From contig CP128386.1 of the NCBI GenBank assembly GCA_030345135.1, forward strand, positions 6,215,327 to 6,279,326: a DNA stretch of 64,000 nucleotides. Reading direction: 5' to 3'. The stretch comes from Chitinophagaceae bacterium DXS (GTDB lineage Bacteria; Bacteroidota; Bacteroidia; Chitinophagales; Chitinophagaceae). Of this stretch, positions 1 through 64,000 are shown in pieces. Made by a program: the position numbers and the translations under genes. How positions within the stretch are numbered: the stretch's first letter is position 1; the number at the start of each line of letters is the position of its first letter. The notes beneath the pieces are model-generated. The model did not search any database and was not told the DNA's origin. It saw only the letters and a program-made list of their open reading frames with translations.

Positions 1-168
1 AAAATGCCTTATGTTACGGCCCTGGTGTATTGTTTTTTCCATTTTAATAAGTGCTGATATGGGCAAATATAATAAAAGCTTATAAGGTAAAATAGCTGAT
101 AAAGAACCGGTAATTCAACGCTTTCTCTTTATAAAATTTTATTGACTATTAAAACACCAGGTTGATGG

Positions 169-1422
169 CTATTCAAATAAATCAACCTGCCCTGTAGATG
201 CCTGCACTGCTTTCCATTGAAAACTTTCAGGATCCATAGATTTTTTGCGGCTGGTTAAAAGTTCAATAGGCACGTGTATAAATCTGTCATGCATGTATCC
301 TATCACCAACCCTGTTTTTCCCGCCATTGCTGCGTGAACAGCGTTACGGGCAAACATATCGCAGAGTATAGCGTCTTCCGAATTGGCCGCGCTGCTGCGA
401 ATAATATAACTGGGATCAATGTAGCGCATCACTATCGGACTGTTTTCGCTTTTAAAATATTGTTCGATAGCACCCTTCAGGAATAGTCCTATATCTTTAG
501 ACTTAACATTTCCGGAGTCATCTTTTTTCAATTCATCCGCGGCAAATAAATCCTGTCCGGCTCCTTCGGCCACTACGACCAATGCATGTGAGCGATCAAT
601 AATCCGTTCTTTTAATGCAGCAAGAAATCCATCCAGTTTAAAAGACGCTTCAGGAAGAAGGGCAAAGTTTACGTCCTGGCAGGAAACCGTTGCACCGGCG
701 GCCACAAAACCTGCATGTCTTCCCATAAGTTTTACCAACGCAATGCCATTCTCTACACTGATTGCCTCGTTGTGTGCATTACTCAAAACTCTACTTGCTT
801 CCGAAACCGCTGTCATATAGCCGAAAGTTCTGGTAACAAAAGCCACATCATTATCAATTGTCTTTGGAACGCCCACTACTGCAAGCGGGTAACCTCTTTT
901 TTTTGCTTCCTGGAATAATGCATTACCGCCTCGCTGGGTGCCATCACCACCTACGGTAAAAATTATATTTACTCCCCGTTGAATAAGATTATCTACTGCA
1001 ACAGGAATATCCACCGGGCCTCTCGAAGTGCCTAAAACTGTTCCCCCTTCTTTGTGAATGTTATGAACAAATTCCGGTGTAAGCACAATAGGTTCCTTTC
1101 CTTTTGCGGGATCCAAACCCTGGTACCCACCACGAAAACCAAGTACCTCTTTTATTCCATAGGCGTGATGCAGCTCCAGGAATAATGATCTGATCACATT
1201 GTTTAAGCCGGGACAAAGGCCGCCACAGGTAATAATGCCGGCGCGCGTATGCTTCGGATCAAAAAATAATTTGGAACGGGGGCCAGCCAATTCGAATGTC
1301 AACGCTTCTTTTGCAGTTGAGGTTGGATCTATTACTATATTCTCAGGAATTCGAAGACTATCGCTAATGCTATGACCTATCGGAGATTCAAATGTTGCTT
1401 CACCCAAAACAGTTATATTCAT
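169..1422 (-). CDS. pfkA: 6-phosphofructokinase, group II, probably ATP-dependent
   Basis: Phosphorylates fructose 6-phosphate to fructose 1,6-bisphosphate in cytosolic glycolysis. The 417-residue protein shows GGLCPGLN at residues 67-74, GGDGT at 158-162 and PKTIDND at 186-192, with a long N-terminal extension of the kind found in the longer TP0108/trypanosomal-type enzymes. The glycine in GGDGT (aspartate in most pyrophosphate-dependent enzymes) argues for ATP as phosphate donor. The Lys in PKTIDND is shared by PPi enzymes and some ATP enzymes, so the donor is inferred, not certain. The ATG start lies just before the first conserved block. The gene stands alone, divergent from the SpoIIAA-like gene, and no clear terminator was seen after its stop. 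Confidence 0.9.
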   Translation of the reverse strand: MNITVLGEATFESPIGHSISDSLRIPENIVIDPTSTAKEALTFELAGPRSKLFFDPKHTRAGIITCGGLCPGLNNVIRSLFLELHHAYGIKEVLGFRGGYQGLDPAKGKEPIVLTPEFVHNIHKEGGTVLGTSRGPVDIPVAVDNLIQRGVNIIFTVGGDGTQRGGNALFQEAKKRGYPLAVVGVPKTIDNDVAFVTRTFGYMTAVSEASRVLSNAHNEAISVENGIALVKLMGRHAGFVAAGATVSCQDVNFALLPEASFKLDGFLAALKERIIDRSHALVVVAEGAGQDLFAADELKKDDSGNVKSKDIGLFLKGAIEQYFKSENSPIVMRYIDPSYIIRSSAANSEDAILCDMFARNAVHAAMAGKTGLVIGYMHDRFIHVPIELLTSRKKSMDPESFQWKAVQASTGQVDLFE

Positions 1423-1739
1423 TGTTTCAATAGATTTAATTTTATAAAGGTGCTTTCTGGCTAACCAGAAAATGCGAAGCCAATAAAATTTTATTCAAAA
1501 CTTCGGGGCTGAAATTTCTTCCGCCCAATTCAGTAATAACAGTGAATCATAAATTTTGTTCCGCATTTGCGGGTAAAGATCGATTTGAAATTCGGTTCTT
1601 CGCCAGGCCTGGAACATTGCACAATGTATTATCGAAAACCACTCTATCAGGCTTCAAACCTATGACTTAAACTAATTGGAAGTAACCAATTTAAAACTAA
1701 TAAACTTACGTTGAAAGGCCTAATTCAGGGTTAAAAATT

Positions 1740-1754
1740 ATGTTATCATAACAT
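1740..1754. promoter_or_regulatory. 15-bp perfect palindrome in a divergent promoter region
   Basis: The 535-bp gap between two divergent genes (1423-1957) holds no credible ORF. Its most notable element is ATGTTAT-C-ATAACAT, 7-bp arms around one central base. The symmetry suits a dimeric regulator, but nothing identifies the factor. The rest of the gap is A+T-rich without a recognisable element. Confidence 0.3.
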
Positions 1755-1957
1755 CTGAAAATAAGCGCATTAAAAAACTGCTATACACATTAACTCCGCA
1801 ATAAGTAAAGTCGTGACGCTTCCGGGAAAAAAGCCAAATCTCCTAAGATTTGATGCATTTCACAGCATGTGAGGAAATTGAATTGAAATATTCTTTCACT
1901 GCAGTAAGAACAAGGAAATATTATCTTTAATCTTTCTTCCTTTTAAAACTACCGGTT

Positions 1958-2347
1958 ATGCTCAATCAAATTAAAACCTTCCAGGGAAATGCGCTTGCGC
2001 TCGAGTTAACAGAAACATTTACTGAAGCCGACGCCCAGTTAATAAAACAACTTTTTGAAGAAAAATTAAACGCGGGTTATGAACATGTGAACATATTGAT
2101 CAAGGTAAAAGACATGTCCGTTATGAGACATATGGATCTAAAAGCCTTTTTAGAAGGCGAGTTATGGGGATTCAGACACTTTCGCAAAATAGGACGTTGT
2201 GCCGTGGTTGCACATTCTGATTTTATAAGGTCTGTAGTGAAAATTGAAAACAAAGTTCTTCATTTGGCTAATCCAGCTCTTGAAGAAAAGTACTTTGATA
2301 CGGAGGAATTAGATGAAGCACTGAAATTTATAAGTGCAGAGGAATGA
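1958..2347 (+). CDS. SpoIIAA-like (STAS-fold) protein
   Basis: A 129-residue cytosolic protein resembling the SpoIIAA-like family (DUF3478 type), seen as single-domain proteins of about 120-130 residues. The alternating hydrophobic strands, the central segment around residues 51-70 (KDMSVMRHMDLKAF) and the aromatic WGFRHFRKIGR at about 70-80 fit that fold. The family is related to STAS domains, but the phosphorylatable serine of true anti-anti-sigma factors cannot be placed confidently. No partner anti-sigma gene is nearby. It is monocistronic, starting 535 bp from the divergent kinase gene and ending at a strong terminator. Function unknown; perhaps lipid or small-molecule binding. Confidence 0.75.
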   Translation: MLNQIKTFQGNALALELTETFTEADAQLIKQLFEEKLNAGYEHVNILIKVKDMSVMRHMDLKAFLEGELWGFRHFRKIGRCAVVAHSDFIRSVVKIENKVLHLANPALEEKYFDTEELDEALKFISAEE

Positions 2348-2372
2348 TAGTAATTCCTGTCTGCGCAGGATA

Positions 2373-2404
2373 AAAAAACCGCAAGTTTAGTTTTGCGGTT
2401 TTTT
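2373..2404 (+). terminator. Rho-independent terminator after the SpoIIAA-like gene
   Basis: A 12-bp stem AAAAAACCGCAA / TTGCGGTTTTTT closes an 8-base loop and ends in a T-run, 25 bp after the stop codon. The A-run on the other side makes it potentially bidirectional, and it would also serve the convergent YukJ-like gene. Confidence 0.85.
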
Positions 2405-2467
2405 GCATTTACACGAATAACGAGGTTCTAAAGAATATTATTTCCTGGTAAAAGATTTTGGTATTTA

Positions 2468-3490
2468 CTACAATTCAATCACTTCACCTTCCCTTGCCGC
2501 ATCTTTCTTGGTATATGAAACACCATCAATCTTAAGTCCTTTATTGTTTAGCAACGTGATAGTGCCGCCTTCATTAGATAATTGCGCACCATTTCCGTTC
2601 AATCGTACCTTTAAGGTTTCACCTGCTTCTATGATTACATTGCCCAGACTTTGCGTTTTTTTCTGCCTGTCTGATATTTTCCAGCCTGACAGATTTATGT
2701 CGTTGCGGCTCTTGTTCAGGAGTATGACAAATTCTTTTCCCTTGTCACCGCCAACCGGATTTATCATGGCCCCAATAATTCTTACCAGAGAAGTATTTTC
2801 AGGATGGTCGTCACCGCCACCCGGTATATCGTTAAGGGAATCGCCTGTTTGATCACTGGTATGGAAAGACTGGGATTGAAATGCTGTAAAAACTGCTGCC
2901 CATTGATTTCTAGAGGCATAGTGAAAGATAAGGCCGCCATCCTGGTACACACCATTATCTTTCTTGTACTTGCCTGATCTGTTTCCCTGGTTCATGTGTA
3001 TGTCATGAATGCCGGTGCTTGGATTTATCTCTTTGAAATATTGATCGGCTCCTTTTTTATCTTGCCAATGTTGTCCGAAAGCATAAATAATTGCCGTTTC
3101 ATCTTTTATGGCTCGTTGCACAAAGAAATCAACACGTTCATTCAGATCATTGTCAGCTCCCGGTATATTTGATGCGAGCGGCTTCATTTGCTTGATATCA
3201 AAAAGATTGCTTCTGACAAAATCGAGCGCCAACCCTTCCGGTTTTGATTTTAAGGGCGTAAAGCCGTCAGCGAGATTTGCCTGTTCAATTTCGTCGGTAA
3301 TGTTATGATGAAAATTATCATTTGCATAAAACAACACCTGGCTCGGTGCCTCGCTCGATTTTGTATTAATAGCTATTCTATGTGGTTCATTTCCTCTGTT
3401 GACGAGAATTTGAAAATGCTCGTTGCGTGCGGTGGCGAGGATGCGATCTATCGCTTTGCCTTTTAGTACGCCATAATTTTGAATGGGCAT
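2468..3490 (-). CDS. YukJ family (DUF2278) protein with C-terminal lamin-tail-like domain
   Basis: A 340-residue protein in two parts. Residues 1 to about 215 match the YukJ/DUF2278 family: start MPIQNYGVLKG, and the core IHDIHMNQGN around residues 161-170. Residues from about 235 to the end form a beta-rich module with ILLNKSRNDINLSGWKISD, the pattern of lamin-tail (LTD) domains. No signal peptide is visible. YukJ proteins have no firmly established biochemical role; lamin-tail domains often accompany nucleases or surface proteins. It stands alone and converges on the SpoIIAA-like gene across a shared terminator. Confidence 0.8.
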   Translation of the reverse strand: MPIQNYGVLKGKAIDRILATARNEHFQILVNRGNEPHRIAINTKSSEAPSQVLFYANDNFHHNITDEIEQANLADGFTPLKSKPEGLALDFVRSNLFDIKQMKPLASNIPGADNDLNERVDFFVQRAIKDETAIIYAFGQHWQDKKGADQYFKEINPSTGIHDIHMNQGNRSGKYKKDNGVYQDGGLIFHYASRNQWAAVFTAFQSQSFHTSDQTGDSLNDIPGGGDDHPENTSLVRIIGAMINPVGGDKGKEFVILLNKSRNDINLSGWKISDRQKKTQSLGNVIIEAGETLKVRLNGNGAQLSNEGGTITLLNNKGLKIDGVSYTKKDAAREGEVIEL

Positions 3491-4084
3491 GATGAAAATT
3501 TTTATTGGTATTTAGTTGATAAGTATTTTCTTCTCCTCGGTTTCAATGCCTGTAGCTGCTAACAGGCGCACTACCTTTCAGCAATCATGTCCGGTTGGCA
3601 AAAGGATGCAAAAAATCATCAGTATTCTTAGTCAGATCAATTTTCTGTGTCTGGAATGCTGATAAAATTTGCAGGCATGGGGTGTGTTTTGAATCGGGAT
3701 AAGGATGTTCATAATGTTAAAAGATTACAGGTTGAAAGAGTGCTGTAAACTTATAACTGTATTTGTTTATTGTCAATGGGAAAAAACACAGTGGTTCTCG
3801 GTTTTTTGTCTTTATTTTTAAAATATTTTCATTCAATTGGTTTCTTCATAGTTATATATGATATTAATGCCAAATCATTTTTTTAATCCTCAGTTTGGTT
3901 AAGCCTAAAAAAAAAGCCTGTAATCATTAATTACAGGCTTTTTTGTGCTATTCCAGATTGGATTCATGCTAACGCCATATCAACCGAAAATCGTTATAAT
4001 TTGATTTAGAAAAAGGCGACAGGATTGCACTTCATCGTTTTGAATTTTGACTTTTTACTTTTGACTTAATTCAAGATTTCGAAC
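3491..4084. other. Intergenic region, no gene seen
   Basis: 594 bp between two minus-strand genes. Apart from the terminator at 3907-3944, I see only A+T-rich sequence and no conserved-looking ORF. The promoter of the YukJ-like gene should lie near 3491-3560. Confidence 0.5.
3907..3944 (-). terminator. Terminator downstream of the DHFR-like reductase gene
   Basis: Stem AAAAGCCTGTAA (3912-3923) / TTACAGGCTTTT (3931-3942) with A- and T-runs on the two sides. It lies 140 bp past the stop of the minus-strand reductase gene. It is nearly identical to the terminator at 5306-5338, which suggests a duplicated element. Confidence 0.75.
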
Positions 4085-4681
4085 CTAATCTTGCGCCACG
4101 TAAGTCTGTGCTATAACTCCTTTCGGAAAAGCCTTTACCTCTGCCAATTTCAGGTAAAGCGGAATTTGCAAACCGGTGAAGATTGGCAGTCCCGAACCTA
4201 ATGCGACAGGATGGATGGCCATGTGGTATTCGTCAATAAGACCTGTTGCTATCAGGCTCTGCATAAATCCCGCACCGCCAATCGCTACGATCGGTTTGCC
4301 TGAGTCGGCTTTAAGTTTCGTGATCGTTTCAGCAAGATCGCCATCAAAAACCTGCGCTTTGGCCCAGGATGCTATGGCTGGCGATTGTTCACCTTTAGCC
4401 GTTTGCAGGCAATCGGCGGGTTTAAATCCATTCTTTGTAAAAACGGCCTTCGGGATCTCGTTCATCGGTGCAGCAAAAGGTCCGGTCGCAGTCGGCCAGT
4501 AAGGCGCCATATTCTCAAACGATTTCCTTCCCATGATAATCAGTCCAGCCTGCCGGATTTGGTCCACACTCCAGGCCGCTGACTCTTCGTCCCCGGTCTT
4601 AAAAATCCAATCATTCTTGCCATCGGGAACAGCTACGAAACCGTCGAGCGAGACGGACATTTTCATGATCAACTTTCGCAT
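4085..4681 (-). CDS. Dihydrofolate reductase family protein (RibD C-terminal-like)
   Basis: About 198 residues, the usual size of stand-alone RibD-C/DHFR-like reductases in Bacteroidota. The N-terminus MRKLIMKMSVSLDGFVA, the motif GLIIMGRKSFENMAPYWP and GGAGFMQSLIATGLIDEYHM (the segment lining the NADPH site) identify the family. Most members are NAD(P)H-dependent reductases of unknown substrate, not true folate enzymes. The reading frame stays open 30 codons further upstream (to 4771), but that stretch is cysteine-rich and unlike the family, so the ATG at 4679-4681 is chosen. Monocistronic, ending at the 3907-3944 hairpin. Confidence 0.85.
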   Translation of the reverse strand: MRKLIMKMSVSLDGFVAVPDGKNDWIFKTGDEESAAWSVDQIRQAGLIIMGRKSFENMAPYWPTATGPFAAPMNEIPKAVFTKNGFKPADCLQTAKGEQSPAIASWAKAQVFDGDLAETITKLKADSGKPIVAIGGAGFMQSLIATGLIDEYHMAIHPVALGSGLPIFTGLQIPLYLKLAEVKAFPKGVIAQTYVAQD

Positions 4682-5159
4682 ATTAACTGATTTGTGTTTT
4701 ACAAATGTACCGGGCTTCCTATCAAAACAAAATGGGCTGCAACGACAATCTAAAGGGGTGATTACGACCATCTCTTTCGTTTGTTGAATAGATTTAATGT
4801 AACCACTTTAAGGATGGGATAAAATGGCTCAGCAGTCTTTAACAGAATTTCTTGTAATCCGTCGATGTCTAGCGAAGCTAACATCAGGTACAGTAAAAAA
4901 GACAGTAATTGCCAATCACATGCTTTTGCGATTTGTCGAAATTAGGTCTGCGAAAATCAAATGGCGTCGACATTATTTCCCTGAAAATGTAAAAACTATC
5001 TCAAAATAAAGACTCCCCGCTTGGGAGGGGCATGATAGATAAAGCTTCCTAAAACAATTTGTAGAACCGGTTTGCTTGTATAATCGTGGTAGCACTTTGG
5101 AGAGGCGATGGCATGGCAAAACGCCCGGAGGGTTCGTGTTTGCCTTGAATTTTCTTTGT

Positions 5160-5191
5160 TACTTTCTTTTTTTCAAGAAAAAGAAAGTAAA
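5160..5191. repeat. A/T-only inverted repeat
   Basis: Perfect 13-bp arms TTACTTTCTTTTT (5160-5172) and AAAAAGAAAGTAA (5179-5191) around a 6-base loop. It lies in a gene-free stretch and resembles the hairpin part of dispersed repeats common in Bacteroidota intergenic DNA. It lacks the G+C stem of a terminator. Confidence 0.6.
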
Positions 5192-5305
5192 AGACAATCA
5201 CTAATGCTCTAAGTCAATAGTAGAATAAAATGGACAAAACTGTCTCGTGACTGGTTCAGATCAGGTCACCAAATTATCATGAAAATCACCAATGCCTGGC
5301 ACATT

Positions 5306-5338
5306 AAAAAAGCCTGCAATCATCAATTACAGGCTTTT
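5306..5338 (-). terminator. Terminator of the M13 peptidase gene
   Basis: Hairpin AAAAGCCTGCAAT / ATTACAGGCTTTT (one mismatch) 40 bp after the stop of the minus-strand peptidase gene, followed on that strand by a six-T run. It shares 27 of 29 positions with the hairpin at 3907-3944. Confidence 0.75.
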
Positions 5339-5378
5339 ATATACTAACTTGTTGATGTGCGAATTTGCACGCGGCTCT

Positions 5379-7403
5379 CTACCAAATCTTCAACCTCGCC
5401 GAATCTGCCAAATACATTTTATCCCCCGGTTGTACATGGAATGCATCGTAGAAATGTGTTGAATTCATGAGCGGGCCATTTACGCGCCACATGGGTGGTG
5501 AGTGCGGATTGTTGTTGATCCACAAACGGAGGAATTCATCTTTCATCTTCACACGCCAGATGCGCGCAACAGAGATGAAAAACCGCTGGTCGGGAGTGAA
5601 GCCACCGATGGTTGCAGTATCCTGACCTTGTTTGGTTAATTTAAAAGCATCATATGCAATAGCTACGCCGCCTACATCTGCAGTATTTTCACCAACTGTT
5701 AATGCCCCTTTTATATGCAATGTGTCCAGCACGGTAAATGAACTATAAAGATTGATTACCTGTTGTGTTTTGGCTTTGAACTTTGCGTAATCATCCTTCG
5801 TCCACCAGTTGGTTACGTTGCCATTTTTGTCAAACTGCGCGCCCTGGTCGTCAAAAGCGTGGGTCATTTCATGTCCTATTACCATGCCGATGCCACCATA
5901 ATTGAGTGCATCATCGGCAGCGTCGTCAAAATAAGGTGTCTGTAAAATGCCCGCAGGAAAAACAATCTCATTTGCAAACGGATTGTAATACGCGGTGACT
6001 GTCGGAGGTGTGGTAAACCATTCAGTTTTGTCAACAGGCTTATTCAGTTTAGCTAATTGATATTGATAGCTGTTGGCAGCAGCCGAAACAATATTTTCAA
6101 AGTATTTATCGCGGGCAATAGTCACTTTGCTGTAGTCTTTCCATTTGTCAGGATAGCCAATTTTTTTCGTGATGGCATACAGCTTTTCTTTCGCTTTTGT
6201 TTTGGTGCTGTCGCTCATCCAGTCGAGCTTATTGATTCTCGCTTCAAATGCTTTCTGCAGATTGTTCACCAATTCAAGCATGCGCTTCTTTGCATCTTCG
6301 GTAAAATATTTTTTTACATACAATTGAGCAAGCGCTTCACCAAGTGATTGATCAACCGCATCAGCTATTATTTCACCACGTGATTTTTGTACAGCCTGTC
6401 CCGAGATCACTTTGGTAAATTCAAACGCGGCATCAACAAAAGGTTTGCTTAACACATTTGCATACGTGTTGATAGAATATGCTTTCAGGTAAGTTTTCCA
6501 GTCGGTGATGGGAATGGATTTCAGCAATACATTGAGCTTGTTATAATAAGCTGGTTGCGACACGTCAATAGAATCCGTTTTGGCGCCGAGGTTGTCCAGT
6601 AAACTTATCCAGCCAATATCCGGATGTTTTTTTGCCAAATCAGCAACAGGTATTTTATTGTAATTGGCATTTACATCGCGCAGTTCAATATTCGTTCTGT
6701 GTGAAGATGCCAATTGCTTGTCGATGCCATAAACAACATCCGCATTTTTCTTTGCGGTTGCGGCATCGGTTCCCGTTAGTTCAAACAAAGTGGCGAGATA
6801 TTGTTTGTATGCTGCCTGTATGCTAAGGCTTGATGGATCTGTTTTGAAATAATAATCCCGCTCAGGTAAACCAATACCGGCTTGCGAAACATGCCCGATA
6901 TTCATGCTGCTGTTTTTATTATCGGGACCTACACCGAAAGAGATAATAGAAACATTGTTAACTTTTGCTTCGTCTGCTACAAACTTCATCAAAGAAGGAA
7001 CGTCGGTAATGCCGTCGATACGTGTGAGCACTGGCTTAATTGGATCATTACCACGTTTGTTGACGGTTGTAGTATCCATACCTGATGCATAAAAGTCACC
7101 CACTTTTTGCTCAATGCTTCCGTCAGTGTTTTTGGCTTTTGAAACGCTGTCAAGGATGCCTTGCAGGCGCAATCGTTGTGGATAATTCATAAACATATAC
7201 GCGCCCACGCCGGCCTGGGAACCGGGGATCTGCGCTGTATCATACCACTTGCCATTCACGTACCTGAAAAAATCATTGCCAGGTTTTATCGTTGAATCTA
7301 TTCCTTTTATGTCGACAAATGCTTTGTTGGCACTCTTTTCAGAAGCATTGTTGCATGCTCCCAGAAACAAGATTGCCGCAAGGGGAAGCGACCATTTTTT
7401 CAT
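5379..7403 (-). CDS. M13 family zinc metallopeptidase, lipoprotein
   Basis: A 674-residue neprilysin/PepO-like endopeptidase exported as a lipoprotein: signal ending LFLGACNN at about residues 11-19. The zinc site is HEMTH (HExxH) near residue 510, and the third ligand lies in ENTADVGG (ENxxDxGG) near 568. The upstream strand AYYNPFANEIVFPAGIL is the typical M13 substrate-binding edge. Length matches full-length M13 enzymes. It probably cleaves peptides in the periplasm or at the outer membrane. Monocistronic with its own terminator, divergent from the thiamine-phosphate-synthase-like gene across a palindromic repeat. Confidence 0.93.
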   Translation of the reverse strand: MKKWSLPLAAILFLGACNNASEKSANKAFVDIKGIDSTIKPGNDFFRYVNGKWYDTAQIPGSQAGVGAYMFMNYPQRLRLQGILDSVSKAKNTDGSIEQKVGDFYASGMDTTTVNKRGNDPIKPVLTRIDGITDVPSLMKFVADEAKVNNVSIISFGVGPDNKNSSMNIGHVSQAGIGLPERDYYFKTDPSSLSIQAAYKQYLATLFELTGTDAATAKKNADVVYGIDKQLASSHRTNIELRDVNANYNKIPVADLAKKHPDIGWISLLDNLGAKTDSIDVSQPAYYNKLNVLLKSIPITDWKTYLKAYSINTYANVLSKPFVDAAFEFTKVISGQAVQKSRGEIIADAVDQSLGEALAQLYVKKYFTEDAKKRMLELVNNLQKAFEARINKLDWMSDSTKTKAKEKLYAITKKIGYPDKWKDYSKVTIARDKYFENIVSAAANSYQYQLAKLNKPVDKTEWFTTPPTVTAYYNPFANEIVFPAGILQTPYFDDAADDALNYGGIGMVIGHEMTHAFDDQGAQFDKNGNVTNWWTKDDYAKFKAKTQQVINLYSSFTVLDTLHIKGALTVGENTADVGGVAIAYDAFKLTKQGQDTATIGGFTPDQRFFISVARIWRVKMKDEFLRLWINNNPHSPPMWRVNGPLMNSTHFYDAFHVQPGDKMYLADSARLKIW

Positions 7404-7473
7404 AATTAAAAATTAGTTATGTATAAAGATAATCATCTTCGTTGTGACAAGAATAATGAATATACTACCGACT

Positions 7474-7511
7474 AATCCCGAAGCCCGTTCTGTCAGGCGG
7501 GCTTCGGGATT
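7474..7511. repeat. Dispersed palindrome, family C, copy 1
   Basis: Perfect 14-bp arms AATCCCGAAGCCCG (7474-7487) and CGGGCTTCGGGATT (7498-7511) around a 10-base loop. The same arm sequence recurs at the outer edges of the inverted-repeat element at 12018-12205. It lies between divergent genes, so it is not a terminator for either. Confidence 0.8.
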
Positions 7512-7606
7512 GGCTTGATTTTATTCTAAACGCATTCTCTACAAAATGTTGCATCAATCCATTTATCTTTAACGGCATCGCATTTATGTACACGCAAAGT
7601 TGAATC

Positions 7607-8233
7607 ATGGAATTAATTGTAATTACTCCTCCAACAGATATTAAAGACGAAGTTGCATCTGTAAAAGAAATGCTTGAAAGCGGATTAGATAGGCTTCATC
7701 TGCGAAAAGAAAATTCAGATATTGATGCATATAGAAATTATCTTCATCAAATACCTGCTGTTTTTCATACGCAGGTTTCTATTCACGAGTATCCTGAACT
7801 GTTAAATGAATTTCCTTTGATTGGGTTTCATTGTAAAGCAATTGTATGGAAGGATGAAAAGAAATTAAAAGAAGTGCTTTCTTGTTCTTCGTCCTCAACA
7901 ATATCAGCTTCTTTTCATTCATGGGAAGAAGTAATGCAAGCGCCATACGATTTCGATTATGGCTTTGTAAGCCCGGTGTTTGATAGTATCTCTAAATCAG
8001 ACTATCCTGCAAATATTGATATAACAAAATTGAAGGCGACAAGACAGTATCTAAGTAGCAATCAAAAGAACGCTCCCAAAATATTTGCCTTAGGTGGTAT
8101 AGATGCTGCCAAAATAGCACAGTTAGACCATACTGGTTTTGACGGAGTAGCAATCTTGGGGATAGTTTGGCGGTCTGATAATTGTTTAGCTGCATTTGAA
8201 ACTATACATCGTCAAATAAAGGGTTTGCAGTAG
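7607..8233 (+). CDS. Thiamine phosphate synthase / TenI-like protein
   Basis: A 208-residue TIM-barrel protein. DRLHLRKEN (residues about 28-36), the segment FVSPVFDSISKSDYP (about 124-138) and the closing GGIDAAKI and GFDGVAILG match the ThiE/TenI family. It is clearly more diverged than the ThiE at 11288-11902. In ThiE the corresponding loops bind pyrimidine pyrophosphate and thiazole phosphate; TenI relatives instead aromatise the thiazole tautomer. Which activity this one has cannot be decided by eye. Its last 32 bases overlap the 3' end of the convergent thiF, tying it physically to the thiamine locus. Confidence 0.8.
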   Translation: MELIVITPPTDIKDEVASVKEMLESGLDRLHLRKENSDIDAYRNYLHQIPAVFHTQVSIHEYPELLNEFPLIGFHCKAIVWKDEKKLKEVLSCSSSSTISASFHSWEEVMQAPYDFDYGFVSPVFDSISKSDYPANIDITKLKATRQYLSSNQKNAPKIFALGGIDAAKIAQLDHTGFDGVAILGIVWRSDNCLAAFETIHRQIKGLQ

Positions 8234-9290
8234 TATTTATTCCTGAAATTCCATTTTCTAAACTGTACACTTCTTTAAAACCATTGTTGACCAATAATTC
8301 CATAGCCGTCCGGCTTCTTACACCTGCGGCACAATACAAGACGGTCGTTATCTTGGGATCCATTTGTTGGAAGTTGTCTTTAAAAGTGGACAAAGGAATA
8401 TTTAATCCGCCGATATTTCTGATTTTGTGTTCTTCTTTTTCCCGCACATCAACAAGTTGAACTATGGAATTTTCTAACACTTCTTTCAATCTTGTAAAAC
8501 TGATCGCTTCGCCTTTTGAGGAGCAGACCGCAGATTGTTGCCGTAGATGAGTGATATTTTTATTGGAAGGATTTTTACTGAATTGAAGCACTTGCGTTTG
8601 CATGGTTGCCACATCCATCACCCATAATTTGCCAGATAGAACTTCTCCGTGTTGGGTAATTATTTTGATTACTTCATTGGCCTGGATAGTTCCGATAATT
8701 CCGGGTAAAGATGCAACCACGCCAATGGTAGCACAATTAGGAACTTCATCAACGTTCGGTGCTTCAGGAAACAAGCAGCGATAAGTCGGGCCATCATTGT
8801 AATTGAAAACAGCAACCTGCCCCTCAAACTTATAGATCGAGCCGAAAACCAAAGGCTTGTTCAACATCACGCAGGCGTCATTTACCATGTAGCGGGTGGC
8901 GAAATTATCCGAGCCATCTACCACTATGTCGTAAGGCTTTATTATCTCTAATGCATTGTCCGAACTAATAAAAACTGTGTGTGCTTCAATTGTTACAAAG
9001 GGATTCAATTGTTCAATCCGTGCTTTTGCTACAACGGCTTTGGGCTTGCTGACATCCGCTGATGTATAGAGGATTTGCCTTTGCAAATTGCTTTCCTCCA
9101 CCACATCGCCATCAACAATGCCAAGGGTTCCTACACCTGCAGCAGCAAGGTATTGCAGAACCGGGCACCCCAATCCGCCGGCGCCAATCACCAATACCTT
9201 TGCAGCCTGTAATTTTAGTTGTCCGGGTACTCCAATTTCGGGCAATATTAATTGCCGTTGATATCTTGCCTGCTCTTTTTGTGAAAGCAT
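8202..9290 (-). CDS. thiF: ThiF/MoeB-family adenylyltransferase fused to rhodanese domain
   Basis: Adenylates the C-terminal glycine of ThiS, activating it for sulfur transfer in thiazole synthesis. Residues 1 to about 245 are the E1-like domain: GAGGLGCPVLQYLAAAG at 37-53 (ATP loop), then NLQRQILY, and the candidate catalytic cysteine in PNCATIG. Residues about 260-355 are a rhodanese domain with VDVREKEEH and the active-site loop YCAAGVRSRTA, which could carry the sulfur as a persulfide. The zinc-binding CxxC pairs of E. coli ThiF/MoeB are not visible (one position reads TYRC). Last gene of the thi operon, 20 bp after thiH. Confidence 0.9.
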   Translation of the reverse strand: MLSQKEQARYQRQLILPEIGVPGQLKLQAAKVLVIGAGGLGCPVLQYLAAAGVGTLGIVDGDVVEESNLQRQILYTSADVSKPKAVVAKARIEQLNPFVTIEAHTVFISSDNALEIIKPYDIVVDGSDNFATRYMVNDACVMLNKPLVFGSIYKFEGQVAVFNYNDGPTYRCLFPEAPNVDEVPNCATIGVVASLPGIIGTIQANEVIKIITQHGEVLSGKLWVMDVATMQTQVLQFSKNPSNKNITHLRQQSAVCSSKGEAISFTRLKEVLENSIVQLVDVREKEEHKIRNIGGLNIPLSTFKDNFQQMDPKITTVLYCAAGVRSRTAMELLVNNGFKEVYSLENGISGINTTANPLFDDV

Positions 9291-9310
9291 GATGATGCGC
9301 TTTTATTTAG

Positions 9311-10414
9311 TTACACAAATGACTCCCAATCCTTCCATACAGCTTTGTAACCTTTGCCATGCACCATTTGCACAATTTCTGCCGGGCTCCTGCTGTCGTC
9401 AATTTCAAATTGTTCCAAAGATTCTACCTCAGTGACATATCCTCCCGGATTTGTTTTAGATCCTGCACTCATGCTCGTAATTCCTAATTGAATGATATGA
9501 TCTCTGAATTTTTCATTTTCACGGGTGGAGATAGATAATTCAACTTCTTCATTGAATATGCGCCATGCGCAGATCAATTGTGCCAACTCTCTGTCACTCA
9601 TTACGACTTTAGGTTCTATCAGGCCTTCTGCCGGTCTTAACCGTGGAAATGAAATACTGTATTTCGTTTGCCAATAAGTTTTCTCCAGGTAATTTAAATG
9701 CATTGCTGTAAAAAAGCTATCTGTGCGCCAGTCCTCCAAACCAATCAATACACCCAGGCCTATTTTATGAATACCAGCTTTACCTAAACGGTCAGGCGTT
9801 GCGAGGCGGTAACTGAAGTTTGATTTTTTTCCTTTAGTATGATGGATCTTGTAATCAGCTTTGTGATAGGTCTCCTGGTACACCAACACAGCATGTAACC
9901 CCGCTTCAATCAGTGCTTCATAATCTTCCTGTTCCATCGGCTGCACTTCTATACTTACCTGTGCGAAATGCGGCTTCAGCAAAGCAATTGCATTCCTGAT
10001 ATAATCAACACCTACCGTTTTGCTGGCCTCACCTGTAACCAATAAAATATGTTTAAAACCCTGCTCTTTCAGATACATGGCCTCCTGCATGATTTCAAAT
10101 GGTGTTAATGTTTTTCGCTTTAATTTATTATCATAACTAAAGCCACAGTAGGTGCAAATATTTTGGCATTCGTTGGACAGATATAATGGTGCATATAACT
10201 GAATTGTTTTGCCAAAACGCTTCTGTGTTAACTTATGACTCAGCTGTGCCATCGGCTCTAAGAAGGCTAAAGCAGCGGGGGAAATAAGCGCTTTGAAATC
10301 TTCAAGTGAACGTTTACTTTTTTGCAAAGCCGTTCTTACATCAGCTGCAGTTTTTGTGTAAATGCTTTCCTTAATGCTATTCCAGCACAGCGTATCAAAC
10401 TGTTCAAGAAACAT
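9311..10414 (-). CDS. thiH: 2-iminoacetate synthase ThiH, radical SAM
   Basis: Cleaves tyrosine by radical chemistry to give dehydroglycine (2-iminoacetate) and p-cresol for the thiazole ring. The 4Fe-4S cluster motif CQNICTYC occupies residues 83-90 (Cys83, 87, 90), and the 367-residue length is normal. ThiH marks the anaerobe-type tyrosine route, as opposed to the glycine oxidase ThiO, which is absent here. It sits 11 bp after thiG and 20 bp before thiF on the minus strand, so it is surely co-transcribed. Confidence 0.95.
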   Translation of the reverse strand: MFLEQFDTLCWNSIKESIYTKTAADVRTALQKSKRSLEDFKALISPAALAFLEPMAQLSHKLTQKRFGKTIQLYAPLYLSNECQNICTYCGFSYDNKLKRKTLTPFEIMQEAMYLKEQGFKHILLVTGEASKTVGVDYIRNAIALLKPHFAQVSIEVQPMEQEDYEALIEAGLHAVLVYQETYHKADYKIHHTKGKKSNFSYRLATPDRLGKAGIHKIGLGVLIGLEDWRTDSFFTAMHLNYLEKTYWQTKYSISFPRLRPAEGLIEPKVVMSDRELAQLICAWRIFNEEVELSISTRENEKFRDHIIQLGITSMSAGSKTNPGGYVTEVESLEQFEIDDSRSPAEIVQMVHGKGYKAVWKDWESFV

Positions 10415-10425
10415 ACACGTACAAT

Positions 10426-11202
10426 TTATAGTTCAGATAAAAATGAAGTAAGCGGGCTGCTTGCATCGGCTGCATTGCGTTCTGCTCCTAAACCGGCGAG
10501 ATAGCCCGTCCGGCCCGCTGTTACAGCATGCTTAAATGCTTGCGCCATGGCTACAGGATTGGCCGCTACGGCTATGGCTGTATTTACCAATACGGCATCT
10601 GCTCCCAATTCCATTGCTGCAGCCGCATGGCTTGGCGCGCCGATGCCAGCGTCGACAATTACAGGAACATTGCTTTGCTCAATAATGATCTCTAAAAAGT
10701 CTTTTGTTCTTAATCCTTTGTTGGTGCCAATAGGAGCCCCCAGCGGCATTACCGCTGCCACGCCAACCTCTTCAAGCCGTTTGCATAAAACAGGATCGGC
10801 ATGTATGTAAGGCAATACTATAAAACCCAGTTTCACCAGTTCTTCCGCTGCCTTTAAAGTCTCCACCGGGTCCGGTAATAAATATTTTGGATCGGGATGG
10901 ATCTCCAGTTTCAACCAGTTTGTCTGCAAAGCCTCCCTTGCCAGTTGGGCTGCAAATACCGCTTCTTTTGCATTTCTTACGCCGGATGTATTGGGCAACA
11001 ATGCAATCGATCCGGGTTGTAAGTAAGAGAGAATATCCTCTTCTTTGTCTTCGCTGTCTATTCTTTTTAATGCAACGGTAGCCAACTCCGTTCCGCTCGC
11101 TGTCAATGCATGTTGCATTAATTGATGGTCGCCAAATTTTCCGGTGCCTGTAAAAAGGCGGCTATTGAATTTCTTACCGGCTATGATAAGCGTATCGTTC
11201 AT
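10426..11202 (-). CDS. thiG: Thiazole synthase ThiG
   Basis: Forms the thiazole phosphate ring from deoxyxylulose 5-phosphate, ThiS thiocarboxylate and iminoacetate. The 258-residue TIM barrel begins [18 protein letters not shown]. It has VALKRID around residues 43-49 (Lys for the imine with the sugar), the [14 protein letters not shown] segment, and phosphate-binding [21 protein letters not shown] toward the C-terminus. Middle gene of the operon, 85 bp after thiE and 11 bp before thiH. Confidence 0.95.
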
Positions 11203-11287
11203 TGTTTTTCCTTTAAGTTGGGGTTAAACATTTGTGAGGCTGACTGCATAGAAGCTTTTTACTTAGCCTGTTTAATTTTGACTTACA

Positions 11288-11902
11288 TTAAGCCGCACAC
11301 AGATCAACGAATTTTTGCGCTGTTCCCTGGATATCTTTTTCATTTGCAATGGCACCAGATACAGCCACGCCATACAATCCTGTTTGGAATAAGGCTGGTA
11401 TGTCTTCAGCTTCAATTCCTCCAATACCTATTACAGGTGGAATCACAATATTTTTTTGTTTCAGTGAATTGAAAATGTCCTGATAACCTTCAAGTCCAAG
11501 TATCGGGCTCAATTTCTTTTTGGTGACAGTAAAACGATATGGACCTAAGCCAATGTAGTCTGCCTGAGATTGCGCCGCAATAGCAATGATGTCTTCCATT
11601 GTATTCGCAGTACAACCAATAATAAAATCATTTCCTAATAAGGCCCTTGCTTCATTCAAAGGCATATCTTCTTTTCCTATATGAATGCCATCAGCTTTAA
11701 TCTCCAGCGCCAGTTCCACGTTATCATCAATAATCAATTTGGCGCCATAATGTTTGCAAACCTGTTGAACTTTTAATGCTTCGGTTTTATATGCCTCGTG
11801 ACTAACATTTTTTAATCGCAGTTGCACCCATCGTACACCGCCGCTACAAGCTTGTTCTGCTAATGCTACAGTTGTAGTTATAAATTGAAGTTTTTCTATC
11901 AT
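11288..11902 (-). CDS. thiE: Thiamine phosphate synthase ThiE
   Basis: Joins pyrimidine pyrophosphate and thiazole phosphate to thiamine phosphate. Starting at the ATG at 11900-11902 it has 204 residues, the family length, and begins MIEKLQFIT. The pyrophosphate-binding VRWVQLRLKN, IIDDNVELAL, DGIHIGKEDMP, the TKKK loop after GLGPYRFTV, and GIGGIEAEDI are all present. The frame is open to 11977, but those 25 extra residues are not family-like. The gene starts about 510 bp after thiC, a gap that holds the 12018-12205 inverted-repeat element. Confidence 0.93.
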   Translation of the reverse strand: MIEKLQFITTTVALAEQACSGGVRWVQLRLKNVSHEAYKTEALKVQQVCKHYGAKLIIDDNVELALEIKADGIHIGKEDMPLNEARALLGNDFIIGCTANTMEDIIAIAAQSQADYIGLGPYRFTVTKKKLSPILGLEGYQDIFNSLKQKNIVIPPVIGIGGIEAEDIPALFQTGLYGVAVSGAIANEKDIQGTAQKFVDLCAA

Positions 11903-12017
11903 GGTAAGAATGAATGTTATTGATAATGGTTCTTTACATTTCATTGTTGTCCGGCTAAAGTTGAACAAGTTGATCAAGATCCTTGTCGAATAATAGTCGC
12001 ACGAATTTTTATCAGGC

Positions 12018-12205
12018 TAATCCCGAAGCCCGCCTGACCGGACGGGCAGGGGATGGAATTATTAGAACGGCATACAATCCTGTATTTAAAACCCAAATGG
12101 TTGACATTTTATAATGCCACCCCGTCGGGGTTAGAATAAATAGAGTGGGCATTTGCTATAATAATTTCATCCCCTGCCCGTCCGGTCAGGCGGGCTTCGG
12201 GATTA
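12018..12205. repeat. 188-bp inverted-repeat element inside the thi operon (family C)
   Basis: Arms at 12018-12063 and 12160-12205 are 46 bp long and match with a single mismatch. Each outer part is the family C palindrome arm starting TAATCCCGAAGCCCG, and each arm also folds on itself (GCCCG...CGGGC). The 96-bp centre has no ORF. It looks like a small non-autonomous element or two inverted copies of the dispersed palindrome. It divides thiC from thiE. Confidence 0.75.
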
Positions 12206-12366
12206 TACAAATCGTGTCTAGTGTCTTAATAAACTAAACTCAATTGACGCGATCAAGTCAAATAAAATGCCCTTGCAAATTTTTAGTCGGTTACTTTTCA
12301 AGATAATGTGTGCATTCCGGCTATGTTTCTTAGACTGCTGCAAAAAATGAACGTGCCGGAAACAGG

Positions 12367-12407
12367 GTACTTCGTACTTCGTAATTCGTACTTCGTAATT
12401 CGTACTT
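12367..12407. repeat. Tandem word repeat
   Basis: Two and a half units of a 14-bp word containing CGTACTTCGTAATT lie between the family C element and the thiC stop. Related words occur at 33330-33357. Origin unknown; not a terminator. Confidence 0.6.
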
Positions 12408-12415
12408 GAGCTCCC

Positions 12416-14529
<2,114 letters not shown>

Positions 14530-14599
14530 GGCATCTTGTTTAAGGTGAAAAGAAAAATGAACAATAAACTTTAGGAAATACAAAAACAGAGAACTCAGA

Positions 14600-14690
14600 T
14601 GAGCACTTTTCCCTTCGCAGGCATTATCCTGATCAGGTTAAAAAGGGTATAATCTCAGCCGTGTTTACGGCACCCCTAAAGCACTGCGAA
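14600..14690 (-). promoter_or_regulatory. TPP riboswitch (THI element)
   Basis: Read on the minus strand, the leader contains GGGGTGCCG, CGGCTGAGAT, ACCTGATCAGGATAATGCC and TGCGAAGGGAA in the order of the THI box. A closing stem GTGCTTT / AAAGTGC (with G-U pairs) frames it. It ends about 70 bp before the thiS ATG and should shut down thiS-thiC and the genes behind them when thiamine pyrophosphate is abundant. Confidence 0.96.
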
Positions 14691-14860
14691 AATAGAAGTT
14701 TTATTTAAGAAAAAAAGAAATGAGAAAAAAATGGGGGTAGATTATTTTAAAATTATGCTTAAATTGAATTTCTGCTGATTACACTTTGCTGCCTAATCCT
14801 TGTGTTGCCTGAACCTGATCAGCTGGTCTTTCGATTTAAATATCTGTATAATTTTTGTTT

Positions 14861-16072
14861 ATGATCAACACTACTGTGTTAAGTAGGGTGCGAATTGCTG
14901 TTGCATGTCTATTTGTAATTTCATCATGTAAGCAGTCTGCCCGTTCTTATCAGAAAATCGTTTTAAAAAATTATATAACGGACACAGTTCCTTATGGTGC
15001 CAACGGCTTAGTTGTGCATTTTAATGAACGCGGTGATGGAGTGAAATTTTCGTCTATTAACACAATAGATTCAGTAAAAGTTGGCACAGTTCAGTTACAG
15101 GATTTGTCAGGCATTTCGTCTTCAATAAACGAGAAAACGGAGTTGAACAGTTCATTTAAAGTTGCTTTAATTTATGGATCAAAATATAAGTGGATCTGTT
15201 TTGATACTGACAATGATGGGAATTTCGAAAACGAAGAATTGCAGCGCTTGGACACTTTTAAAAACTCTGTTGTAATAAAAAATGTGGATTTGTATGATGG
15301 AGAAATTCATCGGAAGCGTGATGTTATTGCTAAGTATGCAATTACACCAATTAACACTGACGGGATAGTTGTTTTTCCTTATTATCACGTTGGAAATTTT
15401 ATAGTTGACAGCATTGAATTCAAGTTTGCTTTATGCGCTTCTTTTTTTGCAGCTGAGTATAATCGTGAATCCGCAATTTTGTTTATAAATAATGCAAATG
15501 AGCCATTTAAAAATCCAAAAGAGCATCCGGTAAAATACAAGGTTGGAGACACTATTTATTTCTCATCTAAATCCTTTCGTTTTGCTGTAGTTTCAAAAGG
15601 CGGCGATACAATAAGCCTGGAAGAACTTACAGATAACGCCCTACACTATGGTATTGAGCCTGGGCAATATGCATTTCCAATACAGGCGACTGACATTTCT
15701 AATGGTCGTACTTTCACTATAGGGAAGAGTGGAAAGTATACATTGATTGATTTCTGGGGTACCTGGTGCGGACCTTGCAAAGAAATAATGCCCGAATTAA
15801 AAGCATTGTATAGACAGGCAGCAGAAAAGAACTTTGATATAGTTAGCGTTGCATTTGATAGTTCGATGAAAGACGTAGCAAACTATATTCAGGATGAAAA
15901 CGTAAAATGGATAAATCTGTTTGACGACAGGAATAATAGTGTGATTTGCAAGAAATTTAAGATAGAAGCCTTTCCTACTTTGATTTTATTAGATGAAAGT
16001 GGAAAGATTGTTTTCCGCGAAATAGGTAATCAAAAAGGAATGGAAATGGCCCGGCGCATTTTGCTGAGATAA
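14861..16072 (+). CDS. TlpA-like thioredoxin-domain lipoprotein
   Basis: A 403-residue exported protein with a lipoprotein signal ending VISSCKQS. Residues about 30-275 form a beta-rich region I cannot assign. The C-terminal domain (from about 285) is thioredoxin/TlpA-like with WGTWCGPCKEI, a CxxC redox site near residues 303-306, and the cis-proline context AFPTLILLDESG. TlpA-type proteins reduce or isomerise disulfides, or serve cytochrome maturation, in the periplasm. The start used is the ATG at 14861, preceded by a TTG two codons earlier that is less likely. Monocistronic, converging on the next gene. Confidence 0.85.
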   Translation: MINTTVLSRVRIAVACLFVISSCKQSARSYQKIVLKNYITDTVPYGANGLVVHFNERGDGVKFSSINTIDSVKVGTVQLQDLSGISSSINEKTELNSSFKVALIYGSKYKWICFDTDNDGNFENEELQRLDTFKNSVVIKNVDLYDGEIHRKRDVIAKYAITPINTDGIVVFPYYHVGNFIVDSIEFKFALCASFFAAEYNRESAILFINNANEPFKNPKEHPVKYKVGDTIYFSSKSFRFAVVSKGGDTISLEELTDNALHYGIEPGQYAFPIQATDISNGRTFTIGKSGKYTLIDFWGTWCGPCKEIMPELKALYRQAAEKNFDIVSVAFDSSMKDVANYIQDENVKWINLFDDRNNSVICKKFKIEAFPTLILLDESGKIVFREIGNQKGMEMARRILLR

Positions 16073-16084
16073 CTAAATCTGCAA

Positions 16085-16768
16085 TTATTTCTTATAATTT
16101 GAATATTCATTCGAAGTAATTATTTCTGCGTTACGCCCCAGTATTCTAATACTCATCGTGGTTTCTTCTTGTAAGGGGAGATACTGATCAGTTTTTTCAA
16201 TGTAGATATAAGTAGTATTTACCATCATATAATCGGCTTTGAAGACCTTAACCTTAAAGGGCTCCTCGCTTATGACTTCCGATCGTTCCAATCTTCCATT
16301 TTTCTTGTTAATGTAAAGCGTAACGGGGAAGTCTTTCATGAAATTATTGTCTGCCACCAAAGTGGAGGTATCGTAGTGGTAAGATACAATCAGGTAGTCA
16401 GCATCGTCTTTTAAAATCCGGTATGAGGTGCTGTCCGGCTTAGCAATAGGAATTTGTTGATTATGTTCCTTATTAAATAGTTTTTTGTCGGTTTTAGATG
16501 GAGCTCCGCCGTTCACACTTACAAGTTCCCACCGCTCGGCTGCATTTTTTGCCGGATGATACTTTTCCTCGGTAACTTTTTTTTGACCGCCGGTAATTAA
16601 TGTCGCATGCACTGTATAAGAATAGTCCGCAGCGTTTTGCTTTGCATTTGAGTCAAGGATTATTGTTGAGATATTATATTTCTTAAATGTCTCGATCACC
16701 GCTGACTTTTGCGCGAATATGAAAGATTTGCCCATTAGAAAAGATGAAACCAGTATTAGTTTTTTCAT
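16085..16768 (-). CDS. Exported protein of unknown function
   Basis: 227 residues with a cleavable signal peptide (MKKLILVSSFLMGKSFIFAQ). The mature part alternates polar beta strands and repeats phrases such as YIEKTDQYLP and TLYINKKNGRLERSE, a style common in Bacteroidota periplasmic beta proteins resembling GLPGLI/LolA-like folds, but no family motif is certain. It converges on the TlpA-like gene 12 bp away and shares no operon. Confidence 0.6.
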   Translation of the reverse strand: MKKLILVSSFLMGKSFIFAQKSAVIETFKKYNISTIILDSNAKQNAADYSYTVHATLITGGQKKVTEEKYHPAKNAAERWELVSVNGGAPSKTDKKLFNKEHNQQIPIAKPDSTSYRILKDDADYLIVSYHYDTSTLVADNNFMKDFPVTLYINKKNGRLERSEVISEEPFKVKVFKADYMMVNTTYIYIEKTDQYLPLQEETTMSIRILGRNAEIITSNEYSNYKK

Positions 16769-17018
16769 AAAAATTCTATCGGTTAATATACTTTAATCCT
16801 GATTTTGTACGGGTTTTGATCAGGTTATATTTATAAAAATATACTTTGATTTGAAAGATAACAGTCCCGCATTGCCGTACTTTTAGCCATTTTCTGTAAT
16901 TCGTAAATCAATTTCCCTATTTTGAAAACACAATTATACGTGAATCCTAATTTGCAGGCTCAAAAAACAACCGTCACATTTACAGGGCGTTGCTCAAATA
17001 AAATCAGTTATTCACGAG

Positions 17019-18521
17019 ATGAAACAATTATTCCTGGGAATCTTTACACTTGCGACTTTTTCTTTGCATGCGCAAAAAAATATTTTTTTCGACCAGTCTT
17101 ATTGGAAAACAAACCCCGATCTGGCTTCAGTTCAGGCAGAGGTAACAAAAGGCAACAATCCTTCCGAATCCAACAGAATGGGAATGGATGCAGTTGTATA
17201 CGCCATCAACGCAAAGGCATCGCCTGGTGTCATCAAATACCTGCTGGATCAAAAAGGCAATGAAGTTGATAAGCTTACCCACGATAGCCGTACCTATTTG
17301 TTTTGGGCAGCCAGCAAAGGAAATACCGAAGTGATCGAATACCTGATTTCCAAAGGAGCAAAATTGAATGTAGAAGATAGCCACGGTATGACGCCAATTA
17401 GTTTTGCTGCAAGTTCCGGACAGGCCGATACAAAAGTTTATGACGCACTTTTAAGGGCTGGAGCAAATGTTAAAGAACGCAATAATGACGGCGCCAGCTT
17501 GTTGTTGTTAGCAATACCAAACGACAATGATTTGTCACTGACAAACTATTTTATATCCAAAGGTCTTTCATTGAGCGATGTAGATGCGGCCGGAAACACT
17601 GCATTTAACTATGCGGCAAAAGCTGGCAACATCAACCTTATGAAAGCGCTTATTCAAAAAGGTGTAAAGTACAGTGATAATGCAATGATCATGGCTGCAC
17701 AGGGAACCAGGGCAAGTGCCAACGGAATAGAAGTTTACCAGTTTCTTGAAACTCTGAAAATTAAACCCAATGCAATTAACCGTAACGGTGAGAACGCATT
17801 GCATTATGTTGCACGTAAGCCAAAACAGGAAGAGATCATTAAATATTTTATCTCAAAAGGCGTGGATGTAAATCAGGTTGATAAAGATGGCAACACTGCA
17901 TTTATGAATGCCGCTGCAGCTAACAGAGATACAGCAACACTAGAGTTGCTTGTTTCCCGTGTAAAAAATATCAACCAGGTAAATAAAAAAGGTGTTTCTG
18001 CTTTGGATATGGCTGTGCGCGGCAATTCTGCGGATGTTGTTGCCTTGTTGATTGGTAAAGGTGCAGGCATGAACGCTGTTGATGCAGACGGAAATAACCT
18101 TGCTTATTATCTTATCCAGTCTTACAATCCGCAAGCATTCGAAAGAGGGGCTGCCAACGGCGGTACAAGGGCAGATGATTTTGGTTTGAAGCTAAAACTG
18201 TTGCAGGACAAAGGCTTCAACTTTACCGCTCCGCAAAAAGATGGAAATACATTGTATCATCTCGCAGTAACGAAAAATGACCTGTCGCTTCTTAAGCGTA
18301 TTGAAAAACTTAATGTGGATGTTAACGCAAAAAATAAAGAAGGGTTGACTCCGCTGCATAAAGCTGCAATGGTTTCCAGGGATAATGAAATTCTGAAATA
18401 TTTGTTATCAATAGGTGCACAAAAAGAAGCAACGACTGAGTTTAAAGAAACGGCTTACGAGTTGGCAAAGGAGAACGAATCTTTTTCAAAAAATAATGTT
18501 TCGGTTGATTTTTTAAAATAG
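17019..18521 (+). CDS. Secreted ankyrin-repeat protein
   Basis: 500 residues with a signal peptide (LGIFTLATFSLHAQK). The mature protein is a run of about 12 ankyrin-type helix pairs, for example GNTEVIEYLISKGAKLNVED, DGNTAFNYAAKAGNINLM and EGLTPLHKAAMVSRDNEIL. Export suggests protein-protein scaffolding in the periplasm. It is 5 bp upstream of the DUF2271 gene, and with the PepSY flavoreductase gene it forms a three-gene operon. Ankyrin proteins accompany periplasmic redox enzymes elsewhere (for example catalase-linked AnkB), so a role in redox-partner docking is an inference. Confidence 0.9.
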   Translation: MKQLFLGIFTLATFSLHAQKNIFFDQSYWKTNPDLASVQAEVTKGNNPSESNRMGMDAVVYAINAKASPGVIKYLLDQKGNEVDKLTHDSRTYLFWAASKGNTEVIEYLISKGAKLNVEDSHGMTPISFAASSGQADTKVYDALLRAGANVKERNNDGASLLLLAIPNDNDLSLTNYFISKGLSLSDVDAAGNTAFNYAAKAGNINLMKALIQKGVKYSDNAMIMAAQGTRASANGIEVYQFLETLKIKPNAINRNGENALHYVARKPKQEEIIKYFISKGVDVNQVDKDGNTAFMNAAAANRDTATLELLVSRVKNINQVNKKGVSALDMAVRGNSADVVALLIGKGAGMNAVDADGNNLAYYLIQSYNPQAFERGAANGGTRADDFGLKLKLLQDKGFNFTAPQKDGNTLYHLAVTKNDLSLLKRIEKLNVDVNAKNKEGLTPLHKAAMVSRDNEILKYLLSIGAQKEATTEFKETAYELAKENESFSKNNVSVDFLK

Positions 18522-18526
18522 TATAG

Positions 18527-19021
18527 ATGAAGAATTCTTATAAGTTAGTTGTGATCATTGCTGTGTTGTTCTTACAGGTTGTTACAGGATACGGACAAAA
18601 GGGTGGGAGTATAAAATATAAATGCATGGTGCAAATGACCAACTATATGGGCGAAGGAGCTTATATAGTTGTGTCCCTCATTGATAGCAAAGGTGCATAC
18701 GAGAAAACGCTTTATGTAATGGGTTCTGACAAAAAATGGTACAAGAACTTAAAATCATGGCATAAAGCCTTTTCACAGAAACCATCGAACATAAGTGCTG
18801 TTACCGGTGCTTCTGTGGCAAGTGGTGATCGTAGTGTGACGATATTAGAAATTGAAAACGCGAAAATAAATGCTGGCTATAAACTGAGATTTGAAACAGC
18901 GGTAGAAGATAAAGCTTACAATGAAAAGGACATTGAAGTTCCATTGACTGCCGAAGGATTATCTGTAAAAACTGAAGGAACAGGTTATATACGCTACGTT
19001 CGGTTTAGCCCCAATAATTAA
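18527..19021 (+). CDS. DUF2271 periplasmic protein, candidate flavinylated electron carrier
   Basis: 164 residues with a signal peptide (to about GYGQ). The region from SIKYKCMVQMTNY to the end fits DUF2271. Residues 93-96 read TGAS in AVTGASVASGDRS, which resembles the [S/T]GA[S/T] site on which ApbE attaches FMN. With apbE only 2.2 kb away this protein is a likely ApbE substrate; covalent FMN is inferred, not shown. It sits 5 bp after the ankyrin gene and 8 bp before the PepSY reductase gene, which would supply electrons. Confidence 0.85.
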   Translation: MKNSYKLVVIIAVLFLQVVTGYGQKGGSIKYKCMVQMTNYMGEGAYIVVSLIDSKGAYEKTLYVMGSDKKWYKNLKSWHKAFSQKPSNISAVTGASVASGDRSVTILEIENAKINAGYKLRFETAVEDKAYNEKDIEVPLTAEGLSVKTEGTGYIRYVRFSPNN

Positions 19022-19029
19022 TTTACAAC

Positions 19030-21225
19030 ATGACGATTTCTGTATGGAGATACAGCCACTTTGCCCTGGCTGTATCTTCTTTTATTTTTATAGCCCTTGC
19101 AGCAATTACCGGCATTATGCTGGCTTTTGAGCCAGTAGTAGAAAAAGTGCCAACGTACAGGGCTGCTGGTTTTAATAAGATCACCGTTGCGGAAGTCGTT
19201 CCTGCAATGAAAAAGTCTTTTGCAGAAGTAACCGAGCTTAAAGTTGATGCCAATCAGTTTGTTCTTGTGAAAGGTGTTGATACAGCCGGGAAAAATATTT
19301 TTGTTTATGTAGATCCGAAATCCGGAAAGTTATTGGCTTCAGTTCCTAAAAAAAATGAATTCTTTCAATGGGTAACTGATTTTCACCGCTCTCTTTTCCT
19401 GCATGAAACCGGCCGGCTGTTTGTGGGTATTACAGCTTTTTTACTTTTGTTGATCGCTATATCGGGTACGGTTTTGGTAATTCAGCGTCAGCGCGGTGTT
19501 AAGCGTTTTTTTTCAAGAGTAGTTAAAGAAAATTTTGCCCAGTATTACCACGTCGTGCTGGGACGCTTGTCACTCATCGTTATTTTGATCATCGCACTAA
19601 CGGGCACGTATTTGTCATTGGCCCGGTTTCATGTATTTCCTGAGAAGAAAATAGTGCACAAGATCAATTTTAATGAAATAAAGTCAGAGCCGGCAATTCC
19701 TGCTGAAGCTTTTGCAATCTTTAAAAACATTCCCCTTTCGGGCGTTCAATCCATTGAGTGGCCTTTTTCAGATGATCCAGAAGATTATTACACGCTTAAG
19801 CTAAACGATCGTGAAATAGTGGTCAATCAATTTACAGGGGAGTTGCTTAGTGAGATCCGTTATCCGGTTACAGAGATAATGGCTAATTTTAGCCTTGATC
19901 TGCACACCGGCAGAACAAGTGCAGTTTGGGCTATCATATTAGCGATAGCGGCTGGTAATATTCTCTTTTTTATCTATTCCGGATTTGCAATAACATTAAA
20001 ACGAACTGCAGGAAAGATCAGGAATATGTACAATGCAGAAGAATGCCGTTTCATTATTCTTGTCGGATCTGAAAATGGCAGCACTATGCGTTTTGCAAAA
20101 GCGGTGCATCAGCAATTGATAAAAAACGGAGAGACCTCATTTCTTACTGATCTGAACCGCTATAATGTTTTTCCAGGGGCTGAACATATCGTTATTCTTA
20201 CTTCGACATATGGATTGGGGGATGCACCTGCTAATGCAAAAAAGTTTGCCTCACTTCTTTCAAAACATCCGCAATCTAAGCATGTGAATTTTTCTGTGGT
20301 GGGTTTTGGCTCTCATGCATACCCTGACTTTTGCCGCTTTGCATTTGAAGCCAACAACCTGCTGGCGGAACAATCCTGGGCTGCCCCGTTACTCGAGATT
20401 CATACGGTAAGTGATAAGTCTCCGGAGCAATTTGGACAGTGGTTTGAAACATGGTCACAACAAGCTGGCTTACCTGATCTCGTATTGCCTGAGAATTTTC
20501 AACAAAAACCGGCAGGCTTGCAACGTATGACGGTAATGGAGAAAACTGAACTAACACATAACGGCGGTTCGTTTTTAGTTAAGCTGAAACCATCCTGGCT
20601 TGCAAGATTTAATTCGGGTGACCTGTTGGCAGTTTATCCTGCAAATGATCACAGGGAAAGATTTTATTCTATCGGAAAAATTGATAGCTTGATTCAACTT
20701 AGTGTGAAGCTGCATGAAGGAGGGGTAGGATCCGGCTATTTGTATGGACTTGTTGAAGGGCAGGAGTTCGAAGCAAAGATTATTTCCAATGCTCATTTTC
20801 AATTTCCGCAAAAAGCGAAGAAGGTTGTGATGATATCTAACGGTACCGGCATTGCGCCGTTCCTTGGTATGATTGATCAGAATGGCAAAAAAACGGATTG
20901 TCATTTGTACTGCGGATTTCGTGATGCAGCATCTTTCGGGCTTTATAAGGAAAGCCTGGAGAATAATCAGCAAGAGAAAAAACTGGCCGGATTACATGTC
21001 GCATATTCCCGGGAAGGAAAAAAACAGTACGTAAAAGATTTACTTGTCCGTGATGCGGAATTTATTGCCAAAGTACTTGCTGATAATGGTGTGCTGATGT
21101 TATGTGGATCGCTGGCAATGCAGCACGACGTGATAGCATTTCTGGATGAATTATGCAAAGCAAAAAATGGGAAAAGCATCAGCTTTTATCAGTCGCACGA
21201 ACAGGTGTTGATGGATTGCTATTAA
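19030..21225 (+). CDS. PepSY membrane domain fused to flavodoxin and NAD(P)H reductase
   Basis: 731 residues. The first ~330 are a PepSY-type membrane domain with about four helices and conserved-looking histidines (about H10, H119, H126, H174, H292) that may bind haem. Next is a flavodoxin domain (VGSENGSTMRFAK near 343, TSTYGLGDAPANA), then an FAD-binding domain (RERFYSIGK near 542) and an NAD(P)-binding domain (SNGTGIAPF near 601). This resembles the sulfite reductase flavoprotein/P450 reductase layout. It should move electrons from cytosolic NAD(P)H across the inner membrane to periplasmic acceptors, plausibly the DUF2271 protein. Last gene of the ankyrin-DUF2271 operon. Confidence 0.9.
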   Translation: MTISVWRYSHFALAVSSFIFIALAAITGIMLAFEPVVEKVPTYRAAGFNKITVAEVVPAMKKSFAEVTELKVDANQFVLVKGVDTAGKNIFVYVDPKSGKLLASVPKKNEFFQWVTDFHRSLFLHETGRLFVGITAFLLLLIAISGTVLVIQRQRGVKRFFSRVVKENFAQYYHVVLGRLSLIVILIIALTGTYLSLARFHVFPEKKIVHKINFNEIKSEPAIPAEAFAIFKNIPLSGVQSIEWPFSDDPEDYYTLKLNDREIVVNQFTGELLSEIRYPVTEIMANFSLDLHTGRTSAVWAIILAIAAGNILFFIYSGFAITLKRTAGKIRNMYNAEECRFIILVGSENGSTMRFAKAVHQQLIKNGETSFLTDLNRYNVFPGAEHIVILTSTYGLGDAPANAKKFASLLSKHPQSKHVNFSVVGFGSHAYPDFCRFAFEANNLLAEQSWAAPLLEIHTVSDKSPEQFGQWFETWSQQAGLPDLVLPENFQQKPAGLQRMTVMEKTELTHNGGSFLVKLKPSWLARFNSGDLLAVYPANDHRERFYSIGKIDSLIQLSVKLHEGGVGSGYLYGLVEGQEFEAKIISNAHFQFPQKAKKVVMISNGTGIAPFLGMIDQNGKKTDCHLYCGFRDAASFGLYKESLENNQQEKKLAGLHVAYSREGKKQYVKDLLVRDAEFIAKVLADNGVLMLCGSLAMQHDVIAFLDELCKAKNGKSISFYQSHEQVLMDCY

Positions 21226-21240
21226 CGCTTTTTCGGCTGA

Positions 21241-22230
21241 CTATAAACGCAGTTTTTTCCTGAGCTTTAAATTTTTAGAAGTGATAACCTGTCCATCGTC
21301 GGTGATCATAATGCAACTGTAATCAGGATATTGTTGCAGTAGCGCAAGTCCTTTGTCTTTGCCCAACACCATAAGTGATGTGCTAAAACCATTGGCTGTT
21401 TCTGTGCCTGGCCCAAACACCGTTACACTCGAAAGGCCTGTTACCGGATAGCCGGTGGAAGGATTGATGATATGCGAATATCTCCTTCCGTCAAATACTA
21501 CAAATTTTTCGTAGCTGCCAGACGTTGTTACAGAGCCTTCGCGCAGCGGAACAACTGCGAATAGCTTATCATTGTGAAACGGATTTGTGATACCAATGTT
21601 CCAGTCCTTACCATTCGGTTGCTTGCCCCAGGTACTCATATCACCTGATCCATTTACAATACCTGCCTTAATTCCTTTGACAATCATCATTTCCCTGCAT
21701 TTATCTGCGGCGTAGCCTTCACCCAGGGCGCCAAAACCAATTTTCATACCCGGTAGCTTTAAAAAGATAGTGGAGTTAATACTATCGAGGATGATGTTTT
21801 TGTAGCCCACTTTTTCCACTGATTTTTTAACGGCTTCGGGCGAAGGCATTTCCGTCATTGATCCGTCGAATTTCCATATCCTGTCCATTGCTGCAAAGCT
21901 TATGTCAAAAGCACCGTTTGTTATTTCGGAAAAATGAATGGCTCTTTTTGCGAGGTCAAAAACTTCTTTGTCCACCTTAACAGGCCGGATGCCGGCGTTA
22001 CTGTTGACCTGTGAGATCTGTGTTTCGGGCTTCCAATCTGATATGAGGTATTCTATCCTTGTGACTTCACCGATTACAGTGTCGATATAACGTTCTGCAG
22101 ATAGAGAATCGTTTGCTACGATGGAGATGTCAAAGCGGCTGCCCATCAATTTCACTGTTCTTTTTCGCAAGACCTGAGCGTTGACAGTGCATACAATGCA
22201 AAGAAACAAACCTGGCAGAAGATATTTCAT
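21241..22230 (-). CDS. apbE: FAD:protein FMN transferase ApbE
   Basis: Attaches FMN covalently to Thr/Ser of exported flavoproteins. 329 residues with a signal peptide (LLPGLFLCIVCTVNAQ). Family blocks are present: MGSRFDISIV, FDISFAAMDRIWKFDGS, GFGALGEGYAADKCREMM, GIVNGSGDMSTWG and RRYSHIINPSTGYPV (FAD and Mg sites). It converges on the PepSY reductase gene with a 15-bp gap. The pairing with a DUF2271 protein bearing a TGAS motif points to its substrate. Confidence 0.95.
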   Translation of the reverse strand: MKYLLPGLFLCIVCTVNAQVLRKRTVKLMGSRFDISIVANDSLSAERYIDTVIGEVTRIEYLISDWKPETQISQVNSNAGIRPVKVDKEVFDLAKRAIHFSEITNGAFDISFAAMDRIWKFDGSMTEMPSPEAVKKSVEKVGYKNIILDSINSTIFLKLPGMKIGFGALGEGYAADKCREMMIVKGIKAGIVNGSGDMSTWGKQPNGKDWNIGITNPFHNDKLFAVVPLREGSVTTSGSYEKFVVFDGRRYSHIINPSTGYPVTGLSSVTVFGPGTETANGFSTSLMVLGKDKGLALLQQYPDYSCIMITDDGQVITSKNLKLRKKLRL

Positions 22231-22401
22231 AACGGGCGATTGTTGTAACCAATTCGGCGCAAGTTATTGTAAGTGTTGGATTGTGGGATGGCTTTATAAT
22301 AACTTTTGCGCGATTTTATCAAACACACAACAGAAAGTGGATGTAACAACGGCCATGGATTGATGTAGCCGCAGAATTTGCTGAGTAACAGAAGCTAATT
22401 A

Positions 22402-23040
22402 TTATAATGTTTGCACTGCTGGTTGTTGCAAAACCCATGGCTGTGCTTTTTTTGCGATGAAATAAGCCATAATAATATTCGGTACCCAGCATAGCCAGGC
22501 TACAAATAGGTAAGCTTTAATGAAGTCATGAAACAACATGGTTAATAATGGAAGATAAATCCGTAGTGTAACCGCCGCAAAACAAGCTGCATAACTATAG
22601 ATCATCATTTTTTGATGCAGGTTAATGTTGCCGGATCTCACTGATGTGTATGCTATAAGGGTAGTTGTAAACCAAATTGCTCCGAGGCTCATAAATCCGG
22701 AAGAGGCTATCATTCCCCCTGTGGCGTATGTTGCTATGTAAATACCTGCAAGCGAACTAAGCAGGACACATGTTACATAAATTTTACCAAGCATACGATG
22801 AATCTGCATCCTAGTCAATCGAAGACGCCGGTTAAATTGGGGCCAGCCCGTGAGCAGGGCAATGCCGCCACCAACGATGTGTATGTAAAATCCAACATTG
22901 TATAATGCGCTTAACAAAAGCGTATCACTTTTAGATCGCAACAGGCCGAATCTCGTTCCGAAAATAAAATATGCAACCGGGTAAAGGCTGACAATTGTGG
23001 CAAGGATGGCAATTGCAATTTTTGAAATTCTGAGTGTCAT
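22402..23040 (-). CDS. DUF2306 membrane protein
   Basis: 212 residues with about five or six hydrophobic segments. The pattern FYIHIVGGGIALLTGWPQF, RMQIHRMLGKIYV and NLHQKMMIYSYAACFAAVTLRIYLP (paired His and Arg residues at helix ends) matches DUF2306, an uncharacterised inner-membrane family. The conserved histidines could bind metal or haem, but this is not established. Single gene, about 170 bp upstream of apbE on the same strand. Confidence 0.8.
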   Translation of the reverse strand: MTLRISKIAIAILATIVSLYPVAYFIFGTRFGLLRSKSDTLLLSALYNVGFYIHIVGGGIALLTGWPQFNRRLRLTRMQIHRMLGKIYVTCVLLSSLAGIYIATYATGGMIASSGFMSLGAIWFTTTLIAYTSVRSGNINLHQKMMIYSYAACFAAVTLRIYLPLLTMLFHDFIKAYLFVAWLCWVPNIIMAYFIAKKAQPWVLQQPAVQTL

Positions 23041-23341
23041 AGTGCAGCTTAAAGGTTGTGGTGTTGGATAAAGTTACAGAATAATATTTTTTGTGTAGAG
23101 GCCGGATTTCGCCATCATGTAATGTCAAAGGTAAAAGCGTCAATTCTGCGCCCTCTGTGAAAATAACTCAATGAGCTTTGTGGTAAAAATCTGTGCTTCC
23201 GTGTCTCAGTTGCCACACAAACCCAAAACTCATTTTTAATCTGTACAAAAGTCAAAACGACGTATATTCATGCTAACTGATTGTCTTTCTAAAAACGCAT
23301 TGCTTTATCATTTGTCAACTTAACCATACAACCAGCATATC
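23041..23341. other. Divergent intergenic region with degenerate word repeat
   Basis: 301 bp without a gene. The stretch 23150-23220 contains CCTCTGTGAAA, GAGCTTTGTGGT and CTTCCGTGTCTC, a degenerate word repeat also seen at 26095-26150 and 52905-53125. It holds the two outward promoters, which I cannot pin down. Confidence 0.5.
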
Positions 23342-24619
23342 ATGCAACACAAAACCATTGCCTGCTTTATTTTCCTCTTCACCATATTGTTTAACACACA
23401 CAAATCCTCCGCGCAGGTTCCTGCAGGTACAAATGTGGATGAGTCGAAAGTAAAACCATATACACTACCCGACCCTTTGCAAATGCAAGATGGAAAAAAA
23501 GTAACGAATGTAAATGACTGGAACAACATACAGCGCCCTTATATCTATCATTTATTTGAAGAAAATGTATACGGAAGAATTCCCCGGATAAAATTGACCC
23601 AAACATTCCGCGTGCGCGAAACAGGCGATGCAATTGGCGGCTTGGCCACACGCAAACAGATAAGGATTTATTTAAGTACCGCCGATACATCAGCGTTTAT
23701 TGATCTGCTGTTGTATTTGCCAAAGAGTAAAACAAAAGCTCCTGTGTTTGTCGGTTATAATTTTAACGGTAATCAAACGGTGCAAGCTGATCCGGCGATT
23801 TTTATTTCAGAGAACCCATTACGCGACTCCCGGTTAAAAAATGCAGATGGTACAGCAAGTGATTCAACGCGCGGTATAGCTAGCAACAGCTGGGATGTGA
23901 AAAATATAATTAAAAATGGTATCGGCTTAGTTACAGCATACTACGGAGATATAGAAGTGGATACAAAAGATGGCTGGCAAACCGGTATAAGAACCAAACT
24001 GAAAGATGAGCTGAAAATACAACCGGCTGAGTGGAGCGCAATCAGTGCGTGGGCCTGGGGACTTATGCGTATTATGGACTACCTGGAACAGGATAGTAAC
24101 ATAGATGCTAAACATGTGGCGTTGTTTGGCCATTCCCGGCTGGGTAAGACCGCCTTGTGGACCGGTGCCACTGACCAGCGTTTCGCAATGGTGATCTCCA
24201 ATGAATCTGGCGAAGGCGGGGCCGCGCTTGCAAGAAGGAATTATGGAGAAACAATAAAAGATCTGAATGAAAGATTCCCGCATTGGTTTGTAGGGAAATA
24301 CAGGACCTATAACAACAACGCCAGCGCTATGCCTGTTGATCAGCATATGCTGTTGTCGTTAATAGCTCCGAGACCGTTGTATGTTGCAAGTGCAGAAGAT
24401 GATCAATGGTCCGATCCGAAAGGAGAATTTTTGAGTGCTGTAAATGCGGCGAGTGTTTACGCTTTGTTTGGAAAGAAGGGATTAGGGACTGATAAAATGC
24501 CGCCACTAAATACCTCCGTTGGTAATACCATTCGTTATCATGAAAGAACAGGTAAACACGCCGTTACCGAATTCGACTGGCAGCAGTATATTAAGTTTGT
24601 GAATGAACAATTCAAATGA
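23342..24619 (+). CDS. Glucuronoyl esterase-like hydrolase (CE15 type)
   Basis: 425 residues with a signal peptide (to about SSAQ). Alpha/beta hydrolase with GHSRLGKTALW at about 262-272 (nucleophile Ser), matching the CE15 GxSRxGK signature, NESGEGGAA near 287-295 (acid Glu) and HERTGKHAVTEF near 399-410 (catalytic His). CE15 enzymes cut the ester between lignin alcohols and 4-O-methylglucuronic acid on xylan. No xylanase or SusCD pair adjoins it on this strand; the IS element lies immediately downstream. Confidence 0.9.
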   Translation: MQHKTIACFIFLFTILFNTHKSSAQVPAGTNVDESKVKPYTLPDPLQMQDGKKVTNVNDWNNIQRPYIYHLFEENVYGRIPRIKLTQTFRVRETGDAIGGLATRKQIRIYLSTADTSAFIDLLLYLPKSKTKAPVFVGYNFNGNQTVQADPAIFISENPLRDSRLKNADGTASDSTRGIASNSWDVKNIIKNGIGLVTAYYGDIEVDTKDGWQTGIRTKLKDELKIQPAEWSAISAWAWGLMRIMDYLEQDSNIDAKHVALFGHSRLGKTALWTGATDQRFAMVISNESGEGGAALARRNYGETIKDLNERFPHWFVGKYRTYNNNASAMPVDQHMLLSLIAPRPLYVASAEDDQWSDPKGEFLSAVNAASVYALFGKKGLGTDKMPPLNTSVGNTIRYHERTGKHAVTEFDWQQYIKFVNEQFK

Positions 24620-24733
24620 GGCTGGATTAATTGATAATTGAAAGTCATTATTGTCCGACTAAAATCGACATAAAATAGCCTGTAACACTTTGCTAGCAAA
24701 GGATACAAGGCAAAAAAACAGTATTCAAAAAGC

Positions 24734-24757
24734 GGGGTAGCACCCCTCTTTTTTTTA
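24734..24757 (+). terminator. Plus-strand terminator at left end of the IS
   Basis: GGGGT-AGC-ACCCC followed by CTCTTTTTTTT... on the plus strand. It would stop transcripts entering from the esterase gene before they run antisense through the transposase. The stem is short (5 bp) but G+C-only at its core. Confidence 0.6.
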
Positions 24758-25906
24758 TGGTGAAAAAGCTATTGATGTTCCGTACATTTTTCTCCATGCT
24801 TTATAAGAGTCCTTAATAAATTCGAATAGATCTATATAACTGGTTAAATGTAATCTTATAACGGTAATCATATTAGCGAAAGATTTCTTTGTTGCAGATT
24901 TCTTTCTTATAACCACCATCAATAGTTGTGCTATTAGTACACAGTATACCTGCATTTTGATGGCATTAGGACTTTCGCCCCAAAAATACCGCAACGGAAA
25001 GTTCTGCTTTAACTGTTTAAAGAGTAATTCAATCAGCCAGCGGTTTTTATAGATTGCTGCAATCTGTTCAGCTTTTGCAGTAAAATTATTAGTAACGAAT
25101 ACATACTCCTTCCCTTCGTCTGTTTTGTAAATGATACGCCTTAGCTTTAAACGACCCAAATTCTTATTTACCTCCTTAACTGCTACCGTAATGTATTGTT
25201 CTTTAAGCACGCCTTTAGCCTTCTTTCTCTTTGTTACGTCCTTTAAAACTTTTGTCACATGAAAATCTGCGTTTTCCCTCATGCGTGTAACAAACCATAT
25301 CTGCAACTCCGTCCATTTTGCATATAGAAGATGTACATTATAGCCTTTATCAAATACCAACCAGCTTTTGGGCCGTAATTTCAAATCATATAGAAATTTA
25401 CGGTCATTTTCCTTTGCTTCGGTAATTCTTGCAAACTCTGTTACTCCGCTAAATGCATCCATCATTGCATGCACTTTGATGCCTCCTTTTTTACGCGATC
25501 CGTCTTTTGGATTGCGGCCTGCCCCCTGAAGCATATCACTAAATAATTGAATAGTAGTGCTATCAATAATTTTCAGATTCCGAATGCTTAATCCCTTTAA
25601 CCGGCTGTCCGAGATAAAACTATGGTAACGCTTGAGCAATTGCTGATAAATAGTCTCAAAGACCTGATAATGCCGATTCGTATTCGCGTTTGATAATGTG
25701 CTACGTGCCGGAGCGTGATCTAACCCTAAATGCGACAGTTTGCCTTCACATCCCAGCAGCCCCTCACAAAGCTCCCGCAAACCATTGCAATAGCTATATA
25801 CACCATACAACAAGCTTACTAAATGTACACGCAAAGGCAGCTTTTTATAGTATCTGTTAGACCTATGCTTCTTTCCGGCTGCATTAATTAATGACGCTGG
25901 AATCAA
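24755..25906 (-). CDS. IS4-family transposase, N-terminus cut off by a frameshift
   Basis: 383 residues from a TTG codon. The DDE core is intact: IIDSTTIQLFSD (first Asp, about residues 112-123), LVFDKGYN (second Asp) and the IS4 signature YKNRWLIELLFKQLKQN with catalytic Glu. The N-terminal part (GLRELCEGLLG, HLGLDHAPARSTLSNAN) is the DUF4372-like domain. The expected start lies in another frame: an ATG at 25957-25959 encodes MSEVRKFVGQPI, then the frame breaks at the T-run opposite 25923-25925. One more T would join it to SQILDLIP. So the gene is probably disrupted, or needs slippage or the TTG start. Confidence 0.88.
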   Translation of the reverse strand: MIPASLINAAGKKHRSNRYYKKLPLRVHLVSLLYGVYSYCNGLRELCEGLLGCEGKLSHLGLDHAPARSTLSNANTNRHYQVFETIYQQLLKRYHSFISDSRLKGLSIRNLKIIDSTTIQLFSDMLQGAGRNPKDGSRKKGGIKVHAMMDAFSGVTEFARITEAKENDRKFLYDLKLRPKSWLVFDKGYNVHLLYAKWTELQIWFVTRMRENADFHVTKVLKDVTKRKKAKGVLKEQYITVAVKEVNKNLGRLKLRRIIYKTDEGKEYVFVTNNFTAKAEQIAAIYKNRWLIELLFKQLKQNFPLRYFWGESPNAIKMQVYCVLIAQLLMVVIRKKSATKKSFANMITVIRLHLTSYIDLFEFIKDSYKAWRKMYGTSIAFSP

Positions 25907-25959
25907 ATCTAATATCTGAGATAAATCGGCTGTCCGACAAATTTTCTAACTTCGCTCAT
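25907..25959 (-). other. Detached transposase N-terminus
   Basis: On the minus strand, ATG at 25957-25959 begins MSEVRKFVGQPIY, matching the GQP start of related IS4 transposases, then meets a TAG after 16 codons. A single-base loss in the T-run (complement of AAA at 25923-25925) explains the break from the main transposase frame. Confidence 0.7.
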
Positions 25960-26000
25960 TAGTTAAAGTTTTTGTGTGGTAACTCAAACTTAACTAATCG

Positions 26001-26030
26001 AGGCGGCTCTTGATGGGCTGCCTTTTTTTT
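26001..26030 (+). terminator. Plus-strand terminator at right end of the IS
   Basis: Stem AGGCGGCTC / GGGCTGCCT (two G-T pairs) with loop TTGAT, followed by eight Ts. It points out of the element toward the ECF sigma gene and would also block antisense reading of the transposase. Confidence 0.65.
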
Positions 26031-26354
26031 ATTTTTTGAGAGATTTTAGTCGGACAATAGTGATTGAAAGTTGAAAATTGATAATGAAGGGAAATCTCTG
26101 TGGTTCTCCGTGTCTACTCCTGTATTCCTCTGTGTAACTATTATAGATTTCAAAGACGGCAATTGTAGATTTATTTAACGTGGTTTAATAGCCACTGAGC
26201 ACTGAAACACGGGATTTATTCGCACATTCGCACATCTGCACATTCGCACATTCATTTTCAACTTTCAATTGAACAAATTTTCTTAACCCTAACATAATAC
26301 AACCCTAACGTATAAAAGCTGGATTTTTGCGCGGAATTTTACCCGAGAGCAACC

Positions 26355-26873
26355 ATGAGTGACATTGAAGCACTTACACAAAGTGACCAGTCTGTGTTCA
26401 ACCGGCTGTTTGATGAGCATCACAAACCGTTGTATTATTTCTTTATAAAATATACCGGTTGTGCTGAAGATGCAGAAGATCTTGTTCAGCAGACATTCAT
26501 CAAAATATGGCAGGGGAGAGCAGGCTTATCCTTACAATATACTTTTTCCCAGCAACTATTTAGTGTGGCCAAAAGCTGCATGATAGATCATTTCCGCAAG
26601 CAACAAAAGCAAACTGCGCTGCGTGTTGAATATCTCGCTGATGCCAACACAAAGGAGCCGTCCGTTACCATAACAGACTTCGATCTGGAACATCGCATCG
26701 ATAAGGCTATCGAGCATTTACCACCCGGTCGTCGCAAGGTCTTTCGCATGAGTCGTATTGAAGGCTTCACTTACCAGGAAATTGCCGACCAGTTATCCCT
26801 CTCCGTCAAAACTGTCGAATCGCAGATACACAAGGCGATAAAGCAGTTGAGAAAGGCGTTGAATATTTTTTAG
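26355..26873 (+). CDS. ECF-type RNA polymerase sigma-70 factor
   Basis: 172 residues, normal for ECF sigma factors. Region 2 (AEDAEDLVQQTFIKIW, about 36-51) and region 4 helix-turn-helix (GFTYQEIADQLSLSVKTVESQIHKAIKQLRKAL, near the end) are clear. It belongs to the FecI-like group of Bacteroidota that partners with FecR anti-sigma factors, and the fecR-type gene follows 243 bp downstream. It is expected to drive the SusC/SusD genes behind it. The IS element ends about 300 bp upstream, so its own promoter may be affected by that insertion. Confidence 0.93.
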   Translation: MSDIEALTQSDQSVFNRLFDEHHKPLYYFFIKYTGCAEDAEDLVQQTFIKIWQGRAGLSLQYTFSQQLFSVAKSCMIDHFRKQQKQTALRVEYLADANTKEPSVTITDFDLEHRIDKAIEHLPPGRRKVFRMSRIEGFTYQEIADQLSLSVKTVESQIHKAIKQLRKALNIF

Positions 26874-27052
26874 TGAATGGTGAAATAGTGAATGGTCAAT
26901 AGTCAATAGTCAAATGTGCATCATCATACGCTGATTCGATGCCTTACCAGAAGCGAGCATAAAGCAAAGAATATCAAATGAGATCATAAACGTGTAGGCA
27001 AATTCTCCAGCTGCCTGCATCTTTCACCATTCACTATTGACCATTGACTATT
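26871..27052. repeat. Inverted word repeats between sigma and anti-sigma genes
   Basis: TAGTGAATGGTGAAA at 26871-26885, beginning in the sigma stop codon, pairs perfectly with 27022-27036. A second arm AATGGTCAATAG (26891-26902) pairs with 27034-27045. The arms consist of the words GTGAATGGT, CAATAGT and ATTGACTATTG common in Bacteroidota intergenic DNA. The 243-bp spacer could fold into one large hairpin between sigma and fecR. Confidence 0.7.
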
Positions 27053-27116
27053 GTTACCAAATTGTTACCCGTAAGGGTTCCCCATTTTTTCATCGTAGTA
27101 CATACAGAAGAGTAAC

Positions 27117-28157
27117 ATGATACTTACCAGACAAGCACTAGACCGCTTCTTACAAAATACCTGCAGTGAGCAGGAGGCTGAATACGTTCGGCAATACCTG
27201 TCACGCAATCCGGAGATAGCAAAGGTGCTGCTTGAAAAGGAGGGTCCGGAGGTATATGAAGGACGAGAGTTGGAAGAATCTGTAAGTAACAGGATGAAAT
27301 TGTTTATTCATCAGCAAACAGTTCATCGCGCCAGAGTGAGAAGGCTAGTAAGAATGGCTGGCGCAGTAGCAGCTTCTTTATTGATCATTGTTGCTGGTAT
27401 GTTCTGGTACAGAACTGCAAATAACGCATCGCCGGTTAATATTGCGGGAAACATTGTGAAAGGGAATCCACTGTTCTACCAAAATCAAACAAACACCACG
27501 AAAACCGTTTGGTTGGCAGACAGTACAAGAGTGCTTCTTTATAGTAATGCAACGCTGCAGTTGGATACGGTTTATAATCAAAAAGACAGGCGCATAGAGA
27601 TGACCGGGGAAGCTGACTTTTTTGTAGCTCATAATAAACAAAAACCTTTTGTGGTGAAGAGTGGCGCGTATACAACAACTGCATTAGGAACAGCTTTTAA
27701 AGTTGTTTCGGGCAACGCGCATAAAGCCATGACCGTTAGGTTGTTTAATGGAAAGGTGAAAATTGAGCATATTGATAGTTTGGGCAAAAAGCTTCTTGCG
27801 GTACTAAATCCGGGAGAGGAGGTAATGGTTCAGGATGGATTCGCAACAGTAAAAAACAGGAAGATTATTCCTGAAATAAAAAAAAGAACGCAAAGTAGCG
27901 TGCCAAACGGAGGATCGATAGTTGCCACCAGGGGGGGCTTCAGTGTAGTTAAGATGGCCTTACCATTGGTGCTGATGAAATTAGAGAAAGAATATCATGC
28001 ATCGATTCAATTCAATGAAAGAGAACTGGCGGGCATAAGTGTGACAGCAACATTCAGTTCAAAAGAAACTATTACATCAATACTAGAACAGATAACGTTA
28101 CTAAATAACCTCAATCTCTCTAAAAACGAAACGACCTACTTCATAACAAAAGAGTAA
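27117..28157 (+). CDS. FecR-family anti-sigma factor
   Basis: 346 residues. The N-terminal ~80 form the cytosolic sigma-binding part, followed by one membrane helix (about 79-102, MAGAVAASLLIIVAGMFWY). The periplasmic FecR domain has VWLADSTRVLLYSNATLQLD, RRIEMTGEADFFVAHNKQKPFVV and TTALGTAFKV. The C-terminus (LMKLEKEYHASIQFNERELAG...) is the STN-like DUF4974 domain typical of Bacteroidota FecR proteins. It should hold the upstream ECF sigma factor until signalled by an outer-membrane transporter, presumably the SusC protein 88 bp downstream. Confidence 0.95.
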   Translation: MILTRQALDRFLQNTCSEQEAEYVRQYLSRNPEIAKVLLEKEGPEVYEGRELEESVSNRMKLFIHQQTVHRARVRRLVRMAGAVAASLLIIVAGMFWYRTANNASPVNIAGNIVKGNPLFYQNQTNTTKTVWLADSTRVLLYSNATLQLDTVYNQKDRRIEMTGEADFFVAHNKQKPFVVKSGAYTTTALGTAFKVVSGNAHKAMTVRLFNGKVKIEHIDSLGKKLLAVLNPGEEVMVQDGFATVKNRKIIPEIKKRTQSSVPNGGSIVATRGGFSVVKMALPLVLMKLEKEYHASIQFNERELAGISVTATFSSKETITSILEQITLLNNLNLSKNETTYFITKE

Positions 28158-28245
28158 TCATGTATTTATTACTATAGCAAAAACTCCTGGGAAGGGAGAG
28201 GGCAATGTATTGTCCTAACTAACTCAAGAACCAAACAGAACAATT

Positions 28246-31200
28246 ATGAAACATTGGCTAACCGTCATGCTCTTATGCGTGAGCATGTGGTCTTTTGCCC
28301 AGACGCAGCCCCTGTCTGTAACGGGTATTGTAAAAAGCGAACAGGGTGAATTATTGGAAGGCGTTACCGTTGTTGCACGGCAGGGCAATACAGGCGGTAA
28401 CAAAAGCATTACGACAACTAATGCAAAAGGTTATTTTAAGTTCGCCGGACTTCCACAATCAGCACACTATTCATTTTCCTTCTCTTATGTCGGCTACCAG
28501 GCACATGAATTGAATGATTATGAAGTAAAGCAGGGTTCAACGCTTAACCTTATTGTGCAGTTAAAGAAAGGTAATGACAGTCTTACACAGGTTGTTGTTA
28601 CAGGTTACGGAACCCAGAAGAAAGTAAACACAACCGGTGCCGTTGATCAGATCGGTGCCGAATATTTTGAAGACAGGCCAATGCCTAATATTACGCGCGG
28701 CTTGCAGGGTGCTGTTGCCAACCTGAATATTAAAATGACGGATGGTAAGCCTACACGTAGTGCAACATACAATGTTCGCGGTGCTACTTCTATCGGCTCT
28801 GGCGGTAGTGCACTGGTGTTGATTGATGGTGTTCCCGGTGATCCTGCTACTTTAAATCCTAATGACGTAGAGAGCGTGTCAGTTTTGAAGGATGCATCAT
28901 CGGCGGCCATCTATGGTGCAAGAGGTGCGTACGGCGTGGTATTGATTACTACACGTTCTCCTAAAAAAGACAAGATGCAGGTTACTTATAGCGGTAACTA
29001 TTCTATTAATGAGCGTACAACAACACCAGATCTTGTATCTAATGGTTACGAATGGGCAAAGAACTTCGATGAAGCTTTTTATTCATGGAACGATTATTTG
29101 TCTCATCCGCAAACAATCAACTCTCAGCTAGGATTTTCATTGGCATATCTCGATTCACTGAAAGCCCACAATGATAATCCTTCTTTGCCGCAAACAACGA
29201 TCGATCCGCAAACAGGAAAATATCAATATTTTGCAAATACTGATTGGTTCAAAGAACTGTATAAGGACAACAATCCTTCTACTGAACATGCCATCAGCGT
29301 GGGCGGCGGAAGCGACAAGGTGAGTTACCTTGTTAGCGGACGTTATTACCACCAGGATGGGATCTTCCGTTATAACAGCGACAACTTCAACCGCTATAAC
29401 CTGCGTGTAAAAGGAAGTGCTAAAGTGAACGACTGGCTTACATTAAATAGTAACACAGACTTTAGCAGCTACAACTACCGTTATCCATTGACTTCAGTAG
29501 GCGGTGTTAACGCTGTGTGGAGATTGATGGCGGTTACAGCGTTCCCCGTGTCGCCAATGTTGAACCCTGATGGAACCATGTCTATCGTTGGTGCTTATTC
29601 CATCGGTGATTTCTACTATGGTAAAAGTTATTCAGAAGCCAGGCAGAATTTTATTCGTAACACGCTGGGCTTTACTGCTAACGTTATTAAAAACAAGTTT
29701 ACCATCAAAGGCGACTTCTCTTATCTCTTCACAAACACAACAGAGCAACGTAAGTTCTTCACGGTGCCTTATAGCATCAAGCCAAATGAGACCATTACTT
29801 CAGGTCTGAATTATCTGTCTAATGGCACGAATAACGAAAACTATTATGTTGCCAACTTGTATGGTGATTACGTACAGTCGTTCGGTAATCATACTATTAA
29901 AGTAATTGGTGGTTGGAATCTTGAATACGATCAGATTAAAAACAATTTTGCTCAACGCGATGGTTTGCTGGTTGATAATTTACCAGACTTTAACCTGGCC
30001 AGCGGTTTAAACTATAAACTTACCGGTGGTGGTACAGAATGGTCAACAGTTGGTTTGTTCTACAGGGCGAACTATTCTTTTAAAAACCGTTACCTGTTTG
30101 AATTGAACGGACGTTATGATGGCTCTTCCAAATTCCCGGAAAGCCAGCGTTTCGGCTTCTTTCCCTCTGCTTCAGCAGGATGGAAAATTTCAGAAGAATC
30201 ATTTATGCAGTCTACCCGCGGATGGTTGGATAACCTGAAATTACGTGGGTCTTACGGTTCACTCGGTAATGGTAACATTGCTCCTTACTCGTTCATTGAA
30301 ACCATCGGCGCCTCGACAAGCGGAACGATTGTTAACGGCGTATTCCCCGCGTACATTCAAAAGCCAGGCGTGTTGCCAAATGGTCTTACCTGGGAAAAGT
30401 CAACAACACTCAATGGTGGTTTGGATATCGAAGTATTACAGCGCAGGTTGTCACTTAGTGCTGATATCTATCAACGTAAAACAACTGGTATGATCACTGC
30501 CGGACAACCTTTACCTGCTGTTTTTGGTGCAGCAGTACCTAAAGGCAACTATGCTGATATGGTTACAAAAGGTTGGGAGCTGACATTGAACTGGACGGAC
30601 AGAATACAAATGCGCAAACCGTTAACTTATAGCTTGCGTGTTACACTTGCTGACAACGTTGCTACGATCACTAAGTTTTATAACCCCAATAAACTGTTGT
30701 CTACCTATTATGAAGGGCAACGCGTAGGGGATATCTGGGGCTTTGAAACAGAAGGCTTCTTTAATTCTTCAGAAGAGATTGCAAAACACGCAGATCAGAG
30801 TTATTTCGTTGTGTCAAACAACAACAAACTATTGCCCGGTGACATCAAGTTTGCTGATAGAAATGGAGATGGCAAAGTAAATAACGGAAAGAATACAGTA
30901 ACTGACCCGGGTGATATGCGTGTGATCGGTAATTCATCAATCCGTTTCCCGTATGGTATTACTGGTGGTGTTGACTGGAATAATTTCTCATTGTCATTTT
31001 TCTTCCAGGGTGTAGGACAGAGGGACTGGTATCCTTCAACTGAGGCTGCTTATTTCTGGGGACAGTCTAACAGGCCATACTCATTCCTGCCAACATTTAA
31101 CCTGAATCGTTGGTCAGAAGAGAAGCCTGATCAAAATGCATATTTCCCCCGTTATCGTGGCTATACAGCATTGTCCGGTACCCGTGAACTTGCTGTGGCA

Positions 31201-31482
31201 CAAACACGCTATCTGCAGAATGCAAGCTATATCAGGTTGAAAACATTAACCATTGGTTACTCTCTTCCTCAATCTGTATTGAAACGCATGCACATGACTA
31301 TGTTCAGGATTTATGTTACAGGTCAGAATCTTTGGACATACTCACCTATGTACAAGATCACGAAGAACTTCGATCCTGAAGTGATTGAAGGTTCTGATCC
31401 TGAGATTAACTCTGGCGGTGGTGATGGTTTCTCTTATCCAATGCAGAAAAGCTATACCATCGGTGTGAATCTTAGCTTCTAG
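28246..31482 (+). CDS. SusC/RagA-type TonB-linked outer-membrane transporter
   Basis: 1078 residues with a signal peptide (VSMWSFAQ). A CarboxypepD_reg-like domain (VTGIVKSEQGELLEGVTVVA, from about 24) leads to the plug with VVVTGYGTQKKVNTTGAV (about 117-134) and DVESVSVLKDASSAAIYGARG, hallmarks of SusC/RagA proteins, and a ~700-residue barrel ending in a terminal Phe (GVNLSF). It imports a nutrient with its SusD partner, 60 bp downstream. There is no STN signalling domain between signal peptide and carboxypeptidase-like domain, although a sigma/FecR pair precedes it. Confidence 0.97.
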   Translation: MKHWLTVMLLCVSMWSFAQTQPLSVTGIVKSEQGELLEGVTVVARQGNTGGNKSITTTNAKGYFKFAGLPQSAHYSFSFSYVGYQAHELNDYEVKQGSTLNLIVQLKKGNDSLTQVVVTGYGTQKKVNTTGAVDQIGAEYFEDRPMPNITRGLQGAVANLNIKMTDGKPTRSATYNVRGATSIGSGGSALVLIDGVPGDPATLNPNDVESVSVLKDASSAAIYGARGAYGVVLITTRSPKKDKMQVTYSGNYSINERTTTPDLVSNGYEWAKNFDEAFYSWNDYLSHPQTINSQLGFSLAYLDSLKAHNDNPSLPQTTIDPQTGKYQYFANTDWFKELYKDNNPSTEHAISVGGGSDKVSYLVSGRYYHQDGIFRYNSDNFNRYNLRVKGSAKVNDWLTLNSNTDFSSYNYRYPLTSVGGVNAVWRLMAVTAFPVSPMLNPDGTMSIVGAYSIGDFYYGKSYSEARQNFIRNTLGFTANVIKNKFTIKGDFSYLFTNTTEQRKFFTVPYSIKPNETITSGLNYLSNGTNNENYYVANLYGDYVQSFGNHTIKVIGGWNLEYDQIKNNFAQRDGLLVDNLPDFNLASGLNYKLTGGGTEWSTVGLFYRANYSFKNRYLFELNGRYDGSSKFPESQRFGFFPSASAGWKISEESFMQSTRGWLDNLKLRGSYGSLGNGNIAPYSFIETIGASTSGTIVNGVFPAYIQKPGVLPNGLTWEKSTTLNGGLDIEVLQRRLSLSADIYQRKTTGMITAGQPLPAVFGAAVPKGNYADMVTKGWELTLNWTDRIQMRKPLTYSLRVTLADNVATITKFYNPNKLLSTYYEGQRVGDIWGFETEGFFNSSEEIAKHADQSYFVVSNNNKLLPGDIKFADRNGDGKVNNGKNTVTDPGDMRVIGNSSIRFPYGITGGVDWNNFSLSFFFQGVGQRDWYPSTEAAYFWGQSNRPYSFLPTFNLNRWSEEKPDQNAYFPRYRGYTALSGTRELAVAQTRYLQNASYIRLKTLTIGYSLPQSVLKRMHMTMFRIYVTGQNLWTYSPMYKITKNFDPEVIEGSDPEINSGGGDGFSYPMQKSYTIGVNLSF

Positions 31483-31542
31483 TGGAAAAATAACAGGAAA
31501 CAAATTGAAACGAAGTCTCTAACCACAGATAAAAATCATCAA

Positions 31543-33288
31543 ATGAAACAACGAATAATAACAGCCCTGCTCGTTTTAATGGCAGGCACATCATGTACAA
31601 AATTCCTGGATAAAACACCGTTGGATAAACTCACTCCGGACCAGGCTTTTTCTACTGAGAATAATTTACAGCTCTATATCAATTCCTTTTATACACAAAT
31701 GTTGCCTGATGGCCCTGCGATCTATAAAGGTGACGTAATGGCTGATATCACAGTGCCCAATACAGTTCCTGCTTATGTTGCGGGAAGAGTAACGCCGATA
31801 GAAGCAACAGGTTGGACCTGGGATAACCTGCGTAACGTAAACTATTTCCTTGACCATTATGATAATCCTTCGATCTCAACCAAAGCGAGAAATCACTATG
31901 GAGGAATCGCTCACTTCTTTCGCGCATACTTTTACTACAACATGGTAAAACAGTTCGGCGATGTGCCCTGGTACAGCCATGCTTTAGCAGTAGACGATTC
32001 AGCGTTATACAAAGCCCGAGATTCACGTGCAGTTGTAATGGATTCAGTGTTGGCTGATCTGAATTTTGCTGTGGCCAACATTTATGATACAAAGGATAAT
32101 TCTGCAACGCAGGTCACCAAATGGGTAGCACTGGCATATAAAAGCAGGATCTGTTTGTTTGAAGGCACATTCCGCAAATACCATCCTGAGGCAAAATTGA
32201 GTTCTTCAGCTGATAAGTTCTTGCAGGAAGCTGCGGATGCTGCATCTCAATTGATGAAAAGTGGTCAGTACAAATTACAGAGTTCGGGGGCAACGGAGAA
32301 AGATTATCGTAGCCTGTTTATTAGTGAGAATCCTGTTTCTGCCGAAGTGATCCTTGCAGCAGTATACAATAACTCTTTGAAAAAATGGCATGATGCAGCA
32401 TGGTGGTACAACAGTGCAACTTTGGGTAATCGTCTGGGTCTCTCCAAGAGTTTTGTAAATACATATCTGGCGTCAGATGGTACTGCATTTACCAACAAAA
32501 GTGGTTACGATACTTTGCAGTTCCAGGATGAAGTAAAGAACAGGGATAAGCGTTTACAACAGACCATCCGTATGGGTGATTATAAAAGAACTGATGGATC
32601 TCCGGCTCCTCCTGATTTTACTGTAACCTACTCTGGCTACCAGATCCAGAAGTTCTCGCTGGATGACAAGTATTTTGATACCAGGACAGAAAGCTACAAC
32701 TCAATTCCCATTATACGTTATGCAGAAGTATTGCTGAACTATGCGGAGGCAAAAGCAGAGTTGGGCACATTTACGGCCGATGATTGGAACAACACAGCAG
32801 GTGCACTGCGTACACGTGCAGGAGTGAAAAATAACGGACTGCCTGTTGACGTAGATGCTTACATGAAAGCAAACTTCTTCTCTGATATCTCAAGCCCGGT
32901 TATTATGGAAATCAGAAGGGAAAGAGGTGTGGAGCTGGCTTGCGAAGGCAACCGCTATGATGATCTGAGAAGATGGAAAGCCGGTAAATTGTTGGAAAGA
33001 GTATATGACGGGATCTATGTTCCTGCAAAAGGCCAGTTGCTGGATTTGAACGGAGATGGGAAATATGATGTTTGCTTTGTGGATAAAGTTCCGGCCGACA
33101 AAGTAAGCGGCGTCGTATATTTTCAGTTGGATAACAATACTTCTAAATTGTCACAAGGTGATAAAGGCAACCTGATCTGGTTAAGCAATATCACCAAGAA
33201 ATACGAAGACAAAAAGTATCTCTATCCTATTCCTTATAACGAAATTATTCTCAATCCTAATTTAGTACAAAATCCCGGATGGGAATAA
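31543..33288 (+). CDS. SusD/RagB nutrient-binding lipoprotein
   Basis: 581 residues with a lipoprotein signal (ALLVLMAGTSCTKFLDKTP). The SusD-like TPR body shows FRAYFYYNMVKQFGDVPW, PIIRYAEVLLNYAEAKAE and EIRRERGVELACEGNRYDDLRRW, diagnostic of the family. It caps the SusC barrel on the cell surface and binds ligand. The C-terminus YPIPYNEIILNPNLVQNPGW is typical. A terminator follows 11 bp after the stop, so the hydrolase genes behind may be expressed at a lower level. Confidence 0.97.
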   Translation: MKQRIITALLVLMAGTSCTKFLDKTPLDKLTPDQAFSTENNLQLYINSFYTQMLPDGPAIYKGDVMADITVPNTVPAYVAGRVTPIEATGWTWDNLRNVNYFLDHYDNPSISTKARNHYGGIAHFFRAYFYYNMVKQFGDVPWYSHALAVDDSALYKARDSRAVVMDSVLADLNFAVANIYDTKDNSATQVTKWVALAYKSRICLFEGTFRKYHPEAKLSSSADKFLQEAADAASQLMKSGQYKLQSSGATEKDYRSLFISENPVSAEVILAAVYNNSLKKWHDAAWWYNSATLGNRLGLSKSFVNTYLASDGTAFTNKSGYDTLQFQDEVKNRDKRLQQTIRMGDYKRTDGSPAPPDFTVTYSGYQIQKFSLDDKYFDTRTESYNSIPIIRYAEVLLNYAEAKAELGTFTADDWNNTAGALRTRAGVKNNGLPVDVDAYMKANFFSDISSPVIMEIRRERGVELACEGNRYDDLRRWKAGKLLERVYDGIYVPAKGQLLDLNGDGKYDVCFVDKVPADKVSGVVYFQLDNNTSKLSQGDKGNLIWLSNITKKYEDKKYLYPIPYNEIILNPNLVQNPGWE

Positions 33289-33298
33289 CTGTTGGTGC

Positions 33299-33327
33299 AA
33301 GGCATGGCAAAAAGCCATGCCTTTTTT
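33299..33327 (+). terminator. Terminator after susD-like gene
   Basis: Stem AAGGCATGGC / GCCATGCCTT with a 5-A loop and a T-run, 11 bp after the SusD stop. It probably ends or attenuates the SusC/SusD transcript. Confidence 0.88.
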
Positions 33328-33446
33328 AAGTACGAATGATGAAGTACGAAGTACGCAGGTGCGGTTTCGTAGTTTTTCCTTAATAATTTCCCATTAGCCA
33401 GGGTTGAATGCAGATAGCAGACAGTCCATAGCTTAAAAATTCTCTC

Positions 33447-34625
33447 ATGATAAAATCTATTGTTGCTGGCCTTGGCGTGTTGGCTATAAGCTTGCAGTTA
33501 AATGCACAGGAAGAAGAGCATTCCCGTAAAATGAACCTGCCCGATGTTCCCGGTTATTATACACTGAAGTGTGATTTTCACATGCATACCGTATTCTCAG
33601 ACGGACATGTGTGGCCAAGTTTTCGTGTAAATGAAGCGCAGCAGGATGGGCTTGATGCTATTTCGCTGACTGAGCATATTGACTATGAAGGCCATCCCGA
33701 TGAAATTACAAGAAACTACAATCGCTCTTATGAGATTGCGAGAGCGTCTGCTGCTAAAAGCGGATTGCTGATCGTCAGAGGTGCCGAAATATCTCCAAGG
33801 GTGCCTCCTTATCATAACAATGCGCTCTTTCTTTCCGATGCCAACATAATACCATCTCCGTATATGAAAGATTGGAAGAAAAAATTTGTAATGAAAGACA
33901 GCATTGCCCACGACGAGCTGATGGCGCCGTTTCTTGCTGTACAAAAGCAGGATGCATTCGTGAGCTATAATCATCCGGGCTACTCGTGGTGGGATAAGAA
34001 GGACACAAGCATCTTTACCGCCTTTCACAAAGAACTATTGGAGAAGAAAATTTTAAAAGGCGTTGAAGTAGTTAATTCTGGTGTTTATAACATTATTGCG
34101 CACCGCATTGCCATGCAATACAACCTGACCATGTTGTGTAATACGGATGAACATTATGATATGTATGCCCGTTACTATAAATCTCACAGACCAGTTACGC
34201 TGGTGTTTGCAAAAGAAAAGACAGAAGCGGCAATTAAGGAAGCACTAGAACAAAAAAGAACTGCCCTGTATTTTGGTGAATACATCATTGCCCGTGAAAA
34301 AGAAGCCGAGGCATTTTTCAAAGCGTCTTTAAATGTAAAAACAGAGGCAAAGGTTCGTAACGGAGAGCCTATTGCTATGTTGCGGATCTTTAATAAGTCA
34401 GATATTCCATATCGCGTCAAAGCCAGCACAGATTTTAATATAGAAGGATTTCCCTTGGGGCAGGCTGTGTTAACGCCACATGATACGACTACTTTTATCC
34501 TGAAGGCGATGTTCTCTTCTCCGGTTTCTACAAAACTTAAGATGGATGTCAATAATATACTTGTTTCACCGGATGAGCCTTTGCATACAAGTTTTGATCT
34601 TATCTTAGACGAGAAGAAAAAATAA
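33447..34625 (+). CDS. Secreted PHP-domain phosphodiesterase (Sb-PDE-like)
   Basis: 392 residues with a signal peptide (LAISLQLNAQ). PHP metal-binding motifs are complete: DFHMHTVFSDGH (about 34-45), LTEHIDYEGH, VRGAEISP, SYNHPGYSWW and CNTDEHYD. The overall layout with a C-terminal beta domain resembles the Sb-PDE family of exported phosphodiesterases rather than histidinol phosphatase. It should hydrolyse phosphodiesters or phosphomonoesters in the periplasm using a multinuclear metal centre. It follows SusD across a terminator and precedes an EEP hydrolase by 59 bp, suggesting joint processing of an imported phosphorylated substrate. Confidence 0.85.
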   Translation: MIKSIVAGLGVLAISLQLNAQEEEHSRKMNLPDVPGYYTLKCDFHMHTVFSDGHVWPSFRVNEAQQDGLDAISLTEHIDYEGHPDEITRNYNRSYEIARASAAKSGLLIVRGAEISPRVPPYHNNALFLSDANIIPSPYMKDWKKKFVMKDSIAHDELMAPFLAVQKQDAFVSYNHPGYSWWDKKDTSIFTAFHKELLEKKILKGVEVVNSGVYNIIAHRIAMQYNLTMLCNTDEHYDMYARYYKSHRPVTLVFAKEKTEAAIKEALEQKRTALYFGEYIIAREKEAEAFFKASLNVKTEAKVRNGEPIAMLRIFNKSDIPYRVKASTDFNIEGFPLGQAVLTPHDTTTFILKAMFSSPVSTKLKMDVNNILVSPDEPLHTSFDLILDEKKK

Positions 34626-34684
34626 TTGGAAAGGAATTACAGGTAACTGTAATTAAGGTATTGCTAAAAGTAAAATTGTATATC

Positions 34685-35515
34685 ATGATTCGACAGGCAG
34701 ATCCTTTTTTGAAAAGCGCTTTTATTGGGTTGTTTGCTGTGGTGCTGGCCTCATCCGGCTGTAGTAAAAAACAACATTTGGCAGCATCTTCATCCGGAAG
34801 GAACGAATTGCGTGTAATGACTTATAACATTCATCACGCGAATCCGCCCTCAAAAAACGGCTATATAGATGTGGCTGCTGTTGCTAAAGTAATTAAAGAG
34901 CAACATCCTGATTTTGTAGCGTTGCAAGAGATTGACGTGAATACCAAAAGAAGTGGTTTGAATGAAGCTGCACAACTGGCGTCTCAAACAGGCATGAATT
35001 TCTATTTTGCCAAAGCGATCGATTACGACGGTGGATTGTATGGTGTCGCTGTTCTGTCCAAATTTCCACTATTGGACGGCCGTACAATTTCCTTGCCTAC
35101 ATTACCCGGCACAAAAGGCGAGCCTCGCGTTCTGGCAGTGGCCGAAGCAAGGATTTCAGACAATAAAACAATGTTGTTTGCATCCACACATCTCGATGCA
35201 CAGAAAGATGATCAGAATAGGTTGGCGCAGATCCGTGTAATTGTTGACAGCCTGTCAAAATTGAACGGGCCAATTATCATCGGTGGCGATTTTAATGCAA
35301 CGCCGGAAAGCGAGGTCGTAAAAATTCTTGATCAACATTTTACCCGCACATGTGTAACCGGTTGTGGCAACACCATTCCCCAAATCAATCCAAAGAAAAC
35401 AATTGATTTCATCGCATTCCGCGGTGACGATAAATTGAAGGTAACATCGCACAAGGTGATTGATGAACAATATGCATCAGATCATTTGCCGGTGGTGGCA
35501 ACGATTGGGTTTTAA
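34685..35515 (+). CDS. Endonuclease/exonuclease/phosphatase-family lipoprotein
   Basis: 276 residues from the ATG at 34685, with a lipoprotein signal (FAVVLASSGCSKKQ). EEP-fold motifs: LRVMTYNIHHA (about 43-53), DFVALQEID (metal Glu), FASTHLDAQ, IIGGDFNATPES and SDHLPVVATI at the end (catalytic Asp-His). EEP enzymes cut phosphodiesters in nucleic acids, sphingolipids or inositol phosphates. Export and operon position argue against DNA repair. The frame opens at a TTG at 34661, but the ATG fits the signal peptide better. An 8-bp inverted repeat (34635-34654) lies in the short gap from the PHP gene. Confidence 0.88.
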   Translation: MIRQADPFLKSAFIGLFAVVLASSGCSKKQHLAASSSGRNELRVMTYNIHHANPPSKNGYIDVAAVAKVIKEQHPDFVALQEIDVNTKRSGLNEAAQLASQTGMNFYFAKAIDYDGGLYGVAVLSKFPLLDGRTISLPTLPGTKGEPRVLAVAEARISDNKTMLFASTHLDAQKDDQNRLAQIRVIVDSLSKLNGPIIIGGDFNATPESEVVKILDQHFTRTCVTGCGNTIPQINPKKTIDFIAFRGDDKLKVTSHKVIDEQYASDHLPVVATIGF

Positions 35516-35530
35516 CCGGTGCGACGCGTA

Positions 35531-35553
35531 GAGACGTTGCACTGCAACGTCTC
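35531..35553. repeat. REP palindrome family A, copy 1
   Basis: GAGACGTTGC - ACT - GCAACGTCTC, 16 bp after the EEP gene stop, in the convergent gap before the antiporter gene. It lacks part of the outer arm found in the longest copy. Confidence 0.85.
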
Positions 35554-35595
35554 CAACGTGATCATGTTTTATATATTTGTTTCTGATGATACGAC

Positions 35596-35636
35596 GAGAC
35601 GTTGCATTGCGCGGAGACGTTGCATTGCAACGTCTC
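35596..35636. repeat. REP palindrome family A, copy 2 plus a half copy
   Basis: A half palindrome GAGACGTTGCATTGC (35596-35610) is followed directly by a full one (35614-35636). The pair abuts the stop codon of the antiporter gene. Confidence 0.85.
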
Positions 35637-37210
35637 TATCTGTATTTTAATTTTAATTGTTCCTCCTCCATATCCAGCAACATCAAATATTTCCTGATCA
35701 CGGCATCATCAATCACAATATCCTCGTTCCATTTGTGCAGCCAATCACGTTGTTTTTCTATCAATTTAAGAGACGCATTTTTAAAATCATCTTGTAATTG
35801 GTGGTCCTTGTTCATATCCTCGCCCTGTTTCCATTTCGCTTCAAGGAAATGTAATACAGGATTGGCATTGATCTCTTCTGAATATTCATGTTGCAAAAAA
35901 CGCCTGCTTTTTTCAGCCAGCCTGCGTGCAACCTCCGCCTCCTGCTCTTCCTCGGATAAAAAATGATCCGGGTCTTCCATTTTCAAAAGGCGTATTAATT
36001 TGGGCAAGGTAAGTCCTTGCACGACCAATGTCAGTAATATTACAATAAAGGTGATAAACAATATCAGATTCCTCTGCGGAAAGGGAGCGCTGTTATTTGT
36101 AACAATTGGAATTGATAAGGCCGCAGCGAGAGAAACCACGCCACGCATGCCAGCCCACCCAAAAATAAGGGGTGCCTTTAGTCCCGGCCTGGGATCTGCT
36201 GTTGTAATAAAGCGACTAATAAAAACGGTGAAGAAAGATGCCCCGATTGCACATAAGATCCTCGCGACCATTAAAATGGCTGTAATTACAACACCGTAAC
36301 CGATAGCTGCTCTGAGACTAATTCCGTCAAGTCCTTTTATAATAATAGGTAGTTCCAGCCCGATTAATATAAAAACCAGTCCGTTTAGAATAAATCCAAG
36401 CGCGGACCAGACACTTGCTCCTTTTAGCCTGCTGCTATGGCTCAAAAAAAGATGCGACTTTGCTGATAAAAATAACCCGCCACTTACTACAGCCAGGACA
36501 CCTGATACATGAATCATTTCAGCCGTTATATACATAACGTAAGGTGTAATGATAGTTAGCGCAATGTCCGTGTTATCATCGGTTGGCAGTAATTTGTGTA
36601 TATAGAAGAATAAGTAGCCGATGGCAATTCCAATTGCGATTCCGGCAATAATTACCCAAAAGAAACTTACAACAGCTTCGTGAAATACAAAGCGTCCTGT
36701 GCTTACTGCAATCAGAGCAAAGCGAAAAACAATAAGGCTGGATGCGTCGTTCAACAAGCTTTCACCTTCAATGATAGAAGCCATGCGACGTGGAACCTTT
36801 ACGTATTTTAAAATTGCGGCTGCACTAACGGCATCCGGCGGCGATACAATTCCTCCCAACAAAAATCCCAATGCCAGTGTAAAGCCTGGAATAATGCTGC
36901 TTGCAACCAGGGCAACAACCAACGAGGTGACCAACACAATGAGAAATGCAAAACTTCCTATTACTCTCCTCCAGCGCCATAGTTCTTTCCATGATGTGTA
37001 CCACGCAGCTTCGTACAGCAATGGTGGTAGAAAGATCACAAATATTAATTCGGGATCAATACTAAAGCTGGGAAAGTAAGGTACAAAGCTTACAAGCAGG
37101 CCGCATACAATAAGCATAATCGGGTAGGCAATTCTTATTTTGTTTGCCAGCATGATCAGTAATAATGTAAGACCTATAATGCAGATATATTGTAATGCAG
37201 TAATTATCAT
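35636..37210 (-). CDS. Na+/H+ antiporter, CPA1 (NhaP-like) family
   Basis: 524 residues: about 12 hydrophobic segments over residues 1-400, then a charged cytosolic tail of ~120. Signature blocks: PPLLYEAAWYTSWKELWRW, GGIVSPPDAVSAAAILKYVKVPRR (ion-binding Asp near 127), EGESLLNDASSLIVFRFAL (Asp near 155) and WAGMRGVVSLAAALSIP. This is the pattern of bacterial CPA1 Na+/H+ exchangers in the inner membrane, exchanging Na+ (or K+) for H+ for pH and salt balance. Single gene converging on the EEP gene; REP palindromes sit at its 3' edge. Confidence 0.93.
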   Translation of the reverse strand: MIITALQYICIIGLTLLLIMLANKIRIAYPIMLIVCGLLVSFVPYFPSFSIDPELIFVIFLPPLLYEAAWYTSWKELWRWRRVIGSFAFLIVLVTSLVVALVASSIIPGFTLALGFLLGGIVSPPDAVSAAAILKYVKVPRRMASIIEGESLLNDASSLIVFRFALIAVSTGRFVFHEAVVSFFWVIIAGIAIGIAIGYLFFYIHKLLPTDDNTDIALTIITPYVMYITAEMIHVSGVLAVVSGGLFLSAKSHLFLSHSSRLKGASVWSALGFILNGLVFILIGLELPIIIKGLDGISLRAAIGYGVVITAILMVARILCAIGASFFTVFISRFITTADPRPGLKAPLIFGWAGMRGVVSLAAALSIPIVTNNSAPFPQRNLILFITFIVILLTLVVQGLTLPKLIRLLKMEDPDHFLSEEEQEAEVARRLAEKSRRFLQHEYSEEINANPVLHFLEAKWKQGEDMNKDHQLQDDFKNASLKLIEKQRDWLHKWNEDIVIDDAVIRKYLMLLDMEEEQLKLKYR

Positions 37211-37397
37211 GAAGATTTATTTAAAATGACGATTAATAGGAGCGTTTTGGCGTTTGATGCTTTTTGAACGATTTAATTTACTACAATCATTTTAAATCAA
37301 GAAAAATGTGGAACGGTTGAATAATGTGTGGATGATTTAAAAAATGTGTTGAATTGAATTAGGCGGTATTTTTGCGATTGATTGTGGTGACGTTGTA

Positions 37398-37434
37398 ATC
37401 CGTAGAGACGTTGCATTGCAACGTCTCTACGGAT
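37398..37434. repeat. REP palindrome family A, longest copy
   Basis: 18-bp perfect arms ATCCGTAGAGACGTTGCA and its complement around one T. It lies 51 bp upstream of the RAYT start codon, in the position where RAYT genes typically carry a cognate REP. Confidence 0.92.
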
Positions 37435-37485
37435 GGAACGCAATCATACAATTGACAACAATTATTAACCACCCAAACCCCCAAC

Positions 37486-38088
37486 ATGAACCCTAAATTC
37501 CGCGGCAAATACCGCATCGAATCTGCACGATTAAAAGGCTGGGATTACCGCAACGCCGGCGCTTATTTCATTACCATCTGCACAAAAAAACGCATGCATT
37601 ATTTTGGAGCCATTGTAGATGGTGTAATGCAATTAAACGATATCGGACGAGCCGCCGAAAAATATTGGGCAGAAATTCCGGATCATTTTTCGGTTGTTGC
37701 ATTGGGGAATTTTGTGGTGATGCCGAATCATGTGCATGGGGTGTTGATTATTCGGGAATGTGGCGCGGATGTAGAGACGTTGCATTGCAACGTCTCTACG
37801 CATTGCAACGTCTCCACGATGTCCACATCAAATAATATCAATGACAAAAACCACCCCATGTCCCAAATATCCCCGTTATCCGGATCCATTTCAACCATCA
37901 TTCGTTCCTATAAATCAATTGTTTCAAAGATGGTTCGTCAACAATTTGATGCGTCATTTGAATGGCAGGCACGTTTTCACGATCACATCATTCGCGATCA
38001 ACGCGCCTATGAGGCAATAGAATATTATATTGAAAATAATCCGGCCAATTGGCAGCGCGACACATTAAATAGCGATTGTAAAAAGTAG
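37486..38088 (+). CDS. REP-associated tyrosine transposase (RAYT), with a REP inside the gene
   Basis: 200 residues of the Y1 (HUH-type) transposase family: NAGAYFITICTKKRMHYFG, MPNHVHGVLII (HUH-like His pair, about 84-94), SGSISTIIRSYKSIVSKMV, FHDHIIRD and YYIENNPANW (Tyr region near the end). RAYTs cut and rejoin single-stranded REP hairpins. Five full and two half copies of one palindrome family lie within about 2 kb on either side. One copy and a half copy (37771-37817) form part of the gene itself and are translated as VETLHCNVST in the variable linker between the HUH motif and the C-terminal helices. Confidence 0.93.
   Translation: MNPKFRGKYRIESARLKGWDYRNAGAYFITICTKKRMHYFGAIVDGVMQLNDIGRAAEKYWAEIPDHFSVVALGNFVVMPNHVHGVLIIRECGADVETLHCNVSTHCNVSTMSTSNNINDKNHPMSQISPLSGSISTIIRSYKSIVSKMVRQQFDASFEWQARFHDHIIRDQRAYEAIEYYIENNPANWQRDTLNSDCKK
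37771..37817. repeat. REP palindrome family A inside the RAYT gene
   Basis: A full palindrome (37771-37799, arms GTAGAGACGTTGCA) followed by a half copy (37800-37817), wholly within coding sequence. Frame GTA-GAG-ACG keeps the gene open; one other frame would hit TAG at once. Confidence 0.92.
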
Positions 38089-38216
38089 TGGCTTTAAAAA
38101 GTTATGCAGGCAATGCGGATTTTAATGATAAAAAAACATCTACAATAAACCTGCGATTTACAAGAACTGCGGGAGGCAATTTCAAAAGGTACTAACTTCG
38201 GCATTCCTTGGAATGC

Positions 38217-38909
38217 CTATTTGCTTTCCAATTCGATGCCCAATAAATCAAAAATGCCTTTTTGTCCCCTGGCTGTTATAATTAGCTCCCTTGAAAACTG
38301 TACTCTTTTAAACCAGTTTTTCTCAAGCATCTTAGCAAGGAGAAGTGCGCCGATTTGTCCCGCAATATGTGGCCGTCTTTCGCTCCAGTCAAGACATTGG
38401 CGGGCAACAGGGCGACGTTGGGATGTAATTTCGTCTTTTGCGATATCGAAATCTGCAAGCCATTTCCATCCTTTTGCTGTAACAGTGTAGGAGTCTTCCG
38501 ACGAGGTAATTAATTTCCGTGATGTTAGTTCCTCTGCAATTTTTACGCCTACATAACCTGCAAGGTGATCATAACAGGTTCTGCAATAGCGAACGCCAGT
38601 TGGTGTTTCAGTTTGTTTGGCTTTGCCAGGTAGTTGGTGACTGGCAAGGTTGGCAAGAGATTCAACTGCGTATGCAACTTCTGGTGTTGCAAACGAAAAA
38701 TAACGGTGCCGCCCTTGTGATTCTGCCTTTAGCAGGTTCGCGTCAAGAAGTTTTGCAAGATGATTACTGGCTGAAGTTGGAGAAATGTCAGCAGCCACGG
38801 CTAATTCGCTCGCAGTATATGCTTTACCATCCAGTAGATTCCAGAGCATTCTTGCGCGGCTGGGTTCACAAACCAGCGAAGATAATTCGATAAACTTTTC
38901 TTCTACCAT
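38217..38909 (-). CDS. ArsR-family winged-helix regulator
   Basis: 230 residues from the ATG at 38907-38909 (a GTG lies one codon earlier). The N-terminal winged helix-turn-helix has ARMLWNLLDGKAYTASELAVAADISPTSASNHLAKLLDANLLKAE, the ArsR pattern. The longer C-terminal part has RYCRTCYDHLAGYVG (about 108-122, a CxxC that might sense metal or redox state) and a second winged-helix-like stretch. It is divergent from the monooxygenase-like/ACT gene pair with a 68-bp gap, so it probably controls them and itself. The inducer is unknown. Confidence 0.88.
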   Translation of the reverse strand: MVEEKFIELSSLVCEPSRARMLWNLLDGKAYTASELAVAADISPTSASNHLAKLLDANLLKAESQGRHRYFSFATPEVAYAVESLANLASHQLPGKAKQTETPTGVRYCRTCYDHLAGYVGVKIAEELTSRKLITSSEDSYTVTAKGWKWLADFDIAKDEITSQRRPVARQCLDWSERRPHIAGQIGALLLAKMLEKNWFKRVQFSRELIITARGQKGIFDLLGIELESK

Positions 38910-38977
38910 CACAATTCAGTTTAAAATGAAATATGAATGTAGCAAAAGTTTTTGTTTTGCATGTAAAGAGTGAAATT

Positions 38978-39349
38978 ATGATCGTAGTAATTTTTGAAGT
39001 TGAGCCTGCAAAAGTAAAGTGGGACGAATACATAAATATGGCAGCCGAGCTTTACGATGAGTTAACAGAAGTTGAAGGATTCATTTCTGTTGAAAGATTC
39101 AAAAGCATAAGGGATGAGACAAAGCTTCTTTCACTTTCTTTTTGGAAAGATGAAGAAAGTGTAGCCAACTGGCGAAATGCAATTCGTCATCGTGCTGCAC
39201 AGGAAAAAGGAAGAGTATCTGTTTTTCGAAACTACCGTTTGCGTGTCGCAAATGTGATACGGGATTATGGTATGGAAGAACGAGATGGAGTAGAGACATT
39301 GCATTGCAACGTCTCTGCGAGCGATACCACACTATTTCATCATAAATAA
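38978..39349 (+). CDS. Antibiotic-biosynthesis-monooxygenase (ABM) domain protein with REP-encoded tail
   Basis: 123 residues from the ATG at 38978. Residues 1-100 form a dimeric ferredoxin-like ABM domain (IVVIFEVEPAKVKWDEY, EGFISVERFKS, LLSLSFWKDEESVANWRN, HRAAQEKGR). Such proteins are small haem-degrading or quinone-type monooxygenases, or stress proteins of unknown substrate. The last ~20 residues start VETLHCNVS and come from a family A REP palindrome at 39290-39318, so the natural C-terminus has been replaced or extended. It is 11 bp upstream of the ACT gene and divergent from the ArsR regulator. Confidence 0.85.
   Translation: MIVVIFEVEPAKVKWDEYINMAAELYDELTEVEGFISVERFKSIRDETKLLSLSFWKDEESVANWRNAIRHRAAQEKGRVSVFRNYRLRVANVIRDYGMEERDGVETLHCNVSASDTTLFHHK
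39290..39318. repeat. REP palindrome family A at the 3' end of the ABM gene
   Basis: GTAGAGACATTGCA / TGCAACGTCTCTGC, with two arm differences from the consensus. It is translated in the same frame as the copy in the RAYT gene. Confidence 0.88.
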
Positions 39350-39360
39350 AATAGTTAACC

Positions 39361-39750
39361 ATGAAGGATATAGAAATTTTGCTGGAGAATAGTCCGGGAC
39401 AACTTGCATTATTAGGAGAGACATTAGGTAAGAATAATATTAGTCTTGAAGGAGGTGGCGTGTTTCAAAATGGAGAAAATTCCATTGCGCATTTTCTTGT
39501 AGCGGAAGCTGATAAAGCCAAAGAAGTTTTGGCGAAAGAAGGGATAGTTGTAAATAAAATAAACGAAGTAGTGATTCAGAAATTAAGACAAGACGTTCCG
39601 GGGCAACTTGGCATGTTTTGCAGAAAGATGGCAAATGCAGGCGTAAATATTCTTGTTCAGTACAGCGATCATTCAAATCAACTAATCATTGTTGTAGATG
39701 ATATACTTAAAGCGAAAATCGTATCTGATGAATGGAAGAGGCAATGTTAG
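39361..39750 (+). CDS. ACT-domain protein
   Basis: 129 residues forming two ACT-like halves: IEILLENSPGQLALLGETLGKNNISLEGG (1-30 region) and QDVPGQLGMFCRKMANAGVNILVQYSD (about 78-104). ACT pairs bind amino acids and usually regulate enzymes. Stand-alone proteins like this are of unknown target. It follows the ABM gene by 11 bp, so the two share a transcript opposite the ArsR gene. Confidence 0.85.
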   Translation: MKDIEILLENSPGQLALLGETLGKNNISLEGGGVFQNGENSIAHFLVAEADKAKEVLAKEGIVVNKINEVVIQKLRQDVPGQLGMFCRKMANAGVNILVQYSDHSNQLIIVVDDILKAKIVSDEWKRQC

Positions 39751-39985
39751 ATGTAGGTTTTTAGATGTACGATGTGCTTGATGTCTGATTTCTTGATGTT
39801 CATCTATCGCTTCGATAAAGTTTTAGGCTTTAAGCTTTGGGCTTTAAGCTGACAGACGGAACATGTGACCTCCCTTGCTTCAATACACGTACAACGTACA
39901 ACTTATAACTTACAACCCAGCTGCTTTGCCCTTTAACCATTAAGCTTTATTTTAGCATTTTAGTAAGGCTAATCAATCTGGCATT
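39751..39985. repeat. Degenerate word arrays
   Basis: Three word families follow in turn: GATGT-based (39757-39810), GCTTTAAGCTTTGGGCTTTAAG (39830-39850, period about 15) and ACGTACAACGTACAACTTA (39885-39915). No ORF or terminator is evident. Confidence 0.6.
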
Positions 39986-41017
39986 ATGGAGTTCGGCATA
40001 AGTACTTTTGGAGAAATAGAAGCAGATAATCTCTCCGGCAATGCTATCAATGCGGGCCGCCGTGTTCAGCAATTAATTGACGAAGCAAAGCTGGCAGACC
40101 GGCTTGGGTTGGATGTCTTTGCATTAGGTGAGCATCACCGGCCGGATTATGTAGTATCTGCACCCGAAATAATTCTTTCTGCTATTGCAAGTGTTACCAA
40201 AAACATTAAGCTTACAAGTGCTGTAACGGTTCTAAGCTCGGCAGATCCTGTAAGGGTATTTCAGAATTTCGCAACTTTGGATTTAGTGTCAAATGGCCGT
40301 GCAGAAATTATGGCCGGTCGTGGTTCTTTCATCGAATCTTTTCCATTGTTTGGTTTTGACCTGGAAGATTACAATTCTTTGTTTTCAGAGAAGCTCGAAC
40401 TGTTGTTACAAATAAACAATAACGAGCATGTAACCTGGCACGGGAAGCATCGCTCCGCATTGCAAAATGCCGGAGTTTACCCGCGTCCTTACCAGCAACG
40501 CTTGCCAATTTGGATTGCTGTTGGGGGAACACCAGCTTCAGTAATCCGTGCGGGTTCATTTAATTTGCCCGTAACAATTGCCATACTCGGCGGCGAGCCG
40601 GAACGATTTGCACCGCTGGTTGACTTATACAGATCTTCCGCCAAAAGAGCCGGATTTGATCCTGCTCAATTACAGCTTTGCATTAATGAGCATACTTATA
40701 TTGCAGATACCTCAGAACAGGCTTCCGATGAATTCTGGCCCGTCTATGAGACGGTGATGAACCGCGTTGGGAAGGAGAGAGGATGGTCGCCAATAACAAG
40801 AGATTATTTTGAATATCTCCGATCGCCGGTTGGTTCTTTGCTGGTGGGCAGTGCAGACGAAGTTGCTGAAAAGCTTATAAAGCAATATTCTATCTTTCAC
40901 AACACCCGTTTTCTTGCGCAGACGATCATGGGAAATATTGCGCATCAAAAAATGCTTCATTCAATTGAATTGTTCGCTGGTAAAGTAGTACCGGCGGTAA
41001 AGGCTGCAATAAAATAA
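39986..41017 (+). CDS. Luciferase-like monooxygenase (LLM class flavin-dependent oxidoreductase)
   Basis: 343 residues, TIM-barrel bacterial-luciferase family. Markers: EFGISTFGE at the N-terminus, EAKLADRLGLDVFALGEHHRPDYVVSAP, VTVLSSADPVRVFQNFATLDLVSNGRAEIMAGRGSF and LPIWIAVGGTPASVIRAG. It uses reduced flavin (FMN or F420-like) and oxygen; the substrate cannot be told. Monocistronic, preceded by word repeats, convergent with a VOC gene. Confidence 0.9.
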   Translation: MEFGISTFGEIEADNLSGNAINAGRRVQQLIDEAKLADRLGLDVFALGEHHRPDYVVSAPEIILSAIASVTKNIKLTSAVTVLSSADPVRVFQNFATLDLVSNGRAEIMAGRGSFIESFPLFGFDLEDYNSLFSEKLELLLQINNNEHVTWHGKHRSALQNAGVYPRPYQQRLPIWIAVGGTPASVIRAGSFNLPVTIAILGGEPERFAPLVDLYRSSAKRAGFDPAQLQLCINEHTYIADTSEQASDEFWPVYETVMNRVGKERGWSPITRDYFEYLRSPVGSLLVGSADEVAEKLIKQYSIFHNTRFLAQTIMGNIAHQKMLHSIELFAGKVVPAVKAAIK

Positions 41018-41092
41018 CGGACATGGCTTTTTGAAACGATATGATACTTGATTTATCGCTTATTGATTCGGAAGAAAACCAGATTTTGCACT

Positions 41093-41533
41093 TTATTTCG
41101 CGGAAACGCCTCCCCAATCTTCAGGTGCAACGTCTGCTATAGTTTGTGAAAATGTCCAGATATGTCCTCCAATATCAACGGTGGTATATTGACGTTCACC
41201 ATAAGGAAAATCTGCAGGGGGTAGAACTACCCGCGCACCTTTTTTTACCACATGCTCGTGATGCTTATCCACATCGGTAATGCGCACCATTAATGATTGC
41301 GTTTGTGGCTTAGGCTTATGATCTTCTGTTTCTTCCGGAAGTGCACTTATCGCTATGGCCCCATTGTCAAATTCCAGCTGTGCACGATGATTCCCGATGC
41401 GCCAGCGTTCTTTAAACCAAAATGTCTGGCAAAGCCATTCAATGGCAGCCTGAACGTCAGTATATCCCAGGACGGGAATGATAGAGCAGTCGGGCATTGA
41501 TCGATTTTGAAGATATAGATGTGTATTTTTCAT
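41093..41533 (-). CDS. VOC-superfamily (glyoxalase/bleomycin-resistance-like) protein
   Basis: About 146 residues from the ATG at 41531-41533; a later ATG at 41495 (MPDCSIIPVLGYTD) would give just the domain. The betaalphabetabetabeta repeats VLGYTDVQAAIEWLCQTFWF, HRAQLEFDNGAIAIS, SLMVRITDVDKHHEHVVKKGARV and RQYTTVDIGGHIWTFSQ fit VOC proteins that bind metal or drugs. Glu/His metal ligands are not certain. Convergent with the luciferase-like gene. Confidence 0.85.
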   Translation of the reverse strand: MKNTHLYLQNRSMPDCSIIPVLGYTDVQAAIEWLCQTFWFKERWRIGNHRAQLEFDNGAIAISALPEETEDHKPKPQTQSLMVRITDVDKHHEHVVKKGARVVLPPADFPYGERQYTTVDIGGHIWTFSQTIADVAPEDWGGVSAK

Positions 41534-41644
41534 TTTTGTGTAGAAGTTATGTTGACTGATAAATAGTATTGCCAAAATCACGGTCAGCGAAAGAATTAGA
41601 GAAAGATAGTGCCAGTCATCATTTTTTACAAGTCCTTATTTAGG

Positions 41645-41704
41645 CAAAACCGAACACGAGTATATCAAAACCGAACACCATTGAAAGCCTGTTCTATAAG
41701 AACA
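41645..41704 (+). promoter_or_regulatory. Direct repeat and palindrome upstream of the permease gene
   Basis: CAAAACCGAACAC occurs twice (41645-41657 and 41666-41678) with starts exactly 21 bp apart, two helical turns. A palindrome TGTTCT-ATA-AGAACA follows at 41690-41704. All lie 90-150 bp before the permease ATG, where activator sites are expected. The factor is unknown. Confidence 0.5.
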
Positions 41705-41796
41705 TGTTGATTATGAATCAAATAAACACTGGCATTTAATTGGAAATGGAGTAACTTAATATTTGCTTTCTCATTCAACAGTTAATTACGCAACCT

Positions 41797-44193
41797 ATGC
41801 TTAGAAGCTATTTTAAAACAGCTATAAGGAATTTATCCCGGCATAAAGTGTATACCGTTATTAATATTTCGGGACTTGCTATTGGTCTCGCCGCATTTTG
41901 GTTGATTGTATTGTATGTAGGTGATGAAATCAGTTTCGATCGCTATAACGAAAATGCGGATCGCATAGTCAGAGTGGTTCAGCATGCAAGATGGGCTGGT
42001 AATGAAATACATGAAGCGCCCACTTCTGCTCCTTTTGCACCTGAACTTAAAGAACATTTTCCTGAAATTGAGGAAGCAACCCGCATTATAACTGAAGGTA
42101 ATGGCATCATCAAGTATGGCGATAAAACAATTAAGGTGGATGATATGGTGTTCGCGGATAAGAACATATTTAATGTCTTCACGTTTCCTTTTTTGTATGG
42201 CAATGCAGAAACGGCACTTGCTTCACCCGGATCAATTGTGATTACGGAAGAACTTGCGACTGCACTGTTCGGTAGTACAGCGAATGCATTGAATCAAACC
42301 ATCTATTTAGACAATAATGAACCGAATAAAATAACAGGAGTTATCAAGGATATCCCGCAGAATTCTCATCTCCGTTTTCGTGGCATTCGTGTGCTTGCAC
42401 CTGATTACACTGCTGGTTGGCAAAACTTTAATTTGTACACTTACCTGTTATTAAAAAAAGGAACAGATTATAAAGCCCTTGAAACGAAAATGCCGCAGTT
42501 TGCCGCTGAAACAATTCAGAAGCTTATGAGGATTGATGACTATCGAATAGAGCTACAGCCACTTACCTCTATTCACCTTCATTCCAATTTAGCGTTTGAA
42601 GTAAGTGCCAATGGAAGTATTAAAAGGATTTACATGTTTGTTGCTATTGCTGCGCTCATATTGATCATTGCGATCATCAATTACATGAATCTCGCTACAG
42701 CACGTTCTTCATCACGCATACGGGAAGTGGGTACACGTAAAGCAATTGGTTCTGGAAGAACAGCCCTTGCGACTATGTTTATGTTTGAATCTGTGCTTGT
42801 AACAATTTTAGCTGCATGTGCTGCAGTCTTGCTGGTTACCGTTGCATTGCCTTTCTTTAACACGCTTACAGGAAAATTGTTGTCAATATGGAGGTTTGGA
42901 AAGATGAATACCCTGGTTGTTCTGGCTGCCTTCTCTTTAATCGTCGGCATTGTAAGCGGATTGTATCCATCGCTGTTTTTATCCCGTTTTAAAACTATCC
43001 CTGCGCTTAAAGGCCAGATGGGGAATATGTTCGCAAGCATAGTTTTCAGAAAATCGCTCGTCGTATTTCAATTTGTTATTACAGTTGTAATGATCTGTGG
43101 TTCAGTAATAATCTACAGACAATTGAATTATGCGTTAAAAGCCGACCTGGGATTTAATAAGGAGCAGGTACTTACATTTCATATTGATGACCGGAATGTA
43201 AGAAACCAAACAGCGGCTTTAAAAGCTCAATTAATGCAGAATCCAGCAATTGAAAATGTTGCTATGGCCGGCAATCCGATTGGGAATAATGACATAGGTG
43301 GATTAGGTTATTATTTCGAAACGGAGCAAGGAGATTTTGCAACTAACACTACAATAGCAGAAGAGTTAATGATAGATGCTGACTATTTGCCTGCGATGGA
43401 CATAAAACTTTTGCAGGGAAGAAATTTTTCAGCAAACATAACATCCGATAAATACGGCGCAGCAATGATTAATGAAACCCTGATGAATCAATTAGGGTGG
43501 AAGAATGCCGTAGGAAAAAAGCTGAAGTTCAGGATTGATGATAAAGGTACAACCGCAGAAAGAACTGTGGTAGGTGTAATCAAAGATTTCCATACTTATT
43601 CCTTACAGCATAAGGTTGAACCGATGGTTATGCTGATGCCTCCTGCACCTTCCGAAGAAGACAATGTATATGTGAAGATTGCTAAAGGAAAAACCGCAGC
43701 AGCGCTGGATTATATTACGAAAGCCTTTCAGAAGTTTGATAAACAAAATACGCCTCAGTTCCATTTTCTTGATGCGAATTTTGCAAGACAATATGCCGCA
43801 GAGAAGAAGCAGGGTGAGATTGCATTAATATTCACGGTGCTTGCTGTTATCATTGCATGCCTTGGATTGTTTGGGTTGGCCACATTTACTGCTGCACAAC
43901 GGGTTAAAGAAATCGGCATACGGAAAGTGCTCGGTGCAAGCGCTGCAAGTATTGTGCAAATGCTTTCCAAAGACTTTTTAAAACTTGTGGCAATTGCTTC
44001 TATAATTGCTTTTCCTATTGCCTGGCTTGCTATGAATCAATGGTTGCAAGGATTCGCTTATCGTATAGATATTGAGTGGTGGATATTTATTGCAGCAGGT
44101 ATCCTTGTGCTTTTAATTGCATTAGCCACAATAGGATTTCAATCACTTCGGGCTGCTTCAGCTAATCCTGTAGAAAGTTTGCGGAATGAGTAG
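41797..44193 (+). CDS. MacB/FtsX-type ABC transporter permease
   Basis: 798 residues with the eight-helix double layout of Bacteroidota MacB-like permeases: MLRSYFKTAIRNLSRHKVYTVINISGLAIGLAAFWLIV at the N-terminus, a periplasmic MacB_PCD domain, FtsX helices (about 275-400: IINYMNLATARSSSRIREVGTRKAIG), a second half starting about 425, and a final FtsX block with KEIGIRKVLGASAASIVQMLS. No ATPase gene adjoins, so it must use one encoded elsewhere or act in a larger set. Ends SANPVESLRNE. Direct repeats upstream suggest inducible control. Confidence 0.92.
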   Translation: MLRSYFKTAIRNLSRHKVYTVINISGLAIGLAAFWLIVLYVGDEISFDRYNENADRIVRVVQHARWAGNEIHEAPTSAPFAPELKEHFPEIEEATRIITEGNGIIKYGDKTIKVDDMVFADKNIFNVFTFPFLYGNAETALASPGSIVITEELATALFGSTANALNQTIYLDNNEPNKITGVIKDIPQNSHLRFRGIRVLAPDYTAGWQNFNLYTYLLLKKGTDYKALETKMPQFAAETIQKLMRIDDYRIELQPLTSIHLHSNLAFEVSANGSIKRIYMFVAIAALILIIAIINYMNLATARSSSRIREVGTRKAIGSGRTALATMFMFESVLVTILAACAAVLLVTVALPFFNTLTGKLLSIWRFGKMNTLVVLAAFSLIVGIVSGLYPSLFLSRFKTIPALKGQMGNMFASIVFRKSLVVFQFVITVVMICGSVIIYRQLNYALKADLGFNKEQVLTFHIDDRNVRNQTAALKAQLMQNPAIENVAMAGNPIGNNDIGGLGYYFETEQGDFATNTTIAEELMIDADYLPAMDIKLLQGRNFSANITSDKYGAAMINETLMNQLGWKNAVGKKLKFRIDDKGTTAERTVVGVIKDFHTYSLQHKVEPMVMLMPPAPSEEDNVYVKIAKGKTAAALDYITKAFQKFDKQNTPQFHFLDANFARQYAAEKKQGEIALIFTVLAVIIACLGLFGLATFTAAQRVKEIGIRKVLGASAASIVQMLSKDFLKLVAIASIIAFPIAWLAMNQWLQGFAYRIDIEWWIFIAAGILVLLIALATIGFQSLRAASANPVESLRNE

Positions 44194-44225
44194 TAGATGT
44201 GTTAAGGTTTCATGAGTTTTAATTT

Positions 44226-44471
44226 CGTGGTTCGTGAGACACGAGCCACGGCGATAGTAAATGCGTTAAGGTTTCATTGTTTACAGTTTGGTAAGGAGTT
44301 TATGTGGTTGAATTCTTGCGCCATTAAATAAATACAGTCTTACGTGAGTTTTAATTTCGTGGTTCGTGAGGCACGAGCCACGGCGATAAAATAGTATATG
44401 TCATTACCCTCACGCCGGGGTTTATCTCTCGAACCTTTTCAACGCCGCCGAGGTTCGTGTCTCACGAACCT
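44226..44471. repeat. REP palindromes family B, left cluster (BIME-like)
   Basis: Two copies in forward sense, CGTGGTTCGTG-AGR-CACGAGCCACG at 44226-44250 and 44358-44382, each followed by GCGATA. One copy in reverse sense, AGGTTCGTG-TCT-CACGAACCT, is at 44451-44471. Together they fill the gap between the permease and the RAYT gene. Confidence 0.88.
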
Positions 44472-44563
44472 TTTCTTGTATGATTTCCCCGTTTTTTATA
44501 TATCTACCTTGAGTAGATTAATGCTCCTAAACGCCCTACATTGCTTTCTCAACCCTATCACAA

Positions 44564-45124
44564 ATGTCAAATGAGATTTTTACCCCTCATCGTAAATCCT
44601 ATATGTCGACTGGCGAAATATTTTTCTGGACAGCAACCATAAACAGTTGGCAATTACTTTTATGGGATGATAGATACAAAAATGTAATTGTCAATTCCTT
44701 GCGCTATTTAAGTGAAAAAGGAAAGATAGACTTGTTCGCTTTCGTAATAATGCCAAATCATATCCATTTGATCTGGCGGACGAATGAGCTAAATGGCAAA
44801 GAAACTGCTCAGGGATCCTTTTTAAAATTCACTGCTCATGAGTTCAGGCGAATGTTGCTTAACGAAGACGGACGCGAGTTGAAGAAGTATGCGGTAACTG
44901 CTCACAATAAACGACATGAGTTTTGGCAGCGGGATTCTTTGGCTATTCATTTGTACTCCGGAAAGGTAGCGTACCAGAAAATGAATTATATACATAATAA
45001 CCCCGTTACTGAACGCTGGAAATTGGTTAAAGACCCTTGTGATTATATTTATTCTTCAGCGTCCTTTTATGAGAAAGGTGAAAAACGTTACGATTTTTTA
45101 GAGGATTTGCGGAATGAGTTTTAG
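44564..45124 (+). CDS. REP-associated tyrosine transposase (RAYT), second type
   Basis: 186 residues. Y1 transposase blocks: EIFFWTATINSWQLLL, LFAFVIMPNHIHLIWRTNE (HIH pair, about 60-76), FLKFTAHEFRRMLLN, QRDSLAIHLYSGKVAYQKMNYIHNNPVTERW (Tyr and Asn-Asn-Pro). It shares only the family motifs with the RAYT at 37486, so it belongs to a different subgroup. It is bracketed by palindromes of family B on both sides, whereas family A copies are absent here. This suggests a dedicated transposase-REP pair. Confidence 0.92.
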   Translation: MSNEIFTPHRKSYMSTGEIFFWTATINSWQLLLWDDRYKNVIVNSLRYLSEKGKIDLFAFVIMPNHIHLIWRTNELNGKETAQGSFLKFTAHEFRRMLLNEDGRELKKYAVTAHNKRHEFWQRDSLAIHLYSGKVAYQKMNYIHNNPVTERWKLVKDPCDYIYSSASFYEKGEKRYDFLEDLRNEF

Positions 45125-45146
45125 TGGTTTTGTATGGTTTTAATTT

Positions 45147-45254
45147 CGTGGTTCGTGAGACACGAACCACGGCGATAAGCATATGTCATTGCGACCAAGC
45201 CAAGGTTCGTCTTACAAACCTTTTCAACGCCAAGGTTCGTGTTTCACGAACCTT
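45147..45254. repeat. REP palindromes family B, right cluster (BIME-like)
   Basis: A perfect forward copy CGTGGTTCGTG-AGA-CACGAACCACG (45147-45171) followed by GCGATA, a degenerate reverse copy (45202-45224), and a reverse copy AAGGTTCGTG-TTT-CACGAACCTT (45232-45254). A partial copy lies near 45377-45395. The order repeats that of the left cluster. Confidence 0.88.
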
Positions 45255-45437
45255 TTCTTTCCATAACTATACTGCCAGCGCACACCATTTGATTTCTTCG
45301 ATTTTTATTTAAATACAGTGAGTAGACCGAAATTCCGAAACACTTTACTTGCTTTCTCAGTTCTATTTCTGAGCCCTGGTTCGTGTCTGGCGAAATCAAG
45401 AAGAATTGAAAGCAATTACATGGGTCTTAGAGTCCCG

Positions 45438-46700
45438 TTATAAATAACTTAACCACCATTGGGAATGTGTTGCTCTGTATTTGCTGAACCGTTTGCAAGG
45501 TTTGTATAGAAGAACAACAAGGCCTATCCAGATAAGGTATACAACCGGTAGTTCAAATCCAAAATGGAAAGGCCTGAATACTGCAAATGAATTAGGATCA
45601 ACCGCTTCTTTAAACCTGTGACCACTTGCAAAGAACACAATCATGCAGAGAACATGTATACTGTAAAAATGGATGATATAATAAAAGAAGGGTACTTTGC
45701 CGTAAACAGTAAAAATATCAGTAAGCTTACTTCGTCTCTTTTCAAAAAATGCAAGCAATAAAATAGAAGGGCCTATCGTCATGCAAGAGAAGACGATAGA
45801 GGGCGGATACTTGGTTGTGTTTAAAAAAGAAAGAAAAGTTGTGATGTTATCTTTTTGTGTAGACCATGGCGCCGGATCCCCATATGAATTAAGCAACCTT
45901 AAAATAATGAAAGCGGCAACTGTCGTCAATCCGATAACTGTTAATAATCGTTGGCGTCTTGCTGAATCTACTGTCTTATTGAATATCCTGCCTGCGGAAT
46001 AACCCAAAAGCATAACGCCTGTCCATGGAATTGCGGTGTAAAAAACTAAAAACATCCTGTTGCTGCTTATTGGAAAAACGCCGCGCGGCCCCACTACGAG
46101 CAGCTGAAACAGTTTGCCGGCAGTGGTGGTATCGGATACTTTTACGTAGTCAAATATATTATGGCCGAGAAAAATTACAGCGCCGGTTATTAGAATTACT
46201 AATGGTGAAGTGCCAACAAATAGGCCAAGAATAATCATGCTAAGGCCGATGGCCCAGATTACCTGAAGTATAATAATGTTATAGAACGGGTTAAATGTGA
46301 TGCCAAATGTTACAACCACCATTTCAACAAGTATCAGCCACAATCCGCGTTTTATAAGAAACGACCGCAGCTCAGCTTTTGTCTTTTTTAACCCTGAGAG
46401 GTAAGCGGAGATACCTGAAAGGAAGACGAAGGTTGGTGCGCAAAAATGGGTTACCCACCTCGTGAAAAATAGCAGGGGAGTGGTCGTAGCCATATCTGTG
46501 GGGTCTCCGTCCATTCCATGTATATGGAAAAAATCCCTTACATGGTCCAGCGCCATAATGATCATTATAATGCCTCTGAGAATATCTACGGATTGTATTC
46601 TGTATTTCAGAGCAGTAGCAGAAGGCTCCTGTATAAGCTTATTTGGTTGCAAAGCAGTACGATTTATATACAAAGTAATGAAAATTACTTCGTCAATCAT
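45438..46700 (-). CDS. DUF1624 / heparan-alpha-glucosaminide acetyltransferase-like membrane protein
   Basis: 420 residues with about 10-12 membrane helices. The N-terminal signature YRIQSVDILRGIIMIIMALDHVRDFF (residues about 32-57) with the RG/DHxRDFF motif is typical of DUF1624 proteins related to the acyltransferase-3-like HGSNAT group. It may move acyl groups across the inner membrane, but no substrate is known. The start is the only ATG before the first helix. Downstream of the T9SS protein gene and separated from it by a terminator. Confidence 0.85.
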   Translation of the reverse strand: MIDEVIFITLYINRTALQPNKLIQEPSATALKYRIQSVDILRGIIMIIMALDHVRDFFHIHGMDGDPTDMATTTPLLFFTRWVTHFCAPTFVFLSGISAYLSGLKKTKAELRSFLIKRGLWLILVEMVVVTFGITFNPFYNIIILQVIWAIGLSMIILGLFVGTSPLVILITGAVIFLGHNIFDYVKVSDTTTAGKLFQLLVVGPRGVFPISSNRMFLVFYTAIPWTGVMLLGYSAGRIFNKTVDSARRQRLLTVIGLTTVAAFIILRLLNSYGDPAPWSTQKDNITTFLSFLNTTKYPPSIVFSCMTIGPSILLLAFFEKRRSKLTDIFTVYGKVPFFYYIIHFYSIHVLCMIVFFASGHRFKEAVDPNSFAVFRPFHFGFELPVVYLIWIGLVVLLYKPCKRFSKYRATHSQWWLSYL

Positions 46701-46735
46701 AACGTCGTCACTAAACCCATTTTAGACGAATCAGT

Positions 46736-46775
46736 AAAAAAGGCATAAGTATATTGTTGTACTTATGCCTTTTTA
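46736..46775 (-). terminator. Terminator of the beta-helix/DUF11 protein gene
   Basis: A 15-bp perfect stem AAAAAGGCATAAGTA / TACTTATGCCTTTTT with an 8-base loop, starting 5 bp after the stop codon. The symmetrical A and T runs make it work in both directions. Confidence 0.9.
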
Positions 46776-46779
46776 TTAA

Positions 46780-49700
46780 CTAACGGTTATCTGATAAAAG
46801 CTTGAGTGTTTTAATTGTATGGTCTGTTTTTAGTTGAAGAATATAGATTCCTGAAGCGAGGTACGGCATTTGCCAACGAATGCTGTGATTACCTGCGGTA
46901 GTAATCTGATTTGCGATAATAGTAGATACTATCCTGCCTGTTGCTGCATTGACAACAACAAGTTGCACGCGACTTTGTGCAGGTAGATAGAAATGAACAG
47001 TAGTAGAAGCGTTAACCGGATTTGGATAAGCGGTCAACGAAACTTCATTTTCCTTTTCCTGATTATAACCAGCTTTGTCTGTTTGTTGGTGCAGGTTGTT
47101 TCCAAAAGCTTTTCTGGCAATAGCCGCGCTACTTTGAATTGTTATTGATGCCTGATCATCTTCTGCCGGATTGTGGTTGTTAGGCGATGAATCCGGATCA
47201 GATTGGTCTGTAAGAATTACTTCTGCTGTATTGGTAATATTGCCGGTTTGGGTAACTGTGGCGGTAATGGTAATATATGCCTTTGCACCTTTGAAGAGGT
47301 GATTGATTTTCCACGTGCCATTGCTTGCAGTGTATGTTCCGGCGGATATTTTCACCGCATTAAATGTTAATCCGGCTGGAGCTATTTCACTCAGAATAAT
47401 GTTTGTTGCAGTTGCCGGACCGCGGTTGAACAATATGCCTGTAATGGTTACCTGATCGCCGGGAGCTGCCTGTAACGTGCTTGCGGTGAGACTGAGCTCA
47501 AGATCAGCCTGTGTTGTTTGGAGTGATTTTACATTTACTGATGACTGATCATCCTCTGTAGAAATGCCATTGTCAGGAGATGAATCGGGATCTGGTTGAT
47601 CACTTGCTGCAACTTCAGCCGTGTTTGTTAATGTTCCCGGGATCATTGTAGTTGCATTGATCATGAGTGTTTCACTTGCTCCTGCAGTTAATTGACTTAC
47701 AGTCCATATGCCTGTTGTAATATCAAAACTTCCTGCTGATGCGATTACTTTATTAAATACCAATCCTTTTGATGACAGATCTTTTACAGCTATGCCTGTT
47801 GCTGTTTCCGGTCCTTTGTTGGACAAGGTTATAGTAAAGTTTACATCATCTCCGGATACAACGATGGCCTTGTCTACTTGCTTGTTAAGCTCAAGATCCG
47901 CGGGCTTGGTTAGCAATGATCTGATTACAACGGTGGCCTGGTCATCTTCATTCGGGTTGTTATTTCCCGGCGAAGAATCGGTGTCCTTTTGATCGCTTGC
48001 AACCACTTCGGCAGTGTTTTCAAATACGCCATCTTTTGTGGTATTACCAGTAAAAGTGGCTACAGCATGAGCTCCCTTGAACAAATGGTTAAGTTTCCAA
48101 ATGCCTGTTGTTGCATTGTAAGTACCAGCTGAAACTTTTACATTGGTTAAACTGACAGCTGATGGAATTATATCACGCACCTGGATATTTGTAGCTGTTG
48201 CCGGTCCCCTGTTAAATATAGAGATGGTGAAAATGATCTGATCTCCTACACCAACCTGCGTTCTGTTTGCGGTCTTGGTAATTTCCAGATCAGCCTCAGC
48301 ACCTTGTTGTGGTGTAACCTGAACGGTTACTGTGGCCTGGTCATCTTCATTTGGATTATGATTATTCGGTGAAGAATCCGGATCTGGCTGTCCGGCAGCA
48401 GTAACTTCCGCAGTATTGGTTATGTTGCCAGTCTGTGTTGTTGTACCTGTAGCAGTCAATGTTGCCTGTCCACCGCTAACAACTGAGCCAACGGCCCAAA
48501 CGCTTGTGTTTTTATCGTAAACGCCGGTAGATGTAGTTACATCGGTAATGCTAATGCCTGCCGGAATTTTATCAGTCACAACAATGCCTGTTCCGTTAGC
48601 CGGTCCTTTGTTGCTTAAGGTCACTGTAAAAACAACGGTGCCTCCAACGGTAATTTGAGACTTATCCACCTTTTTCGTCAACTCAAGATCTGCGCTTTCA
48701 GGAGTGCCTTCAGCCTGAATACACTTGCTAAACTCGCTGGTGTTATTGTTGGCATCTGTTGCAGTGGCCGTAACTGAAGCGCCGTTAGCAAGGGTTACTC
48801 CGTTAATCAGCGCTACAAATGTTGCGTTACCACCTCCGTCAGTAGTCACCTGTTTTGAGCCAATCAATATTTGTCCTTCTCCAAAGCCGGATGGGCTGCA
48901 ATGATCGTTCGTGAAAAACTGAATGTTAAATATTGTATTCGCGGTGCTGTTTAAAGTGCCTGCAATTGAAGTGCTTCCGCCGCTGGAATTGACCGATGTG
49001 AGCACAGGAAAATTTTGCAGGTTATTGGGGCCTGTGTCTGCGTCTCCATTATCGTTAGCAGTAACACCATCATTGCCGAGATCAATTCCCAGTGTTGCAT
49101 TTCCAAAGATGGAATTTGAAGTAAGCGATGTCCCGGTTCCGTTACCCGCAAGTACAACACCAGTTTTATTTCCACTTATAATATTGTTGGTCACGGTTCC
49201 AACTGCTGCATCCAACATAACAATGCCATTGCCGTTATTTTCGATTGTGTCGTTGTCAATGCTTGCTTCTGTTGCTCCGTCAAGAACAATTCCCGCACCA
49301 GTGTTGTCTGTTATTTTGCTGTTGGTTACACTATGTCTCAGGTTAATGTTCAGAAAATAAAGTGTTACATCAATGTCTTTGTTTCTGGTAGCATTAATTC
49401 TGTCTACTTCAACCCGGAATATATCCAGGCTGCTCTTTTCTCCCATGAGGCGCAATGCAGCCGCAGCGTTTAATGAAAAGTCACTTCCTCCGTTTATTTT
49501 TAAATCTCCCTTTGCACCAGCTGAAGCGGCAAGGCCCAAAGCGAGTCCATCTTTCCCATTGCTGCTTCCGGTAATTTTACTAAGTGTAAATACAACCTCT
49601 GCCTGTGCATCAAGATGTACGTTGCCTTTCATGCCTTCCGCCCCATTCTGAAGATAAAGATCTCCATTTACTATAATGCTGGCCTTAACGCCTGCTGCAA

Positions 49701-51210
49701 AATCCACTGCATAGGCACAACCAACACCCGCGTTTAATTTCCATTCATTGTTATTTAATTGTTTTGTACCGGCAGAACGGAACTTAATGTTACCACCGTT
49801 CTGGCCATTAAGAACTGTGTCACCTGTTATTAGCCAGTTAATGGTACTGTTAATCGACTCATCAATCATGAGACCGGTTGAGTTTTTAAAGTGGATATTG
49901 TCCTGGTAGTTAACCGTTATAACGCGTCCCTGTCCGAACGTAAATTTCGATCCTATTTTTACATCACCATTAATCTGATTTTTCTTGATGTCGTAGGTGC
50001 TGTTTGCGTCAAGAAAAATATCCATCCCAACGTCACCAATATTAGTGATGATGTTTCCCGTCACAGTTAGTAGCTCTCCGCTACGCGCGAAAATACCTGC
50101 AAGGAATTTCGCAGTTGTTCCATCCCTTCCGACAAAATTTCCTTCCACGCGTACGCCTTTGGAAAGGCTTCCCTGCACAGTAATACCGTTGTTTTGGCCC
50201 ACTATTTTATTTCCCTGATTGGTGCCCGTTCCCCCTATATTATTCTGCGGAGCATTGTCGTTTTGTATACCACCCTGACCGTTGGGTAGAAAATTATTTT
50301 CTAAAAAATTCTGTCCTATCTTATTGCCATAGAGATTGTTGCCAGTAGCTCTGTTTGTCTGTCCAATCACTGTAGTATCCGGTCCGGCAATGCGAATGCC
50401 ATAACCGCCGTTGCTACAGATAACGTTGCCATCCAGTACACCTGAACCGCCGATAAGATTATTGGGTGTGTTGTCTATGAATATACCATCTCCGCCGTTT
50501 CCTGCTGCTACTGTCCCAGTGCTGTCCGTTCCTATAAAATTGTAATGAACATTGTGGCCGCCATCGCCAATTGGTGTGCCTGAAATATAAATACCGTTGC
50601 TGGCAAAGTTGTTAATAATGAAAAATGAAATATCAGATTTTCCGCCAAGCAGTTTTAATCCCATCGCACCGGCACCAGCCTGGCTGCCGTTTATTTCAAT
50701 TCGGCGGGAAGGGCCAACAGTGTTAAGCCCCACTATGGTAACGGACCCCAGCACGGGCGGTAAAGCACCATTTCCTGAGCTACCAACCATAATAACAATG
50801 CTGCCTGAACCGGGTGCATTTGGAATTGCGAAAATGATAGTATTGTGATCAAGGTTGCGGTTGGCATTGTGATTTTGTATTGCCGCACGAAACGTGCATT
50901 GATCTCCCGGCGTGTTGGGATCAGCATCGCAATGGCCATCGCTGAAGTCGTTGCCATCCGGATCTTCTGCATCACCCAAAGTGTTTACAACAAACGTTTG
51001 GCCCGTTTGTGCATGCAGTTTTTCCGTTATGATTTGTGACGTGATCAAGGGTGCGAGACCCATTATTAAAAAGACCCGCAGGAAATTTCGTAGTCTTGCT
51101 GTTATACAGTGTAATCTGGTGTTTTTTACCAGTTGCAACTGGCTAATAGAAGGGATCGGATAGCCGGGCTTAGCTTTTTCTTGCGGAAGCAGCCCTGTAA
51201 GCATTTTCAT
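46780..51210 (-). CDS. Large T9SS-secreted protein: beta-helix region plus four DUF11 repeats
   Basis: About 1,476 residues (ATG at 51208-51210 with an A-rich leader; the frame is open to 51261). After a long N-region and hydrophobic stretch (FLRVFLIMGLAPLITSQ), a CSLREA-like opening (FVVNTLGDAEDPDG, CTFRAAIQNHN) leads to ~600 residues of right-handed beta-helix strands (NLIGGSGVLDGNVICSNGGYGIRI). Four DUF11 repeats of ~131 residues follow (starting near 840, 973, 1103, 1235), each ending in an Asp-rich DxDSSPxN...EDD stretch. The last ~88 residues are a T9SS sorting domain (AYPNPVNASTTVHFYLP, GIYILQLKTD). Surface-exposed adhesin or shell protein; function unproven. Confidence 0.9.
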   Translation of the reverse strand: MKMLTGLLPQEKAKPGYPIPSISQLQLVKNTRLHCITARLRNFLRVFLIMGLAPLITSQIITEKLHAQTGQTFVVNTLGDAEDPDGNDFSDGHCDADPNTPGDQCTFRAAIQNHNANRNLDHNTIIFAIPNAPGSGSIVIMVGSSGNGALPPVLGSVTIVGLNTVGPSRRIEINGSQAGAGAMGLKLLGGKSDISFFIINNFASNGIYISGTPIGDGGHNVHYNFIGTDSTGTVAAGNGGDGIFIDNTPNNLIGGSGVLDGNVICSNGGYGIRIAGPDTTVIGQTNRATGNNLYGNKIGQNFLENNFLPNGQGGIQNDNAPQNNIGGTGTNQGNKIVGQNNGITVQGSLSKGVRVEGNFVGRDGTTAKFLAGIFARSGELLTVTGNIITNIGDVGMDIFLDANSTYDIKKNQINGDVKIGSKFTFGQGRVITVNYQDNIHFKNSTGLMIDESINSTINWLITGDTVLNGQNGGNIKFRSAGTKQLNNNEWKLNAGVGCAYAVDFAAGVKASIIVNGDLYLQNGAEGMKGNVHLDAQAEVVFTLSKITGSSNGKDGLALGLAASAGAKGDLKINGGSDFSLNAAAALRLMGEKSSLDIFRVEVDRINATRNKDIDVTLYFLNINLRHSVTNSKITDNTGAGIVLDGATEASIDNDTIENNGNGIVMLDAAVGTVTNNIISGNKTGVVLAGNGTGTSLTSNSIFGNATLGIDLGNDGVTANDNGDADTGPNNLQNFPVLTSVNSSGGSTSIAGTLNSTANTIFNIQFFTNDHCSPSGFGEGQILIGSKQVTTDGGGNATFVALINGVTLANGASVTATATDANNNTSEFSKCIQAEGTPESADLELTKKVDKSQITVGGTVVFTVTLSNKGPANGTGIVVTDKIPAGISITDVTTSTGVYDKNTSVWAVGSVVSGGQATLTATGTTTQTGNITNTAEVTAAGQPDPDSSPNNHNPNEDDQATVTVQVTPQQGAEADLEITKTANRTQVGVGDQIIFTISIFNRGPATATNIQVRDIIPSAVSLTNVKVSAGTYNATTGIWKLNHLFKGAHAVATFTGNTTKDGVFENTAEVVASDQKDTDSSPGNNNPNEDDQATVVIRSLLTKPADLELNKQVDKAIVVSGDDVNFTITLSNKGPETATGIAVKDLSSKGLVFNKVIASAGSFDITTGIWTVSQLTAGASETLMINATTMIPGTLTNTAEVAASDQPDPDSSPDNGISTEDDQSSVNVKSLQTTQADLELSLTASTLQAAPGDQVTITGILFNRGPATATNIILSEIAPAGLTFNAVKISAGTYTASNGTWKINHLFKGAKAYITITATVTQTGNITNTAEVILTDQSDPDSSPNNHNPAEDDQASITIQSSAAIARKAFGNNLHQQTDKAGYNQEKENEVSLTAYPNPVNASTTVHFYLPAQSRVQLVVVNAATGRIVSTIIANQITTAGNHSIRWQMPYLASGIYILQLKTDHTIKTLKLLSDNR

Positions 51211-51858
51211 TTTGTTGTTTTTGAAATGAAAAATTTTAAGCAAACAGTGATTAACAGACACAAGAATTACAGACCAGCTGAAGTGGTTTCCGATGGGGAT
51301 TGTTTAATGAAAGATTCGGTAATACAAAAAGATGCATTACACAATTCGGCAGCGTTAACCTTAGCCTTTGGTTATTTATACAAGGCTTGTGGAATAACTT
51401 AATCAGTGGCGTGTGGCCAGGCTATTGGTAAATACTATGGAGAAGATAAAGAGGCTATGGTCAAATCAATCGAATACGCTACTAAGTTACAAAAAACGGC
51501 AGGCTATTGCAAATGTTTAGGCAGCTGTTTGGCTGTAAAATATTGACATGGTATAATAATTTTAATTCTATCTATTTTGCTGGATGCCAGGGGAACAAGC
51601 GGAACGGGGCATTTTAACTTAAAAAGATCCGTTCCAAAATGTGCATAACTGTGATGTTTTTGCGTTAATATTTTACGCGGTACAACACTATTGCAGGATC
51701 TACAAATTGTTGCTCATTATACTTGTCTCGAAAATCCGTAATATTACATCCGGAGGCAAGAGAAGCTAATGTAAAAAGCATGTAACCGGCAATAAAAAAG
51801 TCGGGTAGCCTTGATGAATATCTGTTGCAATCTCATAAGTTTGAATAAATCTTGAATC
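51211..51858. other. Divergent intergenic region, no gene seen
   Basis: About 650 bp between the T9SS protein gene and the LacI-type gene. It is A+T-rich; the open frames in it have no family character and lie opposite or beside the large gene's leader. Promoters for both genes must lie here, but I see no clear operator or terminator. Confidence 0.45.
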
Positions 51859-52890
51859 TTGTCATATAAAGTAACCATTGCTGACATAGCCAAAGAGCTA
51901 AATACAACAGCAGCCACCGTATCCAGGGCTCTAAACAATCACCCCGCAATAAGCGATGAAACCAAACATCGCGTGGCTGAGGCGGCCGAACGTCTGCATT
52001 ACAAACCCAATAAAATAGCATCATCGCTTCGATCGGGTAAGTCATTCTCCATCGGCGTGATCATCCCGAGTGCTGAGATCAACTTCTTTGGTTCGGTAGT
52101 ACATGGTATAGAAAACCTTGCTAACATCAACGGATACAACGTTTTGATCTACCAGACAAACGAATCCAGGGATTTTGAGGTTAAAGGGCTGGAAACTTTT
52201 TTATCTGCGCGTGTAGATGGCATTCTCGCCTCTATTGCCAAAGAAACGTCTGATTACTCTCACTTTATCGATATTAAACAAAGAGGCATTCCAATTGTTT
52301 TTTTCGACCGTGCAAACGATGATCTTGGAATATCTTCTGTTGTGGTTGACGACTATCGTGGCGGATATCTTGCCACCGAGCACCTGATAGAACAAGGTTA
52401 CCGTAGAATTGCCCATATTTCAGGGCCTCAGCATATTAAGATCTTCAACGACCGGTTAAAGGGGTACATGGGGGCTTTGCAGGCACATAACATAAAAGTT
52501 GATTTTGATCTTGTTTATGCCGGTGATGTTTCTATTGAAGCCGGAAAAGCCGCAATAAAGCACATGATGGAGTTACCCCATCCGCCGGACGCTGTTTTTG
52601 CTGTGGAAGATTTTACAGCACTTGGCGCGATTAAAGAACTGAAAGACAGAAACATAAAGATCCCCGAACAGTTTGGTGTTATCGGTTTCGCAAACGAGTT
52701 ATTTGGGGAACATATTACACCAAGCCTTTCAACAATTGATCAACAGACAGTAAATATGGGTAAGGAATCTTTCCGCCTGCTATTGGAGCTCATCAATACA
52801 AATAAAAGCAAGGCCGGTAAAGAAGCCAAACTTCAAAAAGTAGTACTGAAACCCGTGCCTATTTTCAGACAGTCATCCGCAAAGCGATAA
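51859..52890 (+). CDS. LacI-family transcriptional regulator
   Basis: 343 residues, starting at a TTG (51859). The helix-turn-helix YKVTIADIAKELNTTAATVSRALNN and hinge helix (HYKPNKIASSLRSG) are immediate, so no later start would keep the domain. The periplasmic-binding-protein-like core shows IGVIIPSAEINFFGSVVHGIE, VDGILASIAKE, IPIVFFDRAND, YLATEHLIEQGYRRIAHISGP and PDAVFAVEDFTALGAI. It binds a sugar-type effector. No transport gene adjoins, but 5.7 kb downstream a SusC/SusD pair carries a LacI-like palindrome (58609-58620). The rare TTG start suggests low expression. Confidence 0.93.
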   Translation: MSYKVTIADIAKELNTTAATVSRALNNHPAISDETKHRVAEAAERLHYKPNKIASSLRSGKSFSIGVIIPSAEINFFGSVVHGIENLANINGYNVLIYQTNESRDFEVKGLETFLSARVDGILASIAKETSDYSHFIDIKQRGIPIVFFDRANDDLGISSVVVDDYRGGYLATEHLIEQGYRRIAHISGPQHIKIFNDRLKGYMGALQAHNIKVDFDLVYAGDVSIEAGKAAIKHMMELPHPPDAVFAVEDFTALGAIKELKDRNIKIPEQFGVIGFANELFGEHITPSLSTIDQQTVNMGKESFRLLLELINTNKSKAGKEAKLQKVVLKPVPIFRQSSAKR

Positions 52891-52904
52891 GAAGGATAGT
52901 GTTG

Positions 52905-53125
52905 ATGAACCACTAAGCCACAAAGGACACAAAGCGGCACAAAGGTAGATTTCGTTAATTCTTCGTGCGTTTTGGTGTTCTTCGTGTCTTCGTGTTTCAA
53001 AAAACCAGCTGAAAGCTGATAGCTGACAGCTCAAAGCTATTCTTTATTTCTTCGTGCGCCTTAGAATCTTCGTGTCTCCGTGTTTCAAAAAAACAGCTGA
53101 CAGCTTTTAGCTGTTGTCAATTCTT
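52905..53125. repeat. Degenerate word repeat with ~89-bp tandem duplication
   Basis: CACTAAGCCACAAAGGACAC at the start, then two diverged units beginning CTTCGTGCG at 52961 and 53050, each running through CGTGTTTCAAAAAA into AGCTGAAAGCTGATAGCTGA-type words. Such sequence occurs between many Bacteroidota genes. No ORF. Confidence 0.7.
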
Positions 53126-53162
53126 CTACAAATCTTTATTTTACATTGCTAAACTTACATGT

Positions 53163-54737
53163 ATGCCAATAAGAATGGTCGATGATCCGGATGATCAGTA
53201 TGATAATAGCGGTGAAAATACAGGTGGCGGCGGTGGTCGTGGTGGTGGAGGTGGCGGACTGTTTCAGTTTCTGCCACTCATCCTGGGACTACTAATCCGC
53301 AAGCCCATATTGCTTGTGCTTGTACTGGCGGTAGGTGGATTCTTTTATCTGAAAGGTGGATGTAATATGGCCGGACTGCAACAACAGGCTGCGGCGGCAT
53401 TTAGTACAGGTGGAAACCTCGACCCCAAACAATTTGAGAAAGCGCCTGTTTATGAAGCGTTAGATGACAGTAAGAACAACCTTCCCGAAGCAGTGTCGCT
53501 TGCAAAGTTTGCTCCTAACAGGCTTGATCAGGGCCACCAGGGAAGTTGTGTAGCCTGGAGCAGTGCTTACGGTGCAAGGTCAATTCTTGAGGCAGAAAGA
53601 ACAGGAAAAGATCCCAATTCAGTTGCATTCAGTCCTTCTTTTTTATACAATCAAATTGGTCTTGATGGCTGCCAGGGTAGCTACATTATACGCGCTATGG
53701 AGAACATGACGCAGGTGGGAGCTGTTCCATTCAATGCTTTTCCTTATGATGAAAACGATTGTGAGCGTCAGCCAAATCCGCAATTGAAACAGGAAGCGTC
53801 ACAATTTCGCATGCTTGGATTTACGCGCCTTACAGATGGTGACAAGATAAACGCGCTTGATCTCCGCGCAATAAAAGAACACCTGGCAAGGGATGTGCCT
53901 GTGGTAATTGGTATGATGGTAGGCGGCAGCTTTATGCAGGGTATGATGGGGCAGGATGTATGGCATCCTAATGACGACGACTATAATCAAATAGGATTTG
54001 GTGGACATGCTATGTGTGTTGTAGGTTATGATGATCGCAAAGAAGGCGGAGCTTTTCAGATTATGAATAGCTGGGGAAGTGATTGGGGCAACAATGGCAT
54101 TGCCTGGGTACGCTACAAAGATTTCAAACATTTTGTAAGAGAAGCATATGGCGTAAATCCTATGCCAAAAGAAGGACTTGCTGCATCCCGCGACCTGGAT
54201 GTAAGCATAGGGTTGGTTGAAGGCAAAACAAAAAGTTATATTCCGCTGCAATTAAAGAGTGGTAATATTTTTCAAACAAAACAACCGATCATTAAAGGCA
54301 CCCAGTTTAAAATGGAAGTAAAAAATACTTCAGAGTGTTATGTCTATGTATTGGGGAAGGAAACAGATGGAAGCAGCTATGTGTTGTTCCCATATCCCAG
54401 CAGGCAGGATCCAACAAAAACCAAATTCTCGCCTTACTGTGGCATCACCGGATACAGACTTTTTCCAAGAGGCATGAGCATGATGGCAGATAGCATTGGA
54501 ACGAAAGATTATATGGCGGTAGTTATAAGCAAAGATTCTTTAAATGTATTTCAACTGAACAATGCCGTAAACAGCAGCAGGAGTGCGGGATTTGAGCAGG
54601 CTGTAAGCAGTGCTGTTAAACGTCAGTCAATTAGTGGTGTTACTTTTTCAAATACTTCAGAAGGCACCATATCATTTAAAACCAACGCCGGCGATAAAAG
54701 CGCTGTTGCGTGTATTGTAGAAATAGACAAGCAGTAA
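53163..54737 (+). CDS. Membrane-anchored C1 (papain-like) cysteine protease with DUF4384-like C-terminus
   Basis: 524 residues. A Gly-rich low-complexity stretch (about 20-36) precedes one membrane helix (about 42-62). The peptidase domain (about 110-345) has the full papain set: Gln-Gly and nucleophile Cys in QGHQGSCVAWSSAYG, His in GFGGHAMCVVGYDD and Asn in FQIMNSWGSDWGNNG. The C-terminal domain (about 385-490, KMEVKNTSECYVYVLGKETDG, VLFPYPS) matches DUF4384. Uncleaved membrane anchoring suggests action at the inner membrane with the protease on the periplasmic side. Substrate unknown; isolated gene. Confidence 0.88.
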   Translation: MPIRMVDDPDDQYDNSGENTGGGGGRGGGGGGLFQFLPLILGLLIRKPILLVLVLAVGGFFYLKGGCNMAGLQQQAAAAFSTGGNLDPKQFEKAPVYEALDDSKNNLPEAVSLAKFAPNRLDQGHQGSCVAWSSAYGARSILEAERTGKDPNSVAFSPSFLYNQIGLDGCQGSYIIRAMENMTQVGAVPFNAFPYDENDCERQPNPQLKQEASQFRMLGFTRLTDGDKINALDLRAIKEHLARDVPVVIGMMVGGSFMQGMMGQDVWHPNDDDYNQIGFGGHAMCVVGYDDRKEGGAFQIMNSWGSDWGNNGIAWVRYKDFKHFVREAYGVNPMPKEGLAASRDLDVSIGLVEGKTKSYIPLQLKSGNIFQTKQPIIKGTQFKMEVKNTSECYVYVLGKETDGSSYVLFPYPSRQDPTKTKFSPYCGITGYRLFPRGMSMMADSIGTKDYMAVVISKDSLNVFQLNNAVNSSRSAGFEQAVSSAVKRQSISGVTFSNTSEGTISFKTNAGDKSAVACIVEIDKQ

Positions 54738-54904
54738 AAAGCTATCAGCTATCAGCTTTTGGCCTGTCGCAATTGGTGTTCTTCCAACAAGAAATAGTAA
54801 TAAAAGCCGTAATTAAGTGTCGTGTGGCACTGTATCACTCATACAATCTTCAATTCTTAATTACGGCTTATGTTCTAAAAAAAACTTCCATCCAATTTTT
54901 TTCG

Positions 54905-55072
54905 GATCTTACTCGTCTTACGGTCTAACATGTCTTACGATCTTACGGTCTTCTTATTAAATTTGCCTCATGTTTAATAAACCTTCTACACCATTCTTAC
55001 AGGTCTTACACGTCTTACATGTTTTACGGTCTTACTGTCGTACGATCTTACGGTCTTACGGTCTTACCATCT
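54905..55072. repeat. Array of 8-9-bp TCTTAC words, part inside a gene
   Basis: About 14 words of the form NNTCTTAC or NNGTCTTAC in two runs (54905-54952 and 55004-55072). The second run lies within the coding sequence of the thioredoxin-like gene. Unit size and lack of spacers exclude CRISPR. Confidence 0.75.
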
Positions 55073-55530
55073 TTCTCTGTATTTCTTTCTTCAAGTCATT
55101 GGCAAATGATTCCCTGATCTATCACCCCGGAGCCAACGCGGTAAAAGATATAGCTGAAGTTGTTGTAAAAGCCAAAGCAGAAAAGAAACATGTATTGATA
55201 ATGGCAGGCGGCAACTGGTGTACCTGGTGTTACAGATTTGACAGGATTGCGACTGCTGACCGGCAGGTGGATTCTCTTATTCAGGCCAACTATATTGTTT
55301 ACCATCTCAATTATAGCAAGGAAAACAAAAACGATGCGGTTTTTGCACAATATGGATATCCGCAGAGATTTGGCTTTCCTGTATTTATTATTCTTGACGC
55401 GGAAGGTAAGCGCATACAGACCCAAAATTCATCTTATCTTGAGCAAAATAATTACTATAGTAAAGAGAAGGTGATGGACTTTCTGAAAGATTGGTCGCCG
55501 GCTGCTTTAGATCCTAAAAACTATCCCTGA
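54970..55530 (+). CDS. Thioredoxin-like exported protein, signal region written in repeat DNA
   Basis: 186 residues. The mature part has NWCTWCYRFD near residues 84-93 (CxxC) and FGFPVFIILDAEGKRIQT, the thioredoxin-fold family of the DUF255/thioredoxin-7 kind. The N-terminal ~50 residues (PFLQVLHVLHVLRSYCRTIL...GLTIFLCISFFKSLA) are encoded by TCTTAC word repeats and end in a plausible signal peptide. No ATG lies between 54970 and the mature region, so this start is forced unless a rare codon is used. It overlaps the next gene by one base (TGATG), so the two are translationally coupled. Confidence 0.82.
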   Translation: MFNKPSTPFLQVLHVLHVLRSYCRTILRSYGLTIFLCISFFKSLANDSLIYHPGANAVKDIAEVVVKAKAEKKHVLIMAGGNWCTWCYRFDRIATADRQVDSLIQANYIVYHLNYSKENKNDAVFAQYGYPQRFGFPVFIILDAEGKRIQTQNSSYLEQNNYYSKEKVMDFLKDWSPAALDPKNYP

Positions 55531-55946
55531 TGTCCCGTGTTCAAAAGAAATGGTTGTATTTCGTTCTTGTTTTGATCAACATTCCAGTGGGTTTACTTAG
55601 CCGTTTTGCACCGCATTTGCCATTTATAGTGAAAGAATATGGAGGTGATGTTTTTTCTGCCAGTTGCATATTTTTCGGCGTGCGTTTTCTCGCTGTAAAT
55701 AAAAAGCTAAGCTGGGTTGCAGTGGTAAGCTACTTAGTATGTATGGCAATAGAAACTTCACAACTGTGCCAGGCGCCGTGGTTAAACAAAATAAGACACA
55801 CATTCCCGTTTGGAATTTTATTGGGATACGGCTTCTTATGGAGCGACTGTCTTTGTTATGCAGTTGGCGTATTAATAGCATTATGTATTGCCATAAGTTG
55901 CGAAAAAGCATTACCGTTAGTCTTAAGGCCTTCTGAAAGCCTTTAG
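55530..55946 (+). CDS. DUF2809 membrane protein
   Basis: 138 residues with four hydrophobic segments. IPVGLLSRFAPHLPFIVKEYGGDVFSASCIFFGVRFL and VCMAIETSQLCQAPWLNKIRHT, then FPFGILLGYGFLWSDCLCYAVGVLIAL, match DUF2809, an inner-membrane family of unknown function. Starts in the stop codon of the thioredoxin-like gene. Confidence 0.85.
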   Translation: MSRVQKKWLYFVLVLINIPVGLLSRFAPHLPFIVKEYGGDVFSASCIFFGVRFLAVNKKLSWVAVVSYLVCMAIETSQLCQAPWLNKIRHTFPFGILLGYGFLWSDCLCYAVGVLIALCIAISCEKALPLVLRPSESL

Positions 55947-56028
55947 GCTTGTATCGTCATTTAACGGTTGTTGTATCCTGGATGCGGCTTATTATGACTG
56001 CCGGTACGAATTATTGGTTTTAATTGAA

Positions 56029-56427
56029 CTAATCTCTAACAATAGTTTGAGTATTGTCATAAGTGCTGCCAATAACCAGGGCCGCGCATGCAAGTGCAAG
56101 ATCTTTCAGCATATTTACAAAAGATATGGCCTGCAGTTCTTTGTCACCAGCATCCATGTACCCTCTCAGGTGAATGGTTATCACAAAGATGATCAACATG
56201 AGTGCCAGCAAATAACCCGCAAGTTTTACTTTTCTGTTAATGATAAAAGCAATGGCGGCAAGAATGAAAGCTGTGCCTACTATATACACCCAGATCTTTC
56301 CACCTGGAATAAAGCTGGGAACCATGATAGCTAAATTTTCCGGATCCAGGAAGTGTTTTATGCCGAAGATGGCGAGGACTATACCAAAGCCAATGATGGC
56401 AATCCTCGAAATGATTGCGTTATTCAT
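56029..56427 (-). CDS. DoxX-like membrane protein
   Basis: 132 residues with four membrane helices (GFGIVLAIFGIKHFL, IWVYIVGTAFILAAIAFII, LAGYLLALMLIIFVITIHL, LKDLALACAALVIG). The spacing and the FGIKHF / LKDLALACA elements fit the DoxX family, often linked to redox stress. No reliable catalytic motif. Convergent with the DUF2809 gene. Confidence 0.8.
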   Translation of the reverse strand: MNNAIISRIAIIGFGIVLAIFGIKHFLDPENLAIMVPSFIPGGKIWVYIVGTAFILAAIAFIINRKVKLAGYLLALMLIIFVITIHLRGYMDAGDKELQAISFVNMLKDLALACAALVIGSTYDNTQTIVRD

Positions 56428-56646
56428 ACGACAAGGTTTTAGTAATGAGAAGTTACAAAAAAAGCACGTAATTACAACGACTTATTTTTAACCGGTAAGA
56501 TGTTAGCGCTTATATTTTAATGTTAAACTAAGGTACATGTATATCAAATACACCAACGGTTTGGCCTTTATGCAGACATTGGTGCATCTGCTGAAAAGCA
56601 GATTAACATCTAACCCGGCTTTGAAAAGAATATTATTATAATTGTT

Positions 56647-56658
56647 GTAGCATGCTAC
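56647..56658. promoter_or_regulatory. 12-bp perfect palindrome
   Basis: GTAGCATGCTAC followed by CCGGGCCGGG, in the 328-bp gap between the divergent DoxX-like and RNase-like genes, about 100 bp before the latter's ATG. Possibly an operator; unproven. The rest of the gap shows nothing recognisable. Confidence 0.25.
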
Positions 56659-56755
56659 CGGGCCGGGCAAATGAAAATCTTTTAACTGTTTATATTGCAC
56701 TGTTGTATTAACTTGTCGCGCTGCAAAGTTGTGGTCATAAATAAAATTTGTTGTT

Positions 56756-58159
56756 ATGAAGATTGCTTTTCACGGAGCTACACGTACGGTTACGGGATCA
56801 AAACATTTACTAACTCTTAAAAAAGGCACGCAGATACTTCTTGACTGCGGTATGTTCCAGGGAATGGGGCAGGAGACAGATGTGTTAAATGCAACATTTG
56901 GGTTTGACGCCAGCGAAGTGAATTATTTATTGCTGTCGCATGCACACATCGATCATTCAGGACTAATTCCCAAATTGGTAAAGGAAGGTTTTAAAGGAAG
57001 GATATTCTGCACGCCAGCAACTATGGATCTCGCTGAAATATTGCTCGAAGATTCGGCAGAAATACAGCACGATGATATAAAGTTTATCAACAAAAAAAGA
57101 GCTAAGCAAGGCAAACCCCCGATTGAACCATTATATACATTGGAAAATGCGCAGGACGCATTGCCTCTCTTTGAAACAGTACCATACGGCAAATGGGTTA
57201 CGATAGAGCCGGGGCTTGAAGTTTTGTACACAGATGCGGGCCATATCATTGGCAGTGCTGCTGTTCACCTGAAAGTAACAGAAGAAGGCAAGACAACTCA
57301 TTTGACGTTTAGCGGGGATGTGGGCCGCTATCGCGACATCATACTCCGTTCGCCTGATGTATTTCCTCAGGCAGATTATATTATTATTGAAAGCACATAT
57401 GGAAGCAGCTTGCATGAAGATGTTTTTAATACGCCGGATATTCTTTTCGACTGGATCCAAAAAACCTGTGTTGAAAGAAAAGGCAAATTGATTATCCCTG
57501 CATTTAGTGTTGGACGAACGCAGGAGCTGCTATATTTTCTTAACCAGCTTAGCATAGAAAACAGGTTGCCTAAAATTCCTGTTTATGTAGACAGTCCTCT
57601 AAGCCGCGAGGCAACCGATGTAGTAAAGAGCCATCCTGAAAACTTCAACAACCGCATCAAGAAATTATTGCAGGTAGATGACGATCCGTTTGATTTTGAA
57701 GGACTCCGCTTTACAAAAAGTGTAGATGAAAGTAAACTGATAAACGAATACCACGGCCCCTGCATTATTATCTCTGCAAGTGGTATGGCTGATGCAGGAA
57801 GGATCAAGCATCATATTCTTAATAACATCGGCGACAAACGCAATACTATTTTAATAGTCGGCTATTGTGAGCCCAATTCATTAGGGGGCAGGTTGATGAA
57901 TGGAGCCAAACAAGTTCGCATCTTCGGAGATTACTATGATGTCGTTGCCGAGGTAGGCATTATGCGCAGCATGAGTGCGCACGGCGATTACGACGATCTT
58001 TCGCAGTTCCTGGCATGTCAAAATCTTGCTGAAGTAAAAACATTATTCCTTGTGCATGGTGAGTATGATGTACAACAGGAATTTCAACGCCGTCTTTATA
58101 AGAAGGGATTAAAACATATTGAGATTCCTGAATTGCATGAGGTGTTTGGGTTGAGTTAA
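56756..58159 (+). CDS. Beta-CASP metallo-beta-lactamase-fold RNase-like hydrolase
   Basis: 467 residues. The lactamase fold has LLSHAHIDHSGLIP (HxHxDH, about 60-73), TDAGHIIGSAAVHL and FSGDVGRY. The inserted beta-CASP region shows ESTYGSSLHED, IPAFSVGRTQELLYFL, YVDSPLSREATDV and IISASGMADAGRIKHH, and the C-terminal block ends AHGDYDDLSQFL and FLVHGEYD. These match the bacterial CPSF/YSH1-like RNases of the RNA-specificity class. A zinc-dependent RNase is most likely; its RNA target is unknown. Single gene. Confidence 0.93.
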   Translation: MKIAFHGATRTVTGSKHLLTLKKGTQILLDCGMFQGMGQETDVLNATFGFDASEVNYLLLSHAHIDHSGLIPKLVKEGFKGRIFCTPATMDLAEILLEDSAEIQHDDIKFINKKRAKQGKPPIEPLYTLENAQDALPLFETVPYGKWVTIEPGLEVLYTDAGHIIGSAAVHLKVTEEGKTTHLTFSGDVGRYRDIILRSPDVFPQADYIIIESTYGSSLHEDVFNTPDILFDWIQKTCVERKGKLIIPAFSVGRTQELLYFLNQLSIENRLPKIPVYVDSPLSREATDVVKSHPENFNNRIKKLLQVDDDPFDFEGLRFTKSVDESKLINEYHGPCIIISASGMADAGRIKHHILNNIGDKRNTILIVGYCEPNSLGGRLMNGAKQVRIFGDYYDVVAEVGIMRSMSAHGDYDDLSQFLACQNLAEVKTLFLVHGEYDVQQEFQRRLYKKGLKHIEIPELHEVFGLS

Positions 58160-58657
58160 ATCAACCCTTTTAATCATATTTTAAGAAATATTTTTTTCCC
58201 TTGAGAATTTCTCTGCAATAACTTAATTATCAACTTTTTTGAGATAAATGTTAATTTGACATTTTTTTTGCTGATTAAATAAATTAACATTACTTTTATC
58301 CTAAGAATACTGAGATCGCCGCTAAAATGTGGCCGATTGTGTGTCATGTGAATAAGTGTTAATGCTAATTGCCTATATGAAAAAGCTGCCAAAGAACATG
58401 CTAAAACTAACGACTGAATTATCTGATTTTCCACTTTTCGAACGAGGAGCCTGTACCATTAAGTCTCGGAAGCTGATCTAGTTCCGGCATCATTTCACTA
58501 GTACGAGCATGCTGAAAAGTATGTAGTTTTTATTTACCGTTTTTAATAAATAACCTAAAACTTCTGCCTGATGTGTTTAAATCTGTTTAATGACTCCTAA
58601 AGGGTTTCGTAATCGATTACTTAATTGAAATACCTTTTATAACTCATTATTATTGCC
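58160..58657. other. Intergenic region before second SusC gene
   Basis: 498 bp without an ORF I can support. It contains the GTAATCGATTAC palindrome (58609-58620), 38 bp before the SusC ATG. A+T-rich elsewhere; a leader RNA of several hundred bases is possible. Confidence 0.5.
58609..58620 (+). promoter_or_regulatory. Candidate LacI-type operator
   Basis: Perfect palindrome GTAATCGATTAC with a central CG, the form of LacI/GalR-family operators. It lies 37 bp before the SusC start codon. The only LacI-family gene in the window is at 51859-52890. Binding is inferred from symmetry and location only. Confidence 0.5.
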
Positions 58658-61600
58658 ATGAAAAAATTGCACTATCGCTTTTGCAAGGTAGGTGCCATAT
58701 GCGGCTTAACTATGCTTGGGTTAACTGCCACATTTGGGCCGGTTTACGCAAAAGATCCAAAAAAAATTTACAGACCCGCGGACAAGACAATCACGGGTAA
58801 AATTACGGATGAAAAAGGTGCCCCTTTAGCCAACGTAAGTGTCATGGTTAAGGGTACTACAAGGGGTGTCACCACCAACGAAGCCGGTGAATTTAGTATT
58901 ACGGCTGATGAAAAAGCTGTATTGGTTATTAACTACATTGGCTTTAAAGGACAGGAAGTGTCCGTTGCCAATAAAAGCAGCGTCAGCATTCAATTAGCAT
59001 CTGATGCAGCCAAACTGGAGGATGTGGTTGTGGTAGGTTATGGAGCGCAAAAGAAAGTTACTGTTACTGGTGCCGTTGCCCAGGTTAAGGGTACAGAATT
59101 GGAAAAAGCTCCTACCGTTAACCTTTCAAATTCGCTGGCAGGTCGTTTGCCAGGTATTAGCGCGGTACAATCAAGTGGTGAGCCTGGATACGACGGTTCA
59201 TCTATTCGTGTGAGAGGTACCAATACTTTAGGAAACACTTCTGCGCTTATAGTGGTAGACGGTGTACCGGATATTGCTGGTGGTCTTGAGCGTATCAATC
59301 CCGCAGATATCGAAAGTATGTCTGTGTTGAAAGATGCGTCTGCCGCTATCTATGGAGCCAGAGCGGCTAATGGCGTTATCCTTATCACTACCAAACATGG
59401 TAAATCAGGAAAGCCACAGTTATCATATACACTTAACCAGGGATGGTCTCAGCCAACACGCATTCCCAAAATGTCAAATGCTGTAGAATATGCTGATATC
59501 AACAACCTGACTACCATTTATAATGGCCTTGCCGATTACTCTTCAGAATGGGGGGCAGCATACGAGGCACTTAAATCAACTGGTACGTATAAATCAAGTG
59601 ATGGCCAGGTGACTATTACAGCTCCTTTTCAGCCTGGTGATGTTAAAAAATATGCGGACGGTTCAGATCCCTGGGGACATCCAAATACAGACTGGTTTGG
59701 AACAACTTTGAAAACCTGGTCTCCGCAAAGTAAACAAACACTCCAGATCAATGGAGGCAACGAAGCAGTAAGATACCTTGCATCTTTAGGGTACACTAAC
59801 CAGGATGGCTATTACAAAAATTCGGCAACAGGTTATAAGCAGTATGATATGCGTATTAACATGGATGCCAGGATCAATAAATACATCAATACCTCACTTG
59901 GTTTTACTGCACGTGAGGAATCTCGGTTCTTCCCGACAGAATCTGCAGGATCTATCTTCAGGATGATGATGAGAGGTCGTCCTACCGATCCTGAAGTATG
60001 GCCAAATGGTTTGCCTGGTCCGGATATTGAAAACGGTCAAAATCCAATTGTGATCACCACTAACCAAACTGGTTATGACAAAGACAAAAGGGATTATTTC
60101 CAGTCGAATGGTAAAGTTGAAGTGTTGATACCCTGGGTAGACGGTTTGAAAGTTACCGGTACAGCTACACTTAATAAAGAAATTCAACGTACTAAACGAT
60201 GGGCTACACCGTGGTATCTGTATTTCTGGGATCATGTAACTTATGAGGCAGATGGTGTAACGCCATTGCTGACAAAGAATATGCGTTCTACGTTTACTAC
60301 TCCGCAATTAAGTCAGGGAGATGCAAATTATCTTGATATTCTTCTTTCTGGTTTTGTGAATTACGATCACAATTTTGGAAACCATAACATCAGCTTAATG
60401 GCTGCGGTAACAAAAGAAACACACGACGAAGATGATTTTAATGCATATCGTACCAACTTCATTTCTCCAGCTGTTGACCAGTTATTTGCCGGTGGTACTG
60501 CCGGTCAGAATGTTGGTGGTTCAGCATACAATCGCGCTCGCTTAAGCTATTTCGGAAGGGCTGCCTACAACTATAAGGAAAAATATATGGCAGAATTCCT
60601 TTGGAGATATGATGGTTCTTATCTGTTCCCTCCTGAGCATCGCTGGGGCTTTTTCCCTGGTTTGTTGGCTGGTTGGAGAATTTCTGAAGAGAACTTCTTT
60701 AAGAACAACGTAAACTTTGTAAGCAATTTGAAATTGAGGGCCTCATGGGGACAAATGGGTAATGACCAGGTTTATTATGGTGGCGTATTGAAAGAATATC
60801 AGTACTTATCAACATATGCTTTCGGATCTTATCCTATCAATGGCTCTGCATTCAAAACGTTATATGAGACTGTATTGCCTAACCCTAACTTTACATGGGA
60901 AGTGGCAAACAACACCGATATAGGTCTTGAAGGTGCATTGTTTAAAAATGCGATCAATTTTGAGTTTGACTGGTTCTACAACAAGCGTACAAACATCCTG
61001 TGGCCTAAACAAGGTTCAACTCCGGGTTCTGCAGGTATCGCTGGCATCCTTCCTCCAACAAACATAGGTAGTGTTGAAAATAAAGGCTACGAGTTCAAAG
61101 TTGGTTATAACGGACGTATTAATGATCTTACCTTCAACGTAAGTGTGAATGGTGGATATGCTCAGAACAAGATCTTGTCTTTTGATGAAGCTCCAGGTGC
61201 TCCTGACTGGCAAAAGGCTACAGGACATCCATTCACTTCAAACGGTGGTACTGCCTTTATCGCCTATCAGTATGATGGTGTATTCAGAGACCAAAAAGAT
61301 ATTGATGCTAATACCATCGATTATACTTTCCGCGACAAATTATTGCCTGGCGACATGAAGTTCAAAGATGTGAATCATGACGGCAAAATTAATGGTGATG
61401 ACCAGGTAAGACTGGATAAAACACAAGATCCTAAATTTACCGGCGGTCTGGCTATTAACATGCAATACAAAGGTTTTGATCTTTCTATTCTGTTCCAGGG
61501 TGCAACTGGTGGACTTCTTTATTTCGGTACTGAGTCTGGAGATATAGGTAACTATCTTAAATACAGTTATGATCATCAGTGGAGACCCGATGCTCCAAGC

Positions 61601-61906
61601 AGCGTGGATCCAAGATTACCAAACAGGAACGATACTTACTTCACTAACTTCTCTGACCACGGAAACAACACATATTTCCTAAGAAACAGCGATTATCTGC
61701 GTTTGAAAAACGTGGAGTTGGGTTACAACTTCTCTCCAAAGCTGTTGAAATATGCTGGCATCAGCAATTTCAGATTATACGTGAATGGCTTGAACCTGGT
61801 AACCTGGGATAAAATGAAGATCTGGGATCCTGAATCAACAAGTGGCAGCGGTCAGTACTATCCGCAGGCAAGAATTTTAAGCGGCGGTTTAAGAGTAACC
61901 TTCTAA
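58658..61906 (+). CDS. SusC/RagA-type TonB-linked outer-membrane transporter, second locus
   Basis: 1082 residues with a long signal peptide (to about GPVYAKD). CarboxypepD_reg-like domain (ITGKITDEKGAPLANVSVMV, about 45-64), then VVVVGYGAQKKVTVTGAV and NPADIESMSVLKDASAAIYGARA of the plug, and a barrel with FRDKLLPGDMKFKDVNHDGKINGDD (EF-hand-like calcium loop DVNHDGKING). Ends SGGLRVTF. No STN domain; the LacI-like palindrome upstream suggests sugar-responsive repression. SusD follows 11 bp downstream. Confidence 0.97.
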   Translation: MKKLHYRFCKVGAICGLTMLGLTATFGPVYAKDPKKIYRPADKTITGKITDEKGAPLANVSVMVKGTTRGVTTNEAGEFSITADEKAVLVINYIGFKGQEVSVANKSSVSIQLASDAAKLEDVVVVGYGAQKKVTVTGAVAQVKGTELEKAPTVNLSNSLAGRLPGISAVQSSGEPGYDGSSIRVRGTNTLGNTSALIVVDGVPDIAGGLERINPADIESMSVLKDASAAIYGARAANGVILITTKHGKSGKPQLSYTLNQGWSQPTRIPKMSNAVEYADINNLTTIYNGLADYSSEWGAAYEALKSTGTYKSSDGQVTITAPFQPGDVKKYADGSDPWGHPNTDWFGTTLKTWSPQSKQTLQINGGNEAVRYLASLGYTNQDGYYKNSATGYKQYDMRINMDARINKYINTSLGFTAREESRFFPTESAGSIFRMMMRGRPTDPEVWPNGLPGPDIENGQNPIVITTNQTGYDKDKRDYFQSNGKVEVLIPWVDGLKVTGTATLNKEIQRTKRWATPWYLYFWDHVTYEADGVTPLLTKNMRSTFTTPQLSQGDANYLDILLSGFVNYDHNFGNHNISLMAAVTKETHDEDDFNAYRTNFISPAVDQLFAGGTAGQNVGGSAYNRARLSYFGRAAYNYKEKYMAEFLWRYDGSYLFPPEHRWGFFPGLLAGWRISEENFFKNNVNFVSNLKLRASWGQMGNDQVYYGGVLKEYQYLSTYAFGSYPINGSAFKTLYETVLPNPNFTWEVANNTDIGLEGALFKNAINFEFDWFYNKRTNILWPKQGSTPGSAGIAGILPPTNIGSVENKGYEFKVGYNGRINDLTFNVSVNGGYAQNKILSFDEAPGAPDWQKATGHPFTSNGGTAFIAYQYDGVFRDQKDIDANTIDYTFRDKLLPGDMKFKDVNHDGKINGDDQVRLDKTQDPKFTGGLAINMQYKGFDLSILFQGATGGLLYFGTESGDIGNYLKYSYDHQWRPDAPSSVDPRLPNRNDTYFTNFSDHGNNTYFLRNSDYLRLKNVELGYNFSPKLLKYAGISNFRLYVNGLNLVTWDKMKIWDPESTSGSGQYYPQARILSGGLRVTF

Positions 61907-61917
61907 AATGAATTACT

Positions 61918-63804
61918 ATGAAAAGAAGATATAAATATATATTACCAGCGATAATGGGTATAGGGGTTGCTGTCTCCTCCTGTAAAACGGATTTCCTGAA
62001 TACACAGCCGCTTAACCAGATTTCGTCTGATGTGACATGGACGGATGGTAACCTGTCAGAGGCTTTCGTTACCAATATTTACAACGGGTTGGGTAATGGA
62101 GGTATTGATGAACAGCAGCTTTCATCTTTATCAGATGAAGCTATATTTACCCATGCCGGTCGTGGTATTAACATTGTAAACGAAGGCTCACTGGATCCTT
62201 CTACTCCAGGGTGGGTAAGTGGAACTTATGCCTGGAATAATATGTACAGTTATATAAGGGCTACCAACATCTCGCTTGAGAACCTTAGAACACCAGGTTT
62301 TGACAACAAAGATCTGAGTGATCGTTTACAGGGAGAAGCACATTTTCTCCGCGCGTATTATTTTCAACAGATAGTTCGCTATTATGGTGCAGCACCAATT
62401 ATAGATCGTTCATATGGATTAAATGAGGATTATTCTGCAGCTCGCAACACTTATGAAGAGTGTGTTAATTTTATTGTAAAGGACTGCGACAGTGCTGCTT
62501 TGTTGCTTGGTGGTAAAAGTATTGCAAAAGGAAGAGCTACAGTTGCCGCAGCACTCGCGTTGAAATCAAGAGTGCTTACGTATGCCGCTAGTGACTTACA
62601 TGACGTGCCAACGGCCAAATCTAAATCAGCAGTAATCGCTAGCTACTCCAATCCTGAATTAATTGGATATGTGAGTGGAGACAGAACTGCCAGGTGGACG
62701 GCTGCAAGAGACGCGTCTAAAGCTGCTATAGACGCTGGTGGCGGTGGTTATATGATGAATTTAACTGCACCCGTAAGCAAAGACGTTGCCATTAGAAATT
62801 ACGTTTCAATGTCAATGGGAGGCGGCAGCAAAAGCCCAGATGTAGACGCCTCTGCAGGTATTGAACTACTTTTCGCCAGGTATTTCACACCTGACATGTA
62901 TACAGGCGGTCCTGGAGGTGATGGTACTTCCGTAGGGCTGGATAATGGACCTAACGGTTACCACAATTGGGCTGGTAATACCCCTATCCAACAAATGGTA
63001 GACGATTATGAAATGATGGATGGAACTAAATTTAGTTGGTCTAATACAGCTCAAAAAGCAAAGCCATACGAAAACAGGGATCCTCGTTTTTACGCTACTA
63101 TTTTATATGATGGTGCGGGCTGGAAAACACGTAGCAAGATTACTTCTAACCCGGATCCTGTTAACCAGATCCAAAGCGGTAAATATCAAATGGTTGCGGG
63201 TGGCGCAGTGGTTGCAGGTCTTGATACCCGCCAAAGTGTTGTCGAAAACTGGAACGGTAGCTGGACTGGTTACTACCAGCGTAAGTTTATAGACGTCGAT
63301 GATGCTGTTGTAGATAACAACACAAGGCAGTTCCTCCCCTGGCCGATTTTAAGAAATACGGAAGTTGTATTCAACTACATCGAAGCCTTAATTGAACTTC
63401 ATCAGGACGCCGAAGCCCAAACATGGTTAAATAAGATCAGGTTTAGAGCTGGTATGCCGGCTGTAACGGAAACGGGTACAGCTCTTAGAGATCGCTACAG
63501 GAATGAAAGAAGAGTTGAAATGGCATTCGAAGAGCAGCGTTATCATGATGCCAGAAGATGGATGATCGCTCCCACAACGCTAGGTCGCAAGTGCCAGTAT
63601 ATCGCGGTTACTGGTATGTTAAAATCCGGAGCCGTTGCGCCGGCCACTTACAAATATGATCCTACAATTTATGATTACACCTATGCTCCGTTCGAGGATA
63701 ACAGCCTTGAAAACAGGAAATGGGTGGATAAAATGTATTTCAGACCAATTGTGAGGGATGAGATGAATAAAAATGCAAAACTTATTCAGAATCCAGGCTA
63801 TTAA
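61918..63804 (+). CDS. SusD/RagB nutrient-binding lipoprotein, second locus
   Basis: 628 residues with a lipoprotein signal (IGVAVSSCKTDFLNTQP). SusD blocks: EAHFLRAYYFQQIVRYYGAAP, WPILRNTEVVFNYIEALIEL and RYRNERRVEMAFEEQRYHDARRW. Larger than the SusD at 31543, with a Gly-rich insert near 275-345. Binds the ligand for the adjacent SusC. A terminator follows 26 bp after the stop. Confidence 0.97.
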   Translation: MKRRYKYILPAIMGIGVAVSSCKTDFLNTQPLNQISSDVTWTDGNLSEAFVTNIYNGLGNGGIDEQQLSSLSDEAIFTHAGRGINIVNEGSLDPSTPGWVSGTYAWNNMYSYIRATNISLENLRTPGFDNKDLSDRLQGEAHFLRAYYFQQIVRYYGAAPIIDRSYGLNEDYSAARNTYEECVNFIVKDCDSAALLLGGKSIAKGRATVAAALALKSRVLTYAASDLHDVPTAKSKSAVIASYSNPELIGYVSGDRTARWTAARDASKAAIDAGGGGYMMNLTAPVSKDVAIRNYVSMSMGGGSKSPDVDASAGIELLFARYFTPDMYTGGPGGDGTSVGLDNGPNGYHNWAGNTPIQQMVDDYEMMDGTKFSWSNTAQKAKPYENRDPRFYATILYDGAGWKTRSKITSNPDPVNQIQSGKYQMVAGGAVVAGLDTRQSVVENWNGSWTGYYQRKFIDVDDAVVDNNTRQFLPWPILRNTEVVFNYIEALIELHQDAEAQTWLNKIRFRAGMPAVTETGTALRDRYRNERRVEMAFEEQRYHDARRWMIAPTTLGRKCQYIAVTGMLKSGAVAPATYKYDPTIYDYTYAPFEDNSLENRKWVDKMYFRPIVRDEMNKNAKLIQNPGY

Positions 63805-63830
63805 CAATTGCTCTTTTTCATTTAAATTTA

Positions 63831-63865
63831 AACCTATGCCGCATTACAACCGGCATAGGTTTTTT
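63831..63865 (+). terminator. Terminator after the second SusC/SusD pair
   Basis: Stem AACCTATGCCG / CGGCATAGGTT with a 9-base loop and a run of Ts. The lipoprotein gene behind it at 63903 is therefore probably a separate or attenuated unit. Confidence 0.9.
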
Positions 63866-63902
63866 ACTTTAGCGCGTATTTCAAATATTAAATCTTTTTT
63901 GC

Positions 63903-64000
63903 TTGACTAACTTATCCCCAATCAAAATACTACTGCTGGTGTCCGTATGTACGTCTTGTTTTTTTGCGTGTTCAACCGGATCGAACAAAAAAGAAGAAGC
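63903..64000 (+). CDS. Lipoprotein, 5' end only (runs off the window)
   Basis: From a TTG at 63903 the frame reads MTNLSPIKILLLVSVCTSCFFACSTGSNKK to the edge. The basic start, hydrophobic core and FFAC lipobox make a convincing lipoprotein signal. Position after a SusC/SusD pair suggests an enzyme or binding protein of the same locus; its identity cannot be seen. Confidence 0.6.
   Translation, partial: MTNLSPIKILLLVSVCTSCFFACSTGSNKKEE

Follow-up and report, generated by a model that had tools for sequence, protein, structure and literature searches.

A REP palindrome within the coding sequence of a group-4 RAYT and its association with helix alphaC

The RAYT gene and the REPs around it

The window, by which is meant the whole stretch of 64,000 nucleotides analysed here, carries a gene for a REP-associated tyrosine transposase (RAYT), with REP elements before, within and behind it (Table 1). 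The product is a Y1_Tnp protein according to Pfam (26.7 bits against a cut-off of 23), aligns with E. coli RayT at an hhalign probability of 96.8, and as a structural model retrieves in Foldseek the IS608 and ISDra2 transposases and the E. coli TnpAREP-REP structure 4er8 (rank 4, E 5e-6). In the AlphaFold2 model (mean pLDDT 83.2) the Y1 core is ordered and the linker disordered, the variable insert lying between the strand of residues 82-89, on the HUH side, and the helix of residues 135-153, alphaC. The IS200/IS605 TnpA enzymes, IS608 and ISDra2 among them, share this fold by Foldseek and read DNA hairpins, but their hairpins lie at the element ends and not in a coding linker (PMC6006769).

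Table 1. Features of the RAYT locus and the neighbouring REPs, in window coordinates
Feature	Position	Strand	Basis
Flanking REP of the window family, 3 mismatches	35528..35556	+	sequence match
Flanking REP, 3 mismatches, giving the TAG stop of the antiporter-like ORF 35636-37210 (-)	35611..35639	+	sequence match
Upstream flanking REP, identical to the in-gene REP	37402..37430	+	sequence match
RAYT (REP-associated tyrosine transposase), 200 aa, subclass 2.4 / group 4 type	37486..38088	+	Y1_Tnp, hhalign, Foldseek
HUH motif PNHVH (MPNHVH), residues 80-84	37723..37737	+	sequence; H82 and H84 invariant in the relatives' alignment
Disordered linker holding the REP, residues about 90-132	37753..37881	+	AF2 pLDDT block means 45-60, residues 91-130
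In-gene REP, double foot, perfect 14-nt arms, read VETLHCNVST	37771..37799	+	sequence
Half REP unit (right arm), read HCNVST	37800..37817	+	sequence
Helix alphaC, putative REP-recognition helix, residues 135-153	37888..37944	+	AF2 model and class-specific residues
Y motif YIENNP (Y181)	38026..38043	+	sequence; conserved alignment columns
Downstream REP, 2 mismatches, near the 3' end of the ABM-domain ORF 38933-39349 (+)	39290..39318	+	sequence match

The motif set NH[IFV]H, WQ and YIxNNP of TnpAREP subclass 2.4, found in Bacteroidetes, appears here as MPNHVH, W160Q161 and YIENNP, together with the variable beta3-alphaC insert, the double-foot REPs flanking the gene and the REP inside it that leaves the frame unbroken (PMC6006769). 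Judged by these traits of the sequence, the gene is a member of TnpAREP subclass 2.4, or RAYT group 4, with a putative REP-specific ssDNA nuclease activity. In-gene double-foot REPs have been described for this subclass by Quentin et al. 2018 (PMC6006769), and therefore the bare observation is not new; intragenic REPs are also known in other genes (PMC3733652). What is added to the published account of subclass 2.4 is the maintenance of the REP at the DNA level, its occurrence as a sole copy, and the joint change of REP class and alphaC, none of which was found in the passages and abstracts searched, mainly of openly available articles.

The in-gene REP is the 29-mer GTAGAGACGTTGCATTGCAACGTCTCTAC, of the form GTAG...CTAC with a 1-nt loop between its 14-nt arms, and agrees with the definition of a REP as a GTAG foot on a palindrome of 20-40 nt. 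Behind it stands the half unit GCATTGCAACGTCTCCAC, whose partner in the RNA fold is the left arm of the complete unit; the mRNA stretch around the REP folds strongly (z -4.08). The two are read as VETLHCNVST-HCNVST between the HUH motif and W160. The original prediction, that one and a half REP units are translated within the RAYT linker, is thus confirmed, the 29-mer matching the upstream REP exactly (chance expectation in the window 0.00) and the ORF being open throughout. The accompanying interpretation held in part, as to the translated REP and the stop-free frames; binding, autoregulation or cutting of this RNA or DNA by the gene's product is hypothetical. The interpretation contained neither the prior publication nor the link with alphaC. 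A chance palindrome at this position is rejected, given that expectation and the synonymous shuffles of the relatives' linkers, which yield a mean of 1.0 in 95.

Across the genome (7.29 Mb, one contig), the REP family occupies 23 places with up to two mismatches, compared with 0 for a reversed control pattern. It is a low-copy family when set against the copy number usual for REPs, more than 100 per genome (PMC2817692). Ten of these places overlap no ORF of at least 70 aa, four give an ORF its stop codon, six touch only ORFs of 70-100 aa, one lies near the 3' end of the ABM-domain ORF, one in the RAYT, and one falls within the 5' portion of an ORF of 1014 aa, the initial ~90 residues of which consist of a REP array, with no Pfam domain before residue 189. 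By this tally the RAYT copy is the only REP of the family that sits mid-way in a credible protein. Past its Pfam domain, the ABM-domain ORF ends in a C-terminal tail that the downstream REP encodes, read as VETLHCNVS in the same frame. Besides the REP at 35611-35639, a REP foot supplies stop codons at genome places 2118624, 2496477 and 259801 (four of the 23 family places), and by a REP of another family at genome place 6852361. Around 1646-1920 of locus L148 (genome 3278145-3278414), a GSDH/PKD/cytochrome c gene is directly preceded by a REP array, through which its frame stays open far in the 5' direction and gains a long run of residues encoded by REPs.

The linker of a second close RAYT of the same genome (L009, 43% identity) holds two palindromes that belong to another family, found at six genomic places, three of them at the L009 gene. 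Each of the two close RAYTs in this genome has its own REP type. The same is reported for the coevolving RAYTs and REPs of Stenotrophomonas and others, in which each RAYT goes with its own REP type and the trees agree; there, however, the REPs are described as flanking the gene, and in-gene copies or a code at the level of the helix do not form part of that account (PMC2817692).

Palindrome and peptide among the relatives

Two sets of relatives were compared. The first comprised 111 loci (L008, L009 and L028-L136), of which 95 were parsed and 16 dropped, and the second 109 loci (L149-L258 without L150), with 94 parsed and 15 dropped; the dropped rows were mostly frame-broken or cut genes in both. 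The complete window protein served as query for loci L028-L056. Six peptide patterns, all outside the REP, were used to seek L057-L136, which were then confirmed with the whole protein. The second set was found with a profile of REP-bearing RAYTs.

An exact palindrome with an arm of at least 10 nt occurred in 62 of the 95 first-set linkers, and one with an arm of at least 9 nt in 66 of 95 linkers of the first set and 59 of 94 of the second, prevalences that are valid for near relatives because of the way both sets were searched. When synonymous codons were shuffled within each gene, arms of at least 10 nt were left in a mean of 1.0 and a maximum of 4 of the 95 linkers (60 rounds), and stretches of core DNA from further upstream in the same genes, matched in length, gave 1/95. 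Two of the seven other Y1_Tnp genes of the window genome could be parsed, too small a number to carry weight, and neither of these two had an arm above 6 nt. Linkers lacking the REP, which the original prediction had proposed to look for by aligning homologues, do exist: 29 of the 95 in the first set are without an exact arm of at least 9 nt, and the in-gene REP is therefore not essential.

The peptides read from the REPs are diverse (VETLHCNVST, VETRLIASL, VETPKLGVST, VETGHALSL and RDAMHCVST among them) while the palindrome persists. A linker peptide conserved in non-palindromic codons, the outcome that had been named as speaking against the idea, was thus not what the relatives displayed. 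The expectation that the frame containing TAG would be excluded, so that only certain insertions are tolerated, was likewise upheld, since the 90 double-foot REPs in the parsed linkers of both sets are read in the VET frame 73 times, in the RD frame 17 times and in the TAG frame never. Once identical REPs were collapsed, 33 distinct in-gene REPs remained, with a nearly constant GTAG foot and variable stem positions 5-14. These comparisons of coding sequences show the palindrome to be kept at the DNA level and not as a peptide. In L116, L109, L079 and L087 the linker contains REP or half-REP units repeated in tandem and in frame, which in L116 amount to eleven 16-aa repeats.

REP class and helix alphaC

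Six REP classes were distinguished among 54 first-set genes, alphaC being taken as the 27 residues before W160. The REP class of the nearest neighbour agreed in 51.0 of 54 cases when neighbours were defined by alphaC, in 30.5 by the N-terminal half with the HUH motif, and in 24.8 by the part after W160. With dereplicated genes the respective values were 35.0, 18.5 and 11.2 of 39, and shuffling the labels on alphaC reduced the first to a mean of 7.2 (maximum 15.6). Genes with similar outer parts and different REP classes formed 96 pairs, which are not independent, with mean identities of.79 (N-half),.42 (alphaC) and.78 (C-terminal part). Ten disjoint class-switching pairs gave means of.82,.43 and.83, with alphaC the least similar part in 10/10, as against.86,.86 and.85 in 13 disjoint pairs of the same class, of which three had alphaC lowest. 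At the nucleotide level, in blocks of 15 codons, the three pairs inspected were.69-.97 identical before the linker,.22-.67 between the linker and about W160, and.71-.93 from there on, one last block at.56 apart. In a tree of 94 rows and 120 kept columns, many forks of which are poorly settled, REP class switches between sisters such as L069 and L116.

In 42 dereplicated genes the ten columns with the most excess mutual information on REP class all lie in alphaC. Residues 141, 148, 144, 140, 145 and 137 rank highest, with a spacing that fits one face of a helix, and in the window RAYT the class-specific residues are T137, R140, S141, S144, I145 and K148. The code observed pairs RS[YF]KS with GTTGCA, G[SA][YF]KS with AAGGCA or AGGGCA, RWYKG with GCGATT, NQ[YF]KR with GCCCAA, RG[YF]KS with GYRATG, and GA[LY][KQ]TT with AGGTCG. 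That 53 of the 54 genes fit this rule is no test of it, because both the six classes and the rule were derived from the first set. The single miss, L106, arose because its REP fell outside the fixed window: it lies after alphaC, between the helix and the W and followed by a threonine/glycine repeat, and its class agrees with the helix all the same (RGFKS with GCGATG).

The alignments of the first set thus show REP class to follow alphaC and not the remainder of the protein, REP class and alphaC changing together in otherwise similar genes, and suggest that alphaC reads the REP. In E. coli TnpAREP (4ER8) the DNA-binding helix alpha3 contacts the REP through K82, and the GTAG is contacted too (PMC8266576). 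With hhalign, alphaC aligns to the alpha3 stretch of that protein, at E. coli segment 73-88, which includes K82, the residue register being uncertain. The E. coli REP is bulged and has GTAG at one foot (PMC8266576), in contrast to the double-foot REPs considered here.

The helix rule was written down before the second set was parsed. A rule motif was present in 48 of its 94 parsed genes. In 35 of the 48 it was accompanied by a palindrome, which belonged to the predicted class in 12 cases, to another named class in none, and to none of the six classes in 23; five further genes had a named class and lacked a rule motif. A nearest-class score, devised after the data had been seen, agreed for 23.8 of 35 against a shuffled mean of 8.3 and maximum of 17 (1000 rounds). 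Four of the 23 loci outside the six classes (L210, L234, L236 and L243), in which RSFKS goes with a REP of ACGGC type, clearly contradict the rule. Mantel correlations for the N-half, alphaC and C-terminal part were.21,.66 and.17 in the first set,.33,.30 and.14 in the second, where alphaC is accordingly not superior to the N-half, and.35,.41 and.21 in both sets after dereplication. On this evidence the code is best for near relatives and weaker further out, and its blind support is less clean.

REPs outside the gene bear on the same relation. For 25 of 62 in-gene REPs a match of at least 85% lies outside the frame within 1.4 kb, where comparison with other loci would predict 2.27; the other 37 have none in that range. 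A flanking double-foot REP was present at 28 of 124 rule-bearing loci, with 15 in the predicted class, none in another named class and 13 in none of the six; where the gene had a flanking REP and no in-gene one, the predicted class was matched at three of six loci.

Sole copies and a candidate address cassette

Whole genomes were scanned with the family patterns, allowing up to two mismatches, for 52 loci in 50 genomes (L065 and L110 share one, as do L069 and L099). At 17 of the 52 loci every place found lies inside the RAYT gene itself (L057, L058, L060, L062, L064, L119, L076, L086, L087, L089, L098, L123, L124, L125, L073, L078 and L103); the fractions by class pattern are 6/10, 0/7, 8/11, 3/14 and 0/10. 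This is a strict count. The script, working with stop-to-stop frames, gave 21/52, from which L101 was left out for a second copy outside the matched gene, and L099, L100 and L033 for a second place in an open frame or a pattern not exactly theirs. According to the records, L060, L103 and L124 are isolates and the others metagenome-assembled. The gene of L103, from Gelidibacter japonicus, is frame-broken: the RAYT frame ends within its own in-gene REP (L103:3295-3322), the centre of which differs from the usual GATTAATC.

Agreement at fourfold sites, which for the REP is partly by construction because the same-class sets were picked by their shared REP (close relatives being least affected), was 33/36 in the REP against 34/109 in the core for four diverged GCCCAA sole-copy genes, 47/55 against 99/279 for six GTTGCA genes, and 36/36 against 115/156 for four close relatives. 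In the diverged genes the REP is thus nearly identical though synonymous core sites are near chance, and in the codon lists the variable in-REP fourfold site GTC/GTA pairs across the stem with GAG/GAT. The sole-copy cases indicate that a REP can persist without any dispersed family.

The reading that we consider probable, from sequence comparison, is that the RAYT carries its cognate REP in its coding sequence, and that REP and recognition helix form a linked specificity cassette, by virtue of which the enzyme carries its own address. The enzyme would bind the in-gene hairpin when its own gene is single-stranded, in replication or transcription, using the GTAG foot and the outer face of alphaC. 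The block of REP and helix, with the REP just upstream of alphaC, would be a self-contained address cassette, and upon movement of the gene or block to a new genome, or its recombination into another RAYT, target and reader would stay side by side. In a genome lacking any further copy, the gene would itself be the sole remaining cognate site and the RAYT would act on its own gene; since sole copies lack other cognate sites, the palindrome is probably kept for such an action, be it control of expression or mobility and recombination of the cassette. The in-gene palindrome could also seed new REP families. The agreement between REP and alphaC is by itself no proof of a cassette, because the same would result if a RAYT spread only its own REP and the linker tolerated it. 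The REP of L106 beyond the helix, which fits insertion too, and the metagenomic origin of most sole-copy genomes also count against it, as do the blind-set loci outside the six classes, the Mantel correlation of alphaC in that set, the linkers that have no REP, the frame-broken L103 and the selection of same-class sets by a shared REP.

The main rival is a tolerant linker that receives copies from the REP family of its own gene. REPs spread by RAYTs insert widely, and the disordered linker of the nearby own gene would tolerate in-frame copies, kept by chance; the agreement of REP and helix would follow because a RAYT moves only its cognate REP. We think this unlikely, in spite of the disorder of the linker in the AF2 model, the cognate flanking REPs in excess of expectation, the arrays of units, the REP-less linkers, the position of the L106 REP on the other side of the helix, and the suggestion by the authors of PMC6006769 that the in-gene REP has little impact on protein activity. 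For 17 of the 52 loci no other copy was found from which to insert, and the near identity of in-REP fourfold sites beside a diverged core also argues against it, though an ancestral REP family preceding gene transfer is possible. The sole-copy cases make a simple by-product of an active REP family less likely as well. Control through an mRNA hairpin, the line taken by the original prediction, which would slow translation at the domain boundary or be bound by the RAYT, is improbable. The strong folding of the RNA around the REP and a stem upheld by paired changes are in its favour, but G.U pairs should then be tolerated, and among 462 stem cells of the 33 distinct REPs the 29 that are not Watson-Crick comprise, in small numbers, 4 G.T, 10 A.C and 15 others; the GTAG feet and the match with alphaC would also be left without explanation by a hairpin alone. 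A need for the encoded peptide in the protein is very improbable. In its favour VET....(V)ST/SL recurs, because feet and frame are shared; against it, the classes differ in their core residues, the REPs are read in two frames, 29 of 95 linkers have no such peptide, and conservation at the peptide level is largely refuted by the synonymous shuffle (62/95 against a mean of 1.0) and the differing peptides.

Beyond the linked cassette of the single gene, group-4 RAYTs in general may possess an exchangeable cassette of in-gene REP, spacer and alphaC, with a few helix-face residues (137, 140, 141, 144, 145 and 148 in the window RAYT) as a readable REP code, which would be self-targeting where it is the sole copy and could found a new REP family after transfer; we put this forward tentatively, as plausible though somewhat short of probable. 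If true, RAYT genes exchange the cassette by recombination, target and reader thereby switching in one step, and in a sizeable share of genomes the only cognate target of the RAYT is its own gene. A switch of specificity by the swap of one short block is suggested. With the target printed beside the reader helix, such genes would be self-labelled enzyme-target pairs, predicting which residues to mutate. As RAYT-REP pairs are a widespread bacterial repeat system, this bears on how enzyme specificity and repeats change in step.

A related RAYT outside the Bacteroidota, in a metagenome-assembled genome of Deltaproteobacteria/Myxococcota (L097), has two in-gene palindromes, and its genome holds 36 places of GTAGAGAC..GTCTCTAC.
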